64,000 bases of DNA, taken from an uncultured Anaeroplasmataceae bacterium (GTDB taxonomy: Bacteria; Bacillota_I; Bacilli_A; Acholeplasmatales; Anaeroplasmataceae). Shown here piece by piece: positions 1 through 64,000 of this stretch (positions are counted from its first letter, which is position 1; every line of letters begins with the position of its first letter). The notes under the pieces were generated by a model, which was not told the origin of the DNA, searched no databases, and saw only the letters and a list, made by a program, of their open reading frames with translations. The stretch is from contig CAKQEA010000004.1 of NCBI GenBank assembly GCA_934229785.1, positions 1 through 64,000 on the forward strand, given 5' to 3'. A program made the translations under genes and the position numbers.

Positions 1-97
1 CCACCAGTATTTCCTCCTGATGGTGTATCTGTACTTCCACCAGTATTTCCTCCTGATGGCTTATCTGTACTTCCACCAGTATTTCCTCCTGATGGGG
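1..97. repeat. 36-base tandem repeat in lipoprotein linker
   Basis: A 36-base unit begins at 1, 37 and 73 with only a few substitutions and continues past the window edge. It encodes the Gly/Ser/Thr linker of the lipoprotein, in frame (12 residues per unit). Copy number is likely to vary by slippage. Confidence 0.85.
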
Positions 98-437
98 TAT
101 CACCACCAGAAGGAGTATCTACTTTTTTCCATTTTGCAATTAAAGATATATTTGAAGTAATCGCTTTTGTATAATCAAATTTTGTTCCATCAGTATTATA
201 CCAACCCTCAAAAGTATATCCTTCCTTTGTAATACCTTCAGGATCAGAAATTGATTCTCCTTGTTTTACATCAATAGTTTTAACTTTTTCATTGTCTGAA
301 TAAAAAGAAATAGTATAACTAGTTGTTTGTGTATCATTTGGTTTTTCAACATTTGGTGTTTTTGAACTGCAACTTGCTAAGCATAAAGCAGATGAAGCCA
401 TTAATAGACTCGTTAAAATTAATTTTCTTTTTTTCAT
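1..437 (-). CDS. InlB-repeat lipoprotein, 3' end outside window
   Basis: Reading down from the ATG at 437 gives a lipoprotein that runs off the left edge of the window. It has a basic start, a hydrophobic stretch and a lipobox L20-A-S-C23, so it should be exported and lipid-anchored. A single Listeria-Bacteroides (InlB B) repeat follows, with the usual F-x-G-W-Y and I-A-K-W ends, at about residues 40-105. After that comes a Gly/Ser/Thr/Pro-rich linker made of 12-residue units of the type PSGGNTGGSTDT. The linker looks like a wall or surface spacer. The gene lies 58 bases downstream of another lipoprotein with the same design, so they may be co-transcribed. The substrate or partner is unknown, and the C-terminal part cannot be seen. 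Confidence 0.85.
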   Translation of the reverse strand, partial: MKKRKLILTSLLMASSALCLASCSSKTPNVEKPNDTQTTSYTISFYSDNEKVKTIDVKQGESISDPEGITKEGYTFEGWYNTDGTKFDYTKAITSNISLIAKWKKVDTPSGGDTPSGGNTGGSTDKPSGGNTGGSTDTPSGGNTG

Positions 438-495
438 ATAATTTCTCCAATACCTCTTTTAAAAATAACTTTCAAAATATTACATTAATATTTTA

Positions 496-3400
496 TTATT
501 CTTGATTACTTACTGTTATTTCATAAGTTGCTGTAGTATATTTTCCATACTTTACAACTACTTTATAAGTACCAGCAGCACTTAAATTTTCTACTAATTC
601 ATTATTTGAATTATAAATTTTAGATGTTAAATTTTCTGTATTGCAATCAATAGCATCTCCATCTTTAACATTTAACTTAATATTTGATAAATCAATATTA
701 TCACCAACAACATACTCTGTCTTTACTGAAGATGTATCAAGACCTGTATATTCTGTAGTAGAGATTTTTTCATACTTTAATCCCCAAAATATAAGTCGAC
801 TTTTGGAAGCTGAAATTTTATATTCTTGATTTGCATTGACATCGAATGTGAACATTACAGGAGTACTTCCAGGACACTTATTATTAGAACTATAAGAAGT
901 CACTTCTTTGCCGTCAAGTTGTAAATTTGCATTTTGATCTTTCCAACTACCATCTCCAATTGAAAAATATAAAACTAATTTCATTGAATATGCAGCTTTA
1001 ATAGTTAAAATATTTCCTGATCCAGTTGGTAGAAATGCCTTTTCAAAAACCATATTATCTTCTGCAACACCATTTTTGTCCGTTAATGTACCTAACTTTG
1101 ATGCAGAGATTTCAATAAATTCATTTTTATTTGTCATATTATTCCAATTATCATATAAAATATAATCATTTGTTATATTTTTTTCAGCATCATGCCATTT
1201 AGCATATAATGTTAGATTTTCATAAACTTTTTCATTAGGATCAAATTCATTTGTTAAGTCAGCATCATAATACCAACCAATAAGAATAGCATCATCAGCT
1301 ACCAATGTTGATGGTTCTTTAAAAGCGATACCATACTTCACACTTGATGTAGGTAATGATTTTTCAGCATAATTTGTAACATAAGAAATTTCTATATCTA
1401 AAGAATTTAATTCAGTAATACAAGCATCAATATTTGCTGTTGCATTTTCTAAAGCTGCAGTAACTTCTGCACTTGTTTCAAGATTTTCAACATCAGTTTT
1501 AAATTTATTAATAATTGATTCAATTTTTTCTTTTGCTGACTTTGAATTTAAATCTTTATGTAAATCTATTGTAGATTTTTGAGCATAGCCTTCTAGTTCA
1601 CTAATTGCTTCAGTTCTAACTTCTGAAACTGGTCTAGATGCATTACTTACAATCTCAGAAATGTTTGTTTTTGTTTCATTAACAATTAAATTGATAGAAT
1701 CAATTGTTAATGCAGAGTCAATTCTTGTCTTAGCATCAGATAATGCTTGATCAATTAAATTTTTATTAGCTAAATCATTTTCATTTAATTCTGATTTTTT
1801 AACTACAGCAAATTTATCTAACTCATCATAAGTCAATAGTTTTTCAAGATTAATTTTAGTTTCATTAACTTTTGTAGTAATTTCTTCTTCAGTTTTTGCT
1901 TCATCAATTACATTAAATGCATTATTCTTTAAAGTAGAAATTTTATTTAACAATTGTGAATCTTTTTCTTCTGTTAGATCACTAATCTTTGATGTAATGT
2001 AGCTATCTAATTCATTTTTGCTATCAGTTTTAAGCTTATTAAATGCTACCTGTTCATCATTTAATACTTCAGATAATGCTTTCTTACAAGCATTAAAAGT
2101 TTCAACAACAGCATCCTTTGTTTCTGCATTTGAAATTGCATTAAGACCACTTTCTTTTATACTTGCAAGTTCATTTGCATTTTGAGTATATTTTGTCAAA
2201 TCATATTTTGCATATAAAGAATCAACTTTCTCAGTATACTTAGTTTTGTATTCATCTAAACCAGGTAAATTTCCCTTCACTGCAACATAATCAACTGAGC
2301 ATGTTTTATCACCTGAATCACTTGATAAAAATTTTAAGCCACAAATTGATTTAAAATTAAATTTCGTATCTATATTTGTTGTATCAATAATAAACTTTAC
2401 TTCATTATCAACAGAAATTGTTAAATAGAATGTATTATTATCTAAATCGATTTTAAAATATAACTCATAATCAACATTATCAGCAAATTTCAACTGTAAA
2501 TTATTATCAGAATTATATAAAGAATCATTTGAACCATTAAGTCTATATTTTAATAATTCTGCATTATTTTTTATTCTATCAGTTGTTAATCCAAATATCT
2601 CACTTGCTTCAGTTTTAACATCTGAAGTACCATAGATTTGGAAGAATGAATAAGAACCACCAGAATTTGCTAAACTTAATTTAGTAACACCTTCTACAAC
2701 TCCACTTAAAATTTCATCTTCAAATGAAATATAAGCTTGTGTACCATTATCAGTTGTATCAACTAATTTTAATTTTCCGTTATCAATGCTTAATTCATTC
2801 TTATTTGATGGGTCATCATATGATATTTCATTCTTTTTTATGTTTTTATATGAATATAATCCTTTGTGTCCCCATGATTTGAATTCTTCAAATGTTTCTG
2901 TACTATCATTAAAATCGTTTTTATATAAAACATTTTCTCCATTTGCTAAAACATAATAACGATCAATAACATACTTAGCCTTAATAGTTGTATTTGATGT
3001 TATTGGTGTATCAAAATTAAATTCATTTTCATTAGAATCTACCCAACCAGCAAAGATGTAACCAGCCTTTGATGGACCTTCTACCACATTCACTTTATTA
3101 CCATTTTCAATTGTTTCTGTTTGTAATACTTCTTCACCATCAACAAAAGTAACTGTAAATAATTGATTATATTTTGCTTTAATTGTTGTGTTTGATGTTA
3201 TTGGTGTATCAAAATTAAATCCATTTCCATTAGAATCTACCCAGCCTTTAAATACATAGCCTGCCTTTGTAGGATTTGATGTAGGCTTAGATATAGTAGC
3301 ATTTTCATCTACCTCGTAGTTTGCGAAATCTCCCTCGCCGCCATCAAGATCAAATGTGATTGTATATTTTGTTACTTCTGGAGTATCTGGATTTTCCACT

Positions 3401-3723
3401 AAAGACCATTTTGCATACAAAATAATATTTGATGATACTTCAATATCAAAATTATATGATATCTCAAAATTTGAATCAACATACCAACCATCTAATTTAT
3501 AGCCTTCATTAACAATTTCAGGTTTTGAAACTTTATCACCTTGATTAACTATTTTTCCTTCAATAAGCTTTTCACAATTTGTAACAAATGTTACTGTGTA
3601 AGTAATTGTTTCTTGCTCAGGATTTGGTTTTTCATTATTGTTTGTTTCCTGTTTTTTACAAGATGCTAAGCTAAAAATTGATGTCGCAACTAATAAGCTT
3701 ACAAAAATGCTTTTCTTTTTCAT
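496..3723 (-). CDS. Large multi-domain InlB-repeat lipoprotein
   Basis: A 1075-residue secreted lipoprotein with signal peptide and lipobox L19-A-S-C22. Visible layout: three InlB B repeats at about residues 40-252; a beta-rich region at about 255-490 that resembles a LamG/concanavalin-type glycan-binding domain; a long charged helical region at about 490-790; a fourth InlB repeat at about 798-860; another beta domain with a sugar-binding flavour; and a C-terminal Ig-like domain ending in a Y-K-V-V-V-K-Y type strand. Repeats 2 and 3 are close copies. It is probably a surface adhesin or polysaccharide-binding protein; no catalytic motif is recognised. The ribosome site AGGAGAG lies just before the ATG. 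Three CG-centred palindromes upstream suggest carbohydrate-responsive control. Confidence 0.8.
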   Translation of the reverse strand: MKKKSIFVSLLVATSIFSLASCKKQETNNNEKPNPEQETITYTVTFVTNCEKLIEGKIVNQGDKVSKPEIVNEGYKLDGWYVDSNFEISYNFDIEVSSNIILYAKWSLVENPDTPEVTKYTITFDLDGGEGDFANYEVDENATISKPTSNPTKAGYVFKGWVDSNGNGFNFDTPITSNTTIKAKYNQLFTVTFVDGEEVLQTETIENGNKVNVVEGPSKAGYIFAGWVDSNENEFNFDTPITSNTTIKAKYVIDRYYVLANGENVLYKNDFNDSTETFEEFKSWGHKGLYSYKNIKKNEISYDDPSNKNELSIDNGKLKLVDTTDNGTQAYISFEDEILSGVVEGVTKLSLANSGGSYSFFQIYGTSDVKTEASEIFGLTTDRIKNNAELLKYRLNGSNDSLYNSDNNLQLKFADNVDYELYFKIDLDNNTFYLTISVDNEVKFIIDTTNIDTKFNFKSICGLKFLSSDSGDKTCSVDYVAVKGNLPGLDEYKTKYTEKVDSLYAKYDLTKYTQNANELASIKESGLNAISNAETKDAVVETFNACKKALSEVLNDEQVAFNKLKTDSKNELDSYITSKISDLTEEKDSQLLNKISTLKNNAFNVIDEAKTEEEITTKVNETKINLEKLLTYDELDKFAVVKKSELNENDLANKNLIDQALSDAKTRIDSALTIDSINLIVNETKTNISEIVSNASRPVSEVRTEAISELEGYAQKSTIDLHKDLNSKSAKEKIESIINKFKTDVENLETSAEVTAALENATANIDACITELNSLDIEISYVTNYAEKSLPTSSVKYGIAFKEPSTLVADDAILIGWYYDADLTNEFDPNEKVYENLTLYAKWHDAEKNITNDYILYDNWNNMTNKNEFIEISASKLGTLTDKNGVAEDNMVFEKAFLPTGSGNILTIKAAYSMKLVLYFSIGDGSWKDQNANLQLDGKEVTSYSSNNKCPGSTPVMFTFDVNANQEYKISASKSRLIFWGLKYEKISTTEYTGLDTSSVKTEYVVGDNIDLSNIKLNVKDGDAIDCNTENLTSKIYNSNNELVENLSAAGTYKVVVKYGKYTTATYEITVSNQE
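2980..3245. repeat. Near-identical internal repeat, two copies
   Basis: Bases about 2980-3051 and 3176-3245 are near-identical and encode the C-terminal halves of InlB repeats 3 and 2 of the lipoprotein (W-V-D-S-N...F-D-T-P-I-T-S-N-T-T). The low divergence points to recent duplication or gene conversion within the gene. Confidence 0.75.
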
Positions 3724-3747
3724 TTTTAATCTCTCCTCTTTTTTCTT

Positions 3748-3821
3748 AAACGTTTACTAATTTTCAAAAATATATAAATGTTATGAAAACGTTTTTGTAA
3801 CATGTTTAGAAAACGCTAACA
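3748..3821. promoter_or_regulatory. Three cre-like CG-centred palindromes
   Basis: Upstream of the large lipoprotein lie AAACGTTT (centre 3751/3752), TGAAAACGTTTTTG (3784-3797, centre 3790/3791) and AGAAAACGCTAAC (centre 3814/3815). The middle one matches 12 of 14 bases of the CcpA cre core TGAAAACGTTTTCA. They are likely operators for a LacI/GalR or CcpA-type regulator. Which regulator binds them is inference. Confidence 0.5.
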
Positions 3822-3890
3822 CTAATAAAATACCATATTGTAATAAATTTTACAATACATTTTTTATGTAATTGTAACTATTTGTAAAAT

Positions 3891-3935
3891 AAAAGAAAAA
3901 ATACACATTAAGTTTTTTTTATACCTAATGTGTAT
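3891..3935 (-). terminator. parC terminator
   Basis: Ten-base stem ATACACATTA / TAATGTGTAT (3901-3910 and 3926-3935), followed on the minus strand by a U-rich tract. It sits five bases after the parC stop codon. Confidence 0.85.
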
Positions 3936-3940
3936 TTATA

Positions 3941-6664
3941 CTAATCTTCGTCAAATAATGACATTTTTTTATAGCTTATCTCTTTTTGTGGTTTATCCTC
4001 ACTATCATCAATTGATGGTGAAAATAAATTAGATTTTTTACCTGTTTCTTTGGCAAGTATAGCATCAAGCTCATTTAAAATATCTGGAGCCTTATCCTTC
4101 TTTTTAACTGATAAAGGCTTTTCAATCTCACTACCATCATCTAGCATAGAAAAAATATCTCTTTTTTCTTCTATTAAATAATCCTGTGATACAGTTTTAT
4201 CCGGATTTTGAGGTTTTGGAAGACTCATTGACATTAAATCATGTAAATCATTATTTGATGGTTCAAATGTTTTTCCATAATCTGCAACATTATACTTCAA
4301 ATCCTTAGTCTCCAATGTGTCATTACCATTTTTATAAATGATATTGATTAAAACATTTTCTTTAAACTGATTTGGAGTCATCTTCTTACTATCAACTGCT
4401 AAATATGGATTACTCTTTATTTTCTTTATAACGGTATTACCACTACGACTTCTTTTTGTTAAAGGTACATCAGTAATTTTCATTCTCTTAATTGTACTTC
4501 TATTAGTTAAAATTAAGAAATCATCGCCCTTATTTGCATAAAAAGCAGATACTACCTCATCATCAGACTTTAAATTAATTGATCTTACACCACCGGCTGT
4601 TGTGCCATATAGTGAGATATCTGTTGCTCTAAAACGAAGTGCCTCACAATTTTTAGTTACAAGCATAATTTCTAATGGATCAGAAATAATATCTGTTGCA
4701 ACCAATTCATCACCATCTGCAAGCTTCATTGCCCTAACTGGCTTTGTATATCTTGTTACTTCAAACTCTGATAATAAGGTTTGCTTTATAGTACCTGTTT
4801 TAGTACATAGCAATACATTTTGAGCCTCCTTAAAGCTTGATATTGCATAAACAGATATAAATTTTTCCTTTGGTTGGATAGCAACCATACTATTTATAAA
4901 TGTTCCAACATCCTTAAATTTAGTTTCAGGGAGCTTATAAACTGGTAAATAAATAAAGTTACCTAAAGTTGTAAAAATAAGTAGCGTATCAAGTGTTGAA
5001 ACCTCATTAAGATAAATTACTGCATCGTTATCCTTTAAGGTATTTAATTTAGATGAATTATATGCCTTTATGGATGCACGTTTAATATAACCCTCTCGTG
5101 ATACTGATACAACACATTGTTCTTTAGAAATTAATTCTGTTTCATCAATCTTAATATTAGCATTTTCATCTTTAATTTCAGTTTTTCTTGGTGAAACTAA
5201 AATCTTATTCATTTCATTAAGTTCTTTTTTTATAACCTTTAATAATTCCTTTTCACTTGATAATATTTTTTGATATTCAATAATATTTTCATTTAGTGTT
5301 TTTTGTTCATTCATTAAGGCTGTTATATCCTGATTTGATAAACGATATAGCTGCATAGTAACAATTGCTTCAGCTTGTTCTTCTGTGAAACCAAACTTAG
5401 CAACCAAATTTTCTTTGGAATTAGCCTTATTAGATGATGCTCTAATCGTTTTAATAACCTCATCTAATATACTAATCATTTTTATAAGACCCTCAACAAT
5501 ATGAAGACGCTTTAAAGCCTTATTTAATTCAAAATTAGTTCTATTCGTTACTACATCCTTTTGATGCTCAATATATGCATCTAATATAGGAAGTACACCT
5601 AAGCGCATTGGTCTACGATTACAAATAGATACCATATTGTAATTAATATTACATTGTAAATCAGTATTTTTAAAGAAGAAATTTATAATAGCATCAGCAT
5701 TAGCACCCTTCTTTAAATCGATTGCAATTCGAAGTCCATCTCTACCTGATTCATCTCGACATTCAATAACATCAGGAACCTTTCCATCCATTCTAAGCTG
5801 TTCCATCTTTTCAACAGTTTTAGATTTAAATGTATCATATGGAATTTCGGTTATAACAATTCTTTGTTGACCTCCACCCATATCCTCAAGTTCATATTTA
5901 CTTCTTACGACTACAGTACCTGCACCTGTCAAAAAGGCCTCTCTAATTCCATCTCGACCCATAATAATGCCACCAGTTGGGAAATCTGGTCCAGGCATAA
6001 TTTCAAGTAATTCATCAACAGTCATATTTGGGTTATTTATTCTAGCAATTGTAGCATTAACAACCTCATTTATATTATGAGTTGGAATATAGGTTGCATA
6101 ACCTGATGATATACCCATGGCACCATTAACAAGTAAATTTGGAAATTTAGCAGGTAAAACAGTTGGTTCTACCTCCTCATCATCAAAGTTTGGAATAAAT
6201 GGAACTGTATTTTTATCTATATCCTCAAGAAGATACTCTGCATTTTTAGATAATCTTGTTTCGGTATAACGCATCGCAGCTGGACCATCACCATCAATAG
6301 AACCATTATTACCATGCATATCAATTAAAGTTACACCCATTTTCCAGCTTTGACTCATACGAACCATTGCTTCATAAATAGAAGAATCTCCATGTGGGTG
6401 ATATTTACCCATTACATCACCAACAATACGAGCACTCTTTTTATATGGCGCGTTAGAGTTTACCTTTAAATTGTTCATTCCGTATAAAATACGTCTTTGT
6501 ACTGGTTTTAAACCATCACGAATATCAGGGATTGCACGCTCCTGAATAATATACTTTGAATATCTTCCAAATCTATCTCCCAAAGCTTCCTCTAAACGAG
6601 TTTCTTGGAATTTTTCTTGAAGGAACATATCAAGCTTTTTCTTTATTGAATCACTTTTTGCCAT
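3941..6664 (-). CDS. parC: DNA topoisomerase IV subunit A
   Basis: Breakage-reunion subunit of the type IIA topoisomerase that decatenates daughter chromosomes. The 907-residue protein has the winged-helix/tower region, the catalytic Tyr133 in AAMRYTE, and the quinolone-region motif [10 protein letters not shown] with Ser94 and Glu98, a drug-susceptible pattern. The C-terminal half carries the beta-pinwheel blades, followed by a charged, low-complexity tail of about 100 residues. The start at 6664 lies one base after the parE stop, so the two subunits are translationally linked. I call it ParC rather than GyrA because the pair sits divergently beside plsY, as in Bacillus; gyrA/gyrB would be expected near dnaA. 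It ends in TAG. Confidence 0.88.
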
Positions 6665-6665
6665 C

Positions 6666-8585
6666 TTATTCCTCCTCTAATGTAAATGAAACATGATTTT
6701 CTAGCCAATCTCTACGTCTAGCAGAATCAGATCCCATTAAAATATTAATTTGAGATTCAGCCTCAACAGGATCATCTATGTGAACCTGAACTAAGGTTCT
6801 TGTTTCAGGATTCATTGTTGTATCCCAAAGCTGCTCAGCATTCATTTCACCAAGACCTTTGTATCTTTGTAAAATTGTTGGACACTTGCAGCTTGCAAGA
6901 ATTTTATCCTTTTCTTCATTTGTCCAAGCATACAAAATTTCTTCCTTTTTACCACGCTTTGTAATTTTAAATAATGGTGGTAAAGCTAAATAAATTCTTC
7001 CATCCTCCACAAGTGGACGCATATATCTAAAGAAAAATGTTAGTAGTAAAACCTGAATATGAGCACCATCATCATCGGCATCTGTCATTATAATTATTTT
7101 CTTATAATTACATTTCTTTAAATCAAACTTTTCACCATAATCAGCACCAATAGTGTAGATCATAGTGTTAATTTCTTCATTTCTTAGGGCTGAATCAGCT
7201 GTAGCCTTTTCAGTATTTAAAACCTTACCACGTAATGGTAGGATTGCTTGGAATCTTCTATCTCTTCCTTGCTTTGCAGATCCACCGGCAGAATCACCCT
7301 CAACAAGATATAATTCGTTTATTTCTTTATTTTTTTCACTTGTTGGAGCAAGCTTAGCTGAAATATTTCTTTCTTCCTTGCTCTTTTTATCCATACGAGC
7401 CTGCTCTCTTGCTTTTCTTGCAGCCGCACGAGCCTCAGCTTCCTTCATAGCCTTAGTGATAATTTTTTCAGCTACCTCTTTATTTTCAATTAAAAAATAA
7501 GTAAGCTTATCATATAAAACAGAATCAACAGCTGTTTTAGCTGCTGGTGTACCAAGCTTACCCTTAGTTTGTCCTTCAAACTCCAAAAGCTTCTCACCAA
7601 TTCTTACAGAAACAACTGCAGTCATACCAGCACGAATATCAGCACCCTCAAGAGTAACATTATCCTTGATTAGCTTTCTTGAGTGAGCATAATCATTAAA
7701 CGCTCTAGTAAGTGATGTCTTAAAGCCTGTTTCATGAGTACCACCATCACCTGTTTTAACGTTATTAACAAAAGATACTATTGTTTCGCTATATGAATCA
7801 ACAAATTGCATTGCAACCTCAACCTCAATGCTATTTGTATCATCAACCTTATAAATACCATCAAAATAAGCAACATTATGAATAGGTGCCTTTCCTTGAG
7901 TTAAAAATGTCACATATTCAGATATTCCATTTTCATAGACAAATGATTCCTGCTTATTGCTTCTTTTATCCTTTAAAACCATTTTCAAATTTTTAATTAA
8001 AAAAGCACTTTCCCTAATTCTTGTTTTAATAGTCTCAAAGTTATATACAGTTGTTGTAAAAATTGTAGGATCAGGTTTAAATGTTACTGTAGTTCCAGTC
8101 CTTTTTGTGTCACCCAATATTTCCATTTTTGATACATTTTTACCACCATTTGTAAATTTCATTTGATGAATTTTACCTTCACGATAAGATGTAACTGTCA
8201 TAAATGATGATAAAGCATTTACTACTGAACCACCAACACCATGTAATCCACCTGATGTTTTATAACCATTTCCACCAAACTTACCACCTGCATTTAGCTT
8301 AGTGTAAATAATTTCCATTGTATTCTTTCCTGTTACGTGCATTCCACAAGGAACACCACGACCATTATCCTCTACAGTTATTGAATTATCCTCATTAATA
8401 GTAACTGTTATTTCACGACCATAGCCTGCTAAAGCTTCATCAATTGAATTATCTACAATCTCCCAAACTAAATGGTGTAGACCTCGTTCATCTGTTGAAC
8501 CAATATACATACCAGGACGCTTTCTAACATGCTCAAGTCCTTCAAGTACTGTAATGGACTCGTCATTATATGCATTACTCTGCAT
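6666..8585 (-). CDS. parE: DNA topoisomerase IV subunit B
   Basis: ATPase subunit of topoisomerase IV. At 639 residues it has the family's usual length. The GHKL ATPase domain shows catalytic Glu42 in [11 protein letters not shown], the DNGRGVP motif at Asp73 and the Gly-rich lid GGLHGVGG. The transducer domain carries QTKGKLG. The TOPRIM domain shows EGDSAGG and DADDDGAHI, which hold the metal. The protein ends in the typical MGSD...RRRDWLE segment. It starts at ATG 8585 and is followed after one base by parC. The upstream region is shared with the divergent plsY gene; an AT-rich stretch with TATGAT could be its -10 box, but I cannot fix it. Confidence 0.9.
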
Positions 8586-8694
8586 CTAAAATCACCATAC
8601 CTTCATCTTTACATATCATATCATAAATTGAAAAAATTCAAAAGACATTTCTTAAATTTCTACATTTTTTTCGTTTTTATTAAATGGCTTTATC

Positions 8695-8723
8695 TTTACT
8701 TATCATTTAAATAAGTATATAAT
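8695..8723 (+). promoter_or_regulatory. plsY promoter
   Basis: TTTACT at 8695-8700 and TATAAT at 8718-8723 with a 17-base spacer, sigma-A type, about 60 bases before the plsY start. Confidence 0.65.
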
Positions 8724-8783
8724 ATTTTTGAAGTTTATGAATAACAATCTAAATTTTCAAAAATTTAATAAAGGAGATAAAAT

Positions 8784-9467
8784 ATGCTTTTGAATATATC
8801 AGCTTCTAATGCACTTATATCCGTTTTATTCATAGTTTTATCTTATATTATCGGTTCTATACCATTTGGAATTGTAATTGGTAAAGGAATTAAAGGTATT
8901 GATATAAGAGAATATGGAAGTAAAAATATTGGATCAACAAATGCAATTAGAGTACTTGGAAAAAAGGTTGGCTACTTAGTATTTTTATGTGATGTTTTTA
9001 AGGGAATGACTGTAATAATCATTGTAAAAATATTAAGAAGCTGTGGAGTTTGGGATACACCAATATCTGAATTTTTCTATGGTGCTGCAGCAATACTAGG
9101 ACATTGCTTCTCTATGTTTTTAGAATTTAAAGGTGGAAAAGCGGTTGCTACATCACTTGGTGTTGTTTTGATAATGACTCCAATCCCTGCTATCTTATGC
9201 TTAATTGCATTCGTTATTATTTTAAAGATTTCAGGCTATGTATCACTTGCATCAACAGGAGCAACAATTACAGTAATTACCTCAGCTTGGATTTTATATG
9301 CCTGTGGAGTTGAAGCAACAAGCTTTCTTACTTATTTCATTGCTAAGCCTGAGCTACTAGTTGCAATCTTATATTCAATTTTAGCTTGCTTAATAATTTT
9401 TAAGCATCGTAAAAATTATAAACGATTGCTAAATGGAACAGAAAATAGCTTCAAGAAGAAAAAATAG
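8784..9467 (+). CDS. plsY: Acyl-phosphate:glycerol-3-phosphate acyltransferase
   Basis: Membrane enzyme that transfers an acyl group from acyl-phosphate to glycerol-3-phosphate, making lysophosphatidic acid, the first committed step of phospholipid synthesis. The 227-residue protein has the family's multi-pass layout. The three conserved loops are visible: GSIPFG near the start, the REYGSKNIGSTNAIR loop, and GHCFSMFLEFKGGKAVAT, which forms the phosphate-binding site. A clear AGGAGA ribosome site lies before the ATG. It is divergent from parE, a gene order shared with Bacillus. It is a single-gene unit ending at the hairpin at 9484. A plsC homologue that could act next lies at 49182-49979. Confidence 0.92.
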   Translation: MLLNISASNALISVLFIVLSYIIGSIPFGIVIGKGIKGIDIREYGSKNIGSTNAIRVLGKKVGYLVFLCDVFKGMTVIIIVKILRSCGVWDTPISEFFYGAAAILGHCFSMFLEFKGGKAVATSLGVVLIMTPIPAILCLIAFVIILKISGYVSLASTGATITVITSAWILYACGVEATSFLTYFIAKPELLVAILYSILACLIIFKHRKNYKRLLNGTENSFKKKK

Positions 9468-9483
9468 CATAAAATAAAAAATT

Positions 9484-9508
9484 GGAAATATTTAAATTTC
9501 CTTTTTTT
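9484..9508 (+). terminator. Bidirectional terminator plsY / cotJC
   Basis: Stem GGAAAT / ATTTCC (9484-9501), with a T run on the plus side and an A run on the other side, so it can stop both converging genes. Confidence 0.8.
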
Positions 9509-10073
9509 ATTGTTTTTTTTCTTTATAATCTTTATAATATTTTAAAGCCTCAGCAAATCTCTGATAGTGAATAATTTCTCTTTGTCTTAAAAAAGATAAT
9601 GGTCCTAAAATTTCTGGATTATCTGTTAAATCCATCAAATGCTCATATACACTTCTAGCTTTTTCTTCTGCCGCCATATCCTCTGTTAAATCAGTAATGT
9701 AATCACCGCTAGATGCTAAATATTTAACAGTAAATGCATTATCACCACTATCTGTAGGATAAATTCCACAGCCATGCTCAGTATATAAAGATTCTAAATC
9801 ATGTTTTTTAAAATCCTCTGGTGTTTGATTTAACGTTAACTGATGAATCATTGCATATAAAATCTCAACATGAGCCATTTCCTCAGTTGCAATTTCTAAA
9901 AGTAAATTTTTACCGACTAAATCAGGCATTGTTGGAGCTTGAGTAAAATATCTAATACAAGCTCCCATCTCTCCAGCATAACCACCAATTTGAGCCATTA
10001 ATATTTTCGCAAATTTCAAATCAGGCTTTGTTATCTTAACTGGAAATTCCAAATATTTTTTATACTCCCACAC
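9507..10073 (-). CDS. cotJC: Spore coat protein CotJC, manganese catalase family
   Basis: A 188-residue protein of the CotJC/manganese catalase family, a ferritin-like four-helix bundle. Carboxylate and His ligands of a di-metal site appear in GEMGACIRYF, EEMAHVEILYAMIH and AAEEKARSVYEHL...REIIHYQRF. CotJC is an inner spore coat component in Bacillus; whether this one still breaks down peroxide cannot be told from sequence. It overlaps the preceding cotJA-cotJB fusion by 14 bases, so the genes are translated together. Expression is probably confined to the mother cell during sporulation. The stop codon lies in the A/T run of the terminator shared with plsY. Confidence 0.88.
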   Translation of the reverse strand: MWEYKKYLEFPVKITKPDLKFAKILMAQIGGYAGEMGACIRYFTQAPTMPDLVGKNLLLEIATEEMAHVEILYAMIHQLTLNQTPEDFKKHDLESLYTEHGCGIYPTDSGDNAFTVKYLASSGDYITDLTEDMAAEEKARSVYEHLMDLTDNPEILGPLSFLRQREIIHYQRFAEALKYYKDYKEKKQ

Positions 10074-10440
10074 GATTATTACACCAAGCTTCCTTCAAAT
10101 CAAAATAACCACTAAACATAGGTGATTGCGCACTTAATCCACCAAACTTTTGTTCAACAAAGATTCTAACCTTATCCTTCTCTAAATTAATTCTATTTAA
10201 AGTTTCAACAGCATCCTTACAAGATGAATGTGTTGAAATATAAAGCGCTAATTCAATTGAAACAAAGGTATATACCTGTAAAACATAAAGTGCCTGTTCA
10301 AATTCAGTTAAATTATTAAGCTTTGGCACACTAAATTTATAAGGACAATATAAATTTTCCCATGCTGATCCTCTTAGAAATCCCTTTTCCATATCAGAAT
10401 TCAACTCAAATGGTTGGCTATTGATTTCTAATGTTTTCAT
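10060..10440 (-). CDS. cotJB: CotJA-CotJB fusion spore coat protein
   Basis: From the Met at 10440 this is a 126-residue protein. The first part has LRGSAWENLYCPYKF, which resembles the end of CotJA (the G-T/S...LY.PY motif). The rest matches CotJB: a helical stretch VSIELALYISTHSSCKDA, KVRIFVEQKFGGL and a C-terminal W. In Bacillus these are two genes, cotJA and cotJB, before cotJC; here no separate cotJA is seen. An ATG at 10458 is in frame, but GGGAG lies just after it, and the sporulation-type -10 box would place transcription start at about 10455, so 10440 is preferred. It overlaps cotJC by 14 bases. Confidence 0.75.
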   Translation of the reverse strand: MKTLEINSQPFELNSDMEKGFLRGSAWENLYCPYKFSVPKLNNLTEFEQALYVLQVYTFVSIELALYISTHSSCKDAVETLNRINLEKDKVRIFVEQKFGGLSAQSPMFSGYFDLKEAWCNNRVGV

Positions 10441-10461
10441 TTTTTTATCAACTCCCATATC

Positions 10462-10470
10462 TATATTATG
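10462..10470 (-). promoter_or_regulatory. Candidate sporulation sigma-E/K -10 box
   Basis: CATAATATA matches the mother-cell -10 pattern CATAnnnTA exactly. It sits about 22 bases before the preferred cotJ start. No convincing -35 element is seen, so the call rests on one box plus the nature of the gene. Confidence 0.45.
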
Positions 10471-10493
10471 AGAATATAATAATAATTTTTGGG

Positions 10494-10523
10494 CAAAATA
10501 AAAGAACCATCAATTAATGGTTC
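10494..10523 (-). terminator. Ferredoxin terminator
   Basis: Stem GAACCAT / ATGGTTC (10504-10523) with a U-rich tail on the minus strand, 24 bases after the ferredoxin stop. Confidence 0.85.
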
Positions 10524-10546
10524 TCTTAGTTTCTCTCTCTTTTTGA

Positions 10547-10714
10547 TTACTCAGCAATGATTGCGTCAACAGGACATACACCCTGGCAAGCTCCACAGTC
10601 AATACATACATCAGCATCAATTACTGATACATCTTCAACTGTGATTGCGCTAACTGGACATTCAGCAGCACAAGCTCCACAACCAATACAAGAATCTGTT
10701 ACTTTTCTAGGCAT
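10547..10714 (-). CDS. 2[4Fe-4S] ferredoxin
   Basis: A 55-residue clostridial-type ferredoxin, a small soluble electron carrier. Two CxxCxxCxxxCP motifs, CIGCGACAAECP and CIDCGACQGVCP, hold two [4Fe-4S] clusters. An in-frame ATG exists 33 bases further upstream, but GAGGAGG lies eight bases before the Met at 10714, so that start is chosen. It is a single-gene unit with its own strong promoter and terminator. It points to anaerobic, fermentative redox metabolism. Confidence 0.95.
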   Translation of the reverse strand: MPRKVTDSCIGCGACAAECPVSAITVEDVSVIDADVCIDCGACQGVCPVDAIIAE

Positions 10715-10747
10715 ATTAGATTCCTCCTCTTTAAGTATCGTATCCAT

Positions 10748-10776
10748 ATTGTAGCACCAATTTTATATTTTGTCTA
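10748..10776 (-). promoter_or_regulatory. Ferredoxin promoter
   Basis: TAGACA and TACAAT on the minus strand separated by exactly 17 bases; sigma-A type, about 35 bases upstream of the ferredoxin start. Confidence 0.75.
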
Positions 10777-10784
10777 TATTTATG

Positions 10785-10813
10785 TTGAATTTTGGCGCTT
10801 AAAAGTGTAAAAT
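10785..10813 (+). promoter_or_regulatory. yneF-like gene promoter
   Basis: TTGAAT at 10785-10790 and TAAAAT at 10808-10813 with a 17-base spacer. It lies back to back with the ferredoxin promoter. Confidence 0.75.
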
Positions 10814-10837
10814 TAAGTGGTAAAAGGAGTTGAAAAA

Positions 10838-11089
10838 ATGTTTAATATTATCTTGGCTATTTCCTTTGAATGGTGGCAATTTCTTATTATAATTTTAGGT
10901 ATCATTTTAGTAGCTGCAATCGTAACTTTTATTGTAACAAGAAAAATATTTGAAAAGCAATTAAAAAAGAATCCTCCAATTAATGAGGCAATGATTCGTG
11001 CAATGATGACTCAAATGGGACGTACACCTTCTGAAAAGCAGGTACGTGCTGTTATGAATTCAATGAACGACGCAAAAAATAAGAAATAA
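10838..11089 (+). CDS. yneF: YneF (UPF0154) family membrane protein
   Basis: An 83-residue protein with one N-terminal membrane helix, then a cytoplasmic helical tail containing NPPINEAMIRAMMTQMGRTPSEKQ. That Pro/Met-rich segment is the signature of the YneF/UPF0154 family found across Firmicutes and Mollicutes; its role is not known. An upstream GTG at 10817 is in frame, but AAAGGAG lies at the right distance before the ATG at 10838. It is a single-gene unit with its own promoter and a hairpin terminator. Confidence 0.88.
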   Translation: MFNIILAISFEWWQFLIIILGIILVAAIVTFIVTRKIFEKQLKKNPPINEAMIRAMMTQMGRTPSEKQVRAVMNSMNDAKNKK

Positions 11090-11112
11090 AAGGGTTTATC
11101 ACCCTTTTTATT
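11089..11112 (+). terminator. yneF-like gene terminator
   Basis: Stem AAAGGGT / ACCCTTT (11089-11107) followed by a T-rich run. It overlaps the end of the converging gene. Confidence 0.8.
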
Positions 11113-11401
11113 TTTTTCCTGTAATCCTACTATATCTATATGCCGCTTCCTTAAGTGGCATATTTTTTATTCTATTAAGAGTTATTTTAAAAAACTTTAC
11201 TCCAAGCACAATATCTGCTATACCAATTATAATTAAAATTACTGCAATTATAGGCATATATTTATTTTCACTAAAGCATAACAAAAAACCAACAACAATA
11301 ATACCTAAACCAAATAAAGATATAATAACTGTAACAACTATAGTTAATATTTTTTGCACATGCTTATATCTATTACCAAATTCTTCTTTTTTATCATCCA
11401 T
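11108..11401 (-). CDS. Small membrane protein, unknown
   Basis: A 97-residue protein with a charged N-terminus (about 20 residues), two membrane helices (about residues 18-42 and 48-70) and a basic C-terminal tail (KITLNRIKNMP...). I do not recognise a family. It converges on the yneF-like gene, and its stop lies in that gene's terminator tail. It stands alone, with no co-directional neighbour close by. Confidence 0.6.
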   Translation of the reverse strand: MDDKKEEFGNRYKHVQKILTIVVTVIISLFGLGIIVVGFLLCFSENKYMPIIAVILIIIGIADIVLGVKFFKITLNRIKNMPLKEAAYRYSRITGKK

Positions 11402-11536
11402 AAATAAAAACCTCTAGAAATATTTTATCATAATTTAAAAAAATAATTAATACAAATTATTTATATTTATTTGAATTATATTAAATTAATATAGAATATT
11501 TAAAATTTGAGTGTATAATATTTTTGGGTGTTATTT

Positions 11537-12523
11537 ATGAAAAAAATATTATTATTAACAACTGGTGGTACAATTTCATCAGTTTCATCTAATGATGGAT
11601 TAATTCCAACTAATTGTAACTTGGAATTTATTAATGCTTTAAAAGATAATGAATCAACAATTACAACTAAAAATATAATGGTTTTAGATAGTTCCAATAT
11701 CCAACCTGAGGAATGGAAAATAATTGCTACAGAAATATATGAGGGAATGAAGCAATATGATGGAATAATTGTTACTCATGGAACAGATACAATGGCTTAT
11801 ACTGCTTCAATGATGTGCTTTATGATTCAAAATCCAACAATTCCCATCATATTTACTGGATCACAGTTACCAATATCTCATCCCTTAACTGATGCAATAT
11901 TAAATCTAAAATGTTCACTTGAAATGGCAAAGACAAATTACAAGGGAATATTTGTTGTTTTTAATAGAAAAATTATTTTAGGATGTAGAGCTGTTAAAGT
12001 AAGTACAAAGGGTTTTACTGCTTTTCAATCAATAAATCTTCATTCTGTAGGTAAAATTGATTCAACTGGAATTGTAGTTAGACCTGAATACCTACCAAAA
12101 TACACAAATGGACCAACTCTAAATTTAAACATTAACACAAACGTTTTTTTATTAAAACTAACTCCTACTACTAATCCTGATATAATGGATTTATTAATAT
12201 CTTCTGGAATTAAAGGAATTGTAATTGAGGCATATGGTTCTGGTGGTATTTCATTTGTTAGACGTGATTTCGTATCAAAAATAAAAAAAGCAACAGAAAA
12301 TAATGTCGCTGTTGTTGTATGCTCTCAATGTCTTTATGATGGCTCAAACTTCAACATCTACGAGGTAGGAACAAAGGCTATCTCTAGTGGAGCAATTGAA
12401 GCGTATGATATGACAACAGAATCAGCTGTGTGTAAGCTAATGTATGCTTTAGGTCAAACAGATGACTTAATTAAGGTAAAAGAAATATTTGAAACTCCAA
12501 TCGCAAGAGAAATAAATAGATAA
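11537..12523 (+). CDS. ansA: L-asparaginase
   Basis: Hydrolyses L-asparagine to aspartate and ammonia. The 328-residue protein has both asparaginase threonine motifs: TTGGTISS at the start (nucleophile Thr12) and THGTDTMAYTA. The C-terminal domain has the IEAYGSGG segment. There is no signal peptide, so it is cytoplasmic (type I-like). A GTG at 11528 is in frame but lacks a ribosome site; the ATG at 11537 is preferred although its own site (GGGTG) is weak. TATAAT at 11514-11519 is a likely -10 box, but the -35 is poor. It is a single-gene unit with a strong terminator. Confidence 0.9.
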   Translation: MKKILLLTTGGTISSVSSNDGLIPTNCNLEFINALKDNESTITTKNIMVLDSSNIQPEEWKIIATEIYEGMKQYDGIIVTHGTDTMAYTASMMCFMIQNPTIPIIFTGSQLPISHPLTDAILNLKCSLEMAKTNYKGIFVVFNRKIILGCRAVKVSTKGFTAFQSINLHSVGKIDSTGIVVRPEYLPKYTNGPTLNLNINTNVFLLKLTPTTNPDIMDLLISSGIKGIVIEAYGSGGISFVRRDFVSKIKKATENNVAVVVCSQCLYDGSNFNIYEVGTKAISSGAIEAYDMTTESAVCKLMYALGQTDDLIKVKEIFETPIAREINR

Positions 12524-12555
12524 TGTGCTACAAAAAAGTAGCACATTATTTTTTT
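12522..12555 (+). terminator. Asparaginase terminator
   Basis: Ten-base stem AATGTGCTAC / GTAGCACATT (12522-12547) followed by a T-rich run. Confidence 0.9.
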
Positions 12556-12566
12556 CTAAAATTAAT

Positions 12567-12773
12567 TTATGAAATATGTGTTTTAATCCTTCTTTTTAAT
12601 GAAATTAGATATCCGATAATCATCATAGAATATAATAATCCAACAAGAATTAATCCAGCATAAACATTAAAAATGAATTTATAAGTTGGAATGTACATAA
12701 TTAAATCATATGATTTTTCAATATATAAATTTAAAAATAACAAAAAAATCAAGGTTTTAAGCCTTGATTTCAT
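12567..12773 (-). CDS. Possible small membrane protein
   Basis: An open frame of up to 68 residues with two hydrophobic helices and a basic end (SLKRRIKTHIS). Its listed start lies inside the terminator hairpin of the DUF368 gene and has no ribosome site; an internal Met (M-Y-I-P) is possible. Composition is that of a membrane protein, but there is no other support. It may be a remnant or a chance frame. Confidence 0.25.
   Translation of the reverse strand: MKSRLKTLIFLLFLNLYIEKSYDLIMYIPTYKFIFNVYAGLILVGLLYSMMIIGYLISLKRRIKTHIS
12741..12769 (-). terminator. DUF368 gene terminator
   Basis: Stem AATCAAGG / CCTTGATT (12747-12769) with a U run. The stop codon of the DUF368 gene is inside the hairpin. 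Confidence 0.85.
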
Positions 12774-13677
12774 TTTGATCTATTTCTTTTTGTTTTCTTT
12801 TATTAATCTTTGATAAAAAATAAGTTAAAACTGCACCCAATATAGCTAAGCATACACCAATAATTATTTGAATATAGTCTAAAGTATATTTAAAAACATA
12901 TCCATTTTCTGTTCTATCAAATGAGTTGTATACCATGCATACTAAAGATGCTAAAACAAAACCTATAATCATAAAATAGCATTGTTTAGGATATTTTTTT
13001 AATAAGGTTTCAAATATCTTTGCAGCAAGCAAAACGCCAATAACAATTCCTAAAAAAATAGGTAATAAAACATAAAGATTATCTAACAATAATGATAAAT
13101 TTGTTAAATTAGCTAATGTATCATAAAGTAGTTTTTCATATCCAAATAACATAAAAACCATTATACCTGATACTCCCGGTACTACCATTGCCATTGAACC
13201 TATAAACCCACAGATAAACAGCATAATGTAATCCTTTGTAACTAAATTTGTACTTGTGCTTGCCTCAGTTGGAAGAATCATTAATAATAAAACAATAAAA
13301 AATGCTAATAAGCAAAATAAGATATTGCTAAATTTAATATCATGTTTAATTGGATCACATAATGTTGGCATACCACCAAGAACAAGTCCAATAAACAAAC
13401 ATAATGTTGGAATTGAAAAATGCTTCAAGCAGTAATCGACGCCCTTGCTTCCTAATAAAATAGAAACAGCAATTCCTAATGCGTAAGGAATTAAAAACAA
13501 CATTGATTTTTTAAATGTTTTAAATATTGAATTTATACTTCCAATTAATTTTTCATATACTCCAGTAATTACAGCCATTGTACCGCCAGATAAACCAGGT
13601 ATTAAATTTGATATTCCAAATAATAATCCTTTAACAAATGTAATTAGTGTTTCTAATATTTTTTTCAACAATACCAC
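12757..13677 (-). CDS. DUF368 polyprenyl-phosphate translocase
   Basis: A multi-pass membrane protein of about 306 residues in the DUF368 family. It begins with the family motif GISNLIPGLSGGTMAVITGVYE and has a second, inverted copy, VVPGVSGIMVFMLFGYYEKL-like, in its second half. Members of this family (PopT) have been shown to recycle undecaprenyl phosphate across the membrane for wall synthesis; applying that here is inference from family. The frame opens with GTG at 13677, but GGAG lies seven bases before a TTG at 13671, so a TTG start is likely. It is a single-gene unit. Confidence 0.82.
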   Translation of the reverse strand: MVLLKKILETLITFVKGLLFGISNLIPGLSGGTMAVITGVYEKLIGSINSIFKTFKKSMLFLIPYALGIAVSILLGSKGVDYCLKHFSIPTLCLFIGLVLGGMPTLCDPIKHDIKFSNILFCLLAFFIVLLLMILPTEASTSTNLVTKDYIMLFICGFIGSMAMVVPGVSGIMVFMLFGYEKLLYDTLANLTNLSLLLDNLYVLLPIFLGIVIGVLLAAKIFETLLKKYPKQCYFMIIGFVLASLVCMVYNSFDRTENGYVFKYTLDYIQIIIGVCLAILGAVLTYFLSKINKRKQKEIDQNEIKA

Positions 13678-13747
13678 TCTCCATTAACTAATTATATCAA
13701 ATTATTTTCAATTTTACATAATTAATTACAAAAAAGTATAATAATTG

Positions 13748-14467
13748 CTATTTTTTTATGAAATAGTAGCCTAAATAATCCAATTCTTCAACATTTTTAT
13801 TATTAATGCTTGTAATAATGTAATGATACTTATAAAGATATTTCCATCTATTTTCAATAAATCTTACCTTTTTTATTTTACATTTGTTTGGAAAAAGATA
13901 TTTTTTTAAGATAAAATGTTCATATTCAATATATTGATTTTTTATATTCAAAATTTCAATAAGCCATAGATAACAAAGATTTATAATACAAAGATAATCA
14001 AATCTAGGCAATAAAAATATTGTAATAAATATTAAAAGAATGACATTTATACTATTAATTATTTTTATTGTTATTTTATATGGAATAAAATAAGATAGAA
14101 TTGTTTTTAAAATTTGAAAACCATCAAGAGGAAATATTGGAATAATATTTATTAAAATTAAAATTTTAGTATAATATTTTAATTCATTACTTAAAAACAA
14201 CAATGAAATTAAATTAAATAAAATTCCTGCAAAATAAAACAATAAATTTTTAAAAAAAACTAAAGATTCATCACTATCCATTATAAAGCCAAAGCCTGTT
14301 AATGACACCTTATTTATTTCAATTTTAAATAATAATGCAATTATAATATGTCCAAGCTCATGAATAAACAAAACAAGTAAAATACCAATTATATTTTTTT
14401 GATATGGAGAAAATAAAATAAAAAGTAAGGTTATAATAAATGAAGGTGTAATCTTAAATTTGTTCAT
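13748..14467 (-). CDS. spoIVFB: SpoIVFB-like intramembrane metalloprotease
   Basis: A 239-residue site-2 protease (M50B). The zinc motif HELGH is at residues 36-40 in the first membrane core helix, and the third ligand lies in the IPIFPLDGF motif (the NPDG-type helix). In Bacillus SpoIVFB cuts pro-sigma-K in the mother cell late in sporulation. The assignment rests on the protease motifs plus the neighbouring SpoIVFA-like gene, which overlaps it by 14 bases. The substrate sigma factor is not in the window. The C-terminal 60 residues are a soluble domain. Confidence 0.78.
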   Translation of the reverse strand: MNKFKITPSFIITLLFILFSPYQKNIIGILLVLFIHELGHIIIALLFKIEINKVSLTGFGFIMDSDESLVFFKNLLFYFAGILFNLISLLFLSNELKYYTKILILINIIPIFPLDGFQILKTILSYFIPYKITIKIINSINVILLIFITIFLLPRFDYLCIINLCYLWLIEILNIKNQYIEYEHFILKKYLFPNKCKIKKVRFIENRWKYLYKYHYIITSINNKNVEELDYLGYYFIKK

Positions 14468-14903
14468 GATTAATTACTAAGAGACCAACTAAGCTTTCAT
14501 ATGATTTTGCCTCAATTTTTATTAATTCACTATACCCGATTAACTCATTTTCCCTATAATATTGATATAGTCTAAGCTTAGGCTTAACATTTGAAATTTT
14601 ATATTCCATATCACTACATTGAATAACGATATAATCATTATTTGCTTCACTTATTATTCCATGAATAGGTAAGGTAAGCTTATTATATAATGGCTTTATA
14701 TATAAATAATTATCTTCTATATAATAATCTAATACTTCTGTTTTAACACTTCCAACCATAGACTCATTCTCATACAAATTAGAGGCAATAATGCTAGAAT
14801 ATTTACATAAATTAATATCATTATTAACAAGTGGTATTTCATATATCTTAAATAAAATTAATAAAGAGATAGCTATAATATATTTTTTTATAATAATCAC
14901 CAT
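14454..14903 (-). CDS. spoIVFA: SpoIVFA-like protein
   Basis: A 149-residue protein with one N-terminal membrane helix, then an extracytoplasmic region. The C-terminal half, from LPIHGIISEANNDYIVI to LIGYSELIKIEAKS, follows the layout of the LytM/M23-like domain of SpoIVFA (P-x-x-G-x-V ... Y-x-x-x-x-x-L-I-G). No metal-binding His remains, as expected for this regulator. It is much shorter than the Bacillus protein. The overlap with the SpoIVFB-like gene (14 bases) is the main support; alone, the sequence would be hard to call. Confidence 0.6.
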   Translation of the reverse strand: MVIIIKKYIIAISLLILFKIYEIPLVNNDINLCKYSSIIASNLYENESMVGSVKTEVLDYYIEDNYLYIKPLYNKLTLPIHGIISEANNDYIVIQCSDMEYKISNVKPKLRLYQYYRENELIGYSELIKIEAKSYESLVGLLVINHEQI

Positions 14904-14965
14904 TTAATATTATTATAAAATATACTATTTTAGAATAATAATTTTTAAATTTTAAAACATCTAGT

Positions 14966-15622
14966 TTAAAACATCATTTCATTTTCTTCAATTGAATAAT
15001 ATTTATCATTACCTATAATTAAATGGTCTAATAAAATTATATCCATTTGATCAAGCATAGATTTTACTCTTCTTGTTGCGACTATATCCTCTTTAGATGG
15101 TCTAACATCATTTGATGGATGATTATGAGCAATTATAACCCCGTAAGCATTTTGAAGGATTGCTTCAGCAATTATTTCCCTTGTTGGAAATTCTACCATT
15201 GTTGAAGATGATGAGGTAATTAACTTTTTTCTTATTGGCCTACATTTGTTATCAACATAAAGTGCAAGTAAAATTTCATTTTTTGCTAAATAAAAATCCC
15301 CTTTTATATATTCATAAACAGCCTGTGAGGTATTTAATGTTTTTTCTTTATTTGAAGCCATTAAAGCTCTTTTGGCAATTTCAAAACAAGCCATTAGCTT
15401 TGTTGCCTTAGCTTCTTTAATTCCTGAAATACTTTGAAGCTCTACATAGTTCATTTGAAACAACCTCTTTAAACCATACTCCTCTATTAATTCATGAGCA
15501 AGTTCAACAACATTTTTTTTAGATGTACCATAGCCTATCATAATAGCCAAAAGCTCCTCATCCTTAAGAGCTGAGGGTCCAAATTTTATCATTCTTTCTC
15601 TTGGCATTTCTTCCTTATTCAT
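14966..15622 (-). CDS. radC: RadC family JAB-domain protein
   Basis: A 218-residue RadC (UPF0758) protein. An N-terminal helix-hairpin-helix region (LQSISGIKEAKATKL) is followed by a JAB1/MPN-type metal-binding domain with AHNHPSNDVRPSKED, which supplies the His-x-His...Asp ligands, and a downstream DHLIIG motif. Despite the name, the repair role is unproven. The product is full length. The start is at ATG 15622, about 160 bases downstream of the folC unit; it appears to be a single-gene unit. Confidence 0.92.
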   Translation of the reverse strand: MNKEEMPRERMIKFGPSALKDEELLAIMIGYGTSKKNVVELAHELIEEYGLKRLFQMNYVELQSISGIKEAKATKLMACFEIAKRALMASNKEKTLNTSQAVYEYIKGDFYLAKNEILLALYVDNKCRPIRKKLITSSSSTMVEFPTREIIAEAILQNAYGVIIAHNHPSNDVRPSKEDIVATRRVKSMLDQMDIILLDHLIIGNDKYYSIEENEMMF

Positions 15623-15660
15623 AATTTCACCACCATATTTCTTAATTATACTTAAATTTT

Positions 15661-15715
15661 TTTACATTTCAACATCTCGAAAATGTAGAAAAATTTGATT
15701 TTCGAAATATGTAAA
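15661..15715. repeat. Long imperfect inverted repeat
   Basis: Outer arms TTTACATTTC (15661-15670) and GAAATATGTAAA (15704-15715) enclose inner arms CGAAAAT (15678-15684) and ATTTTCG (15698-15704). It sits between radC and folC, outside either coding region. No U tract follows directly. Confidence 0.55.
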
Positions 15716-15728
15716 ATTTATTAAAAAT

Positions 15729-15761
15729 AAAACAGCCTACTTTCTTCAAATAGACTGTTTT
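15729..15761 (-). terminator. folC terminator
   Basis: Imperfect stem AAACAGCCTA / TAGACTGTTT with an A/U-rich tail on the minus strand, downstream of the folC stop. Confidence 0.7.
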
Positions 15762-15783
15762 TATAATAAATATTCAAAATTAT

Positions 15784-17037
15784 TTAATTTAATTTTTTTA
15801 AAATTTTTTCTCTAACAACAGAAATAAAGTGAAGTGAACCAGTAACTAATAATAAATCACAACACCTATCACCTAACGCATTTTCAAGGCACTCATCTAA
15901 ATTATTTAATACATAATATGATTTAGATGTATAATGTGAAAACTCTTCTGGGTCTGAGGCTCTTTTATCATTAATAGTTGTAAAATAATATTTTGTTGTT
16001 ATTTCATCTAGCTTTACAAGCATTTTATCAAAGGCTTTATCATGCAATGCTGAAAATAAAACATTTATTTTTTTGTTGGGATACATCTGTTTTATACTAT
16101 CAACAAGTCCACAAACACCATGAATATTATGTGCACCATCTAAAATAACTAAAGGATTTTTTGATATAATTTCCATTCTTCCAGGCCAATGGGTTTCATT
16201 TAAACCCAAATTAATAATATCATTATTAATACTTGGTTCAATAAATTTAACAGCCTCTATTGCAAGGGAAGCATTATATGCTTGATAATTAGCAAGAAGT
16301 GATGATGAATATTTTTCATTTTTATACTCAAAATAAGTCTTATCACTTACACTAATATTTTTAACAAATTGATCAACAAAAATCATTTTGTTATTATGCG
16401 CTTTAGCATAATTAATAAATTTTGGCTTTAATTCATCACATACACAGCTAAGACATGTCATATTATCTTTAACAATTCCAAGCTTATGATTTGCAATTTC
16501 ATCAAGCGTATTACCTAAGGTATTCATATGATCAAAGCCAACATTAGTAATAATAGCTAAGCTTGTGTTAAGCACATTAGTTGCATCAAGTAAACCACCT
16601 ACACCACATTCAATAACCGCTAAATCAATATTTCTATCCTTATAAAACATTAAAGCCATCAAAAATGTTAATTCAAAAAAAGGAATTGTATCATTATATT
16701 TATTATAATAATTTGTTGCATAGGTATATAGCTTATTTGCATAAAACATTATTTCTGAATTAGAAATATATCTATCATTAATTTCAATTCTTTCGTTAAA
16801 GCATACAACATATGGTGAAACAAAAAAACCAATATGCCTACCTGTTAGCTTTAATATATTTTTAATGTATGAGGCACATGAGCCCTTTCCATTTGTTCCA
16901 GCAATATGAATAATTGGATAATTGGGAGTTAGCTCTAAATCATCAATACATTTTTTAATTCTATCAAGATTTTCTCTTTTTTGAGTTTTCTTTTGATTAT
17001 ATAGCCAAGAGAAAACCTCATCAATACTATTAAACAT
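15784..17037 (-). CDS. folC: Folylpolyglutamate / dihydrofolate synthase
   Basis: Mur-ligase-type ATP enzyme that adds glutamate to folates (and, in many bacteria, makes dihydrofolate from dihydropteroate). The P-loop HIAGTNGKGS is at about residue 46, followed by the conserved IECGVGGLLDATN and GFDHMNTLGNT blocks and LDGAHNIHG in the C-terminal domain. The length of 417 residues is normal. It is the last gene of the T-box(Val) operon, three bases after valS; the valS-folC order is classical in Bacilli. folA and thyA for the same pathway lie at 50-51.3 kb. Confidence 0.93.
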   Translation of the reverse strand: MFNSIDEVFSWLYNQKKTQKRENLDRIKKCIDDLELTPNYPIIHIAGTNGKGSCASYIKNILKLTGRHIGFFVSPYVVCFNERIEINDRYISNSEIMFYANKLYTYATNYYNKYNDTIPFFELTFLMALMFYKDRNIDLAVIECGVGGLLDATNVLNTSLAIITNVGFDHMNTLGNTLDEIANHKLGIVKDNMTCLSCVCDELKPKFINYAKAHNNKMIFVDQFVKNISVSDKTYFEYKNEKYSSSLLANYQAYNASLAIEAVKFIEPSINNDIINLGLNETHWPGRMEIISKNPLVILDGAHNIHGVCGLVDSIKQMYPNKKINVLFSALHDKAFDKMLVKLDEITTKYYFTTINDKRASDPEEFSHYTSKSYYVLNNLDECLENALGDRCCDLLLVTGSLHFISVVREKILKKLN

Positions 17038-17039
17038 AA

Positions 17040-19646
17040 TTATGCCTTTAAATCACTTAAATTTTTACAAACCTCATCATATAAAGCTTTATATTGAGTT
17101 TGCTTAGCAATTTCAGCATCAATCTTAGCCTTTGGTGCTTTAGAAGTAAATGAAGGATTTGACAACATCTTTTCACTACGTAAAAGTTCACCCTCTAAAC
17201 GCTTCTTTTCAGTCTCAAGCTTTTTAATAACCTCTTCTATATCTACTAAATCTGATGATGGAATATAGATCGTTGCCATAGGAAGTACAACTACTACATT
17301 ACCCTTAGCCTGAAGTGGTTCTGTTAAAAATTCTAATTTTTTAGGATTTGTAAATTTTACCAAATATTTAGTTGTTGATGAAATCATTTTATTTGTATTT
17401 TCATCCTTAGCTAAAATAGAAATATTAATTGGCTCCTTTGGAGCTTTATTTGCTTTGCTTCTTTCATTACGAATAGTCGTAATAATTAAAGTCATATCAT
17501 CTATTGCCTCTAAAGCGTTATTATCATCAAATAATGGATTAACACATGGCCATTTTGAAATTGTAATAGATTCCTCATCATGAGGTAATGCTTGATAAAT
17601 TTCCTCTGTGATAAATGGTATAAATGGATGAAGCATTTTTATAATTGCTTGTAATGTATAAACTAAAACATTTTTAGTCATTTGCTTGTTTTCTTCATCA
17701 TCACCATTTAAATCAACCTTAGAAATTTCAACATACCATGAAGCAAAATCATCCCAAACAAAAGAATATAAACACTTGGCTGCTTCACCAAATTCGTATT
17801 TATCCATGTTATAATCAACAGATGCAATTACCTTATTTAGCTTAGCTAAAATCCATTTAGATGCAAGATTCATCTTATTTACATCTAAATCTGTTTGTTT
17901 ATAATCATCACCTAAATTCATAAGTACATATCTTGAAATATTCCAAATTTTATTTAAATAATTCCAAGATGACTCAATCTTAGTTTCATCATATCGTAAA
18001 TCTAAGCCGGGAGCCGAATTTGTAGTTAAGAAATAACGAAGTGAATCTGTACCATATTTTGCAATAACATCAAATGGATCAACACCATTACCTAAAGATT
18101 TACTCATTTTTCTACCTTGAGAATCTCTAATTAATCCATGAATTAAAATATCCTTAAATGGAGCATGATGAGTAAATTCAATACCCTCAAATAACATTCT
18201 AGCTACCCAAAAGAAAATAATATCATAGCCAGTAACTAACACATTTGTTGGATAATATCTTTCTAAAAGCTCTGTTTTTTCAGGCCAACCAAGAGTTGAG
18301 AATGGCCATAATGCTGATGAAAACCAAGTATCAAGAACATCCTCATCCTGAACCCAGCCCTCGCCTGGACATTTTTCACAAACCTTAACTTCATTATCCT
18401 TATACCAAGCAGGAATTCTATGGCCCCACCATAATTGACGAGAAACACACCAATCCTGAATTGAATTAGGATCAAGCCAATGCTCTAGCGTTTGCTTAAA
18501 TCTATCTGGAACAAATCGATATTCATCATTATCTAAAACCTGTTTAGCTAAAATGTCCATCTTAACAAACCATTGCTTAGACAATCTTGGTTCAACAACT
18601 ACACCAGTTCTTTCACTATGACCTACTGAGTGAACAATTTCTTCAGCGTGATCAAATAGACCAATAGCCTTTAAATCTTCAATTAAAGCTTCACGACAAG
18701 CAAATCTATCCATTCCTTGATATTTACCTGCCATTTCGTTCATGGTACCATCATCATTCATGCAAAGAGGCATAGCTAAATTATGACGACGACCAACCTC
18801 ATAGTCATTAGGATCATGGGCTGGTGTACATTTTACACAACCAGTACCAAATTCCTTATCAACATATTCATCAGTGATAACTGGAATTTTTATATCAGTT
18901 CCAGGAATATAAACCTCTTTACCAACAATTGAAGTGAATCTTTCATCAGTTGGATTAACCATTATAGCTTGATCGGCAAACATTGTTTCAGGTCTAGTTG
19001 TTGCAATCATAACATAACCATCACCATCAACAAATGGATATTTAAAATAATAGAAGGCACCCTTATCATCTTGATGAATTACTTCAATGTTAGATAATGC
19101 AGTCTTTGCTTGCGGATCCCAGTTAATGATTCTTTCACCTTGATATAATAATCCCTTATTATATAAAGTGATAAATACATAATTAACAGCCTTATTTAAA
19201 CCTTCATCTAAAGTAAATCTTTCCTTAGTATAGTCTAGTGATAAGCCAAGGGCAGCCCATTGAGAACGAATAATTTTAGCATATTCTTCCTTCCAACCCC
19301 ATGCAGCTTCTAAAAACTTTTCTCTACCAATATCATAACGAGAAACACCCTGCTGTTTTAATCTAGCATCAACCTTAGCCTGAGTTGCAATACCAGCATG
19401 ATCCATTCCAGGTACCCATAAGGCGTCATACCCCTGCATTCTTTTTCTACGAATAATCATATCCTGTAATGTTGTATCCCAAGCATGACCTAAATGTAAT
19501 TTACCTGTTACATTTGGTGGTGGAATAACAATAGTAAATGGTTCCTTTGATTTATCTCCGGCCTCAAAAAATCCTTTCTTTAACCAGAAATCATACTTAC
19601 CATTTTCAACCTCTTTAAAATCATATTTTGGTTTTAATTCCTTCAT
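17040..19646 (-). CDS. valS: Valyl-tRNA synthetase
   Basis: Class I synthetase that charges tRNA(Val). The 868-residue protein has the HIGH-type motif NVTGKLHLGHAWD near residue 45, the CP1 editing domain, the KMSKS motif GRKMSKSLGNG, the anticodon-binding domain and a C-terminal coiled coil (EEVIKKLETEKKRLEGELLR). A longer frame opens at 19670, but AAAGGAAGAG lies just before the Met at 19646, so I use that start. It overlaps the end of the upstream GNAT gene by 26 bases. It is under T-box control with a GTA specifier, which fits valine. Confidence 0.96.
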   Translation of the reverse strand: MKELKPKYDFKEVENGKYDFWLKKGFFEAGDKSKEPFTIVIPPPNVTGKLHLGHAWDTTLQDMIIRRKRMQGYDALWVPGMDHAGIATQAKVDARLKQQGVSRYDIGREKFLEAAWGWKEEYAKIIRSQWAALGLSLDYTKERFTLDEGLNKAVNYVFITLYNKGLLYQGERIINWDPQAKTALSNIEVIHQDDKGAFYYFKYPFVDGDGYVMIATTRPETMFADQAIMVNPTDERFTSIVGKEVYIPGTDIKIPVITDEYVDKEFGTGCVKCTPAHDPNDYEVGRRHNLAMPLCMNDDGTMNEMAGKYQGMDRFACREALIEDLKAIGLFDHAEEIVHSVGHSERTGVVVEPRLSKQWFVKMDILAKQVLDNDEYRFVPDRFKQTLEHWLDPNSIQDWCVSRQLWWGHRIPAWYKDNEVKVCEKCPGEGWVQDEDVLDTWFSSALWPFSTLGWPEKTELLERYYPTNVLVTGYDIIFFWVARMLFEGIEFTHHAPFKDILIHGLIRDSQGRKMSKSLGNGVDPFDVIAKYGTDSLRYFLTTNSAPGLDLRYDETKIESSWNYLNKIWNISRYVLMNLGDDYKQTDLDVNKMNLASKWILAKLNKVIASVDYNMDKYEFGEAAKCLYSFVWDDFASWYVEISKVDLNGDDEENKQMTKNVLVYTLQAIIKMLHPFIPFITEEIYQALPHDEESITISKWPCVNPLFDDNNALEAIDDMTLIITTIRNERSKANKAPKEPINISILAKDENTNKMISSTTKYLVKFTNPKKLEFLTEPLQAKGNVVVVLPMATIYIPSSDLVDIEEVIKKLETEKKRLEGELLRSEKMLSNPSFTSKAPKAKIDAEIAKQTQYKALYDEVCKNLSDLKA

Positions 19647-20181
19647 AAAATCTCTTCCTTTCATATTCATCCTTTGTCATAGAATAAAAATCTGCATCAA
19701 TGAGTCTACCATCATAAAGCATCTTATATTTACATAGTCTTCCATCATAATTAAAGCCACACTTTTCAATAACTCTTTTTGATTGAAAATTATCACTATG
19801 ATGACCAACCTCTATAACTTCACAATCTGTTTTGGTAAAAATATAATTAATACATAGCATTACAGCCTCAGTCATTATACCATTACCCCATTTATCCTCA
19901 CGAAGTGAGAATCCAAGCGTTTTAACAAATTTATATTTCCTAATTCCACCATTATAAATAGAAATAGTACCTAGAAATTCGTTAGACTTCTTATCTGCAA
20001 TACAAAACGTTTCTCCACTAAGCATAAGTGATGATAGCATTCTATTTGCAACCTCTTTACTTGTAAATGGCCTCCAACCTGCCATAGGACCAACATTAGG
20101 ATTTTTTCCAAATTCATAATATAAATCTGCATCCTTAAATGTTAAATCCCTAATAATAATTCTTTCACCTATTATTTTCAT
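19621..20181 (-). CDS. GNAT acetyltransferase heading the valS operon
   Basis: A 186-residue RimJ/RimL-type GNAT. The opening GERIIIRDLTFKDADLYYEF strand-helix, the acetyl-CoA loop region around DKWGNGIMTEAVM and the final N-x-x-S-K-R-V-I-x-K-C-G-F block are all seen. The substrate is unknown; relatives acetylate ribosomal protein N-termini, antibiotics or aminoacyl adenylates. It is the first gene after the T-box(Val) leader and overlaps valS, so it should be induced when tRNA(Val) is uncharged. A related gene heads the hisS operon at 31248. Confidence 0.85.
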   Translation of the reverse strand: MKIIGERIIIRDLTFKDADLYYEFGKNPNVGPMAGWRPFTSKEVANRMLSSLMLSGETFCIADKKSNEFLGTISIYNGGIRKYKFVKTLGFSLREDKWGNGIMTEAVMLCINYIFTKTDCEVIEVGHHSDNFQSKRVIEKCGFNYDGRLCKYKMLYDGRLIDADFYSMTKDEYERKRFYEGIKTKI

Positions 20182-20182
20182 A

Positions 20183-20447
20183 AAAAAAAGTCCTTAAGAA
20201 TCATGAGATTCTAAGGACGAATTATCGCGGTACCACCTTAGTTCTATAGTAAATAAATAAAAACACTAGTTTTATTTTTTTATTAAACCATAGCCCTTCA
20301 TTAATCTGTAACGTAGACATACGAAAATAACTACTAAATTCATTATTCTAGCTCCCTAGCTACCTTCAATATACATCTATAAACAGTTTCACCATATCTG
20401 TTCTCTCTAAAATAGATAATATATCTACTCCTCTAGTTCAACGCTTT
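20183..20447 (-). promoter_or_regulatory. T-box leader, valine
   Basis: T-box riboswitch. The conserved T-box core AAGGTGGTACCGCG lies at 20226-20239, with a terminator hairpin at 20190-20218 and a U run before the GNAT gene. Stem I includes AGTAGA and the AGAGAG...GGTGAAA distal elements. GTA (Val) at 20361-20363, in the context TTGAAGGTAGC, is the likely specifier. It should read through when tRNA(Val) is uncharged. 39 bases are identical to the ileS leader. Confidence 0.92.
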
Positions 20448-20453
20448 GATACA

Positions 20454-20482
20454 ATTTTAATCTTATTTTAAATTTTTGTCAA
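20454..20482 (-). promoter_or_regulatory. valS operon promoter
   Basis: TTGACA (20477-20482) and TAAAAT (20454-20459) on the minus strand with a 17-base spacer, just upstream of the T-box. Confidence 0.85.
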
Positions 20483-20505
20483 TATTGAAAACAAATTTTA
20501 AATAT

Positions 20506-21180
20506 CTAGAACTTAAATTTAAAATATAAATGAACATAATATTCATAATATTTTATAATATCAGATAGAAAGCCATTAAAATTAGTATCAGTATATAAGT
20601 ATATATCCTTTTTATCATAGTAATACTCATACCATAATCTATATTTTCTTAAATCCTTTTTATTTGAGCAATTATAGCATAATGCTCCACCAGAGACTAT
20701 TGAAAAAAATGATACATCACTACTACCACATGATATACAATGCTTTAGTGCTGGAGTTACACCAAAAACATATAGCATTTTAATCATAAAAACACAAAAT
20801 AGCTTTTTAGGCTCACTTGTTTTTTTAAAATCAATTAAAATATTTTTAACAAATTCATAAGTCTTTAAATGATCTGAATCCTCTGGTATATTTTTTATTA
20901 TTTCAATAAAAATTGGTATTAAATCCATTTTCTCAATTGATTCAGTCAAGCTAAAGGCATTATCAACTAAATTATATTCTATTAAGCTTGGAAATCTAGA
21001 GCTAGATTTTATATAGGTAACCGTATTTAGAGTTTGAGTAAAACCAAGAAGTCCATTCCTACTAACCTTACTTCCATTTGCCTTTATGCTTTCATGCCCA
21101 TATGGAGTGTATAAATAAACAATTTTAGATTTTTCCTTATAATCAATAGATGATAAAACAATGCCTTCAATTTCATTCAT
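20506..21180 (-). CDS. recO: DNA repair protein RecO
   Basis: Recombination mediator that helps load RecA with RecR/RecF. The 224-residue protein has an N-terminal OB fold (EGIVLSSIDYKEKSKIVYLYTPYG), a helical middle and the zinc-binding motif CISCGS...CYNC. It overlaps era by one base, and the era-recO order is standard. It is the last gene of the HAD-ybeY-cdd-era-recO operon. It ends in TAG; no clear terminator follows before the valS promoter. Confidence 0.93.
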   Translation of the reverse strand: MNEIEGIVLSSIDYKEKSKIVYLYTPYGHESIKANGSKVSRNGLLGFTQTLNTVTYIKSSSRFPSLIEYNLVDNAFSLTESIEKMDLIPIFIEIIKNIPEDSDHLKTYEFVKNILIDFKKTSEPKKLFCVFMIKMLYVFGVTPALKHCISCGSSDVSFFSIVSGGALCYNCSNKKDLRKYRLWYEYYYDKKDIYLYTDTNFNGFLSDIIKYYEYYVHLYFKFKF

Positions 21181-22094
21181 TAAAAATTATCCTTACTATA
21201 GCCTAGGCTCTTTAAATCGGACGGTCTATCCTTCCAATCCTTTTTAACCTTTACCCATAAATCAAGATGAACCTTAGTATTAATTAAATGCTTTATATCC
21301 ATTATTGATTTTTCCTTTACAGCTTTAATTAACTCACCATTATGACCAATAATAATTTTCTTTTGAGAATCTCTTTCACAATAAATTGTTGCATAAATAT
21401 CTGTATAGTTTGGATTATCCTCACATGGCTTCATTGAATCAACAACAACAGCAATACTGTGAGGAATCTCTTCTTTTGTTAAATCAAGAATTTTTTCTCT
21501 AATAAGCTCGCCAACTAAAAATCTCTCTGGCTGATCTGATAATTGTTCAGCAGGATAAAACTGTGGTCCAAATGGTAATGCTCTTTTTAACTCATTCATA
21601 AGCTCATCAACATGCTTATTTTCTAAGATTGAAATAGGAAAAACACCAGCAAATGGATAAAGATCTTTATATAAATTAATTGTTAAATCAATATCATTCC
21701 ACTTTTTTAATTGATCAACCTTATTTATAACTAAAAAAACCGGAACTTTAGTATTTTTTAAATTAGATAAAATTATTTCATCGCCCTTTAAAACACTTTT
21801 AACTGGAGTAGTCATAAACATAATGGCATCAACACCCTTTGTTGAATCATATGATGCATCAACCATACGACGATCTAGCTCTGTTGTTGGCTTATGAATA
21901 CCAGGAGTATCTGTAAAAATCATTTGATACTCATCAGTTGTTACAATACCTAAAATTTTATTTCTTGTTGTCTGGGGCTTATTAGACATAATAGCTATTT
22001 TCTTACCAACTACAGTATTTAAAAATGTTGATTTACCAACATTTGGTCTTCCAATAACTGAAATAAAACCAGATTTATAAGTATCAATTTGCAT
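21180..22094 (-). CDS. era: GTPase Era
   Basis: Ribosome-assembly GTPase that binds 16S rRNA near its 3' end. The 304-residue protein has G1 GRPNVGKS at residues 15-22, G3 DTPG, G4 NKVD, and a C-terminal KH domain containing VIVGHNGE-type IIIGHNGELIKAV. AAGGAGG precedes the start, and the ATG overlaps the cdd stop (TAATG). Its neighbours ybeY, cdd and recO are the usual ones in Firmicutes. Confidence 0.96.
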   Translation of the reverse strand: MQIDTYKSGFISVIGRPNVGKSTFLNTVVGKKIAIMSNKPQTTRNKILGIVTTDEYQMIFTDTPGIHKPTTELDRRMVDASYDSTKGVDAIMFMTTPVKSVLKGDEIILSNLKNTKVPVFLVINKVDQLKKWNDIDLTINLYKDLYPFAGVFPISILENKHVDELMNELKRALPFGPQFYPAEQLSDQPERFLVGELIREKILDLTKEEIPHSIAVVVDSMKPCEDNPNYTDIYATIYCERDSQKKIIIGHNGELIKAVKEKSIMDIKHLINTKVHLDLWVKVKKDWKDRPSDLKSLGYSKDNF

Positions 22095-22495
22095 TATAAA
22101 TCCTCCTTAGAAAATGAATATGGTAAAAGCTCTGAAACAGTAGTTTTCTTAAGCTTATGATCTAAATTAAATAAATAAACAGGACAATCTAAATCAAGTA
22201 ATTCACTCATTACCTGTCTACATGCACCACAAGGAGAAATTGGTCCTTCTGTACTTCCAATAATAGCAAAAGCAACAACATCATCCTTATTATATCCATC
22301 ACTATATAATTTAAATAGTGTAGTACGTTCAGCACAATTTGATAATCCATATGAGGAATTTTCAATATTACAGCCACGATATATCTTACCATTTTTAAGT
22401 AAAGCACAAGCACCAACCTTAAATTTTGAATAAGGTGAATACGAATTTTCTCTGGCTATTAAAGCCTCGTTAAATAGTAAATTTTCATCAATCAT
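22094..22495 (-). CDS. cdd: Cytidine deaminase
   Basis: Converts cytidine and deoxycytidine to the uridine forms in pyrimidine salvage. The 133-residue homotetramer type shows the zinc motifs NCAERTTLF (catalytic Glu) and [10 protein letters not shown]. The ATG overlaps the ybeY stop (ATGA). It is embedded between ybeY and era as in Bacillus. Confidence 0.95.
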
Positions 22496-22917
22496 CTAGT
22501 AATTCCTGCCTTATTTAAAATTTCATCCTGCTTACTAAACATAATCTTCTCATCCTCAGGAGTCATATGATCATAGCCACATAAATGTAGGTACCCATGA
22601 ACTGCTAAAAAAGCAACCTCTCTTGAAATTGAATGACCATAATCAATAGCCTGATCCCTAGCACGATCAAGACAAATAAAAATATCCCCAAGCTCATTTG
22701 TTGGAATGATTTCATCATCATCGCATAGTGCAAATGAAATTACATCTGTAACTTTATCAATCTTTCTATATTCACGATTTATTCTTTGAATTTCATCCTT
22801 ATCAACAAAAATAATATTAAATTCCTTTTTTGAACCCATTGGTTTAAAAATTGATTGGATTAATTTTTGAAATTCCTTTGTATTTTCCTTTGTTTCATTA
22901 AAATAATTAACCTTCAC
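22492..22917 (-). CDS. ybeY: Endoribonuclease YbeY
   Basis: Metal-dependent RNase involved in 16S rRNA 3' maturation and ribosome quality control. The zinc motif [11 protein letters not shown] is seen near residue 110. The 141-residue length is normal. The GTG start overlaps the stop of the HAD gene. In many Firmicutes phoH precedes it; here a HAD-like gene takes that place. Confidence 0.95.
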
Positions 22918-23783
22918 GATAAAACCTCTACTTCTGTTTCTAGCATTTTTTGAAGCTGAGCAAGCTGATGCTCCTCCTTAGCCTCTAATATATCAATTGA
23001 AACCATACTTTCTAGCATTTGCTTAACAATTTTTTCAAGTGTTGAATTAATTGAATAATCAGCAACACAAGCATAATTAATTCTATTATCCTTTAACAGC
23101 TGTAAAACCTTTTGTTTTTTGCCGCTTGGATATAAAGCAATACTTCTTCCTCCCTTTTCACGAAGAAGCTTCATACATGGAATATCTGTAAGTCCATCAC
23201 CAATATAAATCATATTACGATAAGGAATACGTCTAGCTCCATGCTTATTTAAATTATCATCATCTCTTACATCTAAAACACCCTTTGATATTCTAAAAAT
23301 ATACTGAGTTTTTAATGTAAAATTAATTGCATTGGCAGGCCATATTGCCTCTTTTGTAACATCATCATATAAAAACCTACATCCATAAATCTTTTTAAAA
23401 TATTTAGCAATTGGTGTACCCTCAATTATTTCTGTTATACCAGATGAAACAATATAATGCTCAACATTTGCATTAAGGGAATTACCTATTTCATTAATAC
23501 GTTCAAACCAAGTTTGTACGCCACGATATAAAACTACATTCTGCCCACATTTATTTAAATATTCTTCAGTTAATGGAATATTTTTTTCTCTACACTTTTT
23601 AACCATTAAATACATATAAGATAAAATTTTATCCATTTCAAACTTATCGGTATATTCTGCAGTACCACCCCAAAACTCATTATTTGAGATACCAAGATTT
23701 TTAATAAAATCATACTCCTGCATGTCAGTTGTACAAAGAGTTTTATCAAAGTCATAAATTAAGGCAATGGTTGTTTTTGCCAT
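22914..23783 (-). CDS. HAD-superfamily phosphatase
   Basis: A 289-residue HAD hydrolase. Motif I is YDFDKTL near residue 10 (nucleophile Asp), motif II is the S-S-G of YIVSSG, and motif IV is [12 protein letters not shown]. The large helical cap and the PSGKKQK region resemble phosphoserine-phosphatase-type enzymes, but the substrate is unknown. It is the first gene of the ybeY-cdd-era-recO operon, with a GAGGTG ribosome site before the ATG. The three lowest genes overlap one another, so this gene probably shares their expression. Confidence 0.8.
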
Positions 23784-23817
23784 ATAATCACCTCTATGTA
23801 AAAATTATAAACTAAAA

Positions 23818-25254
23818 TTACTTCTTAAATGGAAGCATTTGAAATTCCTCTTCCTTTTGAGCCATAACATCATACATATATTTTAAATAATCAGCATATA
23901 ATTCAAAATTACTATCAACATCTACAAATCTTGTCCTATAATAGTAATATTTTGTTTTATCAATAACATTACCTTCATCATCACAAACATTAATTTTGTA
24001 TTTATTATTAAATGATTCTTCATCTAATTCACATAACGAATAAAGATAATTTAAAGGCTCATCTAAATCAAAGCATGCACTTTCAAATGATTCATAATTC
24101 GAAAGCCTTTGATAAATATTTTTCATATAATCATAGAAATACTTTTCAGCAAGTTCTCTCTTATTCAATTCCTTATCTTCTCTTACAGCATCAAAGGCCT
24201 TAAGCATATAAGTTAAAATCGGAGCACCAGTTACCTGCTTCATATAGCTTATAATAGTATCGAGCTCACTAAATTCTAATTCCTTATTAACAGTTTCAAG
24301 CTCATCATCATTAATAAGTTTAAGTTCATTTAAAGATTTATATTTTCCCTCAAGGTGTTTAAACAAATCAAAAGCAAATTCTCTATTTAAATTACCATTA
24401 CCATAGCAGCACAAATTAGCTTTGCATTTAATAAAATATCTAAATCCCTTATCATCTGTCTTAATGATATCCTCTATTTCAAATGTTGCCTCTTCTAAAT
24501 ATGGCATTTTGGCATAAACCTCTCCTATTACCATATCATCAGCAATAACCTCAATTTTAGCAACAATAAAATCAGGGTCATCCTCTTTATATAAGCCAAT
24601 TATTTTTTTAGTTTCATTTGATAAGATGATTTTAAATTCTGAAATTGTCTTTCTATAATATAATGATAATAAAAATGAAGAACCATCAAATAGCATAGGA
24701 ATGATTAAAGAATCATCTGTTTTTTCTTTATTTTCAAATGAAATAACATCATTAGAATACAATTTAGCCCAATCAGTTATAATATCATTAGGTAATTTTG
24801 ATACATCATTTATAAAATTAACAGGGAATATTGCCATATTATCCTTTTTAGGAATTCTTCTCTTTTTTTGTTTATTTAATTCTAAATTAAATAAATCTAC
24901 CTCTTTTTTACAAATATTACCTGTAAATGCATTTTCTCCAATAGACTTTAAGCTGCTAGGAAGAAAAACAGATTTAATATTACAGCTAATAAAAGCCCAA
25001 TCATCAATAATCTCAATACCTTCAGCAAACATAACCTCAGATAAATTTTTACAGCCAGCAAAGGCAAAAGCACCAATAAATTTTAAATTTTTAGGCAGCA
25101 CAACTCTTCTTAAATTATTCATTTCATTAAAAGAATTAGCCTTAATCTTACCAACCGGCATATTTTCAATATATTCAGGAATATAAACATCATGCTCATC
25201 ATCACTACAACCAGTTATAACAATAATCTTATTTTCAATCTCATATTGAACCAT
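23818..25254 (-). CDS. BspA-type leucine-rich-repeat protein, cytoplasmic
   Basis: A 478-residue protein with an N-terminal block of BspA-type (LRR_5) repeats, about residues 12-120: VGKIKANSF..., LRRVVLPKNLKFIGAFAF, IEIIDDWAF, KSVFLPSSLKSIGENAF. The remainder is acidic, mixed alpha/beta, with no recognised domain. There is no signal peptide, so it is probably cytoplasmic, unlike the secreted BspA proteins. It starts at ATG 25254 after GGAGAAA. It lies between the HAD-recO operon and rluD; its function is unknown. Confidence 0.7.
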   Translation of the reverse strand: MVQYEIENKIIVITGCSDDEHDVYIPEYIENMPVGKIKANSFNEMNNLRRVVLPKNLKFIGAFAFAGCKNLSEVMFAEGIEIIDDWAFISCNIKSVFLPSSLKSIGENAFTGNICKKEVDLFNLELNKQKKRRIPKKDNMAIFPVNFINDVSKLPNDIITDWAKLYSNDVISFENKEKTDDSLIIPMLFDGSSFLLSLYYRKTISEFKIILSNETKKIIGLYKEDDPDFIVAKIEVIADDMVIGEVYAKMPYLEEATFEIEDIIKTDDKGFRYFIKCKANLCCYGNGNLNREFAFDLFKHLEGKYKSLNELKLINDDELETVNKELEFSELDTIISYMKQVTGAPILTYMLKAFDAVREDKELNKRELAEKYFYDYMKNIYQRLSNYESFESACFDLDEPLNYLYSLCELDEESFNNKYKINVCDDEGNVIDKTKYYYYRTRFVDVDSNFELYADYLKYMYDVMAQKEEEFQMLPFKK

Positions 25255-25344
25255 AATTTTTTCTCCATTAATCGATAATTATACACATATATTCTACCAT
25301 TTTTAAGTGAAAGAAAAAAGAAAATTTTCATAAAAAGATTAAAA

Positions 25345-25386
25345 TAAAAACAAAAAATACACTTAAAAATTAATTTAAATGTATTT
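25345..25386 (-). terminator. rluD operon terminator
   Basis: Stem AAATACACTTAAA / TTTAAATGTATTT (25355-25386) with one mismatch and a U-rich tail. It ends the long hisS-rluD operon. Confidence 0.8.
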
Positions 25387-25398
25387 TTACAATCAATT

Positions 25399-26304
25399 CT
25401 ATTTAATTTCCTCTAAAGTATTCATAAAATCGGTAAAATATTGAGGCAATTCGCTGTCAAATTCCATCCACTTACCAGTTGTAGGATGCTCAAATCCAAT
25501 AACCTTCGCATGTAAAAACTGACCTTGATCGCCAATAACATGTCGTCTTCCATATATCTGATCTCCAACAAGCGGATGCCCAATATATTCCATATGAACA
25601 CGTATTTGATGAGTTCTACCTGTTTCAAGCTTACATTCTATATAAGTAAAGCCTTTAAATCTTTTCAACACTCTAAAGTTTGTGATAGCTTCCTTGCCAA
25701 ATTTATCAACAGCCATTTTTTTTCTATCATCCTTACTTCTAGCAATAGGAGCATTAATTCTTCCTCTATTTTCATTAATTTCTCCATATACCAAAGCATG
25801 ATAATACCTTTTAACTGTATGATTTTTTAGTTGCTCTGTTAATGATAATGAAGCTTTATCATTTTTAGCAATCATTAATAATCCAGTTGTATCCTTATCA
25901 ATACGATGAACAATACCTGGACGAATAACACCATTAATTTCAGCTAAATCATCAAGTTCATATAATAAACCATGAACTAATGTATTATCATAATTACCTG
26001 CCCCAGGATGTACTACCATTCCCTTGGGCTTATTTACAATCGCAACATCACTATCCTCATAAACAATATCAAGATTAAGATCCTTTGCTTCAAGCTCTAA
26101 GCTTTTAGGCTCGATATCTAAAATAGTAATTTCATCATTTTCTTTTGTAATCAATGAAGGCTTTACTTCTAACCCATTAACTAAAATTTTACCATCATCA
26201 ATACATTTTGTAATATGAGCACGTGAATAATCCGGTAATAGCTCCTTTAAGGCTTTATCAAGTCTAATATTTGCTTGTTCACTTTTAATAATTATCTTTT
26301 GCAT
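25399..26304 (-). CDS. rluD: 23S rRNA pseudouridine synthase RluD-like
   Basis: A 301-residue RluA-family pseudouridine synthase. An N-terminal S4 RNA-binding domain (RLDKALKELLPDYSRAHITKCIDDGKILVNG) is followed by the catalytic core with HRIDKDTTGLLMIAKN, whose Asp is the catalytic residue. LspA-RluD is the usual order in Firmicutes. The start overlaps lspA by 20 bases. Precise rRNA sites cannot be read from sequence; RluD-type helix 69 modification is likely. Confidence 0.9.
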   Translation of the reverse strand: MQKIIIKSEQANIRLDKALKELLPDYSRAHITKCIDDGKILVNGLEVKPSLITKENDEITILDIEPKSLELEAKDLNLDIVYEDSDVAIVNKPKGMVVHPGAGNYDNTLVHGLLYELDDLAEINGVIRPGIVHRIDKDTTGLLMIAKNDKASLSLTEQLKNHTVKRYYHALVYGEINENRGRINAPIARSKDDRKKMAVDKFGKEAITNFRVLKRFKGFTYIECKLETGRTHQIRVHMEYIGHPLVGDQIYGRRHVIGDQGQFLHAKVIGFEHPTTGKWMEFDSELPQYFTDFMNTLEEIK

Positions 26305-26815
26305 ACTTCTTTTTCCTTTTATCAGCTAAAAATACAAAATCAATACAATATAAAATAACACCTACAACTAAAAACGCATCAGCCAAATTAAAAATTGCAA
26401 ATGAATCACCTGTAATCAGTTTTGATATAGCATTAAGTGGCTCAAAGGAAATCATATCAACCACACCATATCTTCCCTCTTTTAAAGCTGGAATACAGGT
26501 AACTGCTCTATCAAATAAGTTTCCAACACAGCCAGAAAATGCCATTGTCAAAGATAGTGATGAAAGTTTGGCATGCTTCCAATCATTTTTCAAACAAAAA
26601 TACCCTAATGCAATACTTGCAATTAAGCTTACAACAACTAAAATATATGTTTTATCATCTAACCAGCTAAAGGCCATACCAGTATTATATTGTAAATCAA
26701 GTGTTAAAACATGGGGAATTACAGTCTTCATATGCGGTGTATAAACCTGACATAAATACTTAGTTATTTGATCTAACATATAAAATAAAAAGAACAATAA
26801 AATAGTTATTCCCAT
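26285..26815 (-). CDS. lspA: Lipoprotein signal peptidase
   Basis: Membrane aspartyl protease that removes the signal peptide of prolipoproteins. The 176-residue protein has four membrane helices. The catalytic Asp pair appears in GNLFDRA...GVVDMI and FNLADAFL. A C-terminal basic tail is present. It would process the lipoproteins at 1-437 and 496-3723. It follows a small membrane protein by one base and overlaps rluD. Confidence 0.94.
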   Translation of the reverse strand: MGITILLFFLFYMLDQITKYLCQVYTPHMKTVIPHVLTLDLQYNTGMAFSWLDDKTYILVVVSLIASIALGYFCLKNDWKHAKLSSLSLTMAFSGCVGNLFDRAVTCIPALKEGRYGVVDMISFEPLNAISKLITGDSFAIFNLADAFLVVGVILYCIDFVFLADKRKKKYAKDNY

Positions 26816-26816
26816 A

Positions 26817-27158
26817 TTATACCCCCAAAAAATATATAACTAAAACAACAACAAAAACAATAATTGACACAATAAAGGTATCAGTTAAAATAACAACCTC
26901 AATATTATTAATTTTCTCATCAGAAACATTTTTATAATAGAAGGTTTCAGTTAAAAATACTAACAATACTATTAAGCATGCAATCCCAAAATAAATTATT
27001 CTTTTAAAATCATTATACATTAATAAATTTAATAAGACAACTAATGGTCCACTAATTATTAACAATGACATAATTAAAGAAAATAATAAATTAAGTAAAA
27101 ACTTTTTAAAATCAACAGCCTCAGTTTGCTTCTTTATCTCTTGATATTTTTTAAACAT
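26817..27158 (-). CDS. Small membrane protein, unknown
   Basis: A 113-residue protein with a short charged N-terminus (KKYQEIKKQTEAVDFKK) and three hydrophobic helices. No family is recognised. It overlaps the YlbL-like protease gene by eight bases and is followed one base later by lspA, so it is a genuine operon member. Confidence 0.6.
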   Translation of the reverse strand: MFKKYQEIKKQTEAVDFKKFLLNLLFSLIMSLLIISGPLVVLLNLLMYNDFKRIIYFGIACLIVLLVFLTETFYYKNVSDEKINNIEVVILTDTFIVSIIVFVVVLVIYFLGV

Positions 27159-28158
27159 TTTCTAAATACCTGATAGCATCATCAAAACTTTTAACCTTAA
27201 CAAGTGCCATTTTTTCCTTTCCTTGGATTGTATCATATGCTTTTTTAGCATCATCATAATTATCCTCAGGGCAAAAGAAAACATCAACCCTATCATCAAA
27301 GGCAGTATATACCTTTTGGGTAATTCCTCCAATCATTCCAACTGATGAATCAACACCAATAGTACCAGTGCCAGATATTTTTAATCCTCTTGTATAATCA
27401 AATTCTGTTAATTTATTAAAAATTGACAATGTTTGTAATAATCCTCCTGAAGGACCACCAGTATTTGTTCTATTAAATGAGATTGCAGGTATTGCTGTTT
27501 TATAATTAATATCAAAATAAGAATACCATCTGCATAGCTTATAGGCATTATCAGTTAAAGTAATTTCAACCTCTTTGTTGTTTCTATTGACTAATACCTT
27601 ATCATTTTCCTTTGAGTAAAGTAAAGCCTCAAGCAATACGTCACGACCATCTTTACTTCTTACATCATTCAAACCAATAATCTTATCGCCAATTTTAAAT
27701 GGGGAACCATAAAAATAATAGGTAACACAAAATGCCGAAAAAGAATAATCAAGATTAATACTTGAATCAATCTTTTTAGCCCATTCATAAGCTTTAATTG
27801 TTGAAATCATCAATGATGAATTTTTTTGAATTTGCCCAATTTGATATGATTCAATATCGTTGATATGTGAATAGCTTATACTAATATCAGAAATATCTGA
27901 TGTTTTATCAGCTTGTGCAAAAAAATTTTGTAACACTGTTGAACGTTCTACATCTACAACATAAATTGATGAAAAGCTTCCCAACTCCTCATATTTTGTA
28001 TCTACATCAACAAAGCTATTAATTCTAGTAGTATCTCCCTTTAATAGTATTTCCTTATTTGTTCTTGTTACTCCAAGAATAATAATTGGAACATTAATAA
28101 TCAAAGCAAAAACTATAATTATCCAGTATCTTTTTAATAGTTTTTTCAAATTATTCAC
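27151..28158 (-). CDS. ylbL: YlbL-like membrane-anchored PDZ/Lon-type protease
   Basis: A 335-residue protein with one N-terminal membrane helix, a PDZ-like region (GDKIIGLNDVRSKDGRD) and a C-terminal Lon (S16) domain. The catalytic Ser is in GGPSGGLL and the catalytic Lys in GGITQKVYTA. The protease faces outside the membrane. In Bacillus YlbL is a secreted-side protease linked to DNA damage control of division; transfer of that role is inference. It lies between comEB and the small membrane protein in the hisS operon. Confidence 0.82.
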   Translation of the reverse strand: MNNLKKLLKRYWIIIVFALIINVPIIILGVTRTNKEILLKGDTTRINSFVDVDTKYEELGSFSSIYVVDVERSTVLQNFFAQADKTSDISDISISYSHINDIESYQIGQIQKNSSLMISTIKAYEWAKKIDSSINLDYSFSAFCVTYYFYGSPFKIGDKIIGLNDVRSKDGRDVLLEALLYSKENDKVLVNRNNKEVEITLTDNAYKLCRWYSYFDINYKTAIPAISFNRTNTGGPSGGLLQTLSIFNKLTEFDYTRGLKISGTGTIGVDSSVGMIGGITQKVYTAFDDRVDVFFCPEDNYDDAKKAYDTIQGKEKMALVKVKSFDDAIRYLENV

Positions 28159-28159
28159 C

Positions 28160-28621
28160 TTATTCTGTAATATTTACATCAAATGACTGGATTTTTTCAT
28201 AGGTAACGCCAGCAGCATCTAGCATTCTTTTAGATGCTAAATCTGATTCAGTTCCTTTATGCTTCTCAGACATATAAACAATATGCTTAATGCCTGATTG
28301 AATAATCAGCTTAGCACATTCATTACATGGAAATAATGAAACATAAAGAGTTGAACCCTTTGTACTTGTTGTACAATTTAAAATACAATTTGCTTCAGCA
28401 TGTACAACATAAGGATACTTAGTATTTAGCTTATTTAAATCACCCTTTCCCCAAGGAAAAACATCATCGCTACATCCTCTGGGAAATCCATTATAGCCAA
28501 TACCAATAATTCTTTTATCTTCATTTACAATACAGGCCCCAACCTGAGTTGATGGGTCCTTACTTCTTTTAGCTGAAAGTAAGGCAACACCCATAAAATA
28601 TTGATCCCAACTAATATGCAT
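28160..28621 (-). CDS. comEB: dCMP deaminase, ComEB family
   Basis: Zinc enzyme that makes dUMP from dCMP, feeding ThyA. The 153-residue protein has HAEANCIL with the catalytic Glu and PCNECAKLI with the two zinc Cys. The regulatory dNTP site residues cannot be judged. It lies one base from the ylbL-like gene and nine bases after aspS. The thyA gene it serves is at 50.5 kb. Confidence 0.92.
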   Translation of the reverse strand: MHISWDQYFMGVALLSAKRSKDPSTQVGACIVNEDKRIIGIGYNGFPRGCSDDVFPWGKGDLNKLNTKYPYVVHAEANCILNCTTSTKGSTLYVSLFPCNECAKLIIQSGIKHIVYMSEKHKGTESDLASKRMLDAAGVTYEKIQSFDVNITE

Positions 28622-28630
28622 AATATCATC

Positions 28631-29935
28631 CTACGGATTTAATCTATCAGGTCCACGGAAGATAAACATCGCATCCTTAATACCTTGATTGAAAATTAAC
28701 ATTGTAATTCTATCAACACCAATACCAAAGCCTCCATGAGGTGGACAACCATACTTGAAGAAATCAAGATAGAACTTAACATCCTCATCAAGACCCTTTT
28801 CTTGGGCCTGCTTCTTTAAGATGTCATATCTATGCTCACGTTGAGCACCAGTTGTAATTTCACAGCCCTTCCAAATTAAATCATAGCCACATGGTACGCC
28901 ATGCTCATCACGCATATGATAGAACGCTCTAACCTCTTTGCTATAGCCTGTGACAAATAAGAACTCATGTCCATATTTTTCCATAGAGAACTTAGCACAC
29001 ATTCTCTCACCCTCAGTTGTTAAATCTCCCTTTTCTGATTCATCAACCTTATAGCCATATCTTGCTTCAAGCTCATCATATAAATCATGAAGATCAATAC
29101 GAGGGAATGGAAGTGTAGGTACTACAACATCAATTCCATAAACATCCTTAATTTCCTTACCATATTTTTCACTTACTGCCTTTAAAGCATAGGCAAGCAT
29201 TTCTTCCTCCATATGCATAACATCCTCATATGATTCAATATATGAAAACTCTAAATCAAATCCTGTAAATTCAGTAGCATGCTTACGAGATGCAAACTTT
29301 TCAGCACGAAAAACTGGTCCTGATTCATAAATACGCTCAAATCCAGCAGCCATTGCCATCTGCTTATAAAATTGTGGTGATTGAGCTAAATAGGCATTTC
29401 TATCAAAATAATCAACCTTAAATACACCGGCACCTGACTCAGATTCAGCACCAATTAACTTTGGAGAATGAATTTCAATAAAATCACGTTCATTTAAAAA
29501 CTCACGACATTTATTTACAAATAAAGATTGAGTTTTAAACATTAAAGTATTCTTATCAGTACGTAAATCAATCCAACGATAATCTAATCTTAAATCAATA
29601 TTAGTCTCTTCTCCCTTAGGGGCAACTATTGGTGATGGCTCTGCAATTGAGTCAATTGTAATTGTATCAGGGTACATTTCCATTCCATTTAATTTAACAT
29701 ACTCAGATGCTAAAATTTTACCCTCTGCTTCAATTACAGTATCAACTGTTATTTTATCTAAAACCTCACATAACTCTGGATGATTGGCCTTCTCAATAGT
29801 TAATTGTAGTTTTCCTGAAATATCACGAAGAACAATAAAGCACATTGCTTTTTTATTTCTAATTGTTTCAACAAATCCTGCAACATGATTAACTTCGCCT
29901 AATTTAATGTTTTTAATATTTACTCTTTTCATCAT
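28631..29935 (-). CDS. aspS: Aspartyl-tRNA synthetase, archaeal-type
   Basis: Class II synthetase. At 434 residues it lacks the GAD insertion of the usual bacterial AspRS (about 590 residues) and matches the short archaeal/eukaryotic-like layout: N-terminal OB anticodon domain, then motif 1, motif 2 (FRAEKFASRKHATEF) and motif 3 (GGFGIGVDRITMLI). Many enzymes of this type also charge tRNA(Asn) and work with GatCAB; whether this one does cannot be read here. It follows hisS directly, in the place where the bacterial-type gene sits in Bacillus. Confidence 0.9.
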   Translation of the reverse strand: MMKRVNIKNIKLGEVNHVAGFVETIRNKKAMCFIVLRDISGKLQLTIEKANHPELCEVLDKITVDTVIEAEGKILASEYVKLNGMEMYPDTITIDSIAEPSPIVAPKGEETNIDLRLDYRWIDLRTDKNTLMFKTQSLFVNKCREFLNERDFIEIHSPKLIGAESESGAGVFKVDYFDRNAYLAQSPQFYKQMAMAAGFERIYESGPVFRAEKFASRKHATEFTGFDLEFSYIESYEDVMHMEEEMLAYALKAVSEKYGKEIKDVYGIDVVVPTLPFPRIDLHDLYDELEARYGYKVDESEKGDLTTEGERMCAKFSMEKYGHEFLFVTGYSKEVRAFYHMRDEHGVPCGYDLIWKGCEITTGAQREHRYDILKKQAQEKGLDEDVKFYLDFFKYGCPPHGGFGIGVDRITMLIFNQGIKDAMFIFRGPDRLNP

Positions 29936-31246
29936 TTAATCCTTTCTATCTTTACAAGATGCGCATGCTCCTAGAGCTTGCTTATTTAGCTTATTAATAA
30001 TATATGGATAAACATCATATAATGAAATTGTTTCCTGTTCATCAGTTTCATTATCCTTAATATTAATCTTAAATTCATTTAATTCATTATCACCTAAAAT
30101 TAAGGTAAATCTTGCATTACATTTATCTGCTTCCTTAAATTGAGCCTTTATTCCCTTATGTAAGAAATTCATATCACATGAAAGTCCACCAATTCTACAA
30201 ATATTCATTTGTTTCAAGCATTCAAGCTCACATTTTTCACCTAAGGCTATAAAATAAGCATGAATTGCATCAGGTGAAACTAATTTTTTACCTGCAAGTC
30301 TCGTTACCATTAATAATCTCTCAAGACCGAAGGCCATACCAACACCTGGTGTATTAGGTCCATCTAAATCCTCAATTAGCTTATCATATCTACCACCAGC
30401 ACCAATAACATTTTGGTTACCAAGTTCTTTAACATCAACCTCAATTTCAAAAACTGTATGTGAATAATAATCAAGACCACGAACCAAATTATCATCAACC
30501 TCATAATCAATATTCATACCATTTAAAGCTTTAATAACCTCGTTAAAATGTTTTTTTGATGACTCATTTAAATAATCCTTAATTTTAGGGGCATTTTTAA
30601 AGAAATCTTGATTACGATCAATCTTACAATCTAAAATTCTTAATGGATTCTTTTCTAATCTATTTAAACAATCCTCACAAAGACAGTCCTTGTATTTAGA
30701 AAAATAATCAACTAAAACATTTCGGTACGCATTTCTTGATTCCTCATCACCTAATGAATTAATTTTAACCTTCACACCCTTAATACCTAAAGCTCTAATT
30801 AATGATGCACCTAAAGATATAACCTCAGCATCAATTAATGGTGAGTCACTGCCTAAAGCTTCAACACCAAACTGATGAAATTGTCTTGTTCTTCCAGCCT
30901 GAGGACGCTCATATCTAAACATAGGTCCCATGTAGAAAAGTTTTGAAACAGGGTTATCAACATAAAGCTTGTTTTCTATAAAAGCTCTTGCCACACCTGC
31001 AGTTCCTTCAGGTCTTAAGGTAATTTGACGATCAGAACGATCCTTGAAATCATAAGTTTCCTTAGTCACCATATCTGAAGTATCATTTATATCTCTATGA
31101 AATACATTAAATGCTTCAAAAATTGGTGTCCTTATTTCTTTATAATTATAAAGCTTACATATTTTACGAATAGTTTCCTCAAGTTTACTCCACTCTCTTG
31201 ATTCGTTAGGCAAAATATCCATTGTTCCCTTTGGCTTAGTTATCAT
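29936..31246 (-). CDS. hisS: Histidyl-tRNA synthetase
   Basis: Class II synthetase charging tRNA(His). From the Met at 31246 it is 436 residues. The N-terminal KPKGTMDILP, motif 2 region RYERPQAGRTRQFHQFG, the His-specific block GLDYYSHTVFE and motif 3 GVGMAFGLERL are all present. A longer frame opens at 31282, but GAGGAGG lies seven bases before the Met at 31246. It is one base after the GNAT stop and directly followed by aspS. It is controlled by the T-box at 31803-32013. Confidence 0.95.
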   Translation of the reverse strand: MITKPKGTMDILPNESREWSKLEETIRKICKLYNYKEIRTPIFEAFNVFHRDINDTSDMVTKETYDFKDRSDRQITLRPEGTAGVARAFIENKLYVDNPVSKLFYMGPMFRYERPQAGRTRQFHQFGVEALGSDSPLIDAEVISLGASLIRALGIKGVKVKINSLGDEESRNAYRNVLVDYFSKYKDCLCEDCLNRLEKNPLRILDCKIDRNQDFFKNAPKIKDYLNESSKKHFNEVIKALNGMNIDYEVDDNLVRGLDYYSHTVFEIEVDVKELGNQNVIGAGGRYDKLIEDLDGPNTPGVGMAFGLERLLMVTRLAGKKLVSPDAIHAYFIALGEKCELECLKQMNICRIGGLSCDMNFLHKGIKAQFKEADKCNARFTLILGDNELNEFKINIKDNETDEQETISLYDVYPYIINKLNKQALGACASCKDRKD

Positions 31247-31247
31247 A

Positions 31248-31790
31248 TTATTCCTCCTCGTACTCATAGCGATAAATTGCATAATAAAGTCCTATATCAT
31301 CATAATCCTTTAATCTTACAATTTTTTGTGTTTCATATTTAAAGCCACATTTTAAAATAACTCTTTTAGATGCTTCGTTTAAGCTACTATGGCCTACTAT
31401 AATCTTATCTAAGTCTAAATGATAAAATCCTAATTTGACCATCTCACGAAGACATTTCGTCATAATACCACGGTTTTGATAATCACGATGAAGTATATAA
31501 CCAATCTCAGCTGAATTATCATAACTATAATAGGTATGAAAATCTATCATTCCTATCATTTTTCCATCATAGGTAATCGCATATCCAACAGGCAGACCAT
31601 TAATTGGTCTTTGGAAAAATATTTCCTTTATTACCCACAACGCTTCATTAGGATTATTAAATGGTCCCCAATTTAAATACTTTGTAGTTTCAAAATCACG
31701 GCCAATATCATAATAATCAAGATAGTCAAATGAGGTAATGTCTCTTAAGGTAATTTTTCCCATTCTTACAACGGGCATATAATTTTTCAT
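31248..31790 (-). CDS. GNAT acetyltransferase heading the hisS operon
   Basis: A 180-residue RimJ/RimL-like GNAT. It begins with GKITLRDITSFDYLDYYDIG, has RDYQNRGIMTKCLREMV in the acetyl-CoA loop region and ends with the N-x-x-S-K-R-V-I-x-K-C-G-F block. Overall design matches the GNAT at 19621, though identity looks modest. It is the first gene after the T-box and one base before hisS. Induction under histidine (and perhaps aspartate) starvation is expected. The substrate is unknown. Confidence 0.83.
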   Translation of the reverse strand: MKNYMPVVRMGKITLRDITSFDYLDYYDIGRDFETTKYLNWGPFNNPNEALWVIKEIFFQRPINGLPVGYAITYDGKMIGMIDFHTYYSYDNSAEIGYILHRDYQNRGIMTKCLREMVKLGFYHLDLDKIIVGHSSLNEASKRVILKCGFKYETQKIVRLKDYDDIGLYYAIYRYEYEEE

Positions 31791-31802
31791 AACCCTCCAT
31801 AA

Positions 31803-32013
31803 TAAATAAAACGCCCTTAAAATATAAGGACGTTAAAATCGTGGTGCCACCTTACTTCTAGCAATCGCTAGCACTTATAACCGTTAACGCCTGGTACGAC
31901 TTTTTCTAAAAGCATTCCGAAGTGTCAATATATCTAAATTTATGAATGCTTACACCAACCATTCTCGCTTAAATAAATTATTACAAGATACATATTCTTC
32001 ATCAACAATTTCA
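31803..32013 (-). promoter_or_regulatory. T-box leader, histidine (possibly also aspartate)
   Basis: T-box riboswitch. Core AAGGTGGCACCACG near 31841-31854; terminator stem TAAGG-CGTT / AACG-CCTTA at 31810-31834 with a U-rich tail. Stem I shows AGCGAG...GGTGTAAG. In the specifier position is GACAC (31922-31926): CAC (His) at 31922-31924 and GAC (Asp) at 31924-31926 share one base. The operon encodes both HisRS and AspRS. Confidence 0.88.
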
Positions 32014-32019
32014 AGTTAT

Positions 32020-32048
32020 ATTTTACCATTTATAATTACTATTTTCAA
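32020..32048 (-). promoter_or_regulatory. hisS operon promoter
   Basis: TTGAAA (32043-32048) and TAAAAT (32020-32025) on the minus strand, spacer 17 bases, immediately upstream of the T-box. Confidence 0.75.
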
Positions 32049-32097
32049 TATTTACTTGAAATTTAAAATTTATTATGTTGTAAAATTATAGAAGCTA

Positions 32098-33204
32098 TTA
32101 TGATACAAATTCTGATTCAGTATCTTCAAACGAATCTAAATCATCATCTGTAATTTCATTAAGGGTTAAAGTAATTGTATCCATGAGTAATTTGACACAT
32201 TTTTCACCCTCAATAAACTCATCATCACTATTTTGATAAATTTTTGATAAAAAGGTATTAATATTTAAATCAACATCTTCGTTTTCTCTTAAAAATACAT
32301 TTTCAACATTCATTAAATCAATAGTTTTTTTAACAGCAGCATAAATAATTCTATTATTAAACAACATTCTTGTAGGGACACCTATTTCAGTAAATACATC
32401 ATAGAGTATGCCAAAAATACAATTTTTATACTCCTTTGGCTCATCCATTATATATTTAAAATAATGATGTTTTGTTTTTGGAAAATAAAAATATAATACC
32501 AAAGGCCTTATGTTTGTCTCTTTAATAACAATAGGTAAATATGAAGCAAATAAATAGCAATCATCATTTAGATAAGAACTATCCTTAAACTCATTTGCAA
32601 ATTCAACATTCCCCTTTAGCTCTCTAACCTTTGTTTCAAGATAAGGAAGTGGTCTATAAATAATTGAATACTGCATATTTTTTACATCCATTATTGCAAC
32701 CGTTGCATTACTTTCCTTAAAATTTGAAACAATATCATTATATTCATTAGAAATAATACTTGCCATATATTCTAATACCATTTGAAAAATTTCTAAATCA
32801 TGATCAGATGCTATTCTTTGACCATAGCCTGAAGCAAAACGATAAACTATAAGATTATTTTCAGCTGAAATTCTAATATTATTTTTTCTTAAAAAATCAA
32901 TTTCTTCCTTTTTTAAATCACTTTTACTAATAAAAGCCGCACAAATCGAATCACAATCTAATATAGAAACGCTATTTTCATTGCTTGTTGTTAAAATATC
33001 ATGAACATAATTAAAACCATTTGCGTTAAAAAACAATTGACATCCAAATGAATCACCAAAAAATTGTTCAACAAAGGTAAATAAATATTTTTTTCTCATT
33101 TCAGCAATATAAAACAAATCAGCTGATGTAAATGTTTGCCAATAATTCTTTTTAATGAAGGTTTTCATTATTTTCCTACATTCTAAATAAATAGTTTTAT
33201 TCAT
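32098..33204 (-). CDS. Conserved-looking protein of unknown function
   Basis: A 368-residue soluble protein, acidic at the C-terminus (NEITDDDLDSFEDTES). No membrane helix or signal is seen. Segments such as YRPLPYLETKVRELKG and FYFPKTKHHYFKYIMDEP look conserved, but I cannot place them in a family. It overlaps the rsmD start by eight bases and therefore belongs to the helicase-rsmD operon. It is intact and has no odd codon use that I can see. Confidence 0.65.
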   Translation of the reverse strand: MNKTIYLECRKIMKTFIKKNYWQTFTSADLFYIAEMRKKYLFTFVEQFFGDSFGCQLFFNANGFNYVHDILTTSNENSVSILDCDSICAAFISKSDLKKEEIDFLRKNNIRISAENNLIVYRFASGYGQRIASDHDLEIFQMVLEYMASIISNEYNDIVSNFKESNATVAIMDVKNMQYSIIYRPLPYLETKVRELKGNVEFANEFKDSSYLNDDCYLFASYLPIVIKETNIRPLVLYFYFPKTKHHYFKYIMDEPKEYKNCIFGILYDVFTEIGVPTRMLFNNRIIYAAVKKTIDLMNVENVFLRENEDVDLNINTFLSKIYQNSDDEFIEGEKCVKLLMDTITLTLNEITDDDLDSFEDTESEFVS

Positions 33205-33739
33205 TATTATCCCTCCTATAAATCACAACTTTTTTAATTCCATAGGGCTTAGTTTTAACATAATGTAAGTTCTTATAACTCTTAGGCTCAAAGCTTTCTA
33301 GCTTCATTTCAAAAACAACAATTCCCTTATCATTAACACTATCATAGCATGCCTTTAAAATACCATCAGTGTTATCCATTTTATAAGGTGGATCTAAAAT
33401 TATTAAATCAAATAAAACCTTATTATTATCTAAAAATCCTTGGTAATCCATATTCGTAAATACAACATCACTAATACCTAAGGACTTACAATTTTTCTTA
33501 CAAACATTTAAAGCTTCATTATTTAAATCATTTAAGTAAATTTTATTAATACCTCTTGAATAGGCCTCAATCCCCATAGCACCAGAACCAGCAAATAAAT
33601 CTAGGGCAACACCACCATCAAAATAAGGTCCAATCATATTATAAATAGCTCCACGCACCTTATCCTGTGTTTCTCTTGTTGTATCTAAATTCGTCATATC
33701 AATAATTCTATGTCTTAATTTACCAGCTACAATACGCAT
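33197..33739 (-). CDS. rsmD: 16S rRNA (guanine-966-N2) methyltransferase
   Basis: SAM-dependent methyltransferase of the RsmD family. The 180-residue protein has the SAM motif LDLFAGSGAMGIEA and the catalytic ILDPPY motif of N2-guanine methylases. It starts with MRIVAGKLRHR, the normal family start. It lies nine bases after the DEAD-box helicase gene and overlaps the following unknown gene by eight bases. coaD, often its neighbour, is not in the window. Confidence 0.93.
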   Translation of the reverse strand: MRIVAGKLRHRIIDMTNLDTTRETQDKVRGAIYNMIGPYFDGGVALDLFAGSGAMGIEAYSRGINKIYLNDLNNEALNVCKKNCKSLGISDVVFTNMDYQGFLDNNKVLFDLIILDPPYKMDNTDGILKACYDSVNDKGIVVFEMKLESFEPKSYKNLHYVKTKPYGIKKVVIYRRDNNE

Positions 33740-33748
33740 GAAAATCCC

Positions 33749-35377
33749 TTACTTTCTTGGTAATGCTTCTATTACTCTATAAGATAATGTTTTACCATTA
33801 TACTTCTTTTTATTTAAATCACGTAAAAATCTGACAGCCTCATTATTTATTTCAATAAAACTATGCTTTTTGTCAATAATTATTTTACCAAAATGCTCTC
33901 TATGTATCTTAAGCTCATCATGTAAAAAAACAACTAATTGATTGGGTCTAACATTTTCAGTTGAACCAATATTTAATTCTATTACAGATGTTTTTTTAGC
34001 ACTTGAAAATCCACGAGAAGCAACCTTCCCGCCTTTTTTAGGCTGAGTTTTCTTTAAGGATACGGTTTTAATTTCTGGGTATTCTCTTGTAGTATTTTTA
34101 TCAATCATGTCCAAAAGAGTAACTAAAATTGGAATAGGATCACTTGATAGTTTAGAAAGCTTCATAATTAAATTATCATATTTATGATTTGATGCTTGAT
34201 TTTCAATTCCTTCAGTTATTAATTGATACATCGCCTTTTGTTGATGTTTTTCAATTTCCTTAATTGAAGGAATTTCCATTTTTTCAATTTTGTGATGAAT
34301 ATAATCCTCAAGCTCTCTAATTCTTGATTGACTTCTTGAAGTAGCAAGTGTAATTGCAACACCACTTCTTCCCTTACGACCAGTACGACCAATTCGATGA
34401 ACATATATTTCATTTTCATTTGGAATATCAAAATTAACAATTGCTTCTATACCATCAACATCAATACCACGAGCCGCAACATCAGTCGCAATAAGAATCT
34501 TAACACTTGATAATCTAAATGACTGCATAACTCTATCACGTGAAGTTTGCTTTAAATCACCATGAAGTCCATCTGCAGAAAATCCCTGTTGTTGCAAAAA
34601 TAAAACAAGCTCATCAACCATTGCCTTAGTATTAGCAAATATCATAACACTCTTAAATTGATAATAGTCGAGAAGTCTTACTAAAAGATCCTTTTTTGAC
34701 TCCTTCATGCAGTAATATACCTGCTGATCAATTGCATCAACAGTTAACGCTTTATTTTCAATTTTAACCATTACAGGTGAATTCATATACTTCTTACAAA
34801 CATTTTTTATAAATGGTGGGAGAGTTGCTGAAAATAAAGCATTTTGTCTATCAAGCGGCATTGTCTTTAAAATAGTTTCCAAATCCTCCTGAAAACCCAT
34901 TTTAAGCATTTCATCAGCTTCATCTAAAACTAAATACGAAATCTTAGAAAAATCTATTTTTCCCTTATTCATATGGTCAATAATTCTTCCTGGTGTGCCA
35001 ATGATAATTTGTGGCTTACATCTAAGCTCCTTAAATTGCTTTTCATATGATTCGCCACCATAAATTGTAGCAGTTCTAATCTTCTTTAAATTACTAGCTA
35101 ACTTATTAATTTCAACTGAAACCTGTAATGACAATTCTCTTGTAGGACACAAAACTAAAGCCTTAACATTCTTAGAATCCTCATCAATATTTTCAATTAA
35201 AGGAATAGAATATGCAAATGTTTTACCTGTACCTGTTTGGGCTTGTCCTATAACATCCTTACCATCAAGAAGCAAAGGAATAGCCTCTTCTTGAATTGGG
35301 GTTGGAGTTGTAATATCAAGCTTTAGTAAAGCATTTACAACCTCATCTGATATATTTAAACTTTTAAAATCACTCAT
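33749..35377 (-). CDS. DEAD-box RNA helicase with DbpA-type RNA-binding tail
   Basis: ATP-dependent RNA helicase of 542 residues. Q motif TPTPIQ, motif I AQTGTGKT (45-52), PTRELS, DEAD, SAT and HRIGRTGR are all present. The C-terminal 75 residues (VELNIGSTENVRPNQLVV ... HSFIEI) fold like the DbpA/YxiN RNA-binding domain, which in that family targets 23S rRNA helix 92. A role in ribosome assembly or cold adaptation is likely; the rsmD neighbour fits. A GGAGAT site precedes the ATG. A structured RNA gene ends about 60 bases upstream in the same direction. Confidence 0.92.
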   Translation of the reverse strand: MSDFKSLNISDEVVNALLKLDITTPTPIQEEAIPLLLDGKDVIGQAQTGTGKTFAYSIPLIENIDEDSKNVKALVLCPTRELSLQVSVEINKLASNLKKIRTATIYGGESYEKQFKELRCKPQIIIGTPGRIIDHMNKGKIDFSKISYLVLDEADEMLKMGFQEDLETILKTMPLDRQNALFSATLPPFIKNVCKKYMNSPVMVKIENKALTVDAIDQQVYYCMKESKKDLLVRLLDYYQFKSVMIFANTKAMVDELVLFLQQQGFSADGLHGDLKQTSRDRVMQSFRLSSVKILIATDVAARGIDVDGIEAIVNFDIPNENEIYVHRIGRTGRKGRSGVAITLATSRSQSRIRELEDYIHHKIEKMEIPSIKEIEKHQQKAMYQLITEGIENQASNHKYDNLIMKLSKLSSDPIPILVTLLDMIDKNTTREYPEIKTVSLKKTQPKKGGKVASRGFSSAKKTSVIELNIGSTENVRPNQLVVFLHDELKIHREHFGKIIIDKKHSFIEINNEAVRFLRDLNKKKYNGKTLSYRVIEALPRK

Positions 35378-35440
35378 TAATTTATCTCCATTTTAATTAT
35401 TTTAACATATAATAAAATTAAATATCTTTAACATTATTAC

Positions 35441-35511
35441 AAAGAAAAAGTGGATGTTAATGTGATTACGTCTAAAGCTGGACCTTAAGAATTCACATTA
35501 GTTCAATCCAC
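35441..35511 (-). terminator. Terminator of the structured RNA
   Basis: Long hairpin with GTGGAT / ATCCAC at the base and TAATGTGA / TCACATTA above, followed on the minus strand by TTTTTCTTT. The apical loop (CTTAAGGTCCAGCTTTAG) can fold further. Confidence 0.8.
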
Positions 35512-35671
35512 TAAAATTTTTTATAGTCTAGGAAGGTCGTGAAGAACTTAAGTTCCCACGATGGAAGCCTCTTTTTAGTTCTCGTTAGGGTTCTCAAATT
35601 AAGAGCATCCGCACAGAAAATCTCTCAGCTTCCGTTTAATAATTTTTGAGCTCCACGGCCATCTTCCTAGT
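35441..35671 (-). ncRNA. Structured non-coding RNA, family not recognised
   Basis: About 231 nt with its own signals: an extended -10 box (TGCTAAAAT, 35678-35686) places the start at A35671, and a hairpin followed by TTTTTCTTT ends it near 35441. Domain 1 is closed by CTAGGAAG / CTTCCTAG (35663-35670 with 35528-35535). Inside, TTTGAG at 35593-35598 pairs with CTCAAA at 35645-35650 and extends through GG/CC and CGT/ACG pairs. GCTTCC at 35563-35568 can pair with GGAAGC at 35628-35633, and these two helices cross, so a pseudoknot is predicted. A hairpin TCGTG..CACGA sits at 35537-35561. Domain 2 (35450-35511) has 6- and 8-bp helices. It may be a 6S- or raiA-like RNA, a helicase leader, or new. 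Confidence 0.75.
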
Positions 35672-35677
35672 AATTAT

Positions 35678-35686
35678 ATTTTAGCA
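35678..35686 (-). promoter_or_regulatory. Extended -10 promoter of the structured RNA
   Basis: TGCTAAAAT on the minus strand fits the TGnTATAAT extended -10 class. The -35 region (TTCCTT) is poor. The start falls seven bases on, at the first base before the closing helix of the RNA. Confidence 0.6.
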
Positions 35687-35693
35687 CATCTCA

Positions 35694-35996
35694 TTAAAAA
35701 AAGGAATAGATAATTGAAATTAGAGCACAAGCTATTAAAAGAAAGCCAACAACTATAATTAAACTGTCACCCTTACCATCACCTGAAAATCGGTTTTTAT
35801 TCTTTAAACCCATAGGCATCATCAAAGCAATAATACCTAAGAAAAACAATGATACAGCCATCAAAAAATGCTTAGTATAATAGCTTGGACCATTAAGTAA
35901 ATTCACATCTATAAAATAAAAAGCAACATTAAGTAATAATATTACCATTAACACTGACATTATAATTTTTAAAATTAATTCCTTTTTCTTATTCAT
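35694..35996 (-). CDS. Small membrane protein, unknown
   Basis: A 100-residue protein with three hydrophobic helices (about residues 8-30, 42-62 and 80-100) and a short basic loop KNKNRFSGDGKGD. No family is recognised. It stands between the rplT operon and the structured RNA; its stop lies only eight bases upstream of the RNA's -10 box. Confidence 0.6.
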   Translation of the reverse strand: MNKKKELILKIIMSVLMVILLLNVAFYFIDVNLLNGPSYYTKHFLMAVSLFFLGIIALMMPMGLKNKNRFSGDGKGDSLIIVVGFLLIACALISIIYSFF

Positions 35997-36090
35997 TTCT
36001 ACAGTTCCTCCAAAAAAATTATATCATAACTTTCAAATAATTAATAGAGAAACATTTTATTAATCATTTGAATTAATTATAAGATAATAG

Positions 36091-36120
36091 AAAAAATAAA
36101 AACGGCTTTGTAGCCGTTTT
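36091..36120 (-). terminator. infC-rpmI-rplT operon terminator
   Basis: Stem AAAACGGCT / AGCCGTTTT (36099-36120) with a U-rich tail, four bases after the rplT stop. Confidence 0.92.
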
Positions 36121-36124
36121 ATGA

Positions 36125-36544
36125 TTAATTTTTAGCTTTTGGAGCTGGTTGTAAAACTACTACGTTTTCACAAACCTTAGCTTTAGGTGCTTCTAAAGCC
36201 TTCTTAGCAATTTCAACTAATTTTGCGAATCCTTCAGCATCATTAACAGCCATTTCAGCTAACATCTTTCTATTAATAGTGATATCAGCGTTAGCTAAAC
36301 CATTGATGAAACGAGAATACTTAATACCATTTAATTGGCATGCAGCATTAATTCTCTGAATCCATAACTTTCTGAAATCTCTCTTCTTTGCCTTTCTATC
36401 ACGGAAAGCATATTGCATAGAACGCATAACTTGTTCATGTGCAGTTTTATATAATGTGTGCTTAGAACCATAGTAGCCCTTTGCTAACTTTAAGACAGCC
36501 TTACGTCTTCTTCTTGTTGTATATCCACCTTTAACTCTTGGCAT
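36125..36544 (-). CDS. rplT: Ribosomal protein L20
   Basis: 50S subunit assembly protein that binds 23S rRNA domain II and, in this operon, usually represses its own leader. The N-terminal basic helix [26 protein letters not shown] and the globular C-domain are typical. At 139 residues it carries about 20 extra residues ([21 protein letters not shown]), longer than the usual 118. It is the last gene of infC-rpmI-rplT. Confidence 0.97.
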
Positions 36545-36571
36545 AATTAGTTACCTCCTCTTTGATCTTTC

Positions 36572-36772
36572 TTACTTTAAATTTGAAATTAATTGTTTAA
36601 TACGCTTTTCATCAGTCTCATGAACTAAACCAGACTTTGATAAATTCTTGTTCTGCTTATGAGTCTTGTTAGTCTTTAAATGGCCTGTATATGAATGACC
36701 ACGTTTAATTTTTCCTGAACCTGTGATTTTGATTCTCTTCTTTAAACCACTATGTGTTTTTTGCTTTGGCAT
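36572..36772 (-). CDS. rpmI: Ribosomal protein L35
   Basis: A 66-residue basic 50S protein. The family start MPKQKTHSGLKKRIKITGSGKIKR is clear. It lies between infC and rplT, in the universal order. Confidence 0.97.
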   Translation of the reverse strand: MPKQKTHSGLKKRIKITGSGKIKRGHSYTGHLKTNKTHKQNKNLSKSGLVHETDEKRIKQLISNLK

Positions 36773-36797
36773 AATTTTTGTACACTCCTTCTACGAA

Positions 36798-37328
36798 TTA
36801 ATCTTTCTTTGGCGCAATAACTGCGAACAATGTTCTACCATCAAGCTTAACTGGGCTTTCAACAGTAGCAACATCTGCAAGACTTTCAACAAACTTATCA
36901 ATTACTTCCTTACCTAAATCCTGATGAACAATCATACGTCCAAAGAATCTTAAAGAAACCTTTACTTTATTTCCTTTTTCAATAATTGACTTAGCTTTTC
37001 TAGCTTTTGTTTCAAAGTCATGCTTTTCAATTGTAGGTGAAAGCTGGATTTCTTGAACTACAATCACCTTTTGTTTTTTCTTCATTTCCTTTAGTTTCTT
37101 TTGTTGTTCGAAACGGAAACGAGAATAATCCATCATTTTTGCAACAGGTGGATTCCCCTCTGGTGATACCAATACAAGGTCTAACCCACGATTTTCAGCT
37201 TCTTGTAAAGCCTTCCCCCTAGATAAAACTCCAAGTTTTTCTCCAGAAGCTGTAATAACTAGCATTTCCTTGCAGCGAATAGCATCATTAACGATAACAT
37301 CATCTGCACCTTTTCTTTGCTTGTTAAT
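36798..37328 (-). CDS. infC: Translation initiation factor IF-3, AUU start
   Basis: IF-3 prevents subunit joining and checks the start codon. The coding region begins at ATT (37326-37328), seven bases after a strong GGGAGG site, giving INKQRKGADDVIVNDAIRCKEMLVI, the expected N-terminus. A longer frame to 37394 would read through the leader terminator and has no ribosome site. An AUU start is the known self-control device of infC: IF-3 rejects its own message. The 176-residue length is normal. All IF-3 blocks, including the C-domain DFETKARKAKSIIEKGNKVKVSLRFFGR, are present. Confidence 0.95.
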   Translation of the reverse strand: MNKQRKGADDVIVNDAIRCKEMLVITASGEKLGVLSRGKALQEAENRGLDLVLVSPEGNPPVAKMMDYSRFRFEQQKKLKEMKKKQKVIVVQEIQLSPTIEKHDFETKARKAKSIIEKGNKVKVSLRFFGRMIVHQDLGKEVIDKFVESLADVATVESPVKLDGRTLFAVIAPKKD

Positions 37329-37480
37329 ACTTTCACCTCCCAAATATTTTGAAAAATAAAAAGAGGACACAAACGCCCTCTTAATCATCAACATAATTTT
37401 AAAGTGACATTTTGCCTACCAACTTAATTATCAATCAGGCGAGAAACGGGCGTTTCTTCTTTCCACATATTTATTTAACC
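37329..37480 (-). promoter_or_regulatory. L20-type leader with attenuator
   Basis: A leader of about 150 nt between the promoter and infC. The terminator hairpin (AAGAGG / CCTCTT, 37361-37382, then a U-rich run) can be broken by AAACGCCC at 37448-37455, which is complementary to GGGCGTTT at 37371-37378. AAACGCCC can also hide in its own hairpin GAAACGCCCGTTTC (37443-37456). This is the usual logic of L20 control by premature termination. Confidence 0.85.
37350..37382 (-). terminator. infC leader attenuator hairpin
   Basis: Stem AAGAGG / CCTCTT, loop of ten bases, then TTTTTATTTTTC on the minus strand; conditional terminator before infC. Confidence 0.85.
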
Positions 37481-37486
37481 TCTAAT

Positions 37487-37515
37487 ATTTTACACTACCT
37501 TATTTTTATTGTCAA
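37487..37515 (-). promoter_or_regulatory. infC operon promoter
   Basis: Perfect TTGACA (37510-37515), 17-base spacer, TAAAAT (37487-37492). Confidence 0.9.
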
Positions 37516-37763
37516 TCATTTTTTATTTATTTTCTTGTGTTTAAATATCAATTTTTTTAAAAACCGCTTTATAAGGCAATTTTTTCATAAAAAACTCATA
37601 ATTTTTTTTTAGAAAAGTGGTGAAAATGATTAAGCAAATAAATTTTAGTTGCGATATCCAACACAAAAGTTGGTAATCATAATATTCTATAATGATACAC
37701 ATCATATTTCACATTTTCTTAATAAATGAATTGAAGTATAATACTATAATTATTTATTCATCT

Positions 37764-39140
37764 TTAAAAAAAATCTTTTAGTTCAATAAAAGAAACGTCC
37801 TCTCTTTTGGTTGCTTTAAACCCACTTCTAGATATAAATACATATTTATAACAATTTAATCCAGTTGAAATAACTTGTTTAATTTCTTTTTCAATCATTT
37901 TATCATCAATAGCTATTTTTCTAAATTTAGCCTCATAAAAAACATAGCCATTTGGATCATATGTAACAACATCAAATTCCCCATTTTTCTTTTCTTTTGG
38001 GTCATCATAATAATATTTACCAATTTGCTCAAATATAGGATCTATTTTCCCTTTTTTGTTTTGTCTTATTAAATATTCCATACATACTTTTTCAAAAGCG
38101 TGTGGAACATATTTTTCTTCAAAATCTTTTTCTATATATTTATTATAAAAGGATTCACTGTCCATAATTTTCATTTGAGATAAACATTTAAAAATATATC
38201 TATAATAAAATAATGATAAATTATCTGAAATATAATAACTAGTTTTTCTCCTATTATTAGAATCATTTATAGGCGTTGTTTTTAATACAACGTCCATTTT
38301 TATAAGTTTATCTAAAATATCAACTAAAGTAGGTCCACTTGAAACATGTGATTGCTGCAATATATCACTATATTTTGAAAATCCTTTAGCAAGTGTTGAA
38401 AAAACTTCATTAACATTAATTATTTTTGATATTTCAGAATTTAAATACATTGATACTTCATTTTCAAGTCTTGCACCATCTGATGCAATTAAATCAATGA
38501 TATTTTCTTTTACACTTTTTCTTTCATCAATTAATTTATTATAATATGGAATCCCTCCAAAAACAGAATAAAGTTTAATTTTATCCTCATTTGAAAAAGT
38601 TTGATAAAACAAAGATGAATCATAATAATCCATAGGCTTAAGATTTAATGTTAAATCCACTCTACCATATAATGGATTTGATGAATTTAAAATGTTTTTC
38701 ATAATATCAACATAAGAGCCTAATAATATAAGAGACATTTTAGAATCATCTTTATATGAATCAATTAGAGACTGCAATATGCTATCTATTCCCATAATTG
38801 TTTTCTTCAAATAAGCATATTCATCTAAAACTAAAATGACTTTTTTGGTTTTAGATAACTCAAAAATATATTTTAAAATTGATTCAAAATTATCAAATGA
38901 TAATTTTGGTAAGTTCATAACTTCAGATAATATTTCACTTAAGCCATTTACATTACTTTTTTCTTGAACTTCTTTGCATTCATAATAAATTTTTATTGCA
39001 TCTTTTTCTCTTAAAGCGTATTTGATAAGTTCACTTTTTCCTACCCTACGTCTTCCATAAATTAAAGATGTTGTTAAAAAATCTGAATTAAGTACTTTAT
39101 TTAATTTTTTTAATTCTTCTTCTCGTCCAATAAATTTCAT
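37764..39140 (-). CDS. AAA ATPase with C-terminal nuclease-like domain
   Basis: A 458-residue protein of the archaeal-type ATPase/DUF234 group. Walker A GRRRVGKSELIK is near residue 28 and Walker B VILVLDEYAYL near residue 100. A winged-helix region follows, then a C-terminal PD-(D/E)XK-like domain with GEFDVVTYDPNGYVFYEAKF (Asp, Glu-x-Lys). Members are common in gut Firmicutes and archaea; their role is not settled (possibly mobile or stress related). It stands alone, next to degenerate DNA, with a strong palindrome just before its start. It looks like an accessory gene. Confidence 0.82.
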   Translation of the reverse strand: MKFIGREEELKKLNKVLNSDFLTTSLIYGRRRVGKSELIKYALREKDAIKIYYECKEVQEKSNVNGLSEILSEVMNLPKLSFDNFESILKYIFELSKTKKVILVLDEYAYLKKTIMGIDSILQSLIDSYKDDSKMSLILLGSYVDIMKNILNSSNPLYGRVDLTLNLKPMDYYDSSLFYQTFSNEDKIKLYSVFGGIPYYNKLIDERKSVKENIIDLIASDGARLENEVSMYLNSEISKIINVNEVFSTLAKGFSKYSDILQQSHVSSGPTLVDILDKLIKMDVVLKTTPINDSNNRRKTSYYISDNLSLFYYRYIFKCLSQMKIMDSESFYNKYIEKDFEEKYVPHAFEKVCMEYLIRQNKKGKIDPIFEQIGKYYYDDPKEKKNGEFDVVTYDPNGYVFYEAKFRKIAIDDKMIEKEIKQVISTGLNCYKYVFISRSGFKATKREDVSFIELKDFF

Positions 39141-39142
39141 TT

Positions 39143-39178
39143 AACTCGCTCCAATCCGACTCGGTTTTAACCGAGTTA
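39143..39178 (-). promoter_or_regulatory. Palindrome before the ATPase gene
   Basis: ACTCGG TTTTAA CCGAGT (39159-39176), with a third copy of the half site (AACTCG, 39143-39148) next to the ATG. It could be an operator or a hairpin affecting translation. It lies inside the 5' leader. Confidence 0.5.
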
Positions 39179-39404
39179 ATTTTAACATATTTTTTTCAAA
39201 GAGTAAACCCTTTAGCAAAGTATTATTTCTTATTTAAAGTAATGTTAATTCTAAAAGTAAATTCCGCTATATTAAAATAAATCCACAATTTTGATGGGAT
39301 GGGAGCCTCATATGGCAACTAATATTAAACTGTAGTTAGCTATTTATCATAAATTTCTATCCCTACTACTTTATGTAGAAATCCCTCAAAAATTTCAGTA
39401 AGTG
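39179..39404. other. Intergenic stretch, nothing recognised
   Basis: I see no intact gene, RNA or clear repeat here. The bases are AT-rich with stops in all frames. It borders the remnant region that follows. Confidence 0.5.
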
Positions 39405-39781
39405 ATGAAACTATCATATTTAGTTTTTGTCGAATCTATATTCTTCTTTGCTTATGCCTTACCTGATTTTAATATTGAATATGTTAATGGGGAATATGAG
39501 GAAGACGAATATAATCAAGTACTTGTTGACATTGATTGATTATAAATAAATTTGATGATACGACAAAGGTAAAAATTTATAAATTTGCAGAAAAGAAATA
39601 TATGATGAAACAATTGATTTAAAATGCCTAAAATGCGATTACAAAACTAAATGAAGATTGGAATGAAATAGATGAGTGTTGGAATAAAATTGATTATCCA
39701 CGAATGTATTGTCCTAAATGCGGCAAACCACAATTTGTACCGCTTGATGTTTGGAAAAAGAAAAACAAATACAAAAAGTAA
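39405..39781 (+). pseudogene. Disrupted gene remnant with zinc-ribbon end
   Basis: Fragments on the plus strand. A first frame from ATG 39405 to the TGA at 39537 ends in an acidic stretch (NIEYVNGEYEEDEYNQ). After several shifted frames, DLKCLKCDYKTK is followed in another frame by NEDWNEIDECW and YCPKCGKPQF, ending at TAA 39779-39781. The paired CxxC motifs look like a split zinc ribbon. The parent family is not known. The frame changes make a working product unlikely. Confidence 0.5.
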
Positions 39782-39843
39782 TAAATGATATTAACAAAAA
39801 AATATCAAATTTATATACTATATCATATAACTAAATATTTTTT

Positions 39844-39879
39844 CCTAGGCAAAAAAATTATACCTTGTCTAGGATTTTT
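39844..39879 (+). terminator. Hairpin after the zinc-ribbon remnant
   Basis: Stem CCTAG / CTAGG with extra CAA / TTG pairs (39844-39873), followed by a short T run. Confidence 0.5.
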
Positions 39880-39883
39880 GTGG

Positions 39884-40089
39884 TTATGTCATACATTTTA
39901 AACGTATATTACAATTTCCTAATAAAGAAACAAAATTCCTAGAAGCTTCTATTATCTTCTCTTCTATATCACGTTTTAAATACATAATATCACCATCAAC
40001 ATTATTATAAATCTTATAAACTATTTTTTCGACCATTTATACATTACAATGTATTTTTGGTCGAGTTTTACCCCAAATACATGTTTCAT
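39884..40089 (-). pseudogene. Frameshifted small gene remnant
   Basis: ATG at 40089 opens MKHVFGVKLDQKYIVMYKWSKK and stops. One frame over, the text continues as VEKIVYKIYNNVDGDIMYL and on through RDIEEKIIEASRNFVSLLGN to the TAA at 39884. The two halves together look like one short gene with a single frameshift near 40030. The family is not known. Confidence 0.4.
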
Positions 40090-40120
40090 TCCAGCAACTT
40101 ATCAATCAATTATTCTTAAT

Positions 40121-40171
40121 TTTTAAAAAAAAGCCTATCTTAACACCAATTTTTAGCATTAACATAGGCTT
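40121..40171 (-). terminator. Peptidase terminator
   Basis: Stem AAGCCTAT...TTAA / TTAA...ATAGGCTT (40131-40171) with a run of eight U on the minus strand, after the pepF-like gene. Confidence 0.9.
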
Positions 40172-40230
40172 ATTTGATTATTTAAACTTTTTTACATTTA
40201 TAATTAATTAATAGTTAAAATACTAATTTA

Positions 40231-41937
40231 TCATTTGCACTTTTCATAATTAGCTTCAAGAGACTTCAAAATATCACAAACTCCTGGCATAATCTTATGA
40301 AGTGAACCATTATCAAATGGATTAATAAAATTAATTGCTTGAAGAAGTCCTGTAAAAGATTTAGAGCCACCCATCTTACATAATTCATAATAAGTATTCC
40401 ATGCTTTTTCATGATTTTGATGATTCAAAAGTAAAAATTGGAATGCACAAACCTGAGCTAATGTATAATCTATATAATAGAAAGCTGTACCAAAAATATG
40501 GCTTTGACGTTGCCAGAAATTACCCTTTTCATAATATTCAATACCATCAAAATCCTTCCAAGGTGTATATTTTTTCTCAATTTTATGCCAATACTCTTTT
40601 CTTTCATTTGGTGTAAGATCTGGATTTTCATATATATAATGTTGGAAATCATCGACACAAACACCATATGGAATAAAAGTAATTGCTTCAGCTAAATGCT
40701 TAAAACGATATTTAGCTGCATCAGAGGCAAAGAATTTTTCCATATATGGGTGAGCAAAAAATTCCATTGACATTGAATGAATTTCACATGCCTCCAAAGT
40801 TGGCCAATATAAATCAGATATTTTAATATTCTTACATGCAGTATAGCACTGGAAGGCATGTCCTGCTTCATGAGTTAAAACATCAACATCTCCCATCGTT
40901 CCATTAAAGTTTGAGAAAATGAATGGTGCCTTATAATCACTAATTATAGTGCAATATCCGCCACCTTGTTTATTAGGCTTAGTTTCTAAATCCATAAGCT
41001 CATTATCCATCATAAACTTAAAATATTCTTTAGTCTCTTTAGAAATATCACTATACATTTCATAAGCCTTATTAACTAAAGTATCCTTATCCTTATTATG
41101 AGCTGGATTACCATCATTATAAAATAGAGGAATATCATAAGATTTAAAATCATTAACACCAATACGCTTTGCTTGATTACTAATGATTTCACTAGCAATA
41201 GGTACAATTTCTTTATATACCTGATCACGATAATTTTTTACCATCTGAGCATCATAATCACTTCTGCTAAGACGAATATACCCAAATGGGATATAATTAT
41301 CATAACCCATTTTCTTAGCCATCTTATCCCTTACATGGACAAGCTTATCGTAAATATCATCAATCTTATCTTCAATTGTAGTCATAAACTCTGCAATCTT
41401 TTTTGTAGCCGCTATTCTTATATTTCTATCATTATTTGTAGTATAAACAGTCATCTGACTTAAATTATTAGTTTTACCATCAAATTCAATTTTAGCTGAA
41501 GCAAGTAGCTTAGAATATTCTGTAACAAGCTTAGATTCTAAAACAAGCTCATCTGTAATCTTATCGTCAAATGATTTCAAATTCAATTCAAGAATTTTAA
41601 ACCATTGTGTACCATAAATTTTCTCAAGCTCACTACGATATTTAGAATTAACTAAAGCACTTGAATACTTTGTTGTTGCGCTTTGAAATGCAGGTGTATT
41701 CTCATCAAAAAATTCTTGTTCTATTTTATAAAATTCATCACAAGTATTAACACTATTTCTTATTGAACAAATTGTTGACATTGTTTGAAAATGATTAATA
41801 ATAATCTCTTGTTTTTTTATTAAATCAATAACCTCATCTATATTTGATGCCTTAGTAATGGCTAAGGTATTTATATTAATTTCATTAACAACACTATCTA
41901 AATCCGGTCTAACATATTTATATTCACTAAACTTCAT
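40231..41937 (-). CDS. pepF: M3 family oligoendopeptidase
   Basis: Zinc peptidase of 568 residues that degrades short peptides in the cytoplasm. The zinc motif HEAGHAFQ is near residue 378, and the third ligand Glu is in EACEIHSMSMEFF. The N-terminal helical region matches M3B oligoendopeptidases of Firmicutes; no signal peptide. It is a single-gene unit with its own terminator. Substrate range cannot be read. Confidence 0.92.
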   Translation of the reverse strand: MKFSEYKYVRPDLDSVVNEININTLAITKASNIDEVIDLIKKQEIIINHFQTMSTICSIRNSVNTCDEFYKIEQEFFDENTPAFQSATTKYSSALVNSKYRSELEKIYGTQWFKILELNLKSFDDKITDELVLESKLVTEYSKLLASAKIEFDGKTNNLSQMTVYTTNNDRNIRIAATKKIAEFMTTIEDKIDDIYDKLVHVRDKMAKKMGYDNYIPFGYIRLSRSDYDAQMVKNYRDQVYKEIVPIASEIISNQAKRIGVNDFKSYDIPLFYNDGNPAHNKDKDTLVNKAYEMYSDISKETKEYFKFMMDNELMDLETKPNKQGGGYCTIISDYKAPFIFSNFNGTMGDVDVLTHEAGHAFQCYTACKNIKISDLYWPTLEACEIHSMSMEFFAHPYMEKFFASDAAKYRFKHLAEAITFIPYGVCVDDFQHYIYENPDLTPNERKEYWHKIEKKYTPWKDFDGIEYYEKGNFWQRQSHIFGTAFYYIDYTLAQVCAFQFLLLNHQNHEKAWNTYYELCKMGGSKSFTGLLQAINFINPFDNGSLHKIMPGVCDILKSLEANYEKCK

Positions 41938-42001
41938 ATTTTTTACCTCACTTTTAAAGTATTATACATTTCTCTTTAATTAATTACAATAAGCTTTTAA
42001 A

Positions 42002-42052
42002 AAATGGCCATATTAAGGTTAGCATTAAAATCCAACTTTAATATAGTCATTT
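42002..42052 (-). terminator. ribF operon terminator
   Basis: Long imperfect hairpin: AAATG / CATTT at the base and ATATTAA / TTAATAT above, with a U run on the minus strand just past the ribF stop. Confidence 0.75.
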
Positions 42053-42054
42053 AA

Positions 42055-42966
42055 TTATTTAGTATAATTTAATTCTCCTGCAAGCTCTAAGCATTTAGCT
42101 TTATCATTGCACAATTGTAATCTTAATTCCTCAATTGATGAAAATTTTGTTTCATTTCTAATTTTTTCTACAAAAATTACCTCAATATTATCTCCATATA
42201 TGTCTTCATCGAGATTAAAAATATTAACCTCCATTCTTCTTTCCTCAACATACCTGATGGTAGGATTATGTCCAATATTACACATTCCTAAATAAATAAT
42301 TCCATCAACCTTAACATTAACAAAATAAACTCCTGATGCAGGAAGTAAATAATTTTTATAGTCAATATTGGCAGTAGGAAAACCAATTATTCTACCATTT
42401 TGACTTCCAAAAACAACGTTTCCTCTTATTGAGAATTGTCTTCCTAATAATCTATTAGCCTCATGAACATTACCATTTGTTAATAATTCTCTTATATATG
42501 TTGTAGATACTCTAACATCATCAAAAATAAATTTTTTTACCTCATAAAATTCAAAATTTTGTGCCAAATCCTTAATATTTCCCTCTGCCTTTTTAGCAAA
42601 TGTAAAGTCATAGCCAGCAACAAAAGCTTGAATATTCATAAATTTCATATTTTTAATGAAATCCTCTTTACTCATTTGGGCAAGCTCATTATCAAACTCA
42701 ACAACAATTAAGTAATCAATACCTAATCTTGAAAGAATTTCAGCCTTATGCTCTAAAGGAGTTACAAGTCTATAATCAGGAATTTTTTTCAAAAAAACAG
42801 ATGGATGAGGATAAAAAGTTACAACCGCTGATTTTAAATTATGTCGCTTACATTCCTCTATTAATTTTTGATGACCAAGATGAACCCCATCAAAATTTCC
42901 AATTGCCGCACAAACAGGCTCAGGTAGTGGGGTGAAGTTCTTATCCTTGATAAAAATTGATTTCAT
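42055..42966 (-). CDS. ribF: Bifunctional riboflavin kinase / FAD synthetase
   Basis: Makes FMN from riboflavin, then FAD. The 303-residue protein has the nucleotidyl-transferase motif AIGNFDGVHLGHQKLI and the kinase-domain motif GRIIGFPTANI followed by GVYFVNVKVDG. A GTG frame opens at 42975, but AAGGACTGG lies before the ATG at 42966. It follows truB by 16 bases, the standard truB-ribF order. Confidence 0.94.
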   Translation of the reverse strand: MKSIFIKDKNFTPLPEPVCAAIGNFDGVHLGHQKLIEECKRHNLKSAVVTFYPHPSVFLKKIPDYRLVTPLEHKAEILSRLGIDYLIVVEFDNELAQMSKEDFIKNMKFMNIQAFVAGYDFTFAKKAEGNIKDLAQNFEFYEVKKFIFDDVRVSTTYIRELLTNGNVHEANRLLGRQFSIRGNVVFGSQNGRIIGFPTANIDYKNYLLPASGVYFVNVKVDGIIYLGMCNIGHNPTIRYVEERRMEVNIFNLDEDIYGDNIEVIFVEKIRNETKFSSIEELRLQLCNDKAKCLELAGELNYTK

Positions 42967-42982
42967 AAAAAACACCAGTCCT

Positions 42983-43834
42983 TTAAAAGATAATTATAGG
43001 CTTATATTTATTTTCACCTACTGGCTCATATATTGCTATTATATCACAATTATTGGTAACAAAAAAGACTTCATTAAGGTTTGTTTGTCTTTGATCTAAA
43101 ACAACACCATTTTTTACAAGCTTAGCTATATAATCATCAACCTCAACGCTTTTAAAATTAAAAACATCTTTAATTGATTTAACATCATCTTCTGTTATTT
43201 TATCAAGCATTTTGCACTCATTAATATTAAACTCTCCAGCCTTAGTTCTTCTTAATTCCTTTAAAATCGCGCAGCCACCAAGCAAATTACCCAAATCTCT
43301 AGCAAAGCTTCTGACATAAAAGCCCTTGGCTACATCAAGTAAAATATCGATCTCATAATGGCCATCAACCATTTTTAAATCAGATAATAATTTATATGAA
43401 TGAATTTTAGTTTTTCTAGGCTTAACCTCAACCTCTATTCCTTTTCTTTGATACTCATATAGTTTTCTTCCGTTTACCTTAATAGCTGATGTCATTGGTG
43501 GAATTTGTTCATCCCTTAAGGCTAAAGTTGATAAAGCATTTTTTAATTCATCAAGATTAATGCTCATATCTATATTTTGGGTTATTTCACCATCAACATC
43601 TAATGTAGTCGAATCATAGCCAAACACAATTTTAGCCTGATATTTTTTATCATGCTCATTTATTAGTTTTAAAAGCTTACAAGCCTTGCCAACTGCTACA
43701 ACTAATACACCAGTCGTGTTAGGATCTAATGTTCCATTATGTCCACATTTACTATTAAATTTTCTTTTAAGTCTTAAGCATACATCTTGACTTGTTAATC
43801 CCTTAGGCTTATCAACAAAAACAAATCCATCCAT
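42983..43834 (-). CDS. truB: tRNA pseudouridine-55 synthase
   Basis: Modifies U55 in the tRNA T-loop. The 283-residue protein has the catalytic block HNGTLDPNTTGVLVVAVGKA (catalytic Asp), the family start DGFVFVDKPKGLTSQDVC, and GFYVRSFARDLG. It lies between the MATE transporter gene and ribF. Confidence 0.95.
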   Translation of the reverse strand: MDGFVFVDKPKGLTSQDVCLRLKRKFNSKCGHNGTLDPNTTGVLVVAVGKACKLLKLINEHDKKYQAKIVFGYDSTTLDVDGEITQNIDMSINLDELKNALSTLALRDEQIPPMTSAIKVNGRKLYEYQRKGIEVEVKPRKTKIHSYKLLSDLKMVDGHYEIDILLDVAKGFYVRSFARDLGNLLGGCAILKELRRTKAGEFNINECKMLDKITEDDVKSIKDVFNFKSVEVDDYIAKLVKNGVVLDQRQTNLNEVFFVTNNCDIIAIYEPVGENKYKPIIIF

Positions 43835-43843
43835 AAATATCTC

Positions 43844-45121
43844 CTAATTTTTTTCTTTTTTTAACACAGCAATATAAAAACAAATTGAAATTATTAGCAT
43901 TAGAGCTTGTATGATTAAAAATGAAATCCAAATACCATTTAGCTTTAAAAATGGACAAACAATTAAATAAATTAAAGGTGTCACAACAACTGGTTCTAAA
44001 ATTGTAAGAAAATTTGCAATTTTTTTATTATCAATAGAATAAAAATATGAACAATATACCTTAAAAAAACTTACAAGAAGAAATCCAATCATATAAAAAT
44101 ATAATCCAAATTCATAATAACCACTAGCATTTATTGACAAACCATATAGTTTTTCAAGCTGATGTCTTAACAAATAAAATATTATAACAAAAACCAAAAT
44201 TAACAAAAAGCTAATAATGAAACATTTATAAAGCATCTTATGGCATGTCCTATATTCTTTTTTCGTGTAATGATAAGAAAATAGTGGTTGAATTGCATCT
44301 GCTACACCTTGACTTGTTGCACAAACAACATACAACAAATAAGAAAGCAAGGTATAAGCAGCAACCGCTTCATCATTTCCATATTTTAAACATAGGCTAT
44401 TTGTTATAATGATTATTACAGCATAAGAATAATTTAAAACAAATGGAGCCAATGCACCTAAAAATATATTTTTATAATCAGAAATATCTCTTGTAATTCC
44501 ACCAAATTTTTTAGCAAATGGAATAATACAAACAAAAAATGAGGTAATCTGAGCAATAACCGAAGCTAAAGCTGCCCCCTTTAAATCCCAAGAAAAAATA
44601 TAAATAAATATATAATCTAAAATAAAATTCACAAAAATAGATGTTAATGAGGCAGCCATAGCCATCTTTACTCTTTTTTTATTTTTTAAAAGTGGAATCA
44701 AACCACTACCAAGCATTTGAAATGTTGCTCCAATTATAATTATCCTTAAATAATCATTTGCATATTCTAATGTTGTTCCTTTAGCACCAAACAAAATAAG
44801 AATATTTTTTGATAAGACAAATAGAACAAATCCTAAAATAATAGAAAAAAATAAAATAATTAAAATTGTCGTTAAACTAATTTTATTACTCTTACTCTCA
44901 TCATCAAGTGCATTAAGTTTTGAAATATAAATTCCACCTGAAATACCAATTGAGGTACCAATAGCTTGTAAAAATGATGTAATAGGCCATGCTAAGTTAA
45001 TGGCAGAAAGTCCAGTATCATGAAGCTTTCCGCCAATAAACATACCATCTACAATAGCATAGGCAGACATAAAAATAGAGGCAATAACAGATGGAATTAA
45101 ATACCTATAAAATGATTTCAT
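43844..45121 (-). CDS. MATE family efflux transporter
   Basis: A 425-residue membrane protein with about twelve helices in two related halves, of the MATE/NorM-like group (MFIGGKLHDTGLSAINLAWPITSFLQAIG at the start). It exchanges Na+ or H+ for cationic compounds; the substrate is unknown. It overlaps thiN by four bases (ATGA) and precedes truB by ten bases, so it sits inside a housekeeping operon. Confidence 0.85.
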   Translation of the reverse strand: MKSFYRYLIPSVIASIFMSAYAIVDGMFIGGKLHDTGLSAINLAWPITSFLQAIGTSIGISGGIYISKLNALDDESKSNKISLTTILIILFFSIILGFVLFVLSKNILILFGAKGTTLEYANDYLRIIIIGATFQMLGSGLIPLLKNKKRVKMAMAASLTSIFVNFILDYIFIYIFSWDLKGAALASVIAQITSFFVCIIPFAKKFGGITRDISDYKNIFLGALAPFVLNYSYAVIIIITNSLCLKYGNDEAVAAYTLLSYLLYVVCATSQGVADAIQPLFSYHYTKKEYRTCHKMLYKCFIISFLLILVFVIIFYLLRHQLEKLYGLSINASGYYEFGLYFYMIGFLLVSFFKVYCSYFYSIDNKKIANFLTILEPVVVTPLIYLIVCPFLKLNGIWISFLIIQALMLIISICFYIAVLKKEKN

Positions 45122-45726
45122 TTTGTATCATCCTTACTTAAGATAACTATAACTCTACCATTATGAACAATCATTTCACCAACACCTATAGCTTCATTTG
45201 AAATGCATAATGGATCTAATATTTTTAAATTATAATTATTTAAAGGATATTTCATATTCTTTAAAGTTATTGACGTATTATTATCTAAAGAAAAAATAGA
45301 AACAAACTTATAATCACCTTTAAATATAGACCTTTTATTTTCGATATATATTAAAGAATTATCATCTTTAAGATATATTTTTTTATCACTTTTAACTAAC
45401 TCTATAATATTTGAAAACAAATGTTCAATTCTTTTACCACCAATAGCACCTAAAATTAAAATTTCATCATAATTTTTAGCATACTCTAATGCTTCCTTAG
45501 TATCTGTCTCATCCTTAATTGGATTCAATTTAATTGTTTTTGTAGTTTTTGTTATTTTTTCATAAACCTTATTATCAACCGAATCAAAATCACCGATAGT
45601 AATATCCATAGGTATAGAATTATCTAAACAAAATTTTGCTCCCTTATCAACACCTATAACATAGCTATCCTTAAAATCTGATTCATTATATGTATAGTTT
45701 ATTCCTATTACAATAGTTGCCCTCAT
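45118..45726 (-). CDS. thiN: Thiamine pyrophosphokinase
   Basis: Converts thiamine to thiamine diphosphate. The 202-residue protein has the VIGVDKGAKFCLDN and ITIGDFDSVD motifs, the KDETDTKEALEYA block and LGAIGGKRIEHLFSNI. The length is normal. The gene falls between a thioredoxin-like gene and a MATE transporter gene. Confidence 0.92.
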   Translation of the reverse strand: MRATIVIGINYTYNESDFKDSYVIGVDKGAKFCLDNSIPMDITIGDFDSVDNKVYEKITKTTKTIKLNPIKDETDTKEALEYAKNYDEILILGAIGGKRIEHLFSNIIELVKSDKKIYLKDDNSLIYIENKRSIFKGDYKFVSIFSLDNNTSITLKNMKYPLNNYNLKILDPLCISNEAIGVGEMIVHNGRVIVILSKDDTK

Positions 45727-45734
45727 TTTAAATA

Positions 45735-46040
45735 CTAGCTTACATATTTTTTAACCCATTTGCTTAGTGTATATTGATCCTTATAGCCATCTATTCTTGA
45801 AATTACATCGCCATTATTAAAAATAATAAATGTTGGGATTTTATTTATTTTATATAATTCCTTAAATTTTGGATATTTTGAGGTATTTAATCTCAAAATT
45901 AAAAGCTTAGGATTTTCTTGTTCTATCCTCTTAATTGCGTCTAAATGAACATTACAATTAGATGCCCAAGATGCATAGAAATACACCAATGAATTAGGAT
46001 TAATTATACCACCATTATACTCATTAATCAGAAAAATCAC
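45735..46040 (-). CDS. Thioredoxin-like protein lacking the first active-site Cys
   Basis: A 101-residue protein with the thioredoxin fold: SLVYFYASWASNCNVHLDAIKRI, then a cis-Pro site in KINKIPTFIIFNNG and a final G-Y-K-D. The active site reads W25-A-S-N-C29, so the nucleophilic first Cys of WCGPC is replaced by Ala and only C29 remains. It cannot act as a normal disulfide reductase; a chaperone or monothiol role is possible. It lies five bases before thiN and four bases after mutS2 in the same operon. Confidence 0.8.
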   Translation of the reverse strand: MIFLINEYNGGIINPNSLVYFYASWASNCNVHLDAIKRIEQENPKLLILRLNTSKYPKFKELYKINKIPTFIIFNNGDVISRIDGYKDQYTLSKWVKKYVS

Positions 46041-46044
46041 CTTT

Positions 46045-48363
46045 CTATTTTAAGTATACGACAGTAACACCGTTTAAGCCTTCTCCTTCTTTTCCATAAC
46101 GATAGCTTTTAACGTATGGGCACTTTTTTAAATATTCCCATACAGCCTTTCTTACTGCTCCTGTACCGAAGCCATGAACAATGGTAACTGATTCTAAATT
46201 ACCTAAAATTGCTTGATCTAAATATTGATCCATTAGATAATCAACTTCTTCATATCTCTTTCCTCTTAAATCCAATGACAATTGAGCATGGGATGCCGGA
46301 TTATAGCCAGATAGTTTTGTTTCCTTTTTAGGCTTAGCCTGAGGCTTAGCTGATAATCTTAATTCTGACTTATCAAAATCCATAGCAAATTGACCAATAT
46401 TTACTGTATATCTACCCTTTTTAATTTTTGAAATTGTTCCATATTTTTCATATGATTTAACAAAAACAAAGTCACCTACATGAAGCTCATCTTGAAAAAT
46501 ATCCTCATCATTTGTATCAACATCAAGATTTCTTACCTTATGCTTCAACTCAGCCATTTGATGCTCTTTAAAGTTTTCACTACTCATATTTTTAATTTCA
46601 GTAATTAAATCAAGAGCCTCTTCTTTAGCCTTTGAAACAACATTTTTAGCTTCAACTTTAGCTTCCTTTATTATTTTATCAGTATCTTTTCGTAAGTTTT
46701 CCTTTTCATGCTCTAAAGACTTAACCATTTCGTCGTACTGATTTATCTTATGCATAAGCTCTTCTTCTTTATTCCTTAAATTAGTCATTTCACTTTCTAA
46801 ATTACTCATAAGTAAAGATGAATTGCTCATATTAGAATTTAATTGATTTTTAGCACTTTGAATTATTTTTTCATTTAATCCTAGCCTTGAAACAATTTCA
46901 ATAGCATTACTTTTACCAGGAACGCCTAGTAATAATCTATATGTTGGAAGCAATGTAGTTGTATTAAATTCAACAGATGCATTACATACTCTTTGACTAT
47001 TATAAGCATAATTTTTAAGTTCACTATAGTGAGTCGTACAAATAACCTTAGCTCCACTATTATGTAAATATTCAATAATCGCAATCGCTAAAGAGCTACC
47101 CTCCTTAGGATCTGTTCCACTTCCAAGCTCATCAACTAAAACAAGAGATTGAAATGTTATTTGATTAATAATATTTACAATCTTAGTCATATGAGATGAA
47201 AATGTTGAAAGTGATTGTTCAATTGATTGTTCATCGCCAATATCAACAAAAACATTATCAAAATAGCCAAAGACAGATTCACTATCAGCAGGAACAAACA
47301 TACCGCTATAAACCATCATATGAAGTAAACCAACAGTCTTTAACGCAACTGTTTTACCTCCTGTATTTGGACCTGTAATAATAATAACATCATTTTTCTT
47401 TCCTAAATCAATATCAATTGGAACTACCTTATCCTTATCAATTAGTGGATGTTTAGCCTTCTTAATGGCAAAGCATTGGCTATTTTCAATTTTAATTTCA
47501 TTATAATCAAGTTCTTTTGCCATTAAGGCCTTTGCATAAATTATATCTAGTGAGGTTAAAGCCTCTAAATTTTTAAGTAAGGAGTCTGCATCACTTGCAA
47601 CAAGTAAGCTTAAATTTTTTAAAATTGTAAGTATTTCCTTTTTTTCATTTGCCTGATATGACTCAATTTGATTTGATGTTTCAAGACAAGTAAGAGGTTC
47701 AATATAGCAAGTAGTATTAGAGGATGAAATATCATGGACAACACCCTTGAACGTATTCTTATATTCAATCTTAACAGGTAGGCACATTCTACCATCACGA
47801 ATAACAATCAGACTCTCAGTTAACATAGATGCCTGAGTAACCAACAGCTCATTTAATTTGCTTCTTAATCTATTTTCAAGTGAAGCAATGCTCCTTCTAA
47901 TAACAAATAATTCTCTTGATGCATTATCTGAGACCTTACCATCAGGAGTAATAGCTAATGTAATATTTGTTTTTAACGCCTGAGGAATTTCAATCTCATC
48001 AATAAATTCCTTTAAATGATCTAAGCAAGTATTAGTGTTTAAAACCAATTTAAAATATTTCAAAACATTATTAGAACAATCAAGAAGTCCTACAACATTT
48101 AAAAGCTCACTTTCATTTAAAATTCCACCAATTCTACTTCTTTCAAGTGCTTCCTTAATTTCAAATAACCCACCAAGTGGAATATCATCAAGCTTAACAA
48201 TTGCTTGATATGCCTCACTTGTTTGAAAAAGAGATTTTTGGATTTCATCAAAATCGTCATAGGGAATCATTCCCATTATTTTATTTTTTGCATAATTTGT
48301 TTTTGCATAGGTACCTAATTTACTTAAAATCTTTTGGTACTCTAAAGTTTTAATATCATACAT
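46045..48363 (-). CDS. mutS2: Endonuclease MutS2
   Basis: MutS-family ATPase that acts against recombination and, in Bacillus, in rescue of collided ribosomes. The 772-residue protein has Walker A GPNTGGKTVALKTVG, signature EQSLSTFSSHM, Walker B LVLVDELGSGTDP, a long coiled coil (about residues 515-600) and a C-terminal Smr domain with LDLRGKRYEEVDYLMD and HGFGTGAVR. It is full length. It heads the mutS2-trx-thiN-MATE-truB-ribF run. Confidence 0.95.
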   Translation of the reverse strand: MYDIKTLEYQKILSKLGTYAKTNYAKNKIMGMIPYDDFDEIQKSLFQTSEAYQAIVKLDDIPLGGLFEIKEALERSRIGGILNESELLNVVGLLDCSNNVLKYFKLVLNTNTCLDHLKEFIDEIEIPQALKTNITLAITPDGKVSDNASRELFVIRRSIASLENRLRSKLNELLVTQASMLTESLIVIRDGRMCLPVKIEYKNTFKGVVHDISSSNTTCYIEPLTCLETSNQIESYQANEKKEILTILKNLSLLVASDADSLLKNLEALTSLDIIYAKALMAKELDYNEIKIENSQCFAIKKAKHPLIDKDKVVPIDIDLGKKNDVIIITGPNTGGKTVALKTVGLLHMMVYSGMFVPADSESVFGYFDNVFVDIGDEQSIEQSLSTFSSHMTKIVNIINQITFQSLVLVDELGSGTDPKEGSSLAIAIIEYLHNSGAKVICTTHYSELKNYAYNSQRVCNASVEFNTTTLLPTYRLLLGVPGKSNAIEIVSRLGLNEKIIQSAKNQLNSNMSNSSLLMSNLESEMTNLRNKEEELMHKINQYDEMVKSLEHEKENLRKDTDKIIKEAKVEAKNVVSKAKEEALDLITEIKNMSSENFKEHQMAELKHKVRNLDVDTNDEDIFQDELHVGDFVFVKSYEKYGTISKIKKGRYTVNIGQFAMDFDKSELRLSAKPQAKPKKETKLSGYNPASHAQLSLDLRGKRYEEVDYLMDQYLDQAILGNLESVTIVHGFGTGAVRKAVWEYLKKCPYVKSYRYGKEGEGLNGVTVVYLK

Positions 48364-48417
48364 AACTTCTCCTAATATTTAATCTTAAAATTTAAACTTT
48401 AAGAAAAATAAATTAAA

Positions 48418-48445
48418 AAACGAAAAAATATAGCAAGCTATATTT
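48418..48445 (-). terminator. Terminator before mutS2
   Basis: Stem AAATATAGC / GCTATATTT (48426-48445) with a U run on the minus strand, directly after the stop of the upstream gene. Confidence 0.8.
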
Positions 48446-48987
48446 TAACATTTAATTAAATCTTTGTTTTCTTTAAGTGCAATATATGGAATAATATTAC
48501 ATCCATAAACATCAGTATCAGGGTGAATAAAAATCATTTCACATTCATTAATATATTTTAATAATGATCTTGCATTTGGATAAATAATGTAAAGCTTCTT
48601 AATATTTTTATGTCCTTCAACCTCAAGACGCATTAAGCCTTCAACATTTTGGACAAAACGCATTGATTCATCATTAAATGATTTTCTTAATTGCCATTTA
48701 ACTGAATTATTAACACAAATTTCTTGATTACCAGAATTTGGTATTACCTTTATGTAATATTCATAATTTGGTGTTTCAAATAAATAATCATACTCTAAAT
48801 TAGTTTTTCTTTCAAATTTATAGCCATCATTATTTTGGGGAATAATTGAATTAAAAAGCTTTTCTATATCTTCATACATTTTTTTTACACTATTTTTTTT
48901 ACTAATATTAATTGAAACAATAACAATTGATGCAATAATAATTATAAAAACAATACCTAAAATTAGAAAGTTAACATACTGATTCAT
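48445..48987 (-). CDS. Membrane-anchored protein, unknown
   Basis: A 180-residue protein with one N-terminal membrane helix (about residues 7-28) and a soluble domain with KFERKTNLEYDYLFETPNYEYYIKVIPNSGNQEI. The pattern of a nuclease-like or NERD-type fold is possible, but I see no catalytic set. It follows a 68-residue membrane protein by one base. Expression is likely shared with plsC and folA upstream. Confidence 0.6.
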   Translation of the reverse strand: MNQYVNFLILGIVFIIIIASIVIVSINISKKNSVKKMYEDIEKLFNSIIPQNNDGYKFERKTNLEYDYLFETPNYEYYIKVIPNSGNQEICVNNSVKWQLRKSFNDESMRFVQNVEGLMRLEVEGHKNIKKLYIIYPNARSLLKYINECEMIFIHPDTDVYGCNIIPYIALKENKDLIKC

Positions 48988-48988
48988 T

Positions 48989-49195
48989 TTATTTTCTCCT
49001 TTTAATGAAGTAAATTACAAAATAAATTCCAATAATAACATATAAAATAATACCAACAATTAAAATAATTAAAGAAATGAACAACCAAATTTCATTCAGG
49101 GTAACAGCTGAAATAAGTAAAAGTGCTGCACCGGTGAAAACACAAACAAAGGCAATTAAAACTAGAAAAATAATAAGGCCCTTATTCTTCAGCAT
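48989..49195 (-). CDS. Small two-helix membrane protein
   Basis: A 68-residue protein with two membrane helices and a basic tail (FIKRRK). It overlaps the plsC-like gene by 14 bases and ends one base before the next gene. No family recognised; the tight packing supports it as real. Confidence 0.6.
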   Translation of the reverse strand: MLKNKGLIIFLVLIAFVCVFTGAALLLISAVTLNEIWLFISLIILIVGIILYVIIGIYFVIYFIKRRK

Positions 49196-49979
49196 GCTTT
49201 ATTCCTTCATTAATAATATTTTCAACCATTAAACCAATTTGCGTTGTATTCATTTTCTCATATTCACTAGGTAAAATTGGCTTATAAAACTTAACTTGAA
49301 CATGAACAGTTTGTAATAATTTTTTAGTTTTAATTTTTGAGCTTCCGATAATACTACAAGGCAAAATTGGCGCATTAGCCTTAGTCGCAAGCTTATAAGC
49401 CCCAGCACGTAAATTAACCATTTCATCGGTATCTCTTGATTTGATTCCACCCTCTGGGAATATTATAATAGGTAAACCATTTTTAACAATTTTAATGCCT
49501 TTGACAATTGTTTTAGCAGCCTCTCTATCATTATCACGGTCAATTGGTAAGGCACCAAAGGTTTCAAAAATCTTTTTCATCCAAAAGTTCTTTACCAAAG
49601 TGCTTTTACCAATTACAGTAACCTTCCTATTCATTCCTAAATAAATAAAAATAGGATCCATATTTGATTTATGATTAGCATAAACAACATAAGTTGAATT
49701 TGGAATATTTTCAGTTCCCTCAAAGCTATATTTTACATGATATAAAATACAAAATGTTTTAACACCCTGTCTTAACACAAAATGCTTAAATGAAGAATCT
49801 GGCTTTGTTTTTGATCCGATTAAAAGGAATAGCACACAAAAAACTACAATAATTAATGAAGTTAGTAAAATACCTAAAAATACCCATAAAAACAAAAACC
49901 AAAGTGATAAATTAGTTAAAAAGTAAAATAGCAAGGTAAAGCCCAAGCTAAATAATACATACAAAATAATAAAAAACAT
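49182..49979 (-). CDS. plsC: 1-acyl-glycerol-3-phosphate acyltransferase (PlsC-like)
   Basis: Membrane-associated acyltransferase that makes phosphatidic acid, the step after PlsY. From the Met at 49979 it is 265 residues. The N-terminal helices are followed by the HX4D motif ANHKSNMDP, the IDRDNDREA block and FPEGG. A frame opens at 49997, but AAAGGAAG lies before the Met at 49979. It starts four bases after folA. Confidence 0.9.
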   Translation of the reverse strand: MFFIILYVLFSLGFTLLFYFLTNLSLWFLFLWVFLGILLTSLIIVVFCVLFLLIGSKTKPDSSFKHFVLRQGVKTFCILYHVKYSFEGTENIPNSTYVVYANHKSNMDPIFIYLGMNRKVTVIGKSTLVKNFWMKKIFETFGALPIDRDNDREAAKTIVKGIKIVKNGLPIIIFPEGGIKSRDTDEMVNLRAGAYKLATKANAPILPCSIIGSSKIKTKKLLQTVHVQVKFYKPILPSEYEKMNTTQIGLMVENIINEGIKHAEE

Positions 49980-49983
49980 CTTA

Positions 49984-50454
49984 TTACTTCCTTTCAAAGC
50001 AAGTATAACGTACTGCCTGTGTTTTTTCTTCCCAAATTAAATTATATTTAGAAAAATCAATCGAAGGAAAATACTTATCTCCCTCATGACTTCCTTGAAT
50101 ATAAGAGATATACAATCTATCAGCATAATTTAAAGATAACTTATAAATTGTCGCACCACCTACAACCCAAAGCTCATCATTATAATTACTTAAAAAATCA
50201 TCAATATCATAAACCATCGTCGCATCAGGAAGTGATAGTGACTTATCTATTGTTGCAACAAAAATCTTACCATAGGGTAATGGCTTTGTTTTATAATAAC
50301 CTTTTAATGAAAAATATGTTGCATCTCCCATTAAAACAGTTTTACCCTTTGTTTTGGATTTATAATATAATAAATCCTCCTTACAATGCCAAGGAATTTT
50401 ATCGCCACAGCCAATTAAATTATTTTCATCCATTGCCCAAATTAAATTAATCAT
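49984..50454 (-). CDS. folA: Dihydrofolate reductase
   Basis: Reduces dihydrofolate to tetrahydrofolate. The 156-residue protein has the family start INLIWAMDENNLIGCGDKIPWHCKED (Asp replaced region W-H-C-K-E-D keeps the acid), the VLMGDATYFS loop and ELWVVGGATIYKL. Trimethoprim-site changes cannot be judged. It follows thyA by one base, the standard pairing. Confidence 0.93.
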   Translation of the reverse strand: MINLIWAMDENNLIGCGDKIPWHCKEDLLYYKSKTKGKTVLMGDATYFSLKGYYKTKPLPYGKIFVATIDKSLSLPDATMVYDIDDFLSNYNDELWVVGGATIYKLSLNYADRLYISYIQGSHEGDKYFPSIDFSKYNLIWEEKTQAVRYTCFERK

Positions 50455-50455
50455 A

Positions 50456-51322
50456 TTATACAGCTACCTTTCCTTTAATACCTTTATATGGGTCATATCC
50501 CTCTAAAGTAAAATCCTCATATTTAAAATCATAAATTGACTTAACGTTAGGATTAATCTTCATTATTGGTAGCTTACGTGGTGTTCTAGTTAATTGCTTA
50601 TGAATTTGTTCTAAATGATTAGAATAAATATGAGCATCACCAATAGTATGTACAAAGGTGCCACATTCTAAATTACAAACCTGAGCAATCATCATTGTAA
50701 ATAAGGCATAGCTAGCAATATTAAATGGCACACCTAAAAACACATCCGCACTACGCTGATATAATTGACATGAAAGCTTACCATCATTAACATAAAATTG
50801 CATGAAGCAATGACATGGCGGTAATGCCATATCCTTAATTTCAGATGGATTCCAAGCAGAAATAATCAATCTTCTACTATTTGGATTAGTTTTAATTTGA
50901 TTAATTAAATCCTCTAATTGATCAACGCCATTGAAATTACGCCATTGTTTACCATAAACAGGTCCCAAATTTCCCCATTTTTTTGCAAATTCATCACTTT
51001 CTTTTATTTTTAAGGCAAACTCATCAATGGTTTCACCCTGATATTCATTTGACTTAGAATAAGCCTCAAATGGCCAATCATTCCAAATTCTTACATCATT
51101 ATCAACTAAATATTTAATGTTAGTATCACCAGAAATAAACCATAACAATTCATGAATTATACTTTTTAAATGTACTCTTTTAGTTGTAAGTAAAGGAAAG
51201 CCCTCACTTAAATCAAAGCGCATTTGATAACCAAAATAAGAAATAGTACCTGTACCTGTTCTATCGCCCTTAAAAGAACCATGTTCTAATATAGTTCTAC
51301 ATAAATCTAAATATTGTTTCAT
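50456..51322 (-). CDS. thyA: Thymidylate synthase
   Basis: Makes dTMP from dUMP using methylene-tetrahydrofolate. The 288-residue protein has [19 protein letters not shown], the catalytic Cys in [11 protein letters not shown], and [21 protein letters not shown] frame opens at 51331, but the ATG at 51322 fits a weak AGGGTG site. With comEB (dUMP source) and folA it completes local dTMP supply. Confidence 0.95.
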
Positions 51323-51388
51323 AAAAATCACCCTAATAATAATTATAATATAAAACTCTCTAATTTCAAAGAAAAGAATTTTTTTAAA

Positions 51389-51415
51389 AGAAAAAAGAAG
51401 GCAGAACTAGCCTTC
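51389..51415 (-). terminator. ssb terminator
   Basis: Stem GAAGGC / GCCTTC (51397-51415), loop containing the TAG stop codon of ssb, followed by TTTTTTCTTTT. Confidence 0.85.
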
Positions 51416-51769
51416 AATTTCTGTATCATTTTTTTCTGTCCTCTGGGCTGGGGCATCTCCGAAAAACACAATTCGCTCACCAACTAAATCCGGAACTCTT
51501 ATTTTAGTTCCTCCTTCAAGAGTTACTTCTCTTTGACTAATTCTTCCCTTTACACCAACAAGTGCTCCTTTTTTGAAATGATCATTGGCAATATCAGCTA
51601 AGAATTCCCATAATGAAATATTAAAAAAATCTGTTGTATATTCGCCATTAATATTTTTAAATTCTCTGTTAACAGCTAATCTTAAATTTACAACTCGTTT
51701 CCCCTCTGAAACCTCTTGAACCTCAATATCATTACAGATTCTACCTATGAGCATAAAATAATTATACAT
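51407..51769 (-). CDS. ssb: Single-stranded DNA-binding protein, short
   Basis: A 120-residue SSB-type OB fold: NYFMLIGRICNDIEVQ, VNLRLAVNREF and TTDFFNISLWEFLAD. The C-terminus ends NDTEIEG and lacks the usual D-D-D-I-P-F tip for partner binding. It may therefore be a specialised second SSB; the main ssb normally lies between rpsF and rpsR. A longer frame opens at 51790, but AAAGGAGG precedes the Met at 51769. Confidence 0.85.
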   Translation of the reverse strand: MYNYFMLIGRICNDIEVQEVSEGKRVVNLRLAVNREFKNINGEYTTDFFNISLWEFLADIANDHFKKGALVGVKGRISQREVTLEGGTKIRVPDLVGERIVFFGDAPAQRTEKNDTEIEG

Positions 51770-51924
51770 CTTTATCCTCCTTTCAATCAATTTATATCAT
51801 TTTCAATTAATTAAAGGAAATTGCAAAAACTGCAAATACAATTGATAAAGAAGGCTTATAATTATAATTTTTATAAACTTTAAAAAAATAATATATTTTA
51901 TATTAGATTAATTAAAAAAATAAA
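51770..51924. other. Intergenic stretch, promoter region of ssb
   Basis: AT-rich, no gene seen. The part next to ssb holds its ribosome site; no promoter boxes stand out. Confidence 0.4.
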
Positions 51925-51946
51925 AAAAAGCCAAAATTTAAGGCTT
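51918..51946 (-). terminator. M16 peptidase pair terminator
   Basis: Stem AAGCC / GGCTT (51928-51946) with a run of eight U on the minus strand; it overlaps the stop codon. Confidence 0.75.
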
Positions 51947-53192
51947 ATTTTTTAGTTTTTACAATCAAATATGTCATTTTAGCATTATTAATTGCTTTAA
52001 TAGATGATTTAATAGAATCATAGTTTAAATTTAAGATATCATCTATCCCCTTATTATAATCAATATTTTCTAAAGCAAGCGACAATACATTTTCACCTAT
52101 CCCCTCAACACTATCTAATGCTAGAATACTTTTAGACTTTAAATGCTTAAAATATAAATCAACTAATTCTTCATCCATATCGTCACTTGTTAAATTTTTT
52201 AGCTTATTAATTATTTCAAGTGCTAACTTTTTAGGCTTTTTTGATGGTGCTGAAATAGTAATATATGATGATTCCTTATAGGTTACAACCTGAAAATCTA
52301 GATCATTATCAAATAAATGCTTTTTCTCAAGCTCCATGTAAAATTTTGAAGAGACTGATAAAACAGCTTCTAATACACCTAAGAGCTTCTCACATGATAT
52401 TGCATCAAGATTTGTAACCTCATCAATTCTTAGTAAAATATTTACCTCATCCTGCATTACATTTTCGTAAATAATAGCTGGTTTTAATACATCGCTTGAG
52501 GTAATTGTTTTTTCATATTCAATATTATTATTTGAAACAATAGCATTATCCATTTTTTTAAAAATATTTTCTAAAAAATCAACAAGTTCCTCTTCTTTAT
52601 AATCGCCTACAACACATAAAACAGTATTGTAAATTGTGTAATTTGCTTTATATGAAGCATATAAATCATCTGATGTAATTTTTAAAACATCACAAGTATA
52701 ACCAGTAATTGGATAAGAATAATAGTCGTTAGGGTAAAGCATACTCATACATTTTTGACTTATGCGATATCCAACATTATCAAAATACATATTAATTTCT
52801 GAATTAATAATCCCTTTTTCATTTTCAACTGACCAAGACGGAAAATAGGGATTAAAATACATATTTAAAAGTAGCTCTAAAGAATTATAGATGGAATCAT
52901 TATTCGTAAAATAATAAATTGTTTTATCAGAGGCTGTATAAGCATTAGCTTGAGAATTTAACTTCGTAAATGTTTGGAATGCATCGCTACCGTCAGGCAT
53001 CAAAAAAAGCTTATGCTCAATAAAGTGAGCAATACCATATGGTGATTTGTTTTTAATTCCGTTAATTATTGTTTCAATATTAGCTCCACCATACTTACAG
53101 CCAATACCACAATAGCTTTTAACGAATCCTTCTTTTTTTATAAATAAAAGCTTTAATCCATTTGATAAATATATTGTTTTAACATCATTCAT
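51945..53192 (-). CDS. ymfH: M16 zinc peptidase, YmfH-like (active partner)
   Basis: A 415-residue M16 (insulinase-family) peptidase. The inverted zinc motif HFIEH lies at residues 56-60 (His56, Glu59, His60), with the distal Glu about 75 residues further on (ENEKGIINSEINMY). It overlaps the upstream M16 gene by eight bases. The YmfF/YmfH pair in Firmicutes forms a processing-type peptidase whose substrate is unknown. Confidence 0.86.
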   Translation of the reverse strand: MNDVKTIYLSNGLKLLFIKKEGFVKSYCGIGCKYGGANIETIINGIKNKSPYGIAHFIEHKLFLMPDGSDAFQTFTKLNSQANAYTASDKTIYYFTNNDSIYNSLELLLNMYFNPYFPSWSVENEKGIINSEINMYFDNVGYRISQKCMSMLYPNDYYSYPITGYTCDVLKITSDDLYASYKANYTIYNTVLCVVGDYKEEELVDFLENIFKKMDNAIVSNNNIEYEKTITSSDVLKPAIIYENVMQDEVNILLRIDEVTNLDAISCEKLLGVLEAVLSVSSKFYMELEKKHLFDNDLDFQVVTYKESSYITISAPSKKPKKLALEIINKLKNLTSDDMDEELVDLYFKHLKSKSILALDSVEGIGENVLSLALENIDYNKGIDDILNLNYDSIKSSIKAINNAKMTYLIVKTKK

Positions 53193-54378
53193 CTAAATCA
53201 CCTCCATAAACATAAACAAGTGATTTTTTAACATGATAAGAAGCTACCTTTACATCATCTAGCTTAATTTTATTAATCAAATTAATTTCATCATATGATT
53301 TAACACCATCAACAAAGTAATTATCCATAAAATGATCAGTTATTCCACTTGATAAATAATCACTTCTTCCCTTCTTTTCAAAAATAAAGGCTTTTTTTAT
53401 TTCATCAAGATTAATGTTATCACAAACATTTAAAATACAATCATCTATTAAGCTAATTACCCTATTTAAATCATTTTTATTGATAATTGCCGATACAATT
53501 AAAATTCCTGAAGCACCTAGGTATGATGAACTAATTGAATAGCATAGGCTATTTTTTTCTCTTACAATTTTAAATAATAAAGAATCTGATGAACCACCTA
53601 ATGCATAATTAAAAAATGATAAAGGATAAAATAATTTATCTGTAGAAAAAATGCCTGTGTCATATATAATATTTAAATAACATTGATTTGTTTTTTTATT
53701 AACTTCTATATAACTTTTGTGATTAACTCTATTATTAAAAACATAATTTGTCTTTGGTGTAATTGTCAATGTGTGATTAATGGTTAAACCATCTACATCA
53801 CCAGCTGCATAATATATTTCTTCATCATTTAGTAGTGATAAATAGCATTTGAATAAATCAGCTTTTGTTATTTTCTTAAGTTCATCTATGCTACCATCAT
53901 TATTAAAATCACGAATTGTTCCCTTAAAGAACTCATGAATCGCTCCATTTAAGGCTAACTTTGAATCATTTTCCTCTAAATACAATAAATTAGAATAATA
54001 TATTTCAAATGACTTTCTAAACACCTCTTCATCAAATGAATCATTAACTATTAAAGGTTTAATGCATTCCTCTAAGGAATTTTCTAAAAATGCTAAATTA
54101 TAACTATCATCATTAATAAATTTAGGATCAACTGCTTCAAGAGTATAACTAAAAATACTATAACAAGCAATAGTCGAAACATTAACCTTAAAGCGCATAT
54201 CATATGCATTTGCTAAAAAACGATTAAACAAATCCTTATTAGGAAATTTACTACAAGATATACTTTGATAATAACAAAGTAAATTTCTAATTGTAGTTTC
54301 TTTAGGATTTATTTTTCTAATATAGCATTTTTTCAAAATTATTCTATGAAATTTTTTATTAATTATATTAACATTCAT
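53185..54378 (-). CDS. ymfF: M16 peptidase-like protein, YmfF-like (inactive partner)
   Basis: A 397-residue M16-fold protein with no HxxEH motif, so it is a non-catalytic partner. The C-terminal half has ALGGSSDSLLFKIVREKNSLCYSISSSY, the R/Y motif common in such subunits. It is directly upstream of the active subunit and overlaps it, as in other Firmicutes. The natural substrate is unknown. Confidence 0.85.
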   Translation of the reverse strand: MNVNIINKKFHRIILKKCYIRKINPKETTIRNLLCYYQSISCSKFPNKDLFNRFLANAYDMRFKVNVSTIACYSIFSYTLEAVDPKFINDDSYNLAFLENSLEECIKPLIVNDSFDEEVFRKSFEIYYSNLLYLEENDSKLALNGAIHEFFKGTIRDFNNDGSIDELKKITKADLFKCYLSLLNDEEIYYAAGDVDGLTINHTLTITPKTNYVFNNRVNHKSYIEVNKKTNQCYLNIIYDTGIFSTDKLFYPLSFFNYALGGSSDSLLFKIVREKNSLCYSISSSYLGASGILIVSAIINKNDLNRVISLIDDCILNVCDNINLDEIKKAFIFEKKGRSDYLSSGITDHFMDNYFVDGVKSYDEINLINKIKLDDVKVASYHVKKSLVYVYGGDLDE

Positions 54379-54390
54379 AAAAACCTACCT

Positions 54391-54417
54391 AAAAAATAAG
54401 GAAGACCTAAGTCTTCC
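54391..54417 (-). terminator. deoD terminator
   Basis: Stem GGAAGAC / GTCTTCC (54400-54417) with TTATTTTTT on the minus strand. Confidence 0.88.
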
Positions 54418-54432
54418 CTTTAATATTAAAAA

Positions 54433-55152
54433 TTATTTTGCAAGCTCTAAAGCAACCTTCATCATATTATGAAAATTCTTTTGACGCTCTTCACTTGAAG
54501 TAGCCTCATGAGTTATAAATGAATCGGAAATAGTTAATAAACATGCAGCCTTTTTGCCTAAAGCCTTCGCATTAGCAAATAAAGCAAATGATTCCATTTC
54601 TACACACTTACAACCATGCTTATCATGGCAAATATGCCATAAATCAGGATTATTTCCATAAAAAACATCAGATGAATGAATTGTTGCAGGCTTTAATTCA
54701 ATACCTAGTTTTTCTGAGGCCTTTAATAGCTTATTATTGATAGCTTTATTACTCTTCATTATCTTTCCACGCATACCAAAGGCAACCTTAGCATAATTAG
54801 ACTCTGAATAAGCATCAGTTACAAGAACAGTGTCATAAACCTTAAAGTTTTCATCATAAGAACCAGCTGAACCAATTCTTACAATTGTCTCAACACCATA
54901 AAAGCTAAATAATTCATATGAATAAATACCAATTGATGGCATACCCATACCAGACCCCATTACTGAAATTCTTTTTCCATTGTATTTTCCTGTATATCCT
55001 AAAACATTTCTAGTTGATGTAAAACAAATAACATCAGTTAAATAATTATCAGCAATATATTTTGCACGTAATGGATCACCTGGCATCAAAACAACCTTAG
55101 CAATAAGCTTTGGGTCACTACAATTAATATGAGGTGTAGGAATATTACTCAT
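54433..55152 (-). CDS. deoD: Purine nucleoside phosphorylase, DeoD type
   Basis: Splits purine nucleosides to base and (deoxy)ribose-1-phosphate. The 239-residue protein has [13 protein letters not shown], the phosphate-site VRIGSAGSY and the active-site block [13 protein letters not shown], with the catalytic Asp, is in LTISDSFIT. It overlaps deoC by eight bases; the two share a nucleoside-salvage role. Confidence 0.94.
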
Positions 55153-55798
55153 TTAAATAGCCCTCCATAATCTTAACTCCAGCACTACAGCCAATACGTG
55201 AAGCACCAGCATTAATCATTTCCTCAAAGGCTTCCTTATCTCTAATACCACCTGAGGCCTTAACTAAAGCATGTCCTTTAACTGTATCTGCCATAAGTTT
55301 AACATCATGCGCTGTAGCACCACCACTACCAAAGCCTGTTGAAGTTTTAACATAATCTGCCCCAGCCTTAACAGCCATCTTACAAGCCTCAATTTTTTCT
55401 TCATCAGTCAAATAGCATGTTTCAATAATAACCTTAACTAAAACACCATTTGCAGCATCAACAACAGCCTTAATATCTCTATAGACATTATCCCAGTTAT
55501 GAGCCTTTGCCTCACCAATATTAATAACCATATCAACCTCATCAGCACCATCTGTAATAGCTTGAGTTGTTTCAAAGGCTTTAACTGAAGGGGTATTAGC
55601 ACCTAAAGGAAAGCCAATTACTGTACAAACCTTAACATCTGAGCCATTTAAGCATTTATGAGCTAGTGGTACATTAACTGGATTAACACATACTGATGCA
55701 AAATGATAATTATTTGCTTCATCACAAAGCTTAATAATATCTTCTTGTGTGGCTGTTGCTTTTAATAATGTATGGTCAATATATTTTGATTTTTCCAT
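55145..55798 (-). CDS. deoC: Deoxyribose-phosphate aldolase
   Basis: Class I aldolase that splits deoxyribose-5-phosphate to acetaldehyde and glyceraldehyde-3-phosphate. The 217-residue protein has the Schiff-base Lys in [16 protein letters not shown], and HTLLKATAT near the N-terminus. It follows an unknown gene by nine bases and overlaps deoD. Confidence 0.95.
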
Positions 55799-55807
55799 AT
55801 TTACTCC

Positions 55808-56665
55808 TTATATATCTAATATTTTTTCTAATGATAAGCTTTTTAACTCAACTGTAAGTGGAGCAAACTTATCCTTTGTTAATATTTTGTGAAATTTTTT
55901 TACATTTTTTGCATCCATAATTTGGATAACACCGTATCCATCAATAGGCTTAAATAGCTTTTCTGCTCTTGCTAAAACCTCAGACATAGGTATATATTTA
56001 GTGAACTTTCCATCATCTAAATATAAAATATCAACAGCTGGAGGTAATATGAATGGCGAATAACCATCCCATGATATTGCAACAAAGGCAGTTCGTGAAC
56101 GCTCAGCATGCAAAAAGAAATAATTAGAAATTACAACCTTATCCTTATCAAGGAGAAGCTCAAGCTTCGCTTTTCTTTGTAAATAATTATAAACCTGTGA
56201 TAAAGTTTGAGGATCTAGTCTATTATATTTAGCAATTTCATCCTCATGAGAATCTTTATAAGCACGTTTCCATGCTTCAAAAGCTTTTATCATCATAGTT
56301 CTTCTAAATGGAAATACATCCTCATAGGCTTGGTTATATACATAAAATCTAAAAAGCTTTGTTATTTCTTCAACAATTCCTAAAACCATTTCAACCGCAT
56401 ATGTAGGAAGTAAAATAGAAAACTCCACTAAAAAATTAACATCATAATACTTTGGATTTAATCTCTCAAGGTGGGGAATACATGATTTTGATGTCATGAT
56501 GAATCTTGCTTCAAAATTTAAAATTGGATGATGATATGTAAAAATACGATCATCTAGCCTCTTTTCCATGGTAACATTTGGATTAGCTTGAAAATATGTA
56601 ATTAAATCACTTTTTTCATAAACACGAGTGCCTTCTTTTAAAAAGTAAAATCGAAAATCCATCAT
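55808..56665 (-). CDS. Conserved-looking protein of unknown function
   Basis: A 285-residue soluble protein with no signal or membrane helix. Mixed alpha/beta with aromatic-rich stretches (FRFYFLKEGTRVYEKSD, YNQAYEDVFPFRRTMM, YFFLHAERSRTAFVAISWDGYSP). No known motif found. It is followed by deoC nine bases later and preceded by ileS 66 bases away, so it may be expressed with either. Confidence 0.6.
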   Translation of the reverse strand: MMDFRFYFLKEGTRVYEKSDLITYFQANPNVTMEKRLDDRIFTYHHPILNFEARFIMTSKSCIPHLERLNPKYYDVNFLVEFSILLPTYAVEMVLGIVEEITKLFRFYVYNQAYEDVFPFRRTMMIKAFEAWKRAYKDSHEDEIAKYNRLDPQTLSQVYNYLQRKAKLELLLDKDKVVISNYFFLHAERSRTAFVAISWDGYSPFILPPAVDILYLDDGKFTKYIPMSEVLARAEKLFKPIDGYGVIQIMDAKNVKKFHKILTKDKFAPLTVELKSLSLEKILDI

Positions 56666-56731
56666 GTCACCACCTTATTAAATCGCAAAATTATATGTAT
56701 ATTCTAGCATTTATTTCTGAATTTGTCAAAA

Positions 56732-59434
56732 TTATAGTCTATGATTTACAATTTCATGGCATCTTGGACATAATTCATCCTCACCAATACTTGGTACAAT
56801 CATCCAACAACGAGCACAAGTAGCACCCTCAGCCATCTTAACATCAACCTTAAATTCATCACCATCAACAAATTCTAGTTGAGAAACAATTAATAACTGA
56901 CTAGCATTATCCTTAACTAAATCAAACACCTCGTGGGCATGCTTATCAAGAGTGATAGTTAATTTAGCATTAAAGCTCTTACCAATAATCTTATTACTAC
57001 GAGCCTCTTCTAATGCCTTTAATACGATATCACGATACTTCATAAATTCATCAAATGCCACCTCAAGCTTTTCATCAAGATTTTCAGTAGCCTGTGGCAT
57101 ATCTGTTAAATAAACATCCTCTGCTTCCTTATATGCTAAATTGTCATATGCTTCACTCATTGTATGAGGAAGAATAGGTGATAATAGCTTAATTAATGAA
57201 GTCAAGATTTCATAGAATACAGTTTGAGTTGATAATCTCTTATTACTCTTAGGATCCTCAATATATAAAATATCCTTTGTAAAATCTAAGTAAAATGCTG
57301 ATAAAGTATTAGTAATATAAGAATTTACTATTCTATATACCTCTCCAAATTCAAATGCATCATAATTATCCTTTACAGTCTTAATAAATCTTTGAAGCTT
57401 AATATGCATATACTTATCAACGCTTTCAAGCTTTTCATAAGGCAATGCATCACTTGGATTAAAATCTGATGTATTTGATAATAAGAATCTTAAAGTATTA
57501 CGAATCTTACGATATGATTCAGAAACCTGCTTTAAAATATCCTTTGATAAAGGCATATCGGCACGATATTCAACTGATGCAACCCATAAACGTAAAATAT
57601 CAGCGCCAGATTCATTACATACCTTAATTGGATCTACAGTATTACCTAATGATTTACTCATTTTTCTACCTTGACCATCAAGAGTAAAGCCATGCGATAC
57701 AACATTTTTATATGGTGCCATGCCTGTTGTTGCTACTGCAGTAATAATTGAAGAATTAAACCAACCACGATATTGATCACTACCCTCTAAATATAAATCA
57801 GCAGGATATTTCAAGCCTCTTCTTTGAAGTAACATATATGATGAGCCTGAATCAAACCATACATCCATAATATCATTTTCCTTAGTAAATTTACCATTAG
57901 GAGAATGTTCATTTGTGTAGCCCTCAGGTAATAAATCCTTAGCTTCACGCTCAAACCAAACATTTGAACCATATTCACCAAATAACTCTGCAACATGTGC
58001 TAAAACATTTTGATCTAAAATTTCAGTACCATCCTCAGCATAAAATACTGGAATTGGTACACCCCATGCTCTTTGACGAGAAATACACCAATCATGACGA
58101 TCTCTAATCATATTAGAAATACGAACATCACCCCATTTAGGATTCCAATTTACAGTCTTAATGGCTTTTAATATTTCATCCTTAATTGGATCAATTGATG
58201 CAAACCATTGAGGTGTTGCACGGAAAATAACAGGCTTTTTAGTTCTCCAATCATGTGGATAGCTATGTGTAATTGGATCTAATAATAATAATGAACCACA
58301 AGCCTTTAAATCTTCAATAATAGGATCCTCTGAATCAGCATAGAACATACCAGCATATTTTCCAGCTTCCTTTGTTTGATAACCCTTTGAATCAACAGCC
58401 ACCATAATATCAAGACCATATTGCTTACCTGCCATATAATCCTCTTCACCATAGCCTGGAGCGATATGAACAAAACCAGTACCATCAGTTGTAGTAACAT
58501 AATCTGCATTAATTACAGGCTGAATACGTCCATATAAAGGATGCTCATATTTTAAATTTAATAATTCACTACCATAAGCATGACCTAATTTTGTAACATC
58601 CTCTAATCCTAATTTTGCTGTAAGAGATTCTAATAAGTCAGAAGCACAAACCATTTTACCCTTATTTGACTCAAAAACAACATAATCAATTTGAGGTCCA
58701 GCTGCAACTGCTAAATTACAAGGCAAAGTCCAAGGTGTAGTAGTCCACACCATAAAACTTGCGCCCTCAAATATACCTTCACCATTAACAATTGGGAATT
58801 TAAAGAAAATTGACTTAGAAGTAATATCCTTATATTCAATTTCAGCTTCAGCTAAAGCAGACTCACTTGATGGAGACCAATATACAGGCTTTAGTCCTTT
58901 ATATATCAATCCCTTTTCTGCCATTTTAGCAAAAACTTTAATTTGATCACGTTCAAAATCATGCTGCAATGTAATGTATGGATGATCAAAATCACCTAAA
59001 ACACCTAAACGTTTAAATCCAACCTTTTGTCTTTCAACCTGCTTATAAGCATATTCCATACATAAATCTCTAAATTCATGCAAAGGCTTATCCTTACGAC
59101 TTACACCTGACTTTTGTAAGGCATTCTCAATTGGAAGTCCATGTGTATCCCAACCTGGAATATATACAGACTTAAAGCCATTCATATTCTTATAACGAAC
59201 AATAAAATCCTTTAAAATTTTATTTAAAGCATGACCTAAATGAATATCACCATTAGCATATGGAGGTCCATCATGTAATGTATATTCTCTTTTTCCTTCA
59301 TTTTTCTTAATAACCTTATTATAAAGATCCATCTCTTCCCACTTTTTTTGGATTAATGGCTCTTTATTACTCAAATTACCACGCATTTCAAAATTTGTTT
59401 TACCCATAAATAGAGTATCCTTATAATCCTTCAT
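56732..59434 (-). CDS. ileS: Isoleucyl-tRNA synthetase
   Basis: Class I synthetase of 900 residues. HIGH motif PPYANGDIHLGHAL near residue 58, editing domain (MVWTTTPWTLPCN), KMSKS motif GQGRKMSKSLGN, anticodon domain and the C-terminal zinc finger CARCWMI...CPRCHE. This is the ordinary bacterial type (mupirocin-sensitive class by layout; inference). It is the first gene after the T-box(Ile). Confidence 0.96.
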   Translation of the reverse strand: MKDYKDTLFMGKTNFEMRGNLSNKEPLIQKKWEEMDLYNKVIKKNEGKREYTLHDGPPYANGDIHLGHALNKILKDFIVRYKNMNGFKSVYIPGWDTHGLPIENALQKSGVSRKDKPLHEFRDLCMEYAYKQVERQKVGFKRLGVLGDFDHPYITLQHDFERDQIKVFAKMAEKGLIYKGLKPVYWSPSSESALAEAEIEYKDITSKSIFFKFPIVNGEGIFEGASFMVWTTTPWTLPCNLAVAAGPQIDYVVFESNKGKMVCASDLLESLTAKLGLEDVTKLGHAYGSELLNLKYEHPLYGRIQPVINADYVTTTDGTGFVHIAPGYGEEDYMAGKQYGLDIMVAVDSKGYQTKEAGKYAGMFYADSEDPIIEDLKACGSLLLLDPITHSYPHDWRTKKPVIFRATPQWFASIDPIKDEILKAIKTVNWNPKWGDVRISNMIRDRHDWCISRQRAWGVPIPVFYAEDGTEILDQNVLAHVAELFGEYGSNVWFEREAKDLLPEGYTNEHSPNGKFTKENDIMDVWFDSGSSYMLLQRRGLKYPADLYLEGSDQYRGWFNSSIITAVATTGMAPYKNVVSHGFTLDGQGRKMSKSLGNTVDPIKVCNESGADILRLWVASVEYRADMPLSKDILKQVSESYRKIRNTLRFLLSNTSDFNPSDALPYEKLESVDKYMHIKLQRFIKTVKDNYDAFEFGEVYRIVNSYITNTLSAFYLDFTKDILYIEDPKSNKRLSTQTVFYEILTSLIKLLSPILPHTMSEAYDNLAYKEAEDVYLTDMPQATENLDEKLEVAFDEFMKYRDIVLKALEEARSNKIIGKSFNAKLTITLDKHAHEVFDLVKDNASQLLIVSQLEFVDGDEFKVDVKMAEGATCARCWMIVPSIGEDELCPRCHEIVNHRL

Positions 59435-59449
59435 ACAATCCTCCTATAA

Positions 59450-59684
59450 AAATAAAAAAGTCCTTAGATTTCTCTAAGGACGAATTATCGCGGTACCACC
59501 TTAGTTCTATAACTAAAAAAAATAATTATAGCGCTCAATTAATCTGTAACGTAGATATACGGACATAGCTTATCACTATATCAGCTCCATCATTGATCCG
59601 AATAAATTTAAGTCTCTGATTTTCACCAACCATCAGTTCTCTAGGCACATCAATCTATTCCGTATGATATCATCACCATTAAAC
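59450..59684 (-). promoter_or_regulatory. T-box leader, isoleucine
   Basis: Core AAGGTGGTACCGCG at about 59489-59502 and terminator GTCCTTAGA / TCTAAGGAC (59460-59481) with a U run before ileS. Stem I has the GGTTGGTGAAAATC distal element. ATC (Ile) at 59595-59597 is the likely specifier. Confidence 0.92.
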
Positions 59685-59690
59685 ATTAAA

Positions 59691-59719
59691 ATTATACTAT
59701 TAAATTTTGTTATTGTAAA
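59691..59719 (-). promoter_or_regulatory. ileS promoter
   Basis: TTTACA (59714-59719), 17-base spacer, TATAAT (59691-59696) on the minus strand. Confidence 0.85.
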
Positions 59720-59775
59720 GATGGAAATAAATTTTAAACATTGACATTAATGTCTATTTTTAGAACAAACTTATA

Positions 59776-60741
59776 TTACAAATTATTAATAGTATCTTTA
59801 TCCAAACCTGTTAGCTCCATAATTTCTTCAATAGATAAACCTAGTTTTTTAAACTTAGATGCTGAAGCAATTACTTTTTTCCTAGCTTGAGCTGTCTCTT
59901 CCTCTGCCTTAATAGCTCTTTCGTTAGCCTCAGCTATTTCTCTTCTAGCTTCCCCTTCGCTTTTTTCTAAAGAACGTACCTTCTTTTCAATAGCTCTTTT
60001 ATTGATTTCTTCCCACATTGCCTCAAATGCTGCTTCCCTTTTTAGTTCATCAGCATTAAATTCCTTAACTCTTTCTCCAAGCTCTTTCATAAATTCATCA
60101 CCACTTTCTAATAACTCGTCACTATTATATTTTAGTGATTTTAATATTTCAACTGACCTATCTTCACTACATTCAATTTTATCAGATTTCATAATATTAT
60201 TCAAATAGAAGATAATTACTTCTCCATCATAATATTTACTCTCATAAAATTTTTTTGTCATCCCATCTCTTCTAGTAGCACAAAATATCTCTGTGTTTAA
60301 CCTTCCATCACTAGGGCTTGTACAATTATCAAAAATAATTACATGATTCTTCTCAAGCTCACTTATATTTGTAACATAGCTCTTACTTTCTTCTAAACTT
60401 GTTGTTACCTTCAAAAGAAATTTAAAGAATCCCTTAAATTCCATATCAGCATAATAATCCTGCATCTCTAATGCATAGGTCTCATTTGGTTCTAAAGTCG
60501 TATTCTAAACCTTGAGATCAAACCTTTTTTCTCCAATCTTTACACCTACAGTACCAACACCAACTTCAGTATCAATTTCTACCTTATCAGTACTCTTAAT
60601 ACCATAATCCAAACCAATTAGAAGCTTCTTAACTAAGCTTTCATTACTAAATGAATACTTAAAGCACATATCATTAGTAACTGGTATCTCCTTGCCCCTT
60701 TGAATTTTAATAAATTCAATTAATGTAATTCCATCTTGCAT
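59776..60741 (-). pseudogene. Rpn/PD-(D/E)XK family gene with an in-frame stop
   Basis: One continuous frame from ATG 60741 (after AGGAGG) to 59776, interrupted by a single TAG at 60505-60507. The text before it (NDMCFKYSFSNESLVKKLL ... GEKRFDLKV) and after it (NTTLEPNETYALEMQDYYA...) joins directly: V-stop-N. The N-terminal F...F start and E-M-Q element match the PD-(D/E)XK nuclease family transposases (Rpn group); the C-terminus is a long charged helix ending LSIEEIMELTGLDKDTI. Probably GAG or AAG changed to TAG. The second part could still start at the Met at 60465. Confidence 0.75.
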
Positions 60742-60909
60742 ATTTTTCCTCCTATTATGTATATTAACATAAAAACAATTAATTCTTATGCTTATGAAAA
60801 GATAGATATTTTTATCTTTTCACTAATAATAATAGTGAGAATACTTCAAAGTTTTACAAAATATTTTAAAAAATTTAATTTAATTAAAGAAATTCTAACA
60901 AAAATTAAC
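60742..60909. other. Intergenic stretch with a hairpin
   Basis: GAAAAGATA / TATCTTTTC lies near 60796-60822 without a U tract. No gene seen. Confidence 0.4.
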
Positions 60910-61386
60910 TCATTTAATAATTAATGACATTATTCCAGCTAATATAGCCGCAACAATTAATGATGATGCAAAGCCTTTAACCCATTTCTTTATTTTACCA
61001 TTAGTTGTAATGTAAGGCATTAAATCCTCTGTTCCACTTATAATCCATTTTTTGTGTGGCAAACCCATATTTCATCAATAAAGATTCGGTCAATTAAAGA
61101 ACATGTAAAAAATAAGATAGACATTTGTAAAAAGCCATCATAAAACGTATTTGCTCTATTTACACCATAAACAAAGCTAATCGCATACACAATATAAAAT
61201 ATTAATCTAAGCATAACAAAAATAATAAATCTTCTTTTAATTTGCTTCTTTGTTGTTAGTCCTAGTTCAATACATCTATCTTGAACATCCTTATGATATA
61301 GATATACCATACCAACAGCTCCATCCTTAACAATATAGCGCTAGCAATAAACCTAATCCCAATCCTTCAACAAATGCAAGTACCAT
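60910..61386 (-). pseudogene. Membrane protein gene with two frameshifts
   Basis: From ATG 61386 the frame gives MVLAFVEGLGLGLLLA and stops. One frame over, near 61345, it continues as YIVKDGAVGMVYLYHKDVQDRCIELGLTTKKQ and three membrane helices to DEIWVCHTK. At the run of six A (plus-strand T 61048-61053) it shifts again and resumes as WIISGTEDLMPYI ... LAGIMSLIIK, ending at TGA 60910. An extra A would restore the second break. The whole matches a membrane protein that I recall as a partner of ATC-hydrolase-like genes in gut Firmicutes. It starts one base after the preceding stop. Confidence 0.7.
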
Positions 61387-61387
61387 A

Positions 61388-62089
61388 TTATTTATTTCTC
61401 CTAAAGCCTAATTCATCCCTATATTCTGGATGCTTTTTTATAAATTCATCTTTATCACCACATATTGTATAATCACACTTATCGCTATCAACAACTGTAC
61501 ACTTACGAATTAATTTGGCATGAATTAATTCCATTGATTTATAATCAACATTGCATAAAGCAGGCATTACCTCAATTAGATTAAATTTTTTAGCAAATTC
61601 AGCAACAGGACAGCTTCTAAATTCATACTAAATAGGCTTATCATTTTCAAACTTTGAAACAATCATTTTATAATCATTCCACTTATCACACATACTTTTG
61701 GCTTTTAAAAATGCTTTATACATAAGTTTTTTCCAAATTTTTTTATTACAATTTACAAATTATAATTTTTTAAAAGAAGGAAGAATACGATTTTCTTCTA
61801 TTTCCTCTATTTCTTTTAAATCAGTAAAATCCTTACAAATATAAAAATATGTCATTATAGCAATACAATCATAGGTTCCACCTTTACCATTATGAAAATT
61901 TCTTTTGCCACCCAAATTAATATTCCATTCATTCAAATATGCAACATATTTTTCCTGAATTTTATTCCATACATCATCCCTATCTTCTTTAGCGTAATGT
62001 AGTGCTATCTTTTTCTTTATTTCCTTCTTACAAGCCTTACTATATAAATTATGCCATTCTCTATTAAAATTTAAATTCTTATCCTTCAT
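61388..62089 (-). pseudogene. ATC hydrolase-family gene with two in-frame stops
   Basis: A single frame from ATG 62089 (GGAGGG five bases before) to the TAA at 61388 reads as an L-2-amino-thiazoline-4-carboxylic acid hydrolase-like protein. It includes NLGGKRNFHNGKGGTYDC, LPSFKKL-stop-FVNCNKKIWKKLMYKAF, KPI-stop-YEFRSCPVAEFAKK, MPALCNVDY and CDYTICGDKDEF. Stops are a TAA at 61760-61762 and a TAG at 61628-61630; no bases are missing. The family's Cys residues remain. The gene looks recently inactivated by point mutation. Its membrane-protein neighbour is also broken. Confidence 0.8.
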
Positions 62090-62108
62090 AAAACCCTCCA
62101 AAGATTTA

Positions 62109-62139
62109 AAAGGATTCACATAAGAAAAGTGAATCCTTT
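62109..62139 (-). terminator. Hairpin between surface-protein gene and ATC gene
   Basis: Eleven-base stem AAAGGATTCAC / GTGAATCCTTT. The tail on the minus strand is only partly U-rich. It may end transcription of the upstream surface-protein gene. Confidence 0.55.
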
Positions 62140-62189
62140 AAATAGAACTCCATCTTACAAAATAGAGTAAACAATTTGTAAAATGAATT

Positions 62190-63452
62190 TTATAATTCTT
62201 TATTTAATTTTCTTTTTCTTTTAACTAAAACAACTATTAAAACTACAATTGATAGAATTAACACCAAAGCACCAACTGCAATAAGAATATATCCCCACAT
62301 TGGCATATGAAATGAAATACCTTCTACACATACAACAAAGCTACCTGTTAAAGATGTAGTGGTAAGAACATATCTACCATATCCTCTAACATCAAGTTTA
62401 GTCATATTATCACCATCAATATGATATATAACTACCTCATTACGATTAAAATCAGGATTAGCCTCTATATAAAGCTCAACCGCATTATCTAATGATAATT
62501 CCTTGGCATCACTATCCATAATTTTTACACTTGTAATTTCATAGTTCTCAGTGATATTTTCTAATAATTTACTTATACGATCATATTCTAAGCCAGAAGT
62601 AATTCTTTGAGAAGAAACAATATAACCAGATGGTAAAATCTTATTAATATCATTAATTTTAACAATACTTGATTCAATACTTGAAGAAATAACATTAATT
62701 GTTTTTGTAATGTAAGAATCATTACCTAAGCTTGTCTTATATTTGTTAGTTGAAGCCTTATAGATAATCTGATAATTACCTAATTCCTCTAAAACAAATT
62801 GATCATTTGTTACATCAATTATCGCTCCCATAGGATTTAAAACTGATATTTCAACGTTTAATTCTTCATCTTGAAAGTAAGCCTTAGAACTTGGAATCCT
62901 ACAAATTGCATTTTGTGTTGAATTAATATCTCCAATACTTTCAATCTCAATTCTTGGAACAAAAATAGCTGGATATTCAATACTATCATCTAATACTCTA
63001 TCAGTTTTAACAGCCTCATCTAATTTAACCTTAATATTAAATGAAACATCCATATTCATCGCATCAACACGACCACTAATAGGAATAGCTTTACTTAATT
63101 CATCATAACTTAAGCTAACAGTATAACAAGTCTTTTTACCATTTATAGTAGATATAATACCACTATCATCTGATGTTGGAGTAATCTTCAAATTAGTTAA
63201 AGCATTATTATCAAGTAAAGTAATTGATACTAAATAAATATCATTAATATTTGAAACCTCTACATTAGAATCAAAATATTTACCAATCATACCAGCACCA
63301 ATTGAATTAGTTCCACCAATTTCATATGTTGTAGTATATATAGACTTTTGTTCAATATTAGAATCAGCTTTGGAATTTATATTTGAAAATATAACAATCA
63401 TAAATAAAGAAATGATTACAAATACTATACCTTTTTTTCTCAATTTAATCAC
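62190..63452 (-). CDS. Surface protein with NEAT-like domain
   Basis: A 420-residue exported protein: N-terminal signal helix (about residues 8-28), then a domain at about 38-155 (GAGMIGKYFDSNVEVSN ... IYLVSITLLDN ... MNMDVSFNIKVKLDE) with the strand order of NEAT heme-binding domains. The usual Tyr pair of the last strand is absent (SFNIKVKL), so heme binding is doubtful. An Ig-like domain (YFQDEELNVEISV) follows, then a helical/beta part, a C-terminal membrane helix (about 385-410) and a basic tail KRKRK. It overlaps the preceding gene by four bases, so both surface proteins are made together. Confidence 0.65.
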   Translation of the reverse strand: MIKLRKKGIVFVIISLFMIVIFSNINSKADSNIEQKSIYTTTYEIGGTNSIGAGMIGKYFDSNVEVSNINDIYLVSITLLDNNALTNLKITPTSDDSGIISTINGKKTCYTVSLSYDELSKAIPISGRVDAMNMDVSFNIKVKLDEAVKTDRVLDDSIEYPAIFVPRIEIESIGDINSTQNAICRIPSSKAYFQDEELNVEISVLNPMGAIIDVTNDQFVLEELGNYQIIYKASTNKYKTSLGNDSYITKTINVISSSIESSIVKINDINKILPSGYIVSSQRITSGLEYDRISKLLENITENYEITSVKIMDSDAKELSLDNAVELYIEANPDFNRNEVVIYHIDGDNMTKLDVRGYGRYVLTTTSLTGSFVVCVEGISFHMPMWGYILIAVGALVLILSIVVLIVVLVKRKRKLNKEL

Positions 63453-64000
63453 TCCTCGTATACTGCAACAATTGTTACATAACCATTTTCAACATATTTT
63501 TTAACAATACTTTCATTATCAATATCATCAATTCTTATTAACTCACCATTTAACTTAATTGCCCAATACTTAAATTTATCTGTTTCTAATTTATGTAAGT
63601 TTTTTAACTGAGTTGTTGTTAACTCATCTTTTAATGAATTACCATCAGTTATAGTTTTATATGAACGATCTAAATCATTAAACTTGCCATTAACACATTC
63701 TTGATATTTTATTGTAAGTGGACCCTTTAATATTGGTCTAATTACACAATCTTCAGTTATTTCAAAACTTATATCGTATAATACATCTGTTGTATAAGAA
63801 TATGTCTTCTTATCTCCATTTGTTGTATAAAAAATTGGTTTGTCACATTCCCAGCCAACATGTTTATATCCATTGGGAACATTAAAATAGAAATCTGATA
63901 AAACTAAATAATATGTTCTACCACTCATATAATATGTTTTTTCGCCAATCACTTTCGTAACACCATTTAATTCATATTCAGCTCTAACATTTAATCCTTC
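63449..64000 (-). CDS. Surface protein C-terminal part, 5' end outside window
   Basis: The frame stays open from 63449 to the right edge of the window; a GTG at 63952 is unlikely to be the true start because ELNGVTKV and more precede it in frame. About 184 residues are visible, with Y/W-rich beta strands (GYKHVGWECDKPIFYTTNG) and an InlB-like end (GYVTIVAVYEE). It overlaps the NEAT-like protein gene by four bases. Function is unknown; likely a cell-surface protein. Confidence 0.7.
   Translation of the reverse strand, partial: EGLNVRAEYELNGVTKVIGEKTYYMSGRTYYLVLSDFYFNVPNGYKHVGWECDKPIFYTTNGDKKTYSYTTDVLYDISFEITEDCVIRPILKGPLTIKYQECVNGKFNDLDRSYKTITDGNSLKDELTTTQLKNLHKLETDKFKYWAIKLNGELIRIDDIDNESIVKKYVENGYVTIVAVYEE

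Follow-up and report, generated by a model that had tools for sequence, protein, structure and literature searches.

A compact RNA gene next to a DEAD-box helicase gene in an uncultured Anaeroplasmataceae bacterium is very probably a divergent 6S RNA

The window, by which we mean the whole stretch of 64,000 nucleotides that was analysed (positions 1 to 64,000 of contig CAKQEA010000004.1), carries on its minus strand the gene of a small RNA, in which a core of roughly 143 nt (35671-35528) is followed by a terminator hairpin (35512-35449). The core transcript (35528..35671, minus strand) has A35671 as its predicted start and is enclosed by CUAGG...CCUAG (35670-35528). Upstream of the RNA lie infC and rplT, preceded by an L20 leader, as well as a gene for a 100-aa protein. 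Downstream follows a DEAD-box helicase with a C-terminal DbpA RNA-binding domain (33749..35377, minus strand), a neighbour that lies outside the RNA and whose best NCBIfam models are CshA and DbpA, both under their cut-offs. The L20 leader upstream of infC-rplT (37467-37349, minus strand) scores above the Rfam threshold, as do two T-box leaders in the window (20450-20210 and 59682-59473, both minus strand). The 100-aa protein (35694-35996, minus strand) is without a Pfam match, is often encoded ahead of the RNA in relatives and appears membrane-like by eye. The RNA strand has stops in all three frames, and a reading as coding sequence was therefore rejected.

An extended -10 box (TGC-TAAAAT, 35678..35686, minus strand) stands six nucleotides before the predicted start, as had been proposed from the sequence alone; a good -35 element was not seen by eye upstream of the window's RNA. 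Among relatives, a TA...T hexamer is present 4-9 nt ahead of the closing helix in all 89 loci with enough upstream sequence, and 31% of shuffled upstreams hold one at such spacing. TGn precedes the -10-like hexamer in 61 of the 89 testable loci, and a -35 matching in at least four of six positions is found in 80. At the other end of the gene, the closing stem is directly followed by a U run in 56 of 91 loci. A generic promoter and terminator scan recovered neither the RNA's promoter nor any terminator. Its single site (35460-35433, minus strand) lies between the RNA and the helicase, where it could serve the latter; it matches in 10 of 12 positions with a TG before the second hexamer, and shuffles average 1.7 sites, so that as many are expected by chance.

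The intrinsic terminator (35441..35512, minus strand) consists of a long-looped hairpin (35512-35449) and a U-rich tail. Its folding energy of -17.9 kcal/mol (z -3.5 against shuffles) agrees with the large hairpin and U tract that the sequence-only reading had pointed out. The loop holds a long extra inverted repeat. The accompanying idea of a regulated terminator found no support and was rejected, as 11 printed relatives carry shorter hairpins, by eye without the long loop, and a search of the window for further copies of it gave nothing better than E 0.57.

According to an RNAalifold consensus of 40 sequences with less than 75% identity, the RNA forms a rod of closing stem, P2, apical stem and apical hairpin, and consensus and pair counts together yield the closing stem, central bubble and apical stem of a 6S RNA. 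All positions that follow are on the minus strand. The closing stem P1 joins CUAGGAAG (35663..35670) to CUUCCUAG (35528..35535) and corresponds to covariation helix 1. The long-range helix P2 (covariation helix 2) has the 5' strand CGUGGAGC (35650..35657), which is the probable pRNA template, and the 3' strand GUUCUUCACG (35538..35547), which covariation and energy tests assign to both P2 and a local 3' hairpin, P4. This hairpin (CGUGGGAAC-UUAA-GUUCUUCACG, 35538..35560) and P2 are mutually exclusive, as indicated by the energy tests. UCAAAAAUUAUUAAAC (35634..35649) makes up the 5' flank of the central bubble, as placed by the consensus fold and by alignment with the 6S model. At the foot of the apical stem, GGAAGC (35628..35633) pairs with GCUUCC (35563..35568) on the evidence of covariation, and the apical motif GUGC-GG-AUG-CUC...GAG-AA-CC-CUAA (35585..35614) is based on covariation helices 5 and 6, on the consensus fold and on comparison with canonical 6S.

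Over 90 distinct sequences, 93.8% of cells were paired at 28 pairs and 21 of these pairs changed on both sides (372 cells), which is strong covariation of the kind sought by the proposed compensating-change test, with figures that lean towards the fold because the model to which the sequences were aligned already contained some of the structure; together with the relatedness of the sequences, this overstates the significance of the pairing and of P2/P4. None of 500 shuffles scored as high, and slid partners paired in 36-53% of cells. The closing helix (35670-35663/35535-35528), which had rightly been placed one base after the start, was paired in 97.2% of cells and showed both-side changes in nine of nine pairs, one pair beyond the eight included. 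P2 varies little, with a both-side change in one of five pairs. The sequence-only reading had also proposed two crossing helices. The helix of 35628-35633 with 35563-35568 holds as the base of the apical stem (91.2% paired; five of six pairs changed on both sides), whereas CUCAAA/UUUGAG (35593-35598 with 35645-35650) pairs in only 59-70% of cells and was rejected. Its 3' strand is taken up by a local apical helix, which is paired in 95.9% of cells with three of three pairs covarying, and no pseudoknot is thus needed. The evidence for the fold is comparative, drawn from the aligned sequences, and single-sequence folding says little: z was -2.6 for the 231 nt and -2.35 for the 144-nt core, a value that 6 of 200 shuffles also reached. 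Folding energy alone is no proof, since folding is even more favourable for the opposite strand (z -4.7).

At threshold, no Rfam family was found on the RNA in the window, consistent with the earlier impression that signatures of known families were absent. The 6S model RF00013 did not match in the window even at E<=10, and three unrelated weak matches below threshold in this region were all on the opposite strand. Among 20 short loci of the window's order, RF00013 matched weakly on the RNA strand in four (E 0.034-0.96), with no match at E<=1 in the other 16; in three sets of longer loci it matched 1/5, 1/13 and 1/20, the last at E 3.8e-4 with a 221-nt query. In the alignment of the 221-nt order locus to the 6S model, GUGUGAAUGC...GAAUCCUAA falls on the apical motif that is conserved in 6S. 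6S was the family that recurred across unrelated genomes on the RNA's own strand; PK-SPCSV weakly matched the RNA on the same strand in one genome, and snoZ278 did so in two of the bridge loci described below. The sequence-only reading had further named raiA, and this candidate was rejected with no match to RF03072 at E<=10 in any of eight genomes of the order. Canonical 6S elsewhere in the genome was not detected by RF00013 in five of five close genomes, in a search that also missed a 25-bit cmscan match in one genome (G001), which makes the absence of a second, canonical copy tentative.

The five full-length relatives of the helicase come from MAGs named Anaeroplasma sp. (two), Acholeplasmatales (two) and Erysipelotrichaceae (one), and the RNA is present in all five genomes. 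A covariance model built from six sequences (R1) was run on 160 genomes of the order and matched the RNA in 93 of them. In the scanned loci, direct RF00013 scores of order members remained at or below 27.7 bits against a threshold of 46.4 bits, a gap that is filled by a second covariance model (R2), which was built from 90 RNAs of the window's kind with no canonical 6S in training and matched 117 of the 160 genomes. On the window itself, which is part of the training set, R2 matched 35522-35673 with 147.5 bits. Among 20 listed of the 43 unmatched genomes, 17 are no larger than 0.9 Mb. The genomes of the order in which no match was found, G052-G068 among others, are mostly small (0.3-0.9 Mb). 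The separate model allows such genomes to be read as candidate losses, and the pattern suggests loss with genome reduction. A phage origin was rejected, with no match in a phage collection at E 1e-5 and none in viral contigs for the one exact pattern searched.

A sample of 296 genomes of the class was searched. RF00013 matched 117 of them, and the 35 order members of the sample with an R2 match were not among these. The whole-genome Rfam search is insensitive, having missed a 59.6-bit RF00013 match in G321. Among the R2 matches listed, 61 fell in 58 class genomes in which RF00013 had a match as well, and 58 of these 61 lie on the RF00013 match in the same orientation, with none on the opposite strand and three elsewhere; another 59 genomes with an RF00013 match have no R2 match among those listed. 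With filters off, R2 scored canonical 6S loci directly (best E 3.8e-8). Twenty RNAs that R2 found outside the order (L150-L169) look like 6S and form a bridge. At E<=1, RF00013 matched 14 of them, in every case on the strand given by R2, with 12 below the Rfam threshold and two over the gathering score; the other six had no match at this E value, and 12 of the 20 reached E<=0.006. Thirteen bridge loci were taken with longer flanks. Ten of them share the gene neighbourhood of the window's order, with infC/rplT before the RNA or rsmD after it on the same strand, and three do not. Among seven loci from genomes with RF00013 matches, one (G212) follows infC-rplT, and eight window proteins found no match in 30 canonical 6S loci with flanks of up to 1.5 kb. 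Neighbouring canonical 6S copies were observed at L110 (G225:C113:11954-13392), with six RF00013 matches within about 1.5 kb, and at L105 (G203:C1:982835-984425), with four within 1.6 kb.

The reciprocal matches, the bridge RNAs and the shared neighbourhood point to common descent, and the window's RNA is tied to 6S because sequence, structure and position all link the two. Judged from sequence comparison, we posit with a probability of roughly 0.9 that the RNA is a compact, divergent 6S RNA (SsrS) of about 143 nt that stands alone and has its own extended -10 promoter and terminator.

As described in PMC8876501, 6S RNA mimics an open promoter and binds the housekeeping holoenzyme; it is copied into a pRNA, upon which P2 opens and the RNA is released. 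The same paper reports for E. coli that, upon P2 opening, the freed 3' strand of P2 and the 3' bubble form a hairpin. By analogy, the rod described here would mimic an open promoter, bind the sigma-A RNA polymerase holoenzyme and lower transcription when growth slows. The polymerase would then copy P2 and the 5' flank of the bubble into a short pRNA, probably beginning opposite the CUC/CCC region, and P2 would open as this pRNA is made. The freed 3' strand of P2 could then fold into P4, and the complex would fall apart.

In 40 diverse sequences, the mean energy of P2 was -7.1 kcal/mol with its own strands, -6.3 with swapped strands and -5.0 with a shuffled 3' strand, and that of P4 was -5.9 kcal/mol with its own and -4.8 with swapped strands. 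Permutations were as good in 0 of 5000 cases for P2 and 4 of 5000 for P4, among related sequences whose relatedness was not removed. A 3'-bubble hairpin as in 6S RNAs was found, with P4 at or below -4 kcal/mol in 31 of 40 sequences and own strands beating swapped ones; for P2, the -4 kcal/mol cut gave no separation from shuffles. The overlap of P2 and P4 showed no clear difference from canonical 6S (50% versus 41% of P2 3' bases), in a comparison with 26 canonical 5'/3' pairs that loose anchors had picked out. It is conceivable, though rather unlikely, that the RNA represents a minimal 6S in which P2 and P4, being mutually exclusive and having one strand in common, make up the whole bind-and-release cycle, with pRNA synthesis handing the strand to P4. 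If so, the order would harbour a natural miniaturised 6S system that was lost in its smallest genomes.

Three other explanations were weighed against a 6S RNA. The position of the RNA had raised the option of a cis-acting leader that controls the DEAD-box/DbpA helicase through a regulated terminator, and in a mechanical ORF search the helicase was indeed the first same-strand gene to follow the RNA in 37 of 91 loci, that of the window among them, at a distance of 10-213 nt from the RNA match. In the other 54 loci, however, a different gene comes next, namely rsmD in 11 and others in 43 (by eye often one peptidase-like protein), and in genome G002 (L011/L016) a 115-aa gene separates the RNA from the helicase. 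With this variable downstream gene, the intervening gene, a terminator following the RNA and no long terminator loop in the 11 printed relatives, a helicase leader is hardly credible and was rejected. Because the next gene varies, the -10-like hexamer is present in 89/89 loci and the U run in 56/91, all of which fit a stand-alone 6S gene, the feature is a gene for a short RNA and not a leader, and the stand-alone, 6S-like option of the sequence-only reading is the one that holds. An unrelated new class of RNA with a convergent likeness to 6S would agree with the lack of an Rfam family at threshold and with the failure of RF00013 to match the window even at E<=10, but is made very improbable by the reciprocal matches, the bridge sequences and the common gene neighbourhood.

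The RNA might also descend from 6S and have changed its job, keeping the rod while binding the core polymerase or another partner, and it may then not template pRNAs. Its 5' bubble begins with GUGGAACCC/GUGGAGCUC, where most printed canonical Bacilli have CCGAAC or CCGAC by eye, and its closing stem is shorter. A precedent is Ms1 of the Actinobacteria, which PMC9130861 describes as a structural relative of 6S that binds the core enzyme. However, the bubble and P2 show good conservation within the order, which is what a continuing template role would predict, and R2 spans both groups. We regard such a change of function as improbable and favour a 6S RNA proper.

6S RNA has been described as occurring in nearly all bacteria (PMC8414754), and the literature surveyed, which covers part of what is in print and includes PMC8632094 and PMC3831623, contained no report of it in the window's order; absence from print is not claimed. 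RNAs of the window's type offer a naturally short 6S for structural work, and the bridge RNAs could be used to widen RF00013.

Among known systems, raiA RNA (RF03072) is likewise structured and of similar size (209 model positions), but differs in that none of the eight order genomes matched its model. Ms1, likened here by its published description, is a 6S-related RNA that acts on RNA polymerase, as proposed for the window's RNA, and differs in phylum and in binding the core enzyme. PMC8876501 gives about 200 nt for 6S RNA, against 143 nt for the window's core, and reports that truncated forms of 6S-1 still go through the whole cycle in vitro, though at lower affinity. The layout of P4 appears to be like that of the release hairpin of E. 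coli 6S, and canonical Bacilli 6S RNAs also show partial overlap. Compared with the Bacilli type of RF00013, the window's RNA differs in its core length (about 143 nt versus 164-201 in the canonical matches printed), its closing stem of 8-9 bp, another 5' bubble motif and scores below the Rfam threshold. It shares with this type the closing stem, the central bubble, the apical stem, the apical motif, the 3'-bubble hairpin and the reciprocal matches. The apical motif of a canonical 6S such as L116, GUGU-GA-AUG-CCC...GGG-AA-UC-CUAA, has its counterpart in GUGC-GG-AUG-CUC...GAG-AA-CC-CUAA of the window. The RNA is very probably of a known kind, 6S RNA, and would constitute a new branch of it that Rfam does not recognise here.
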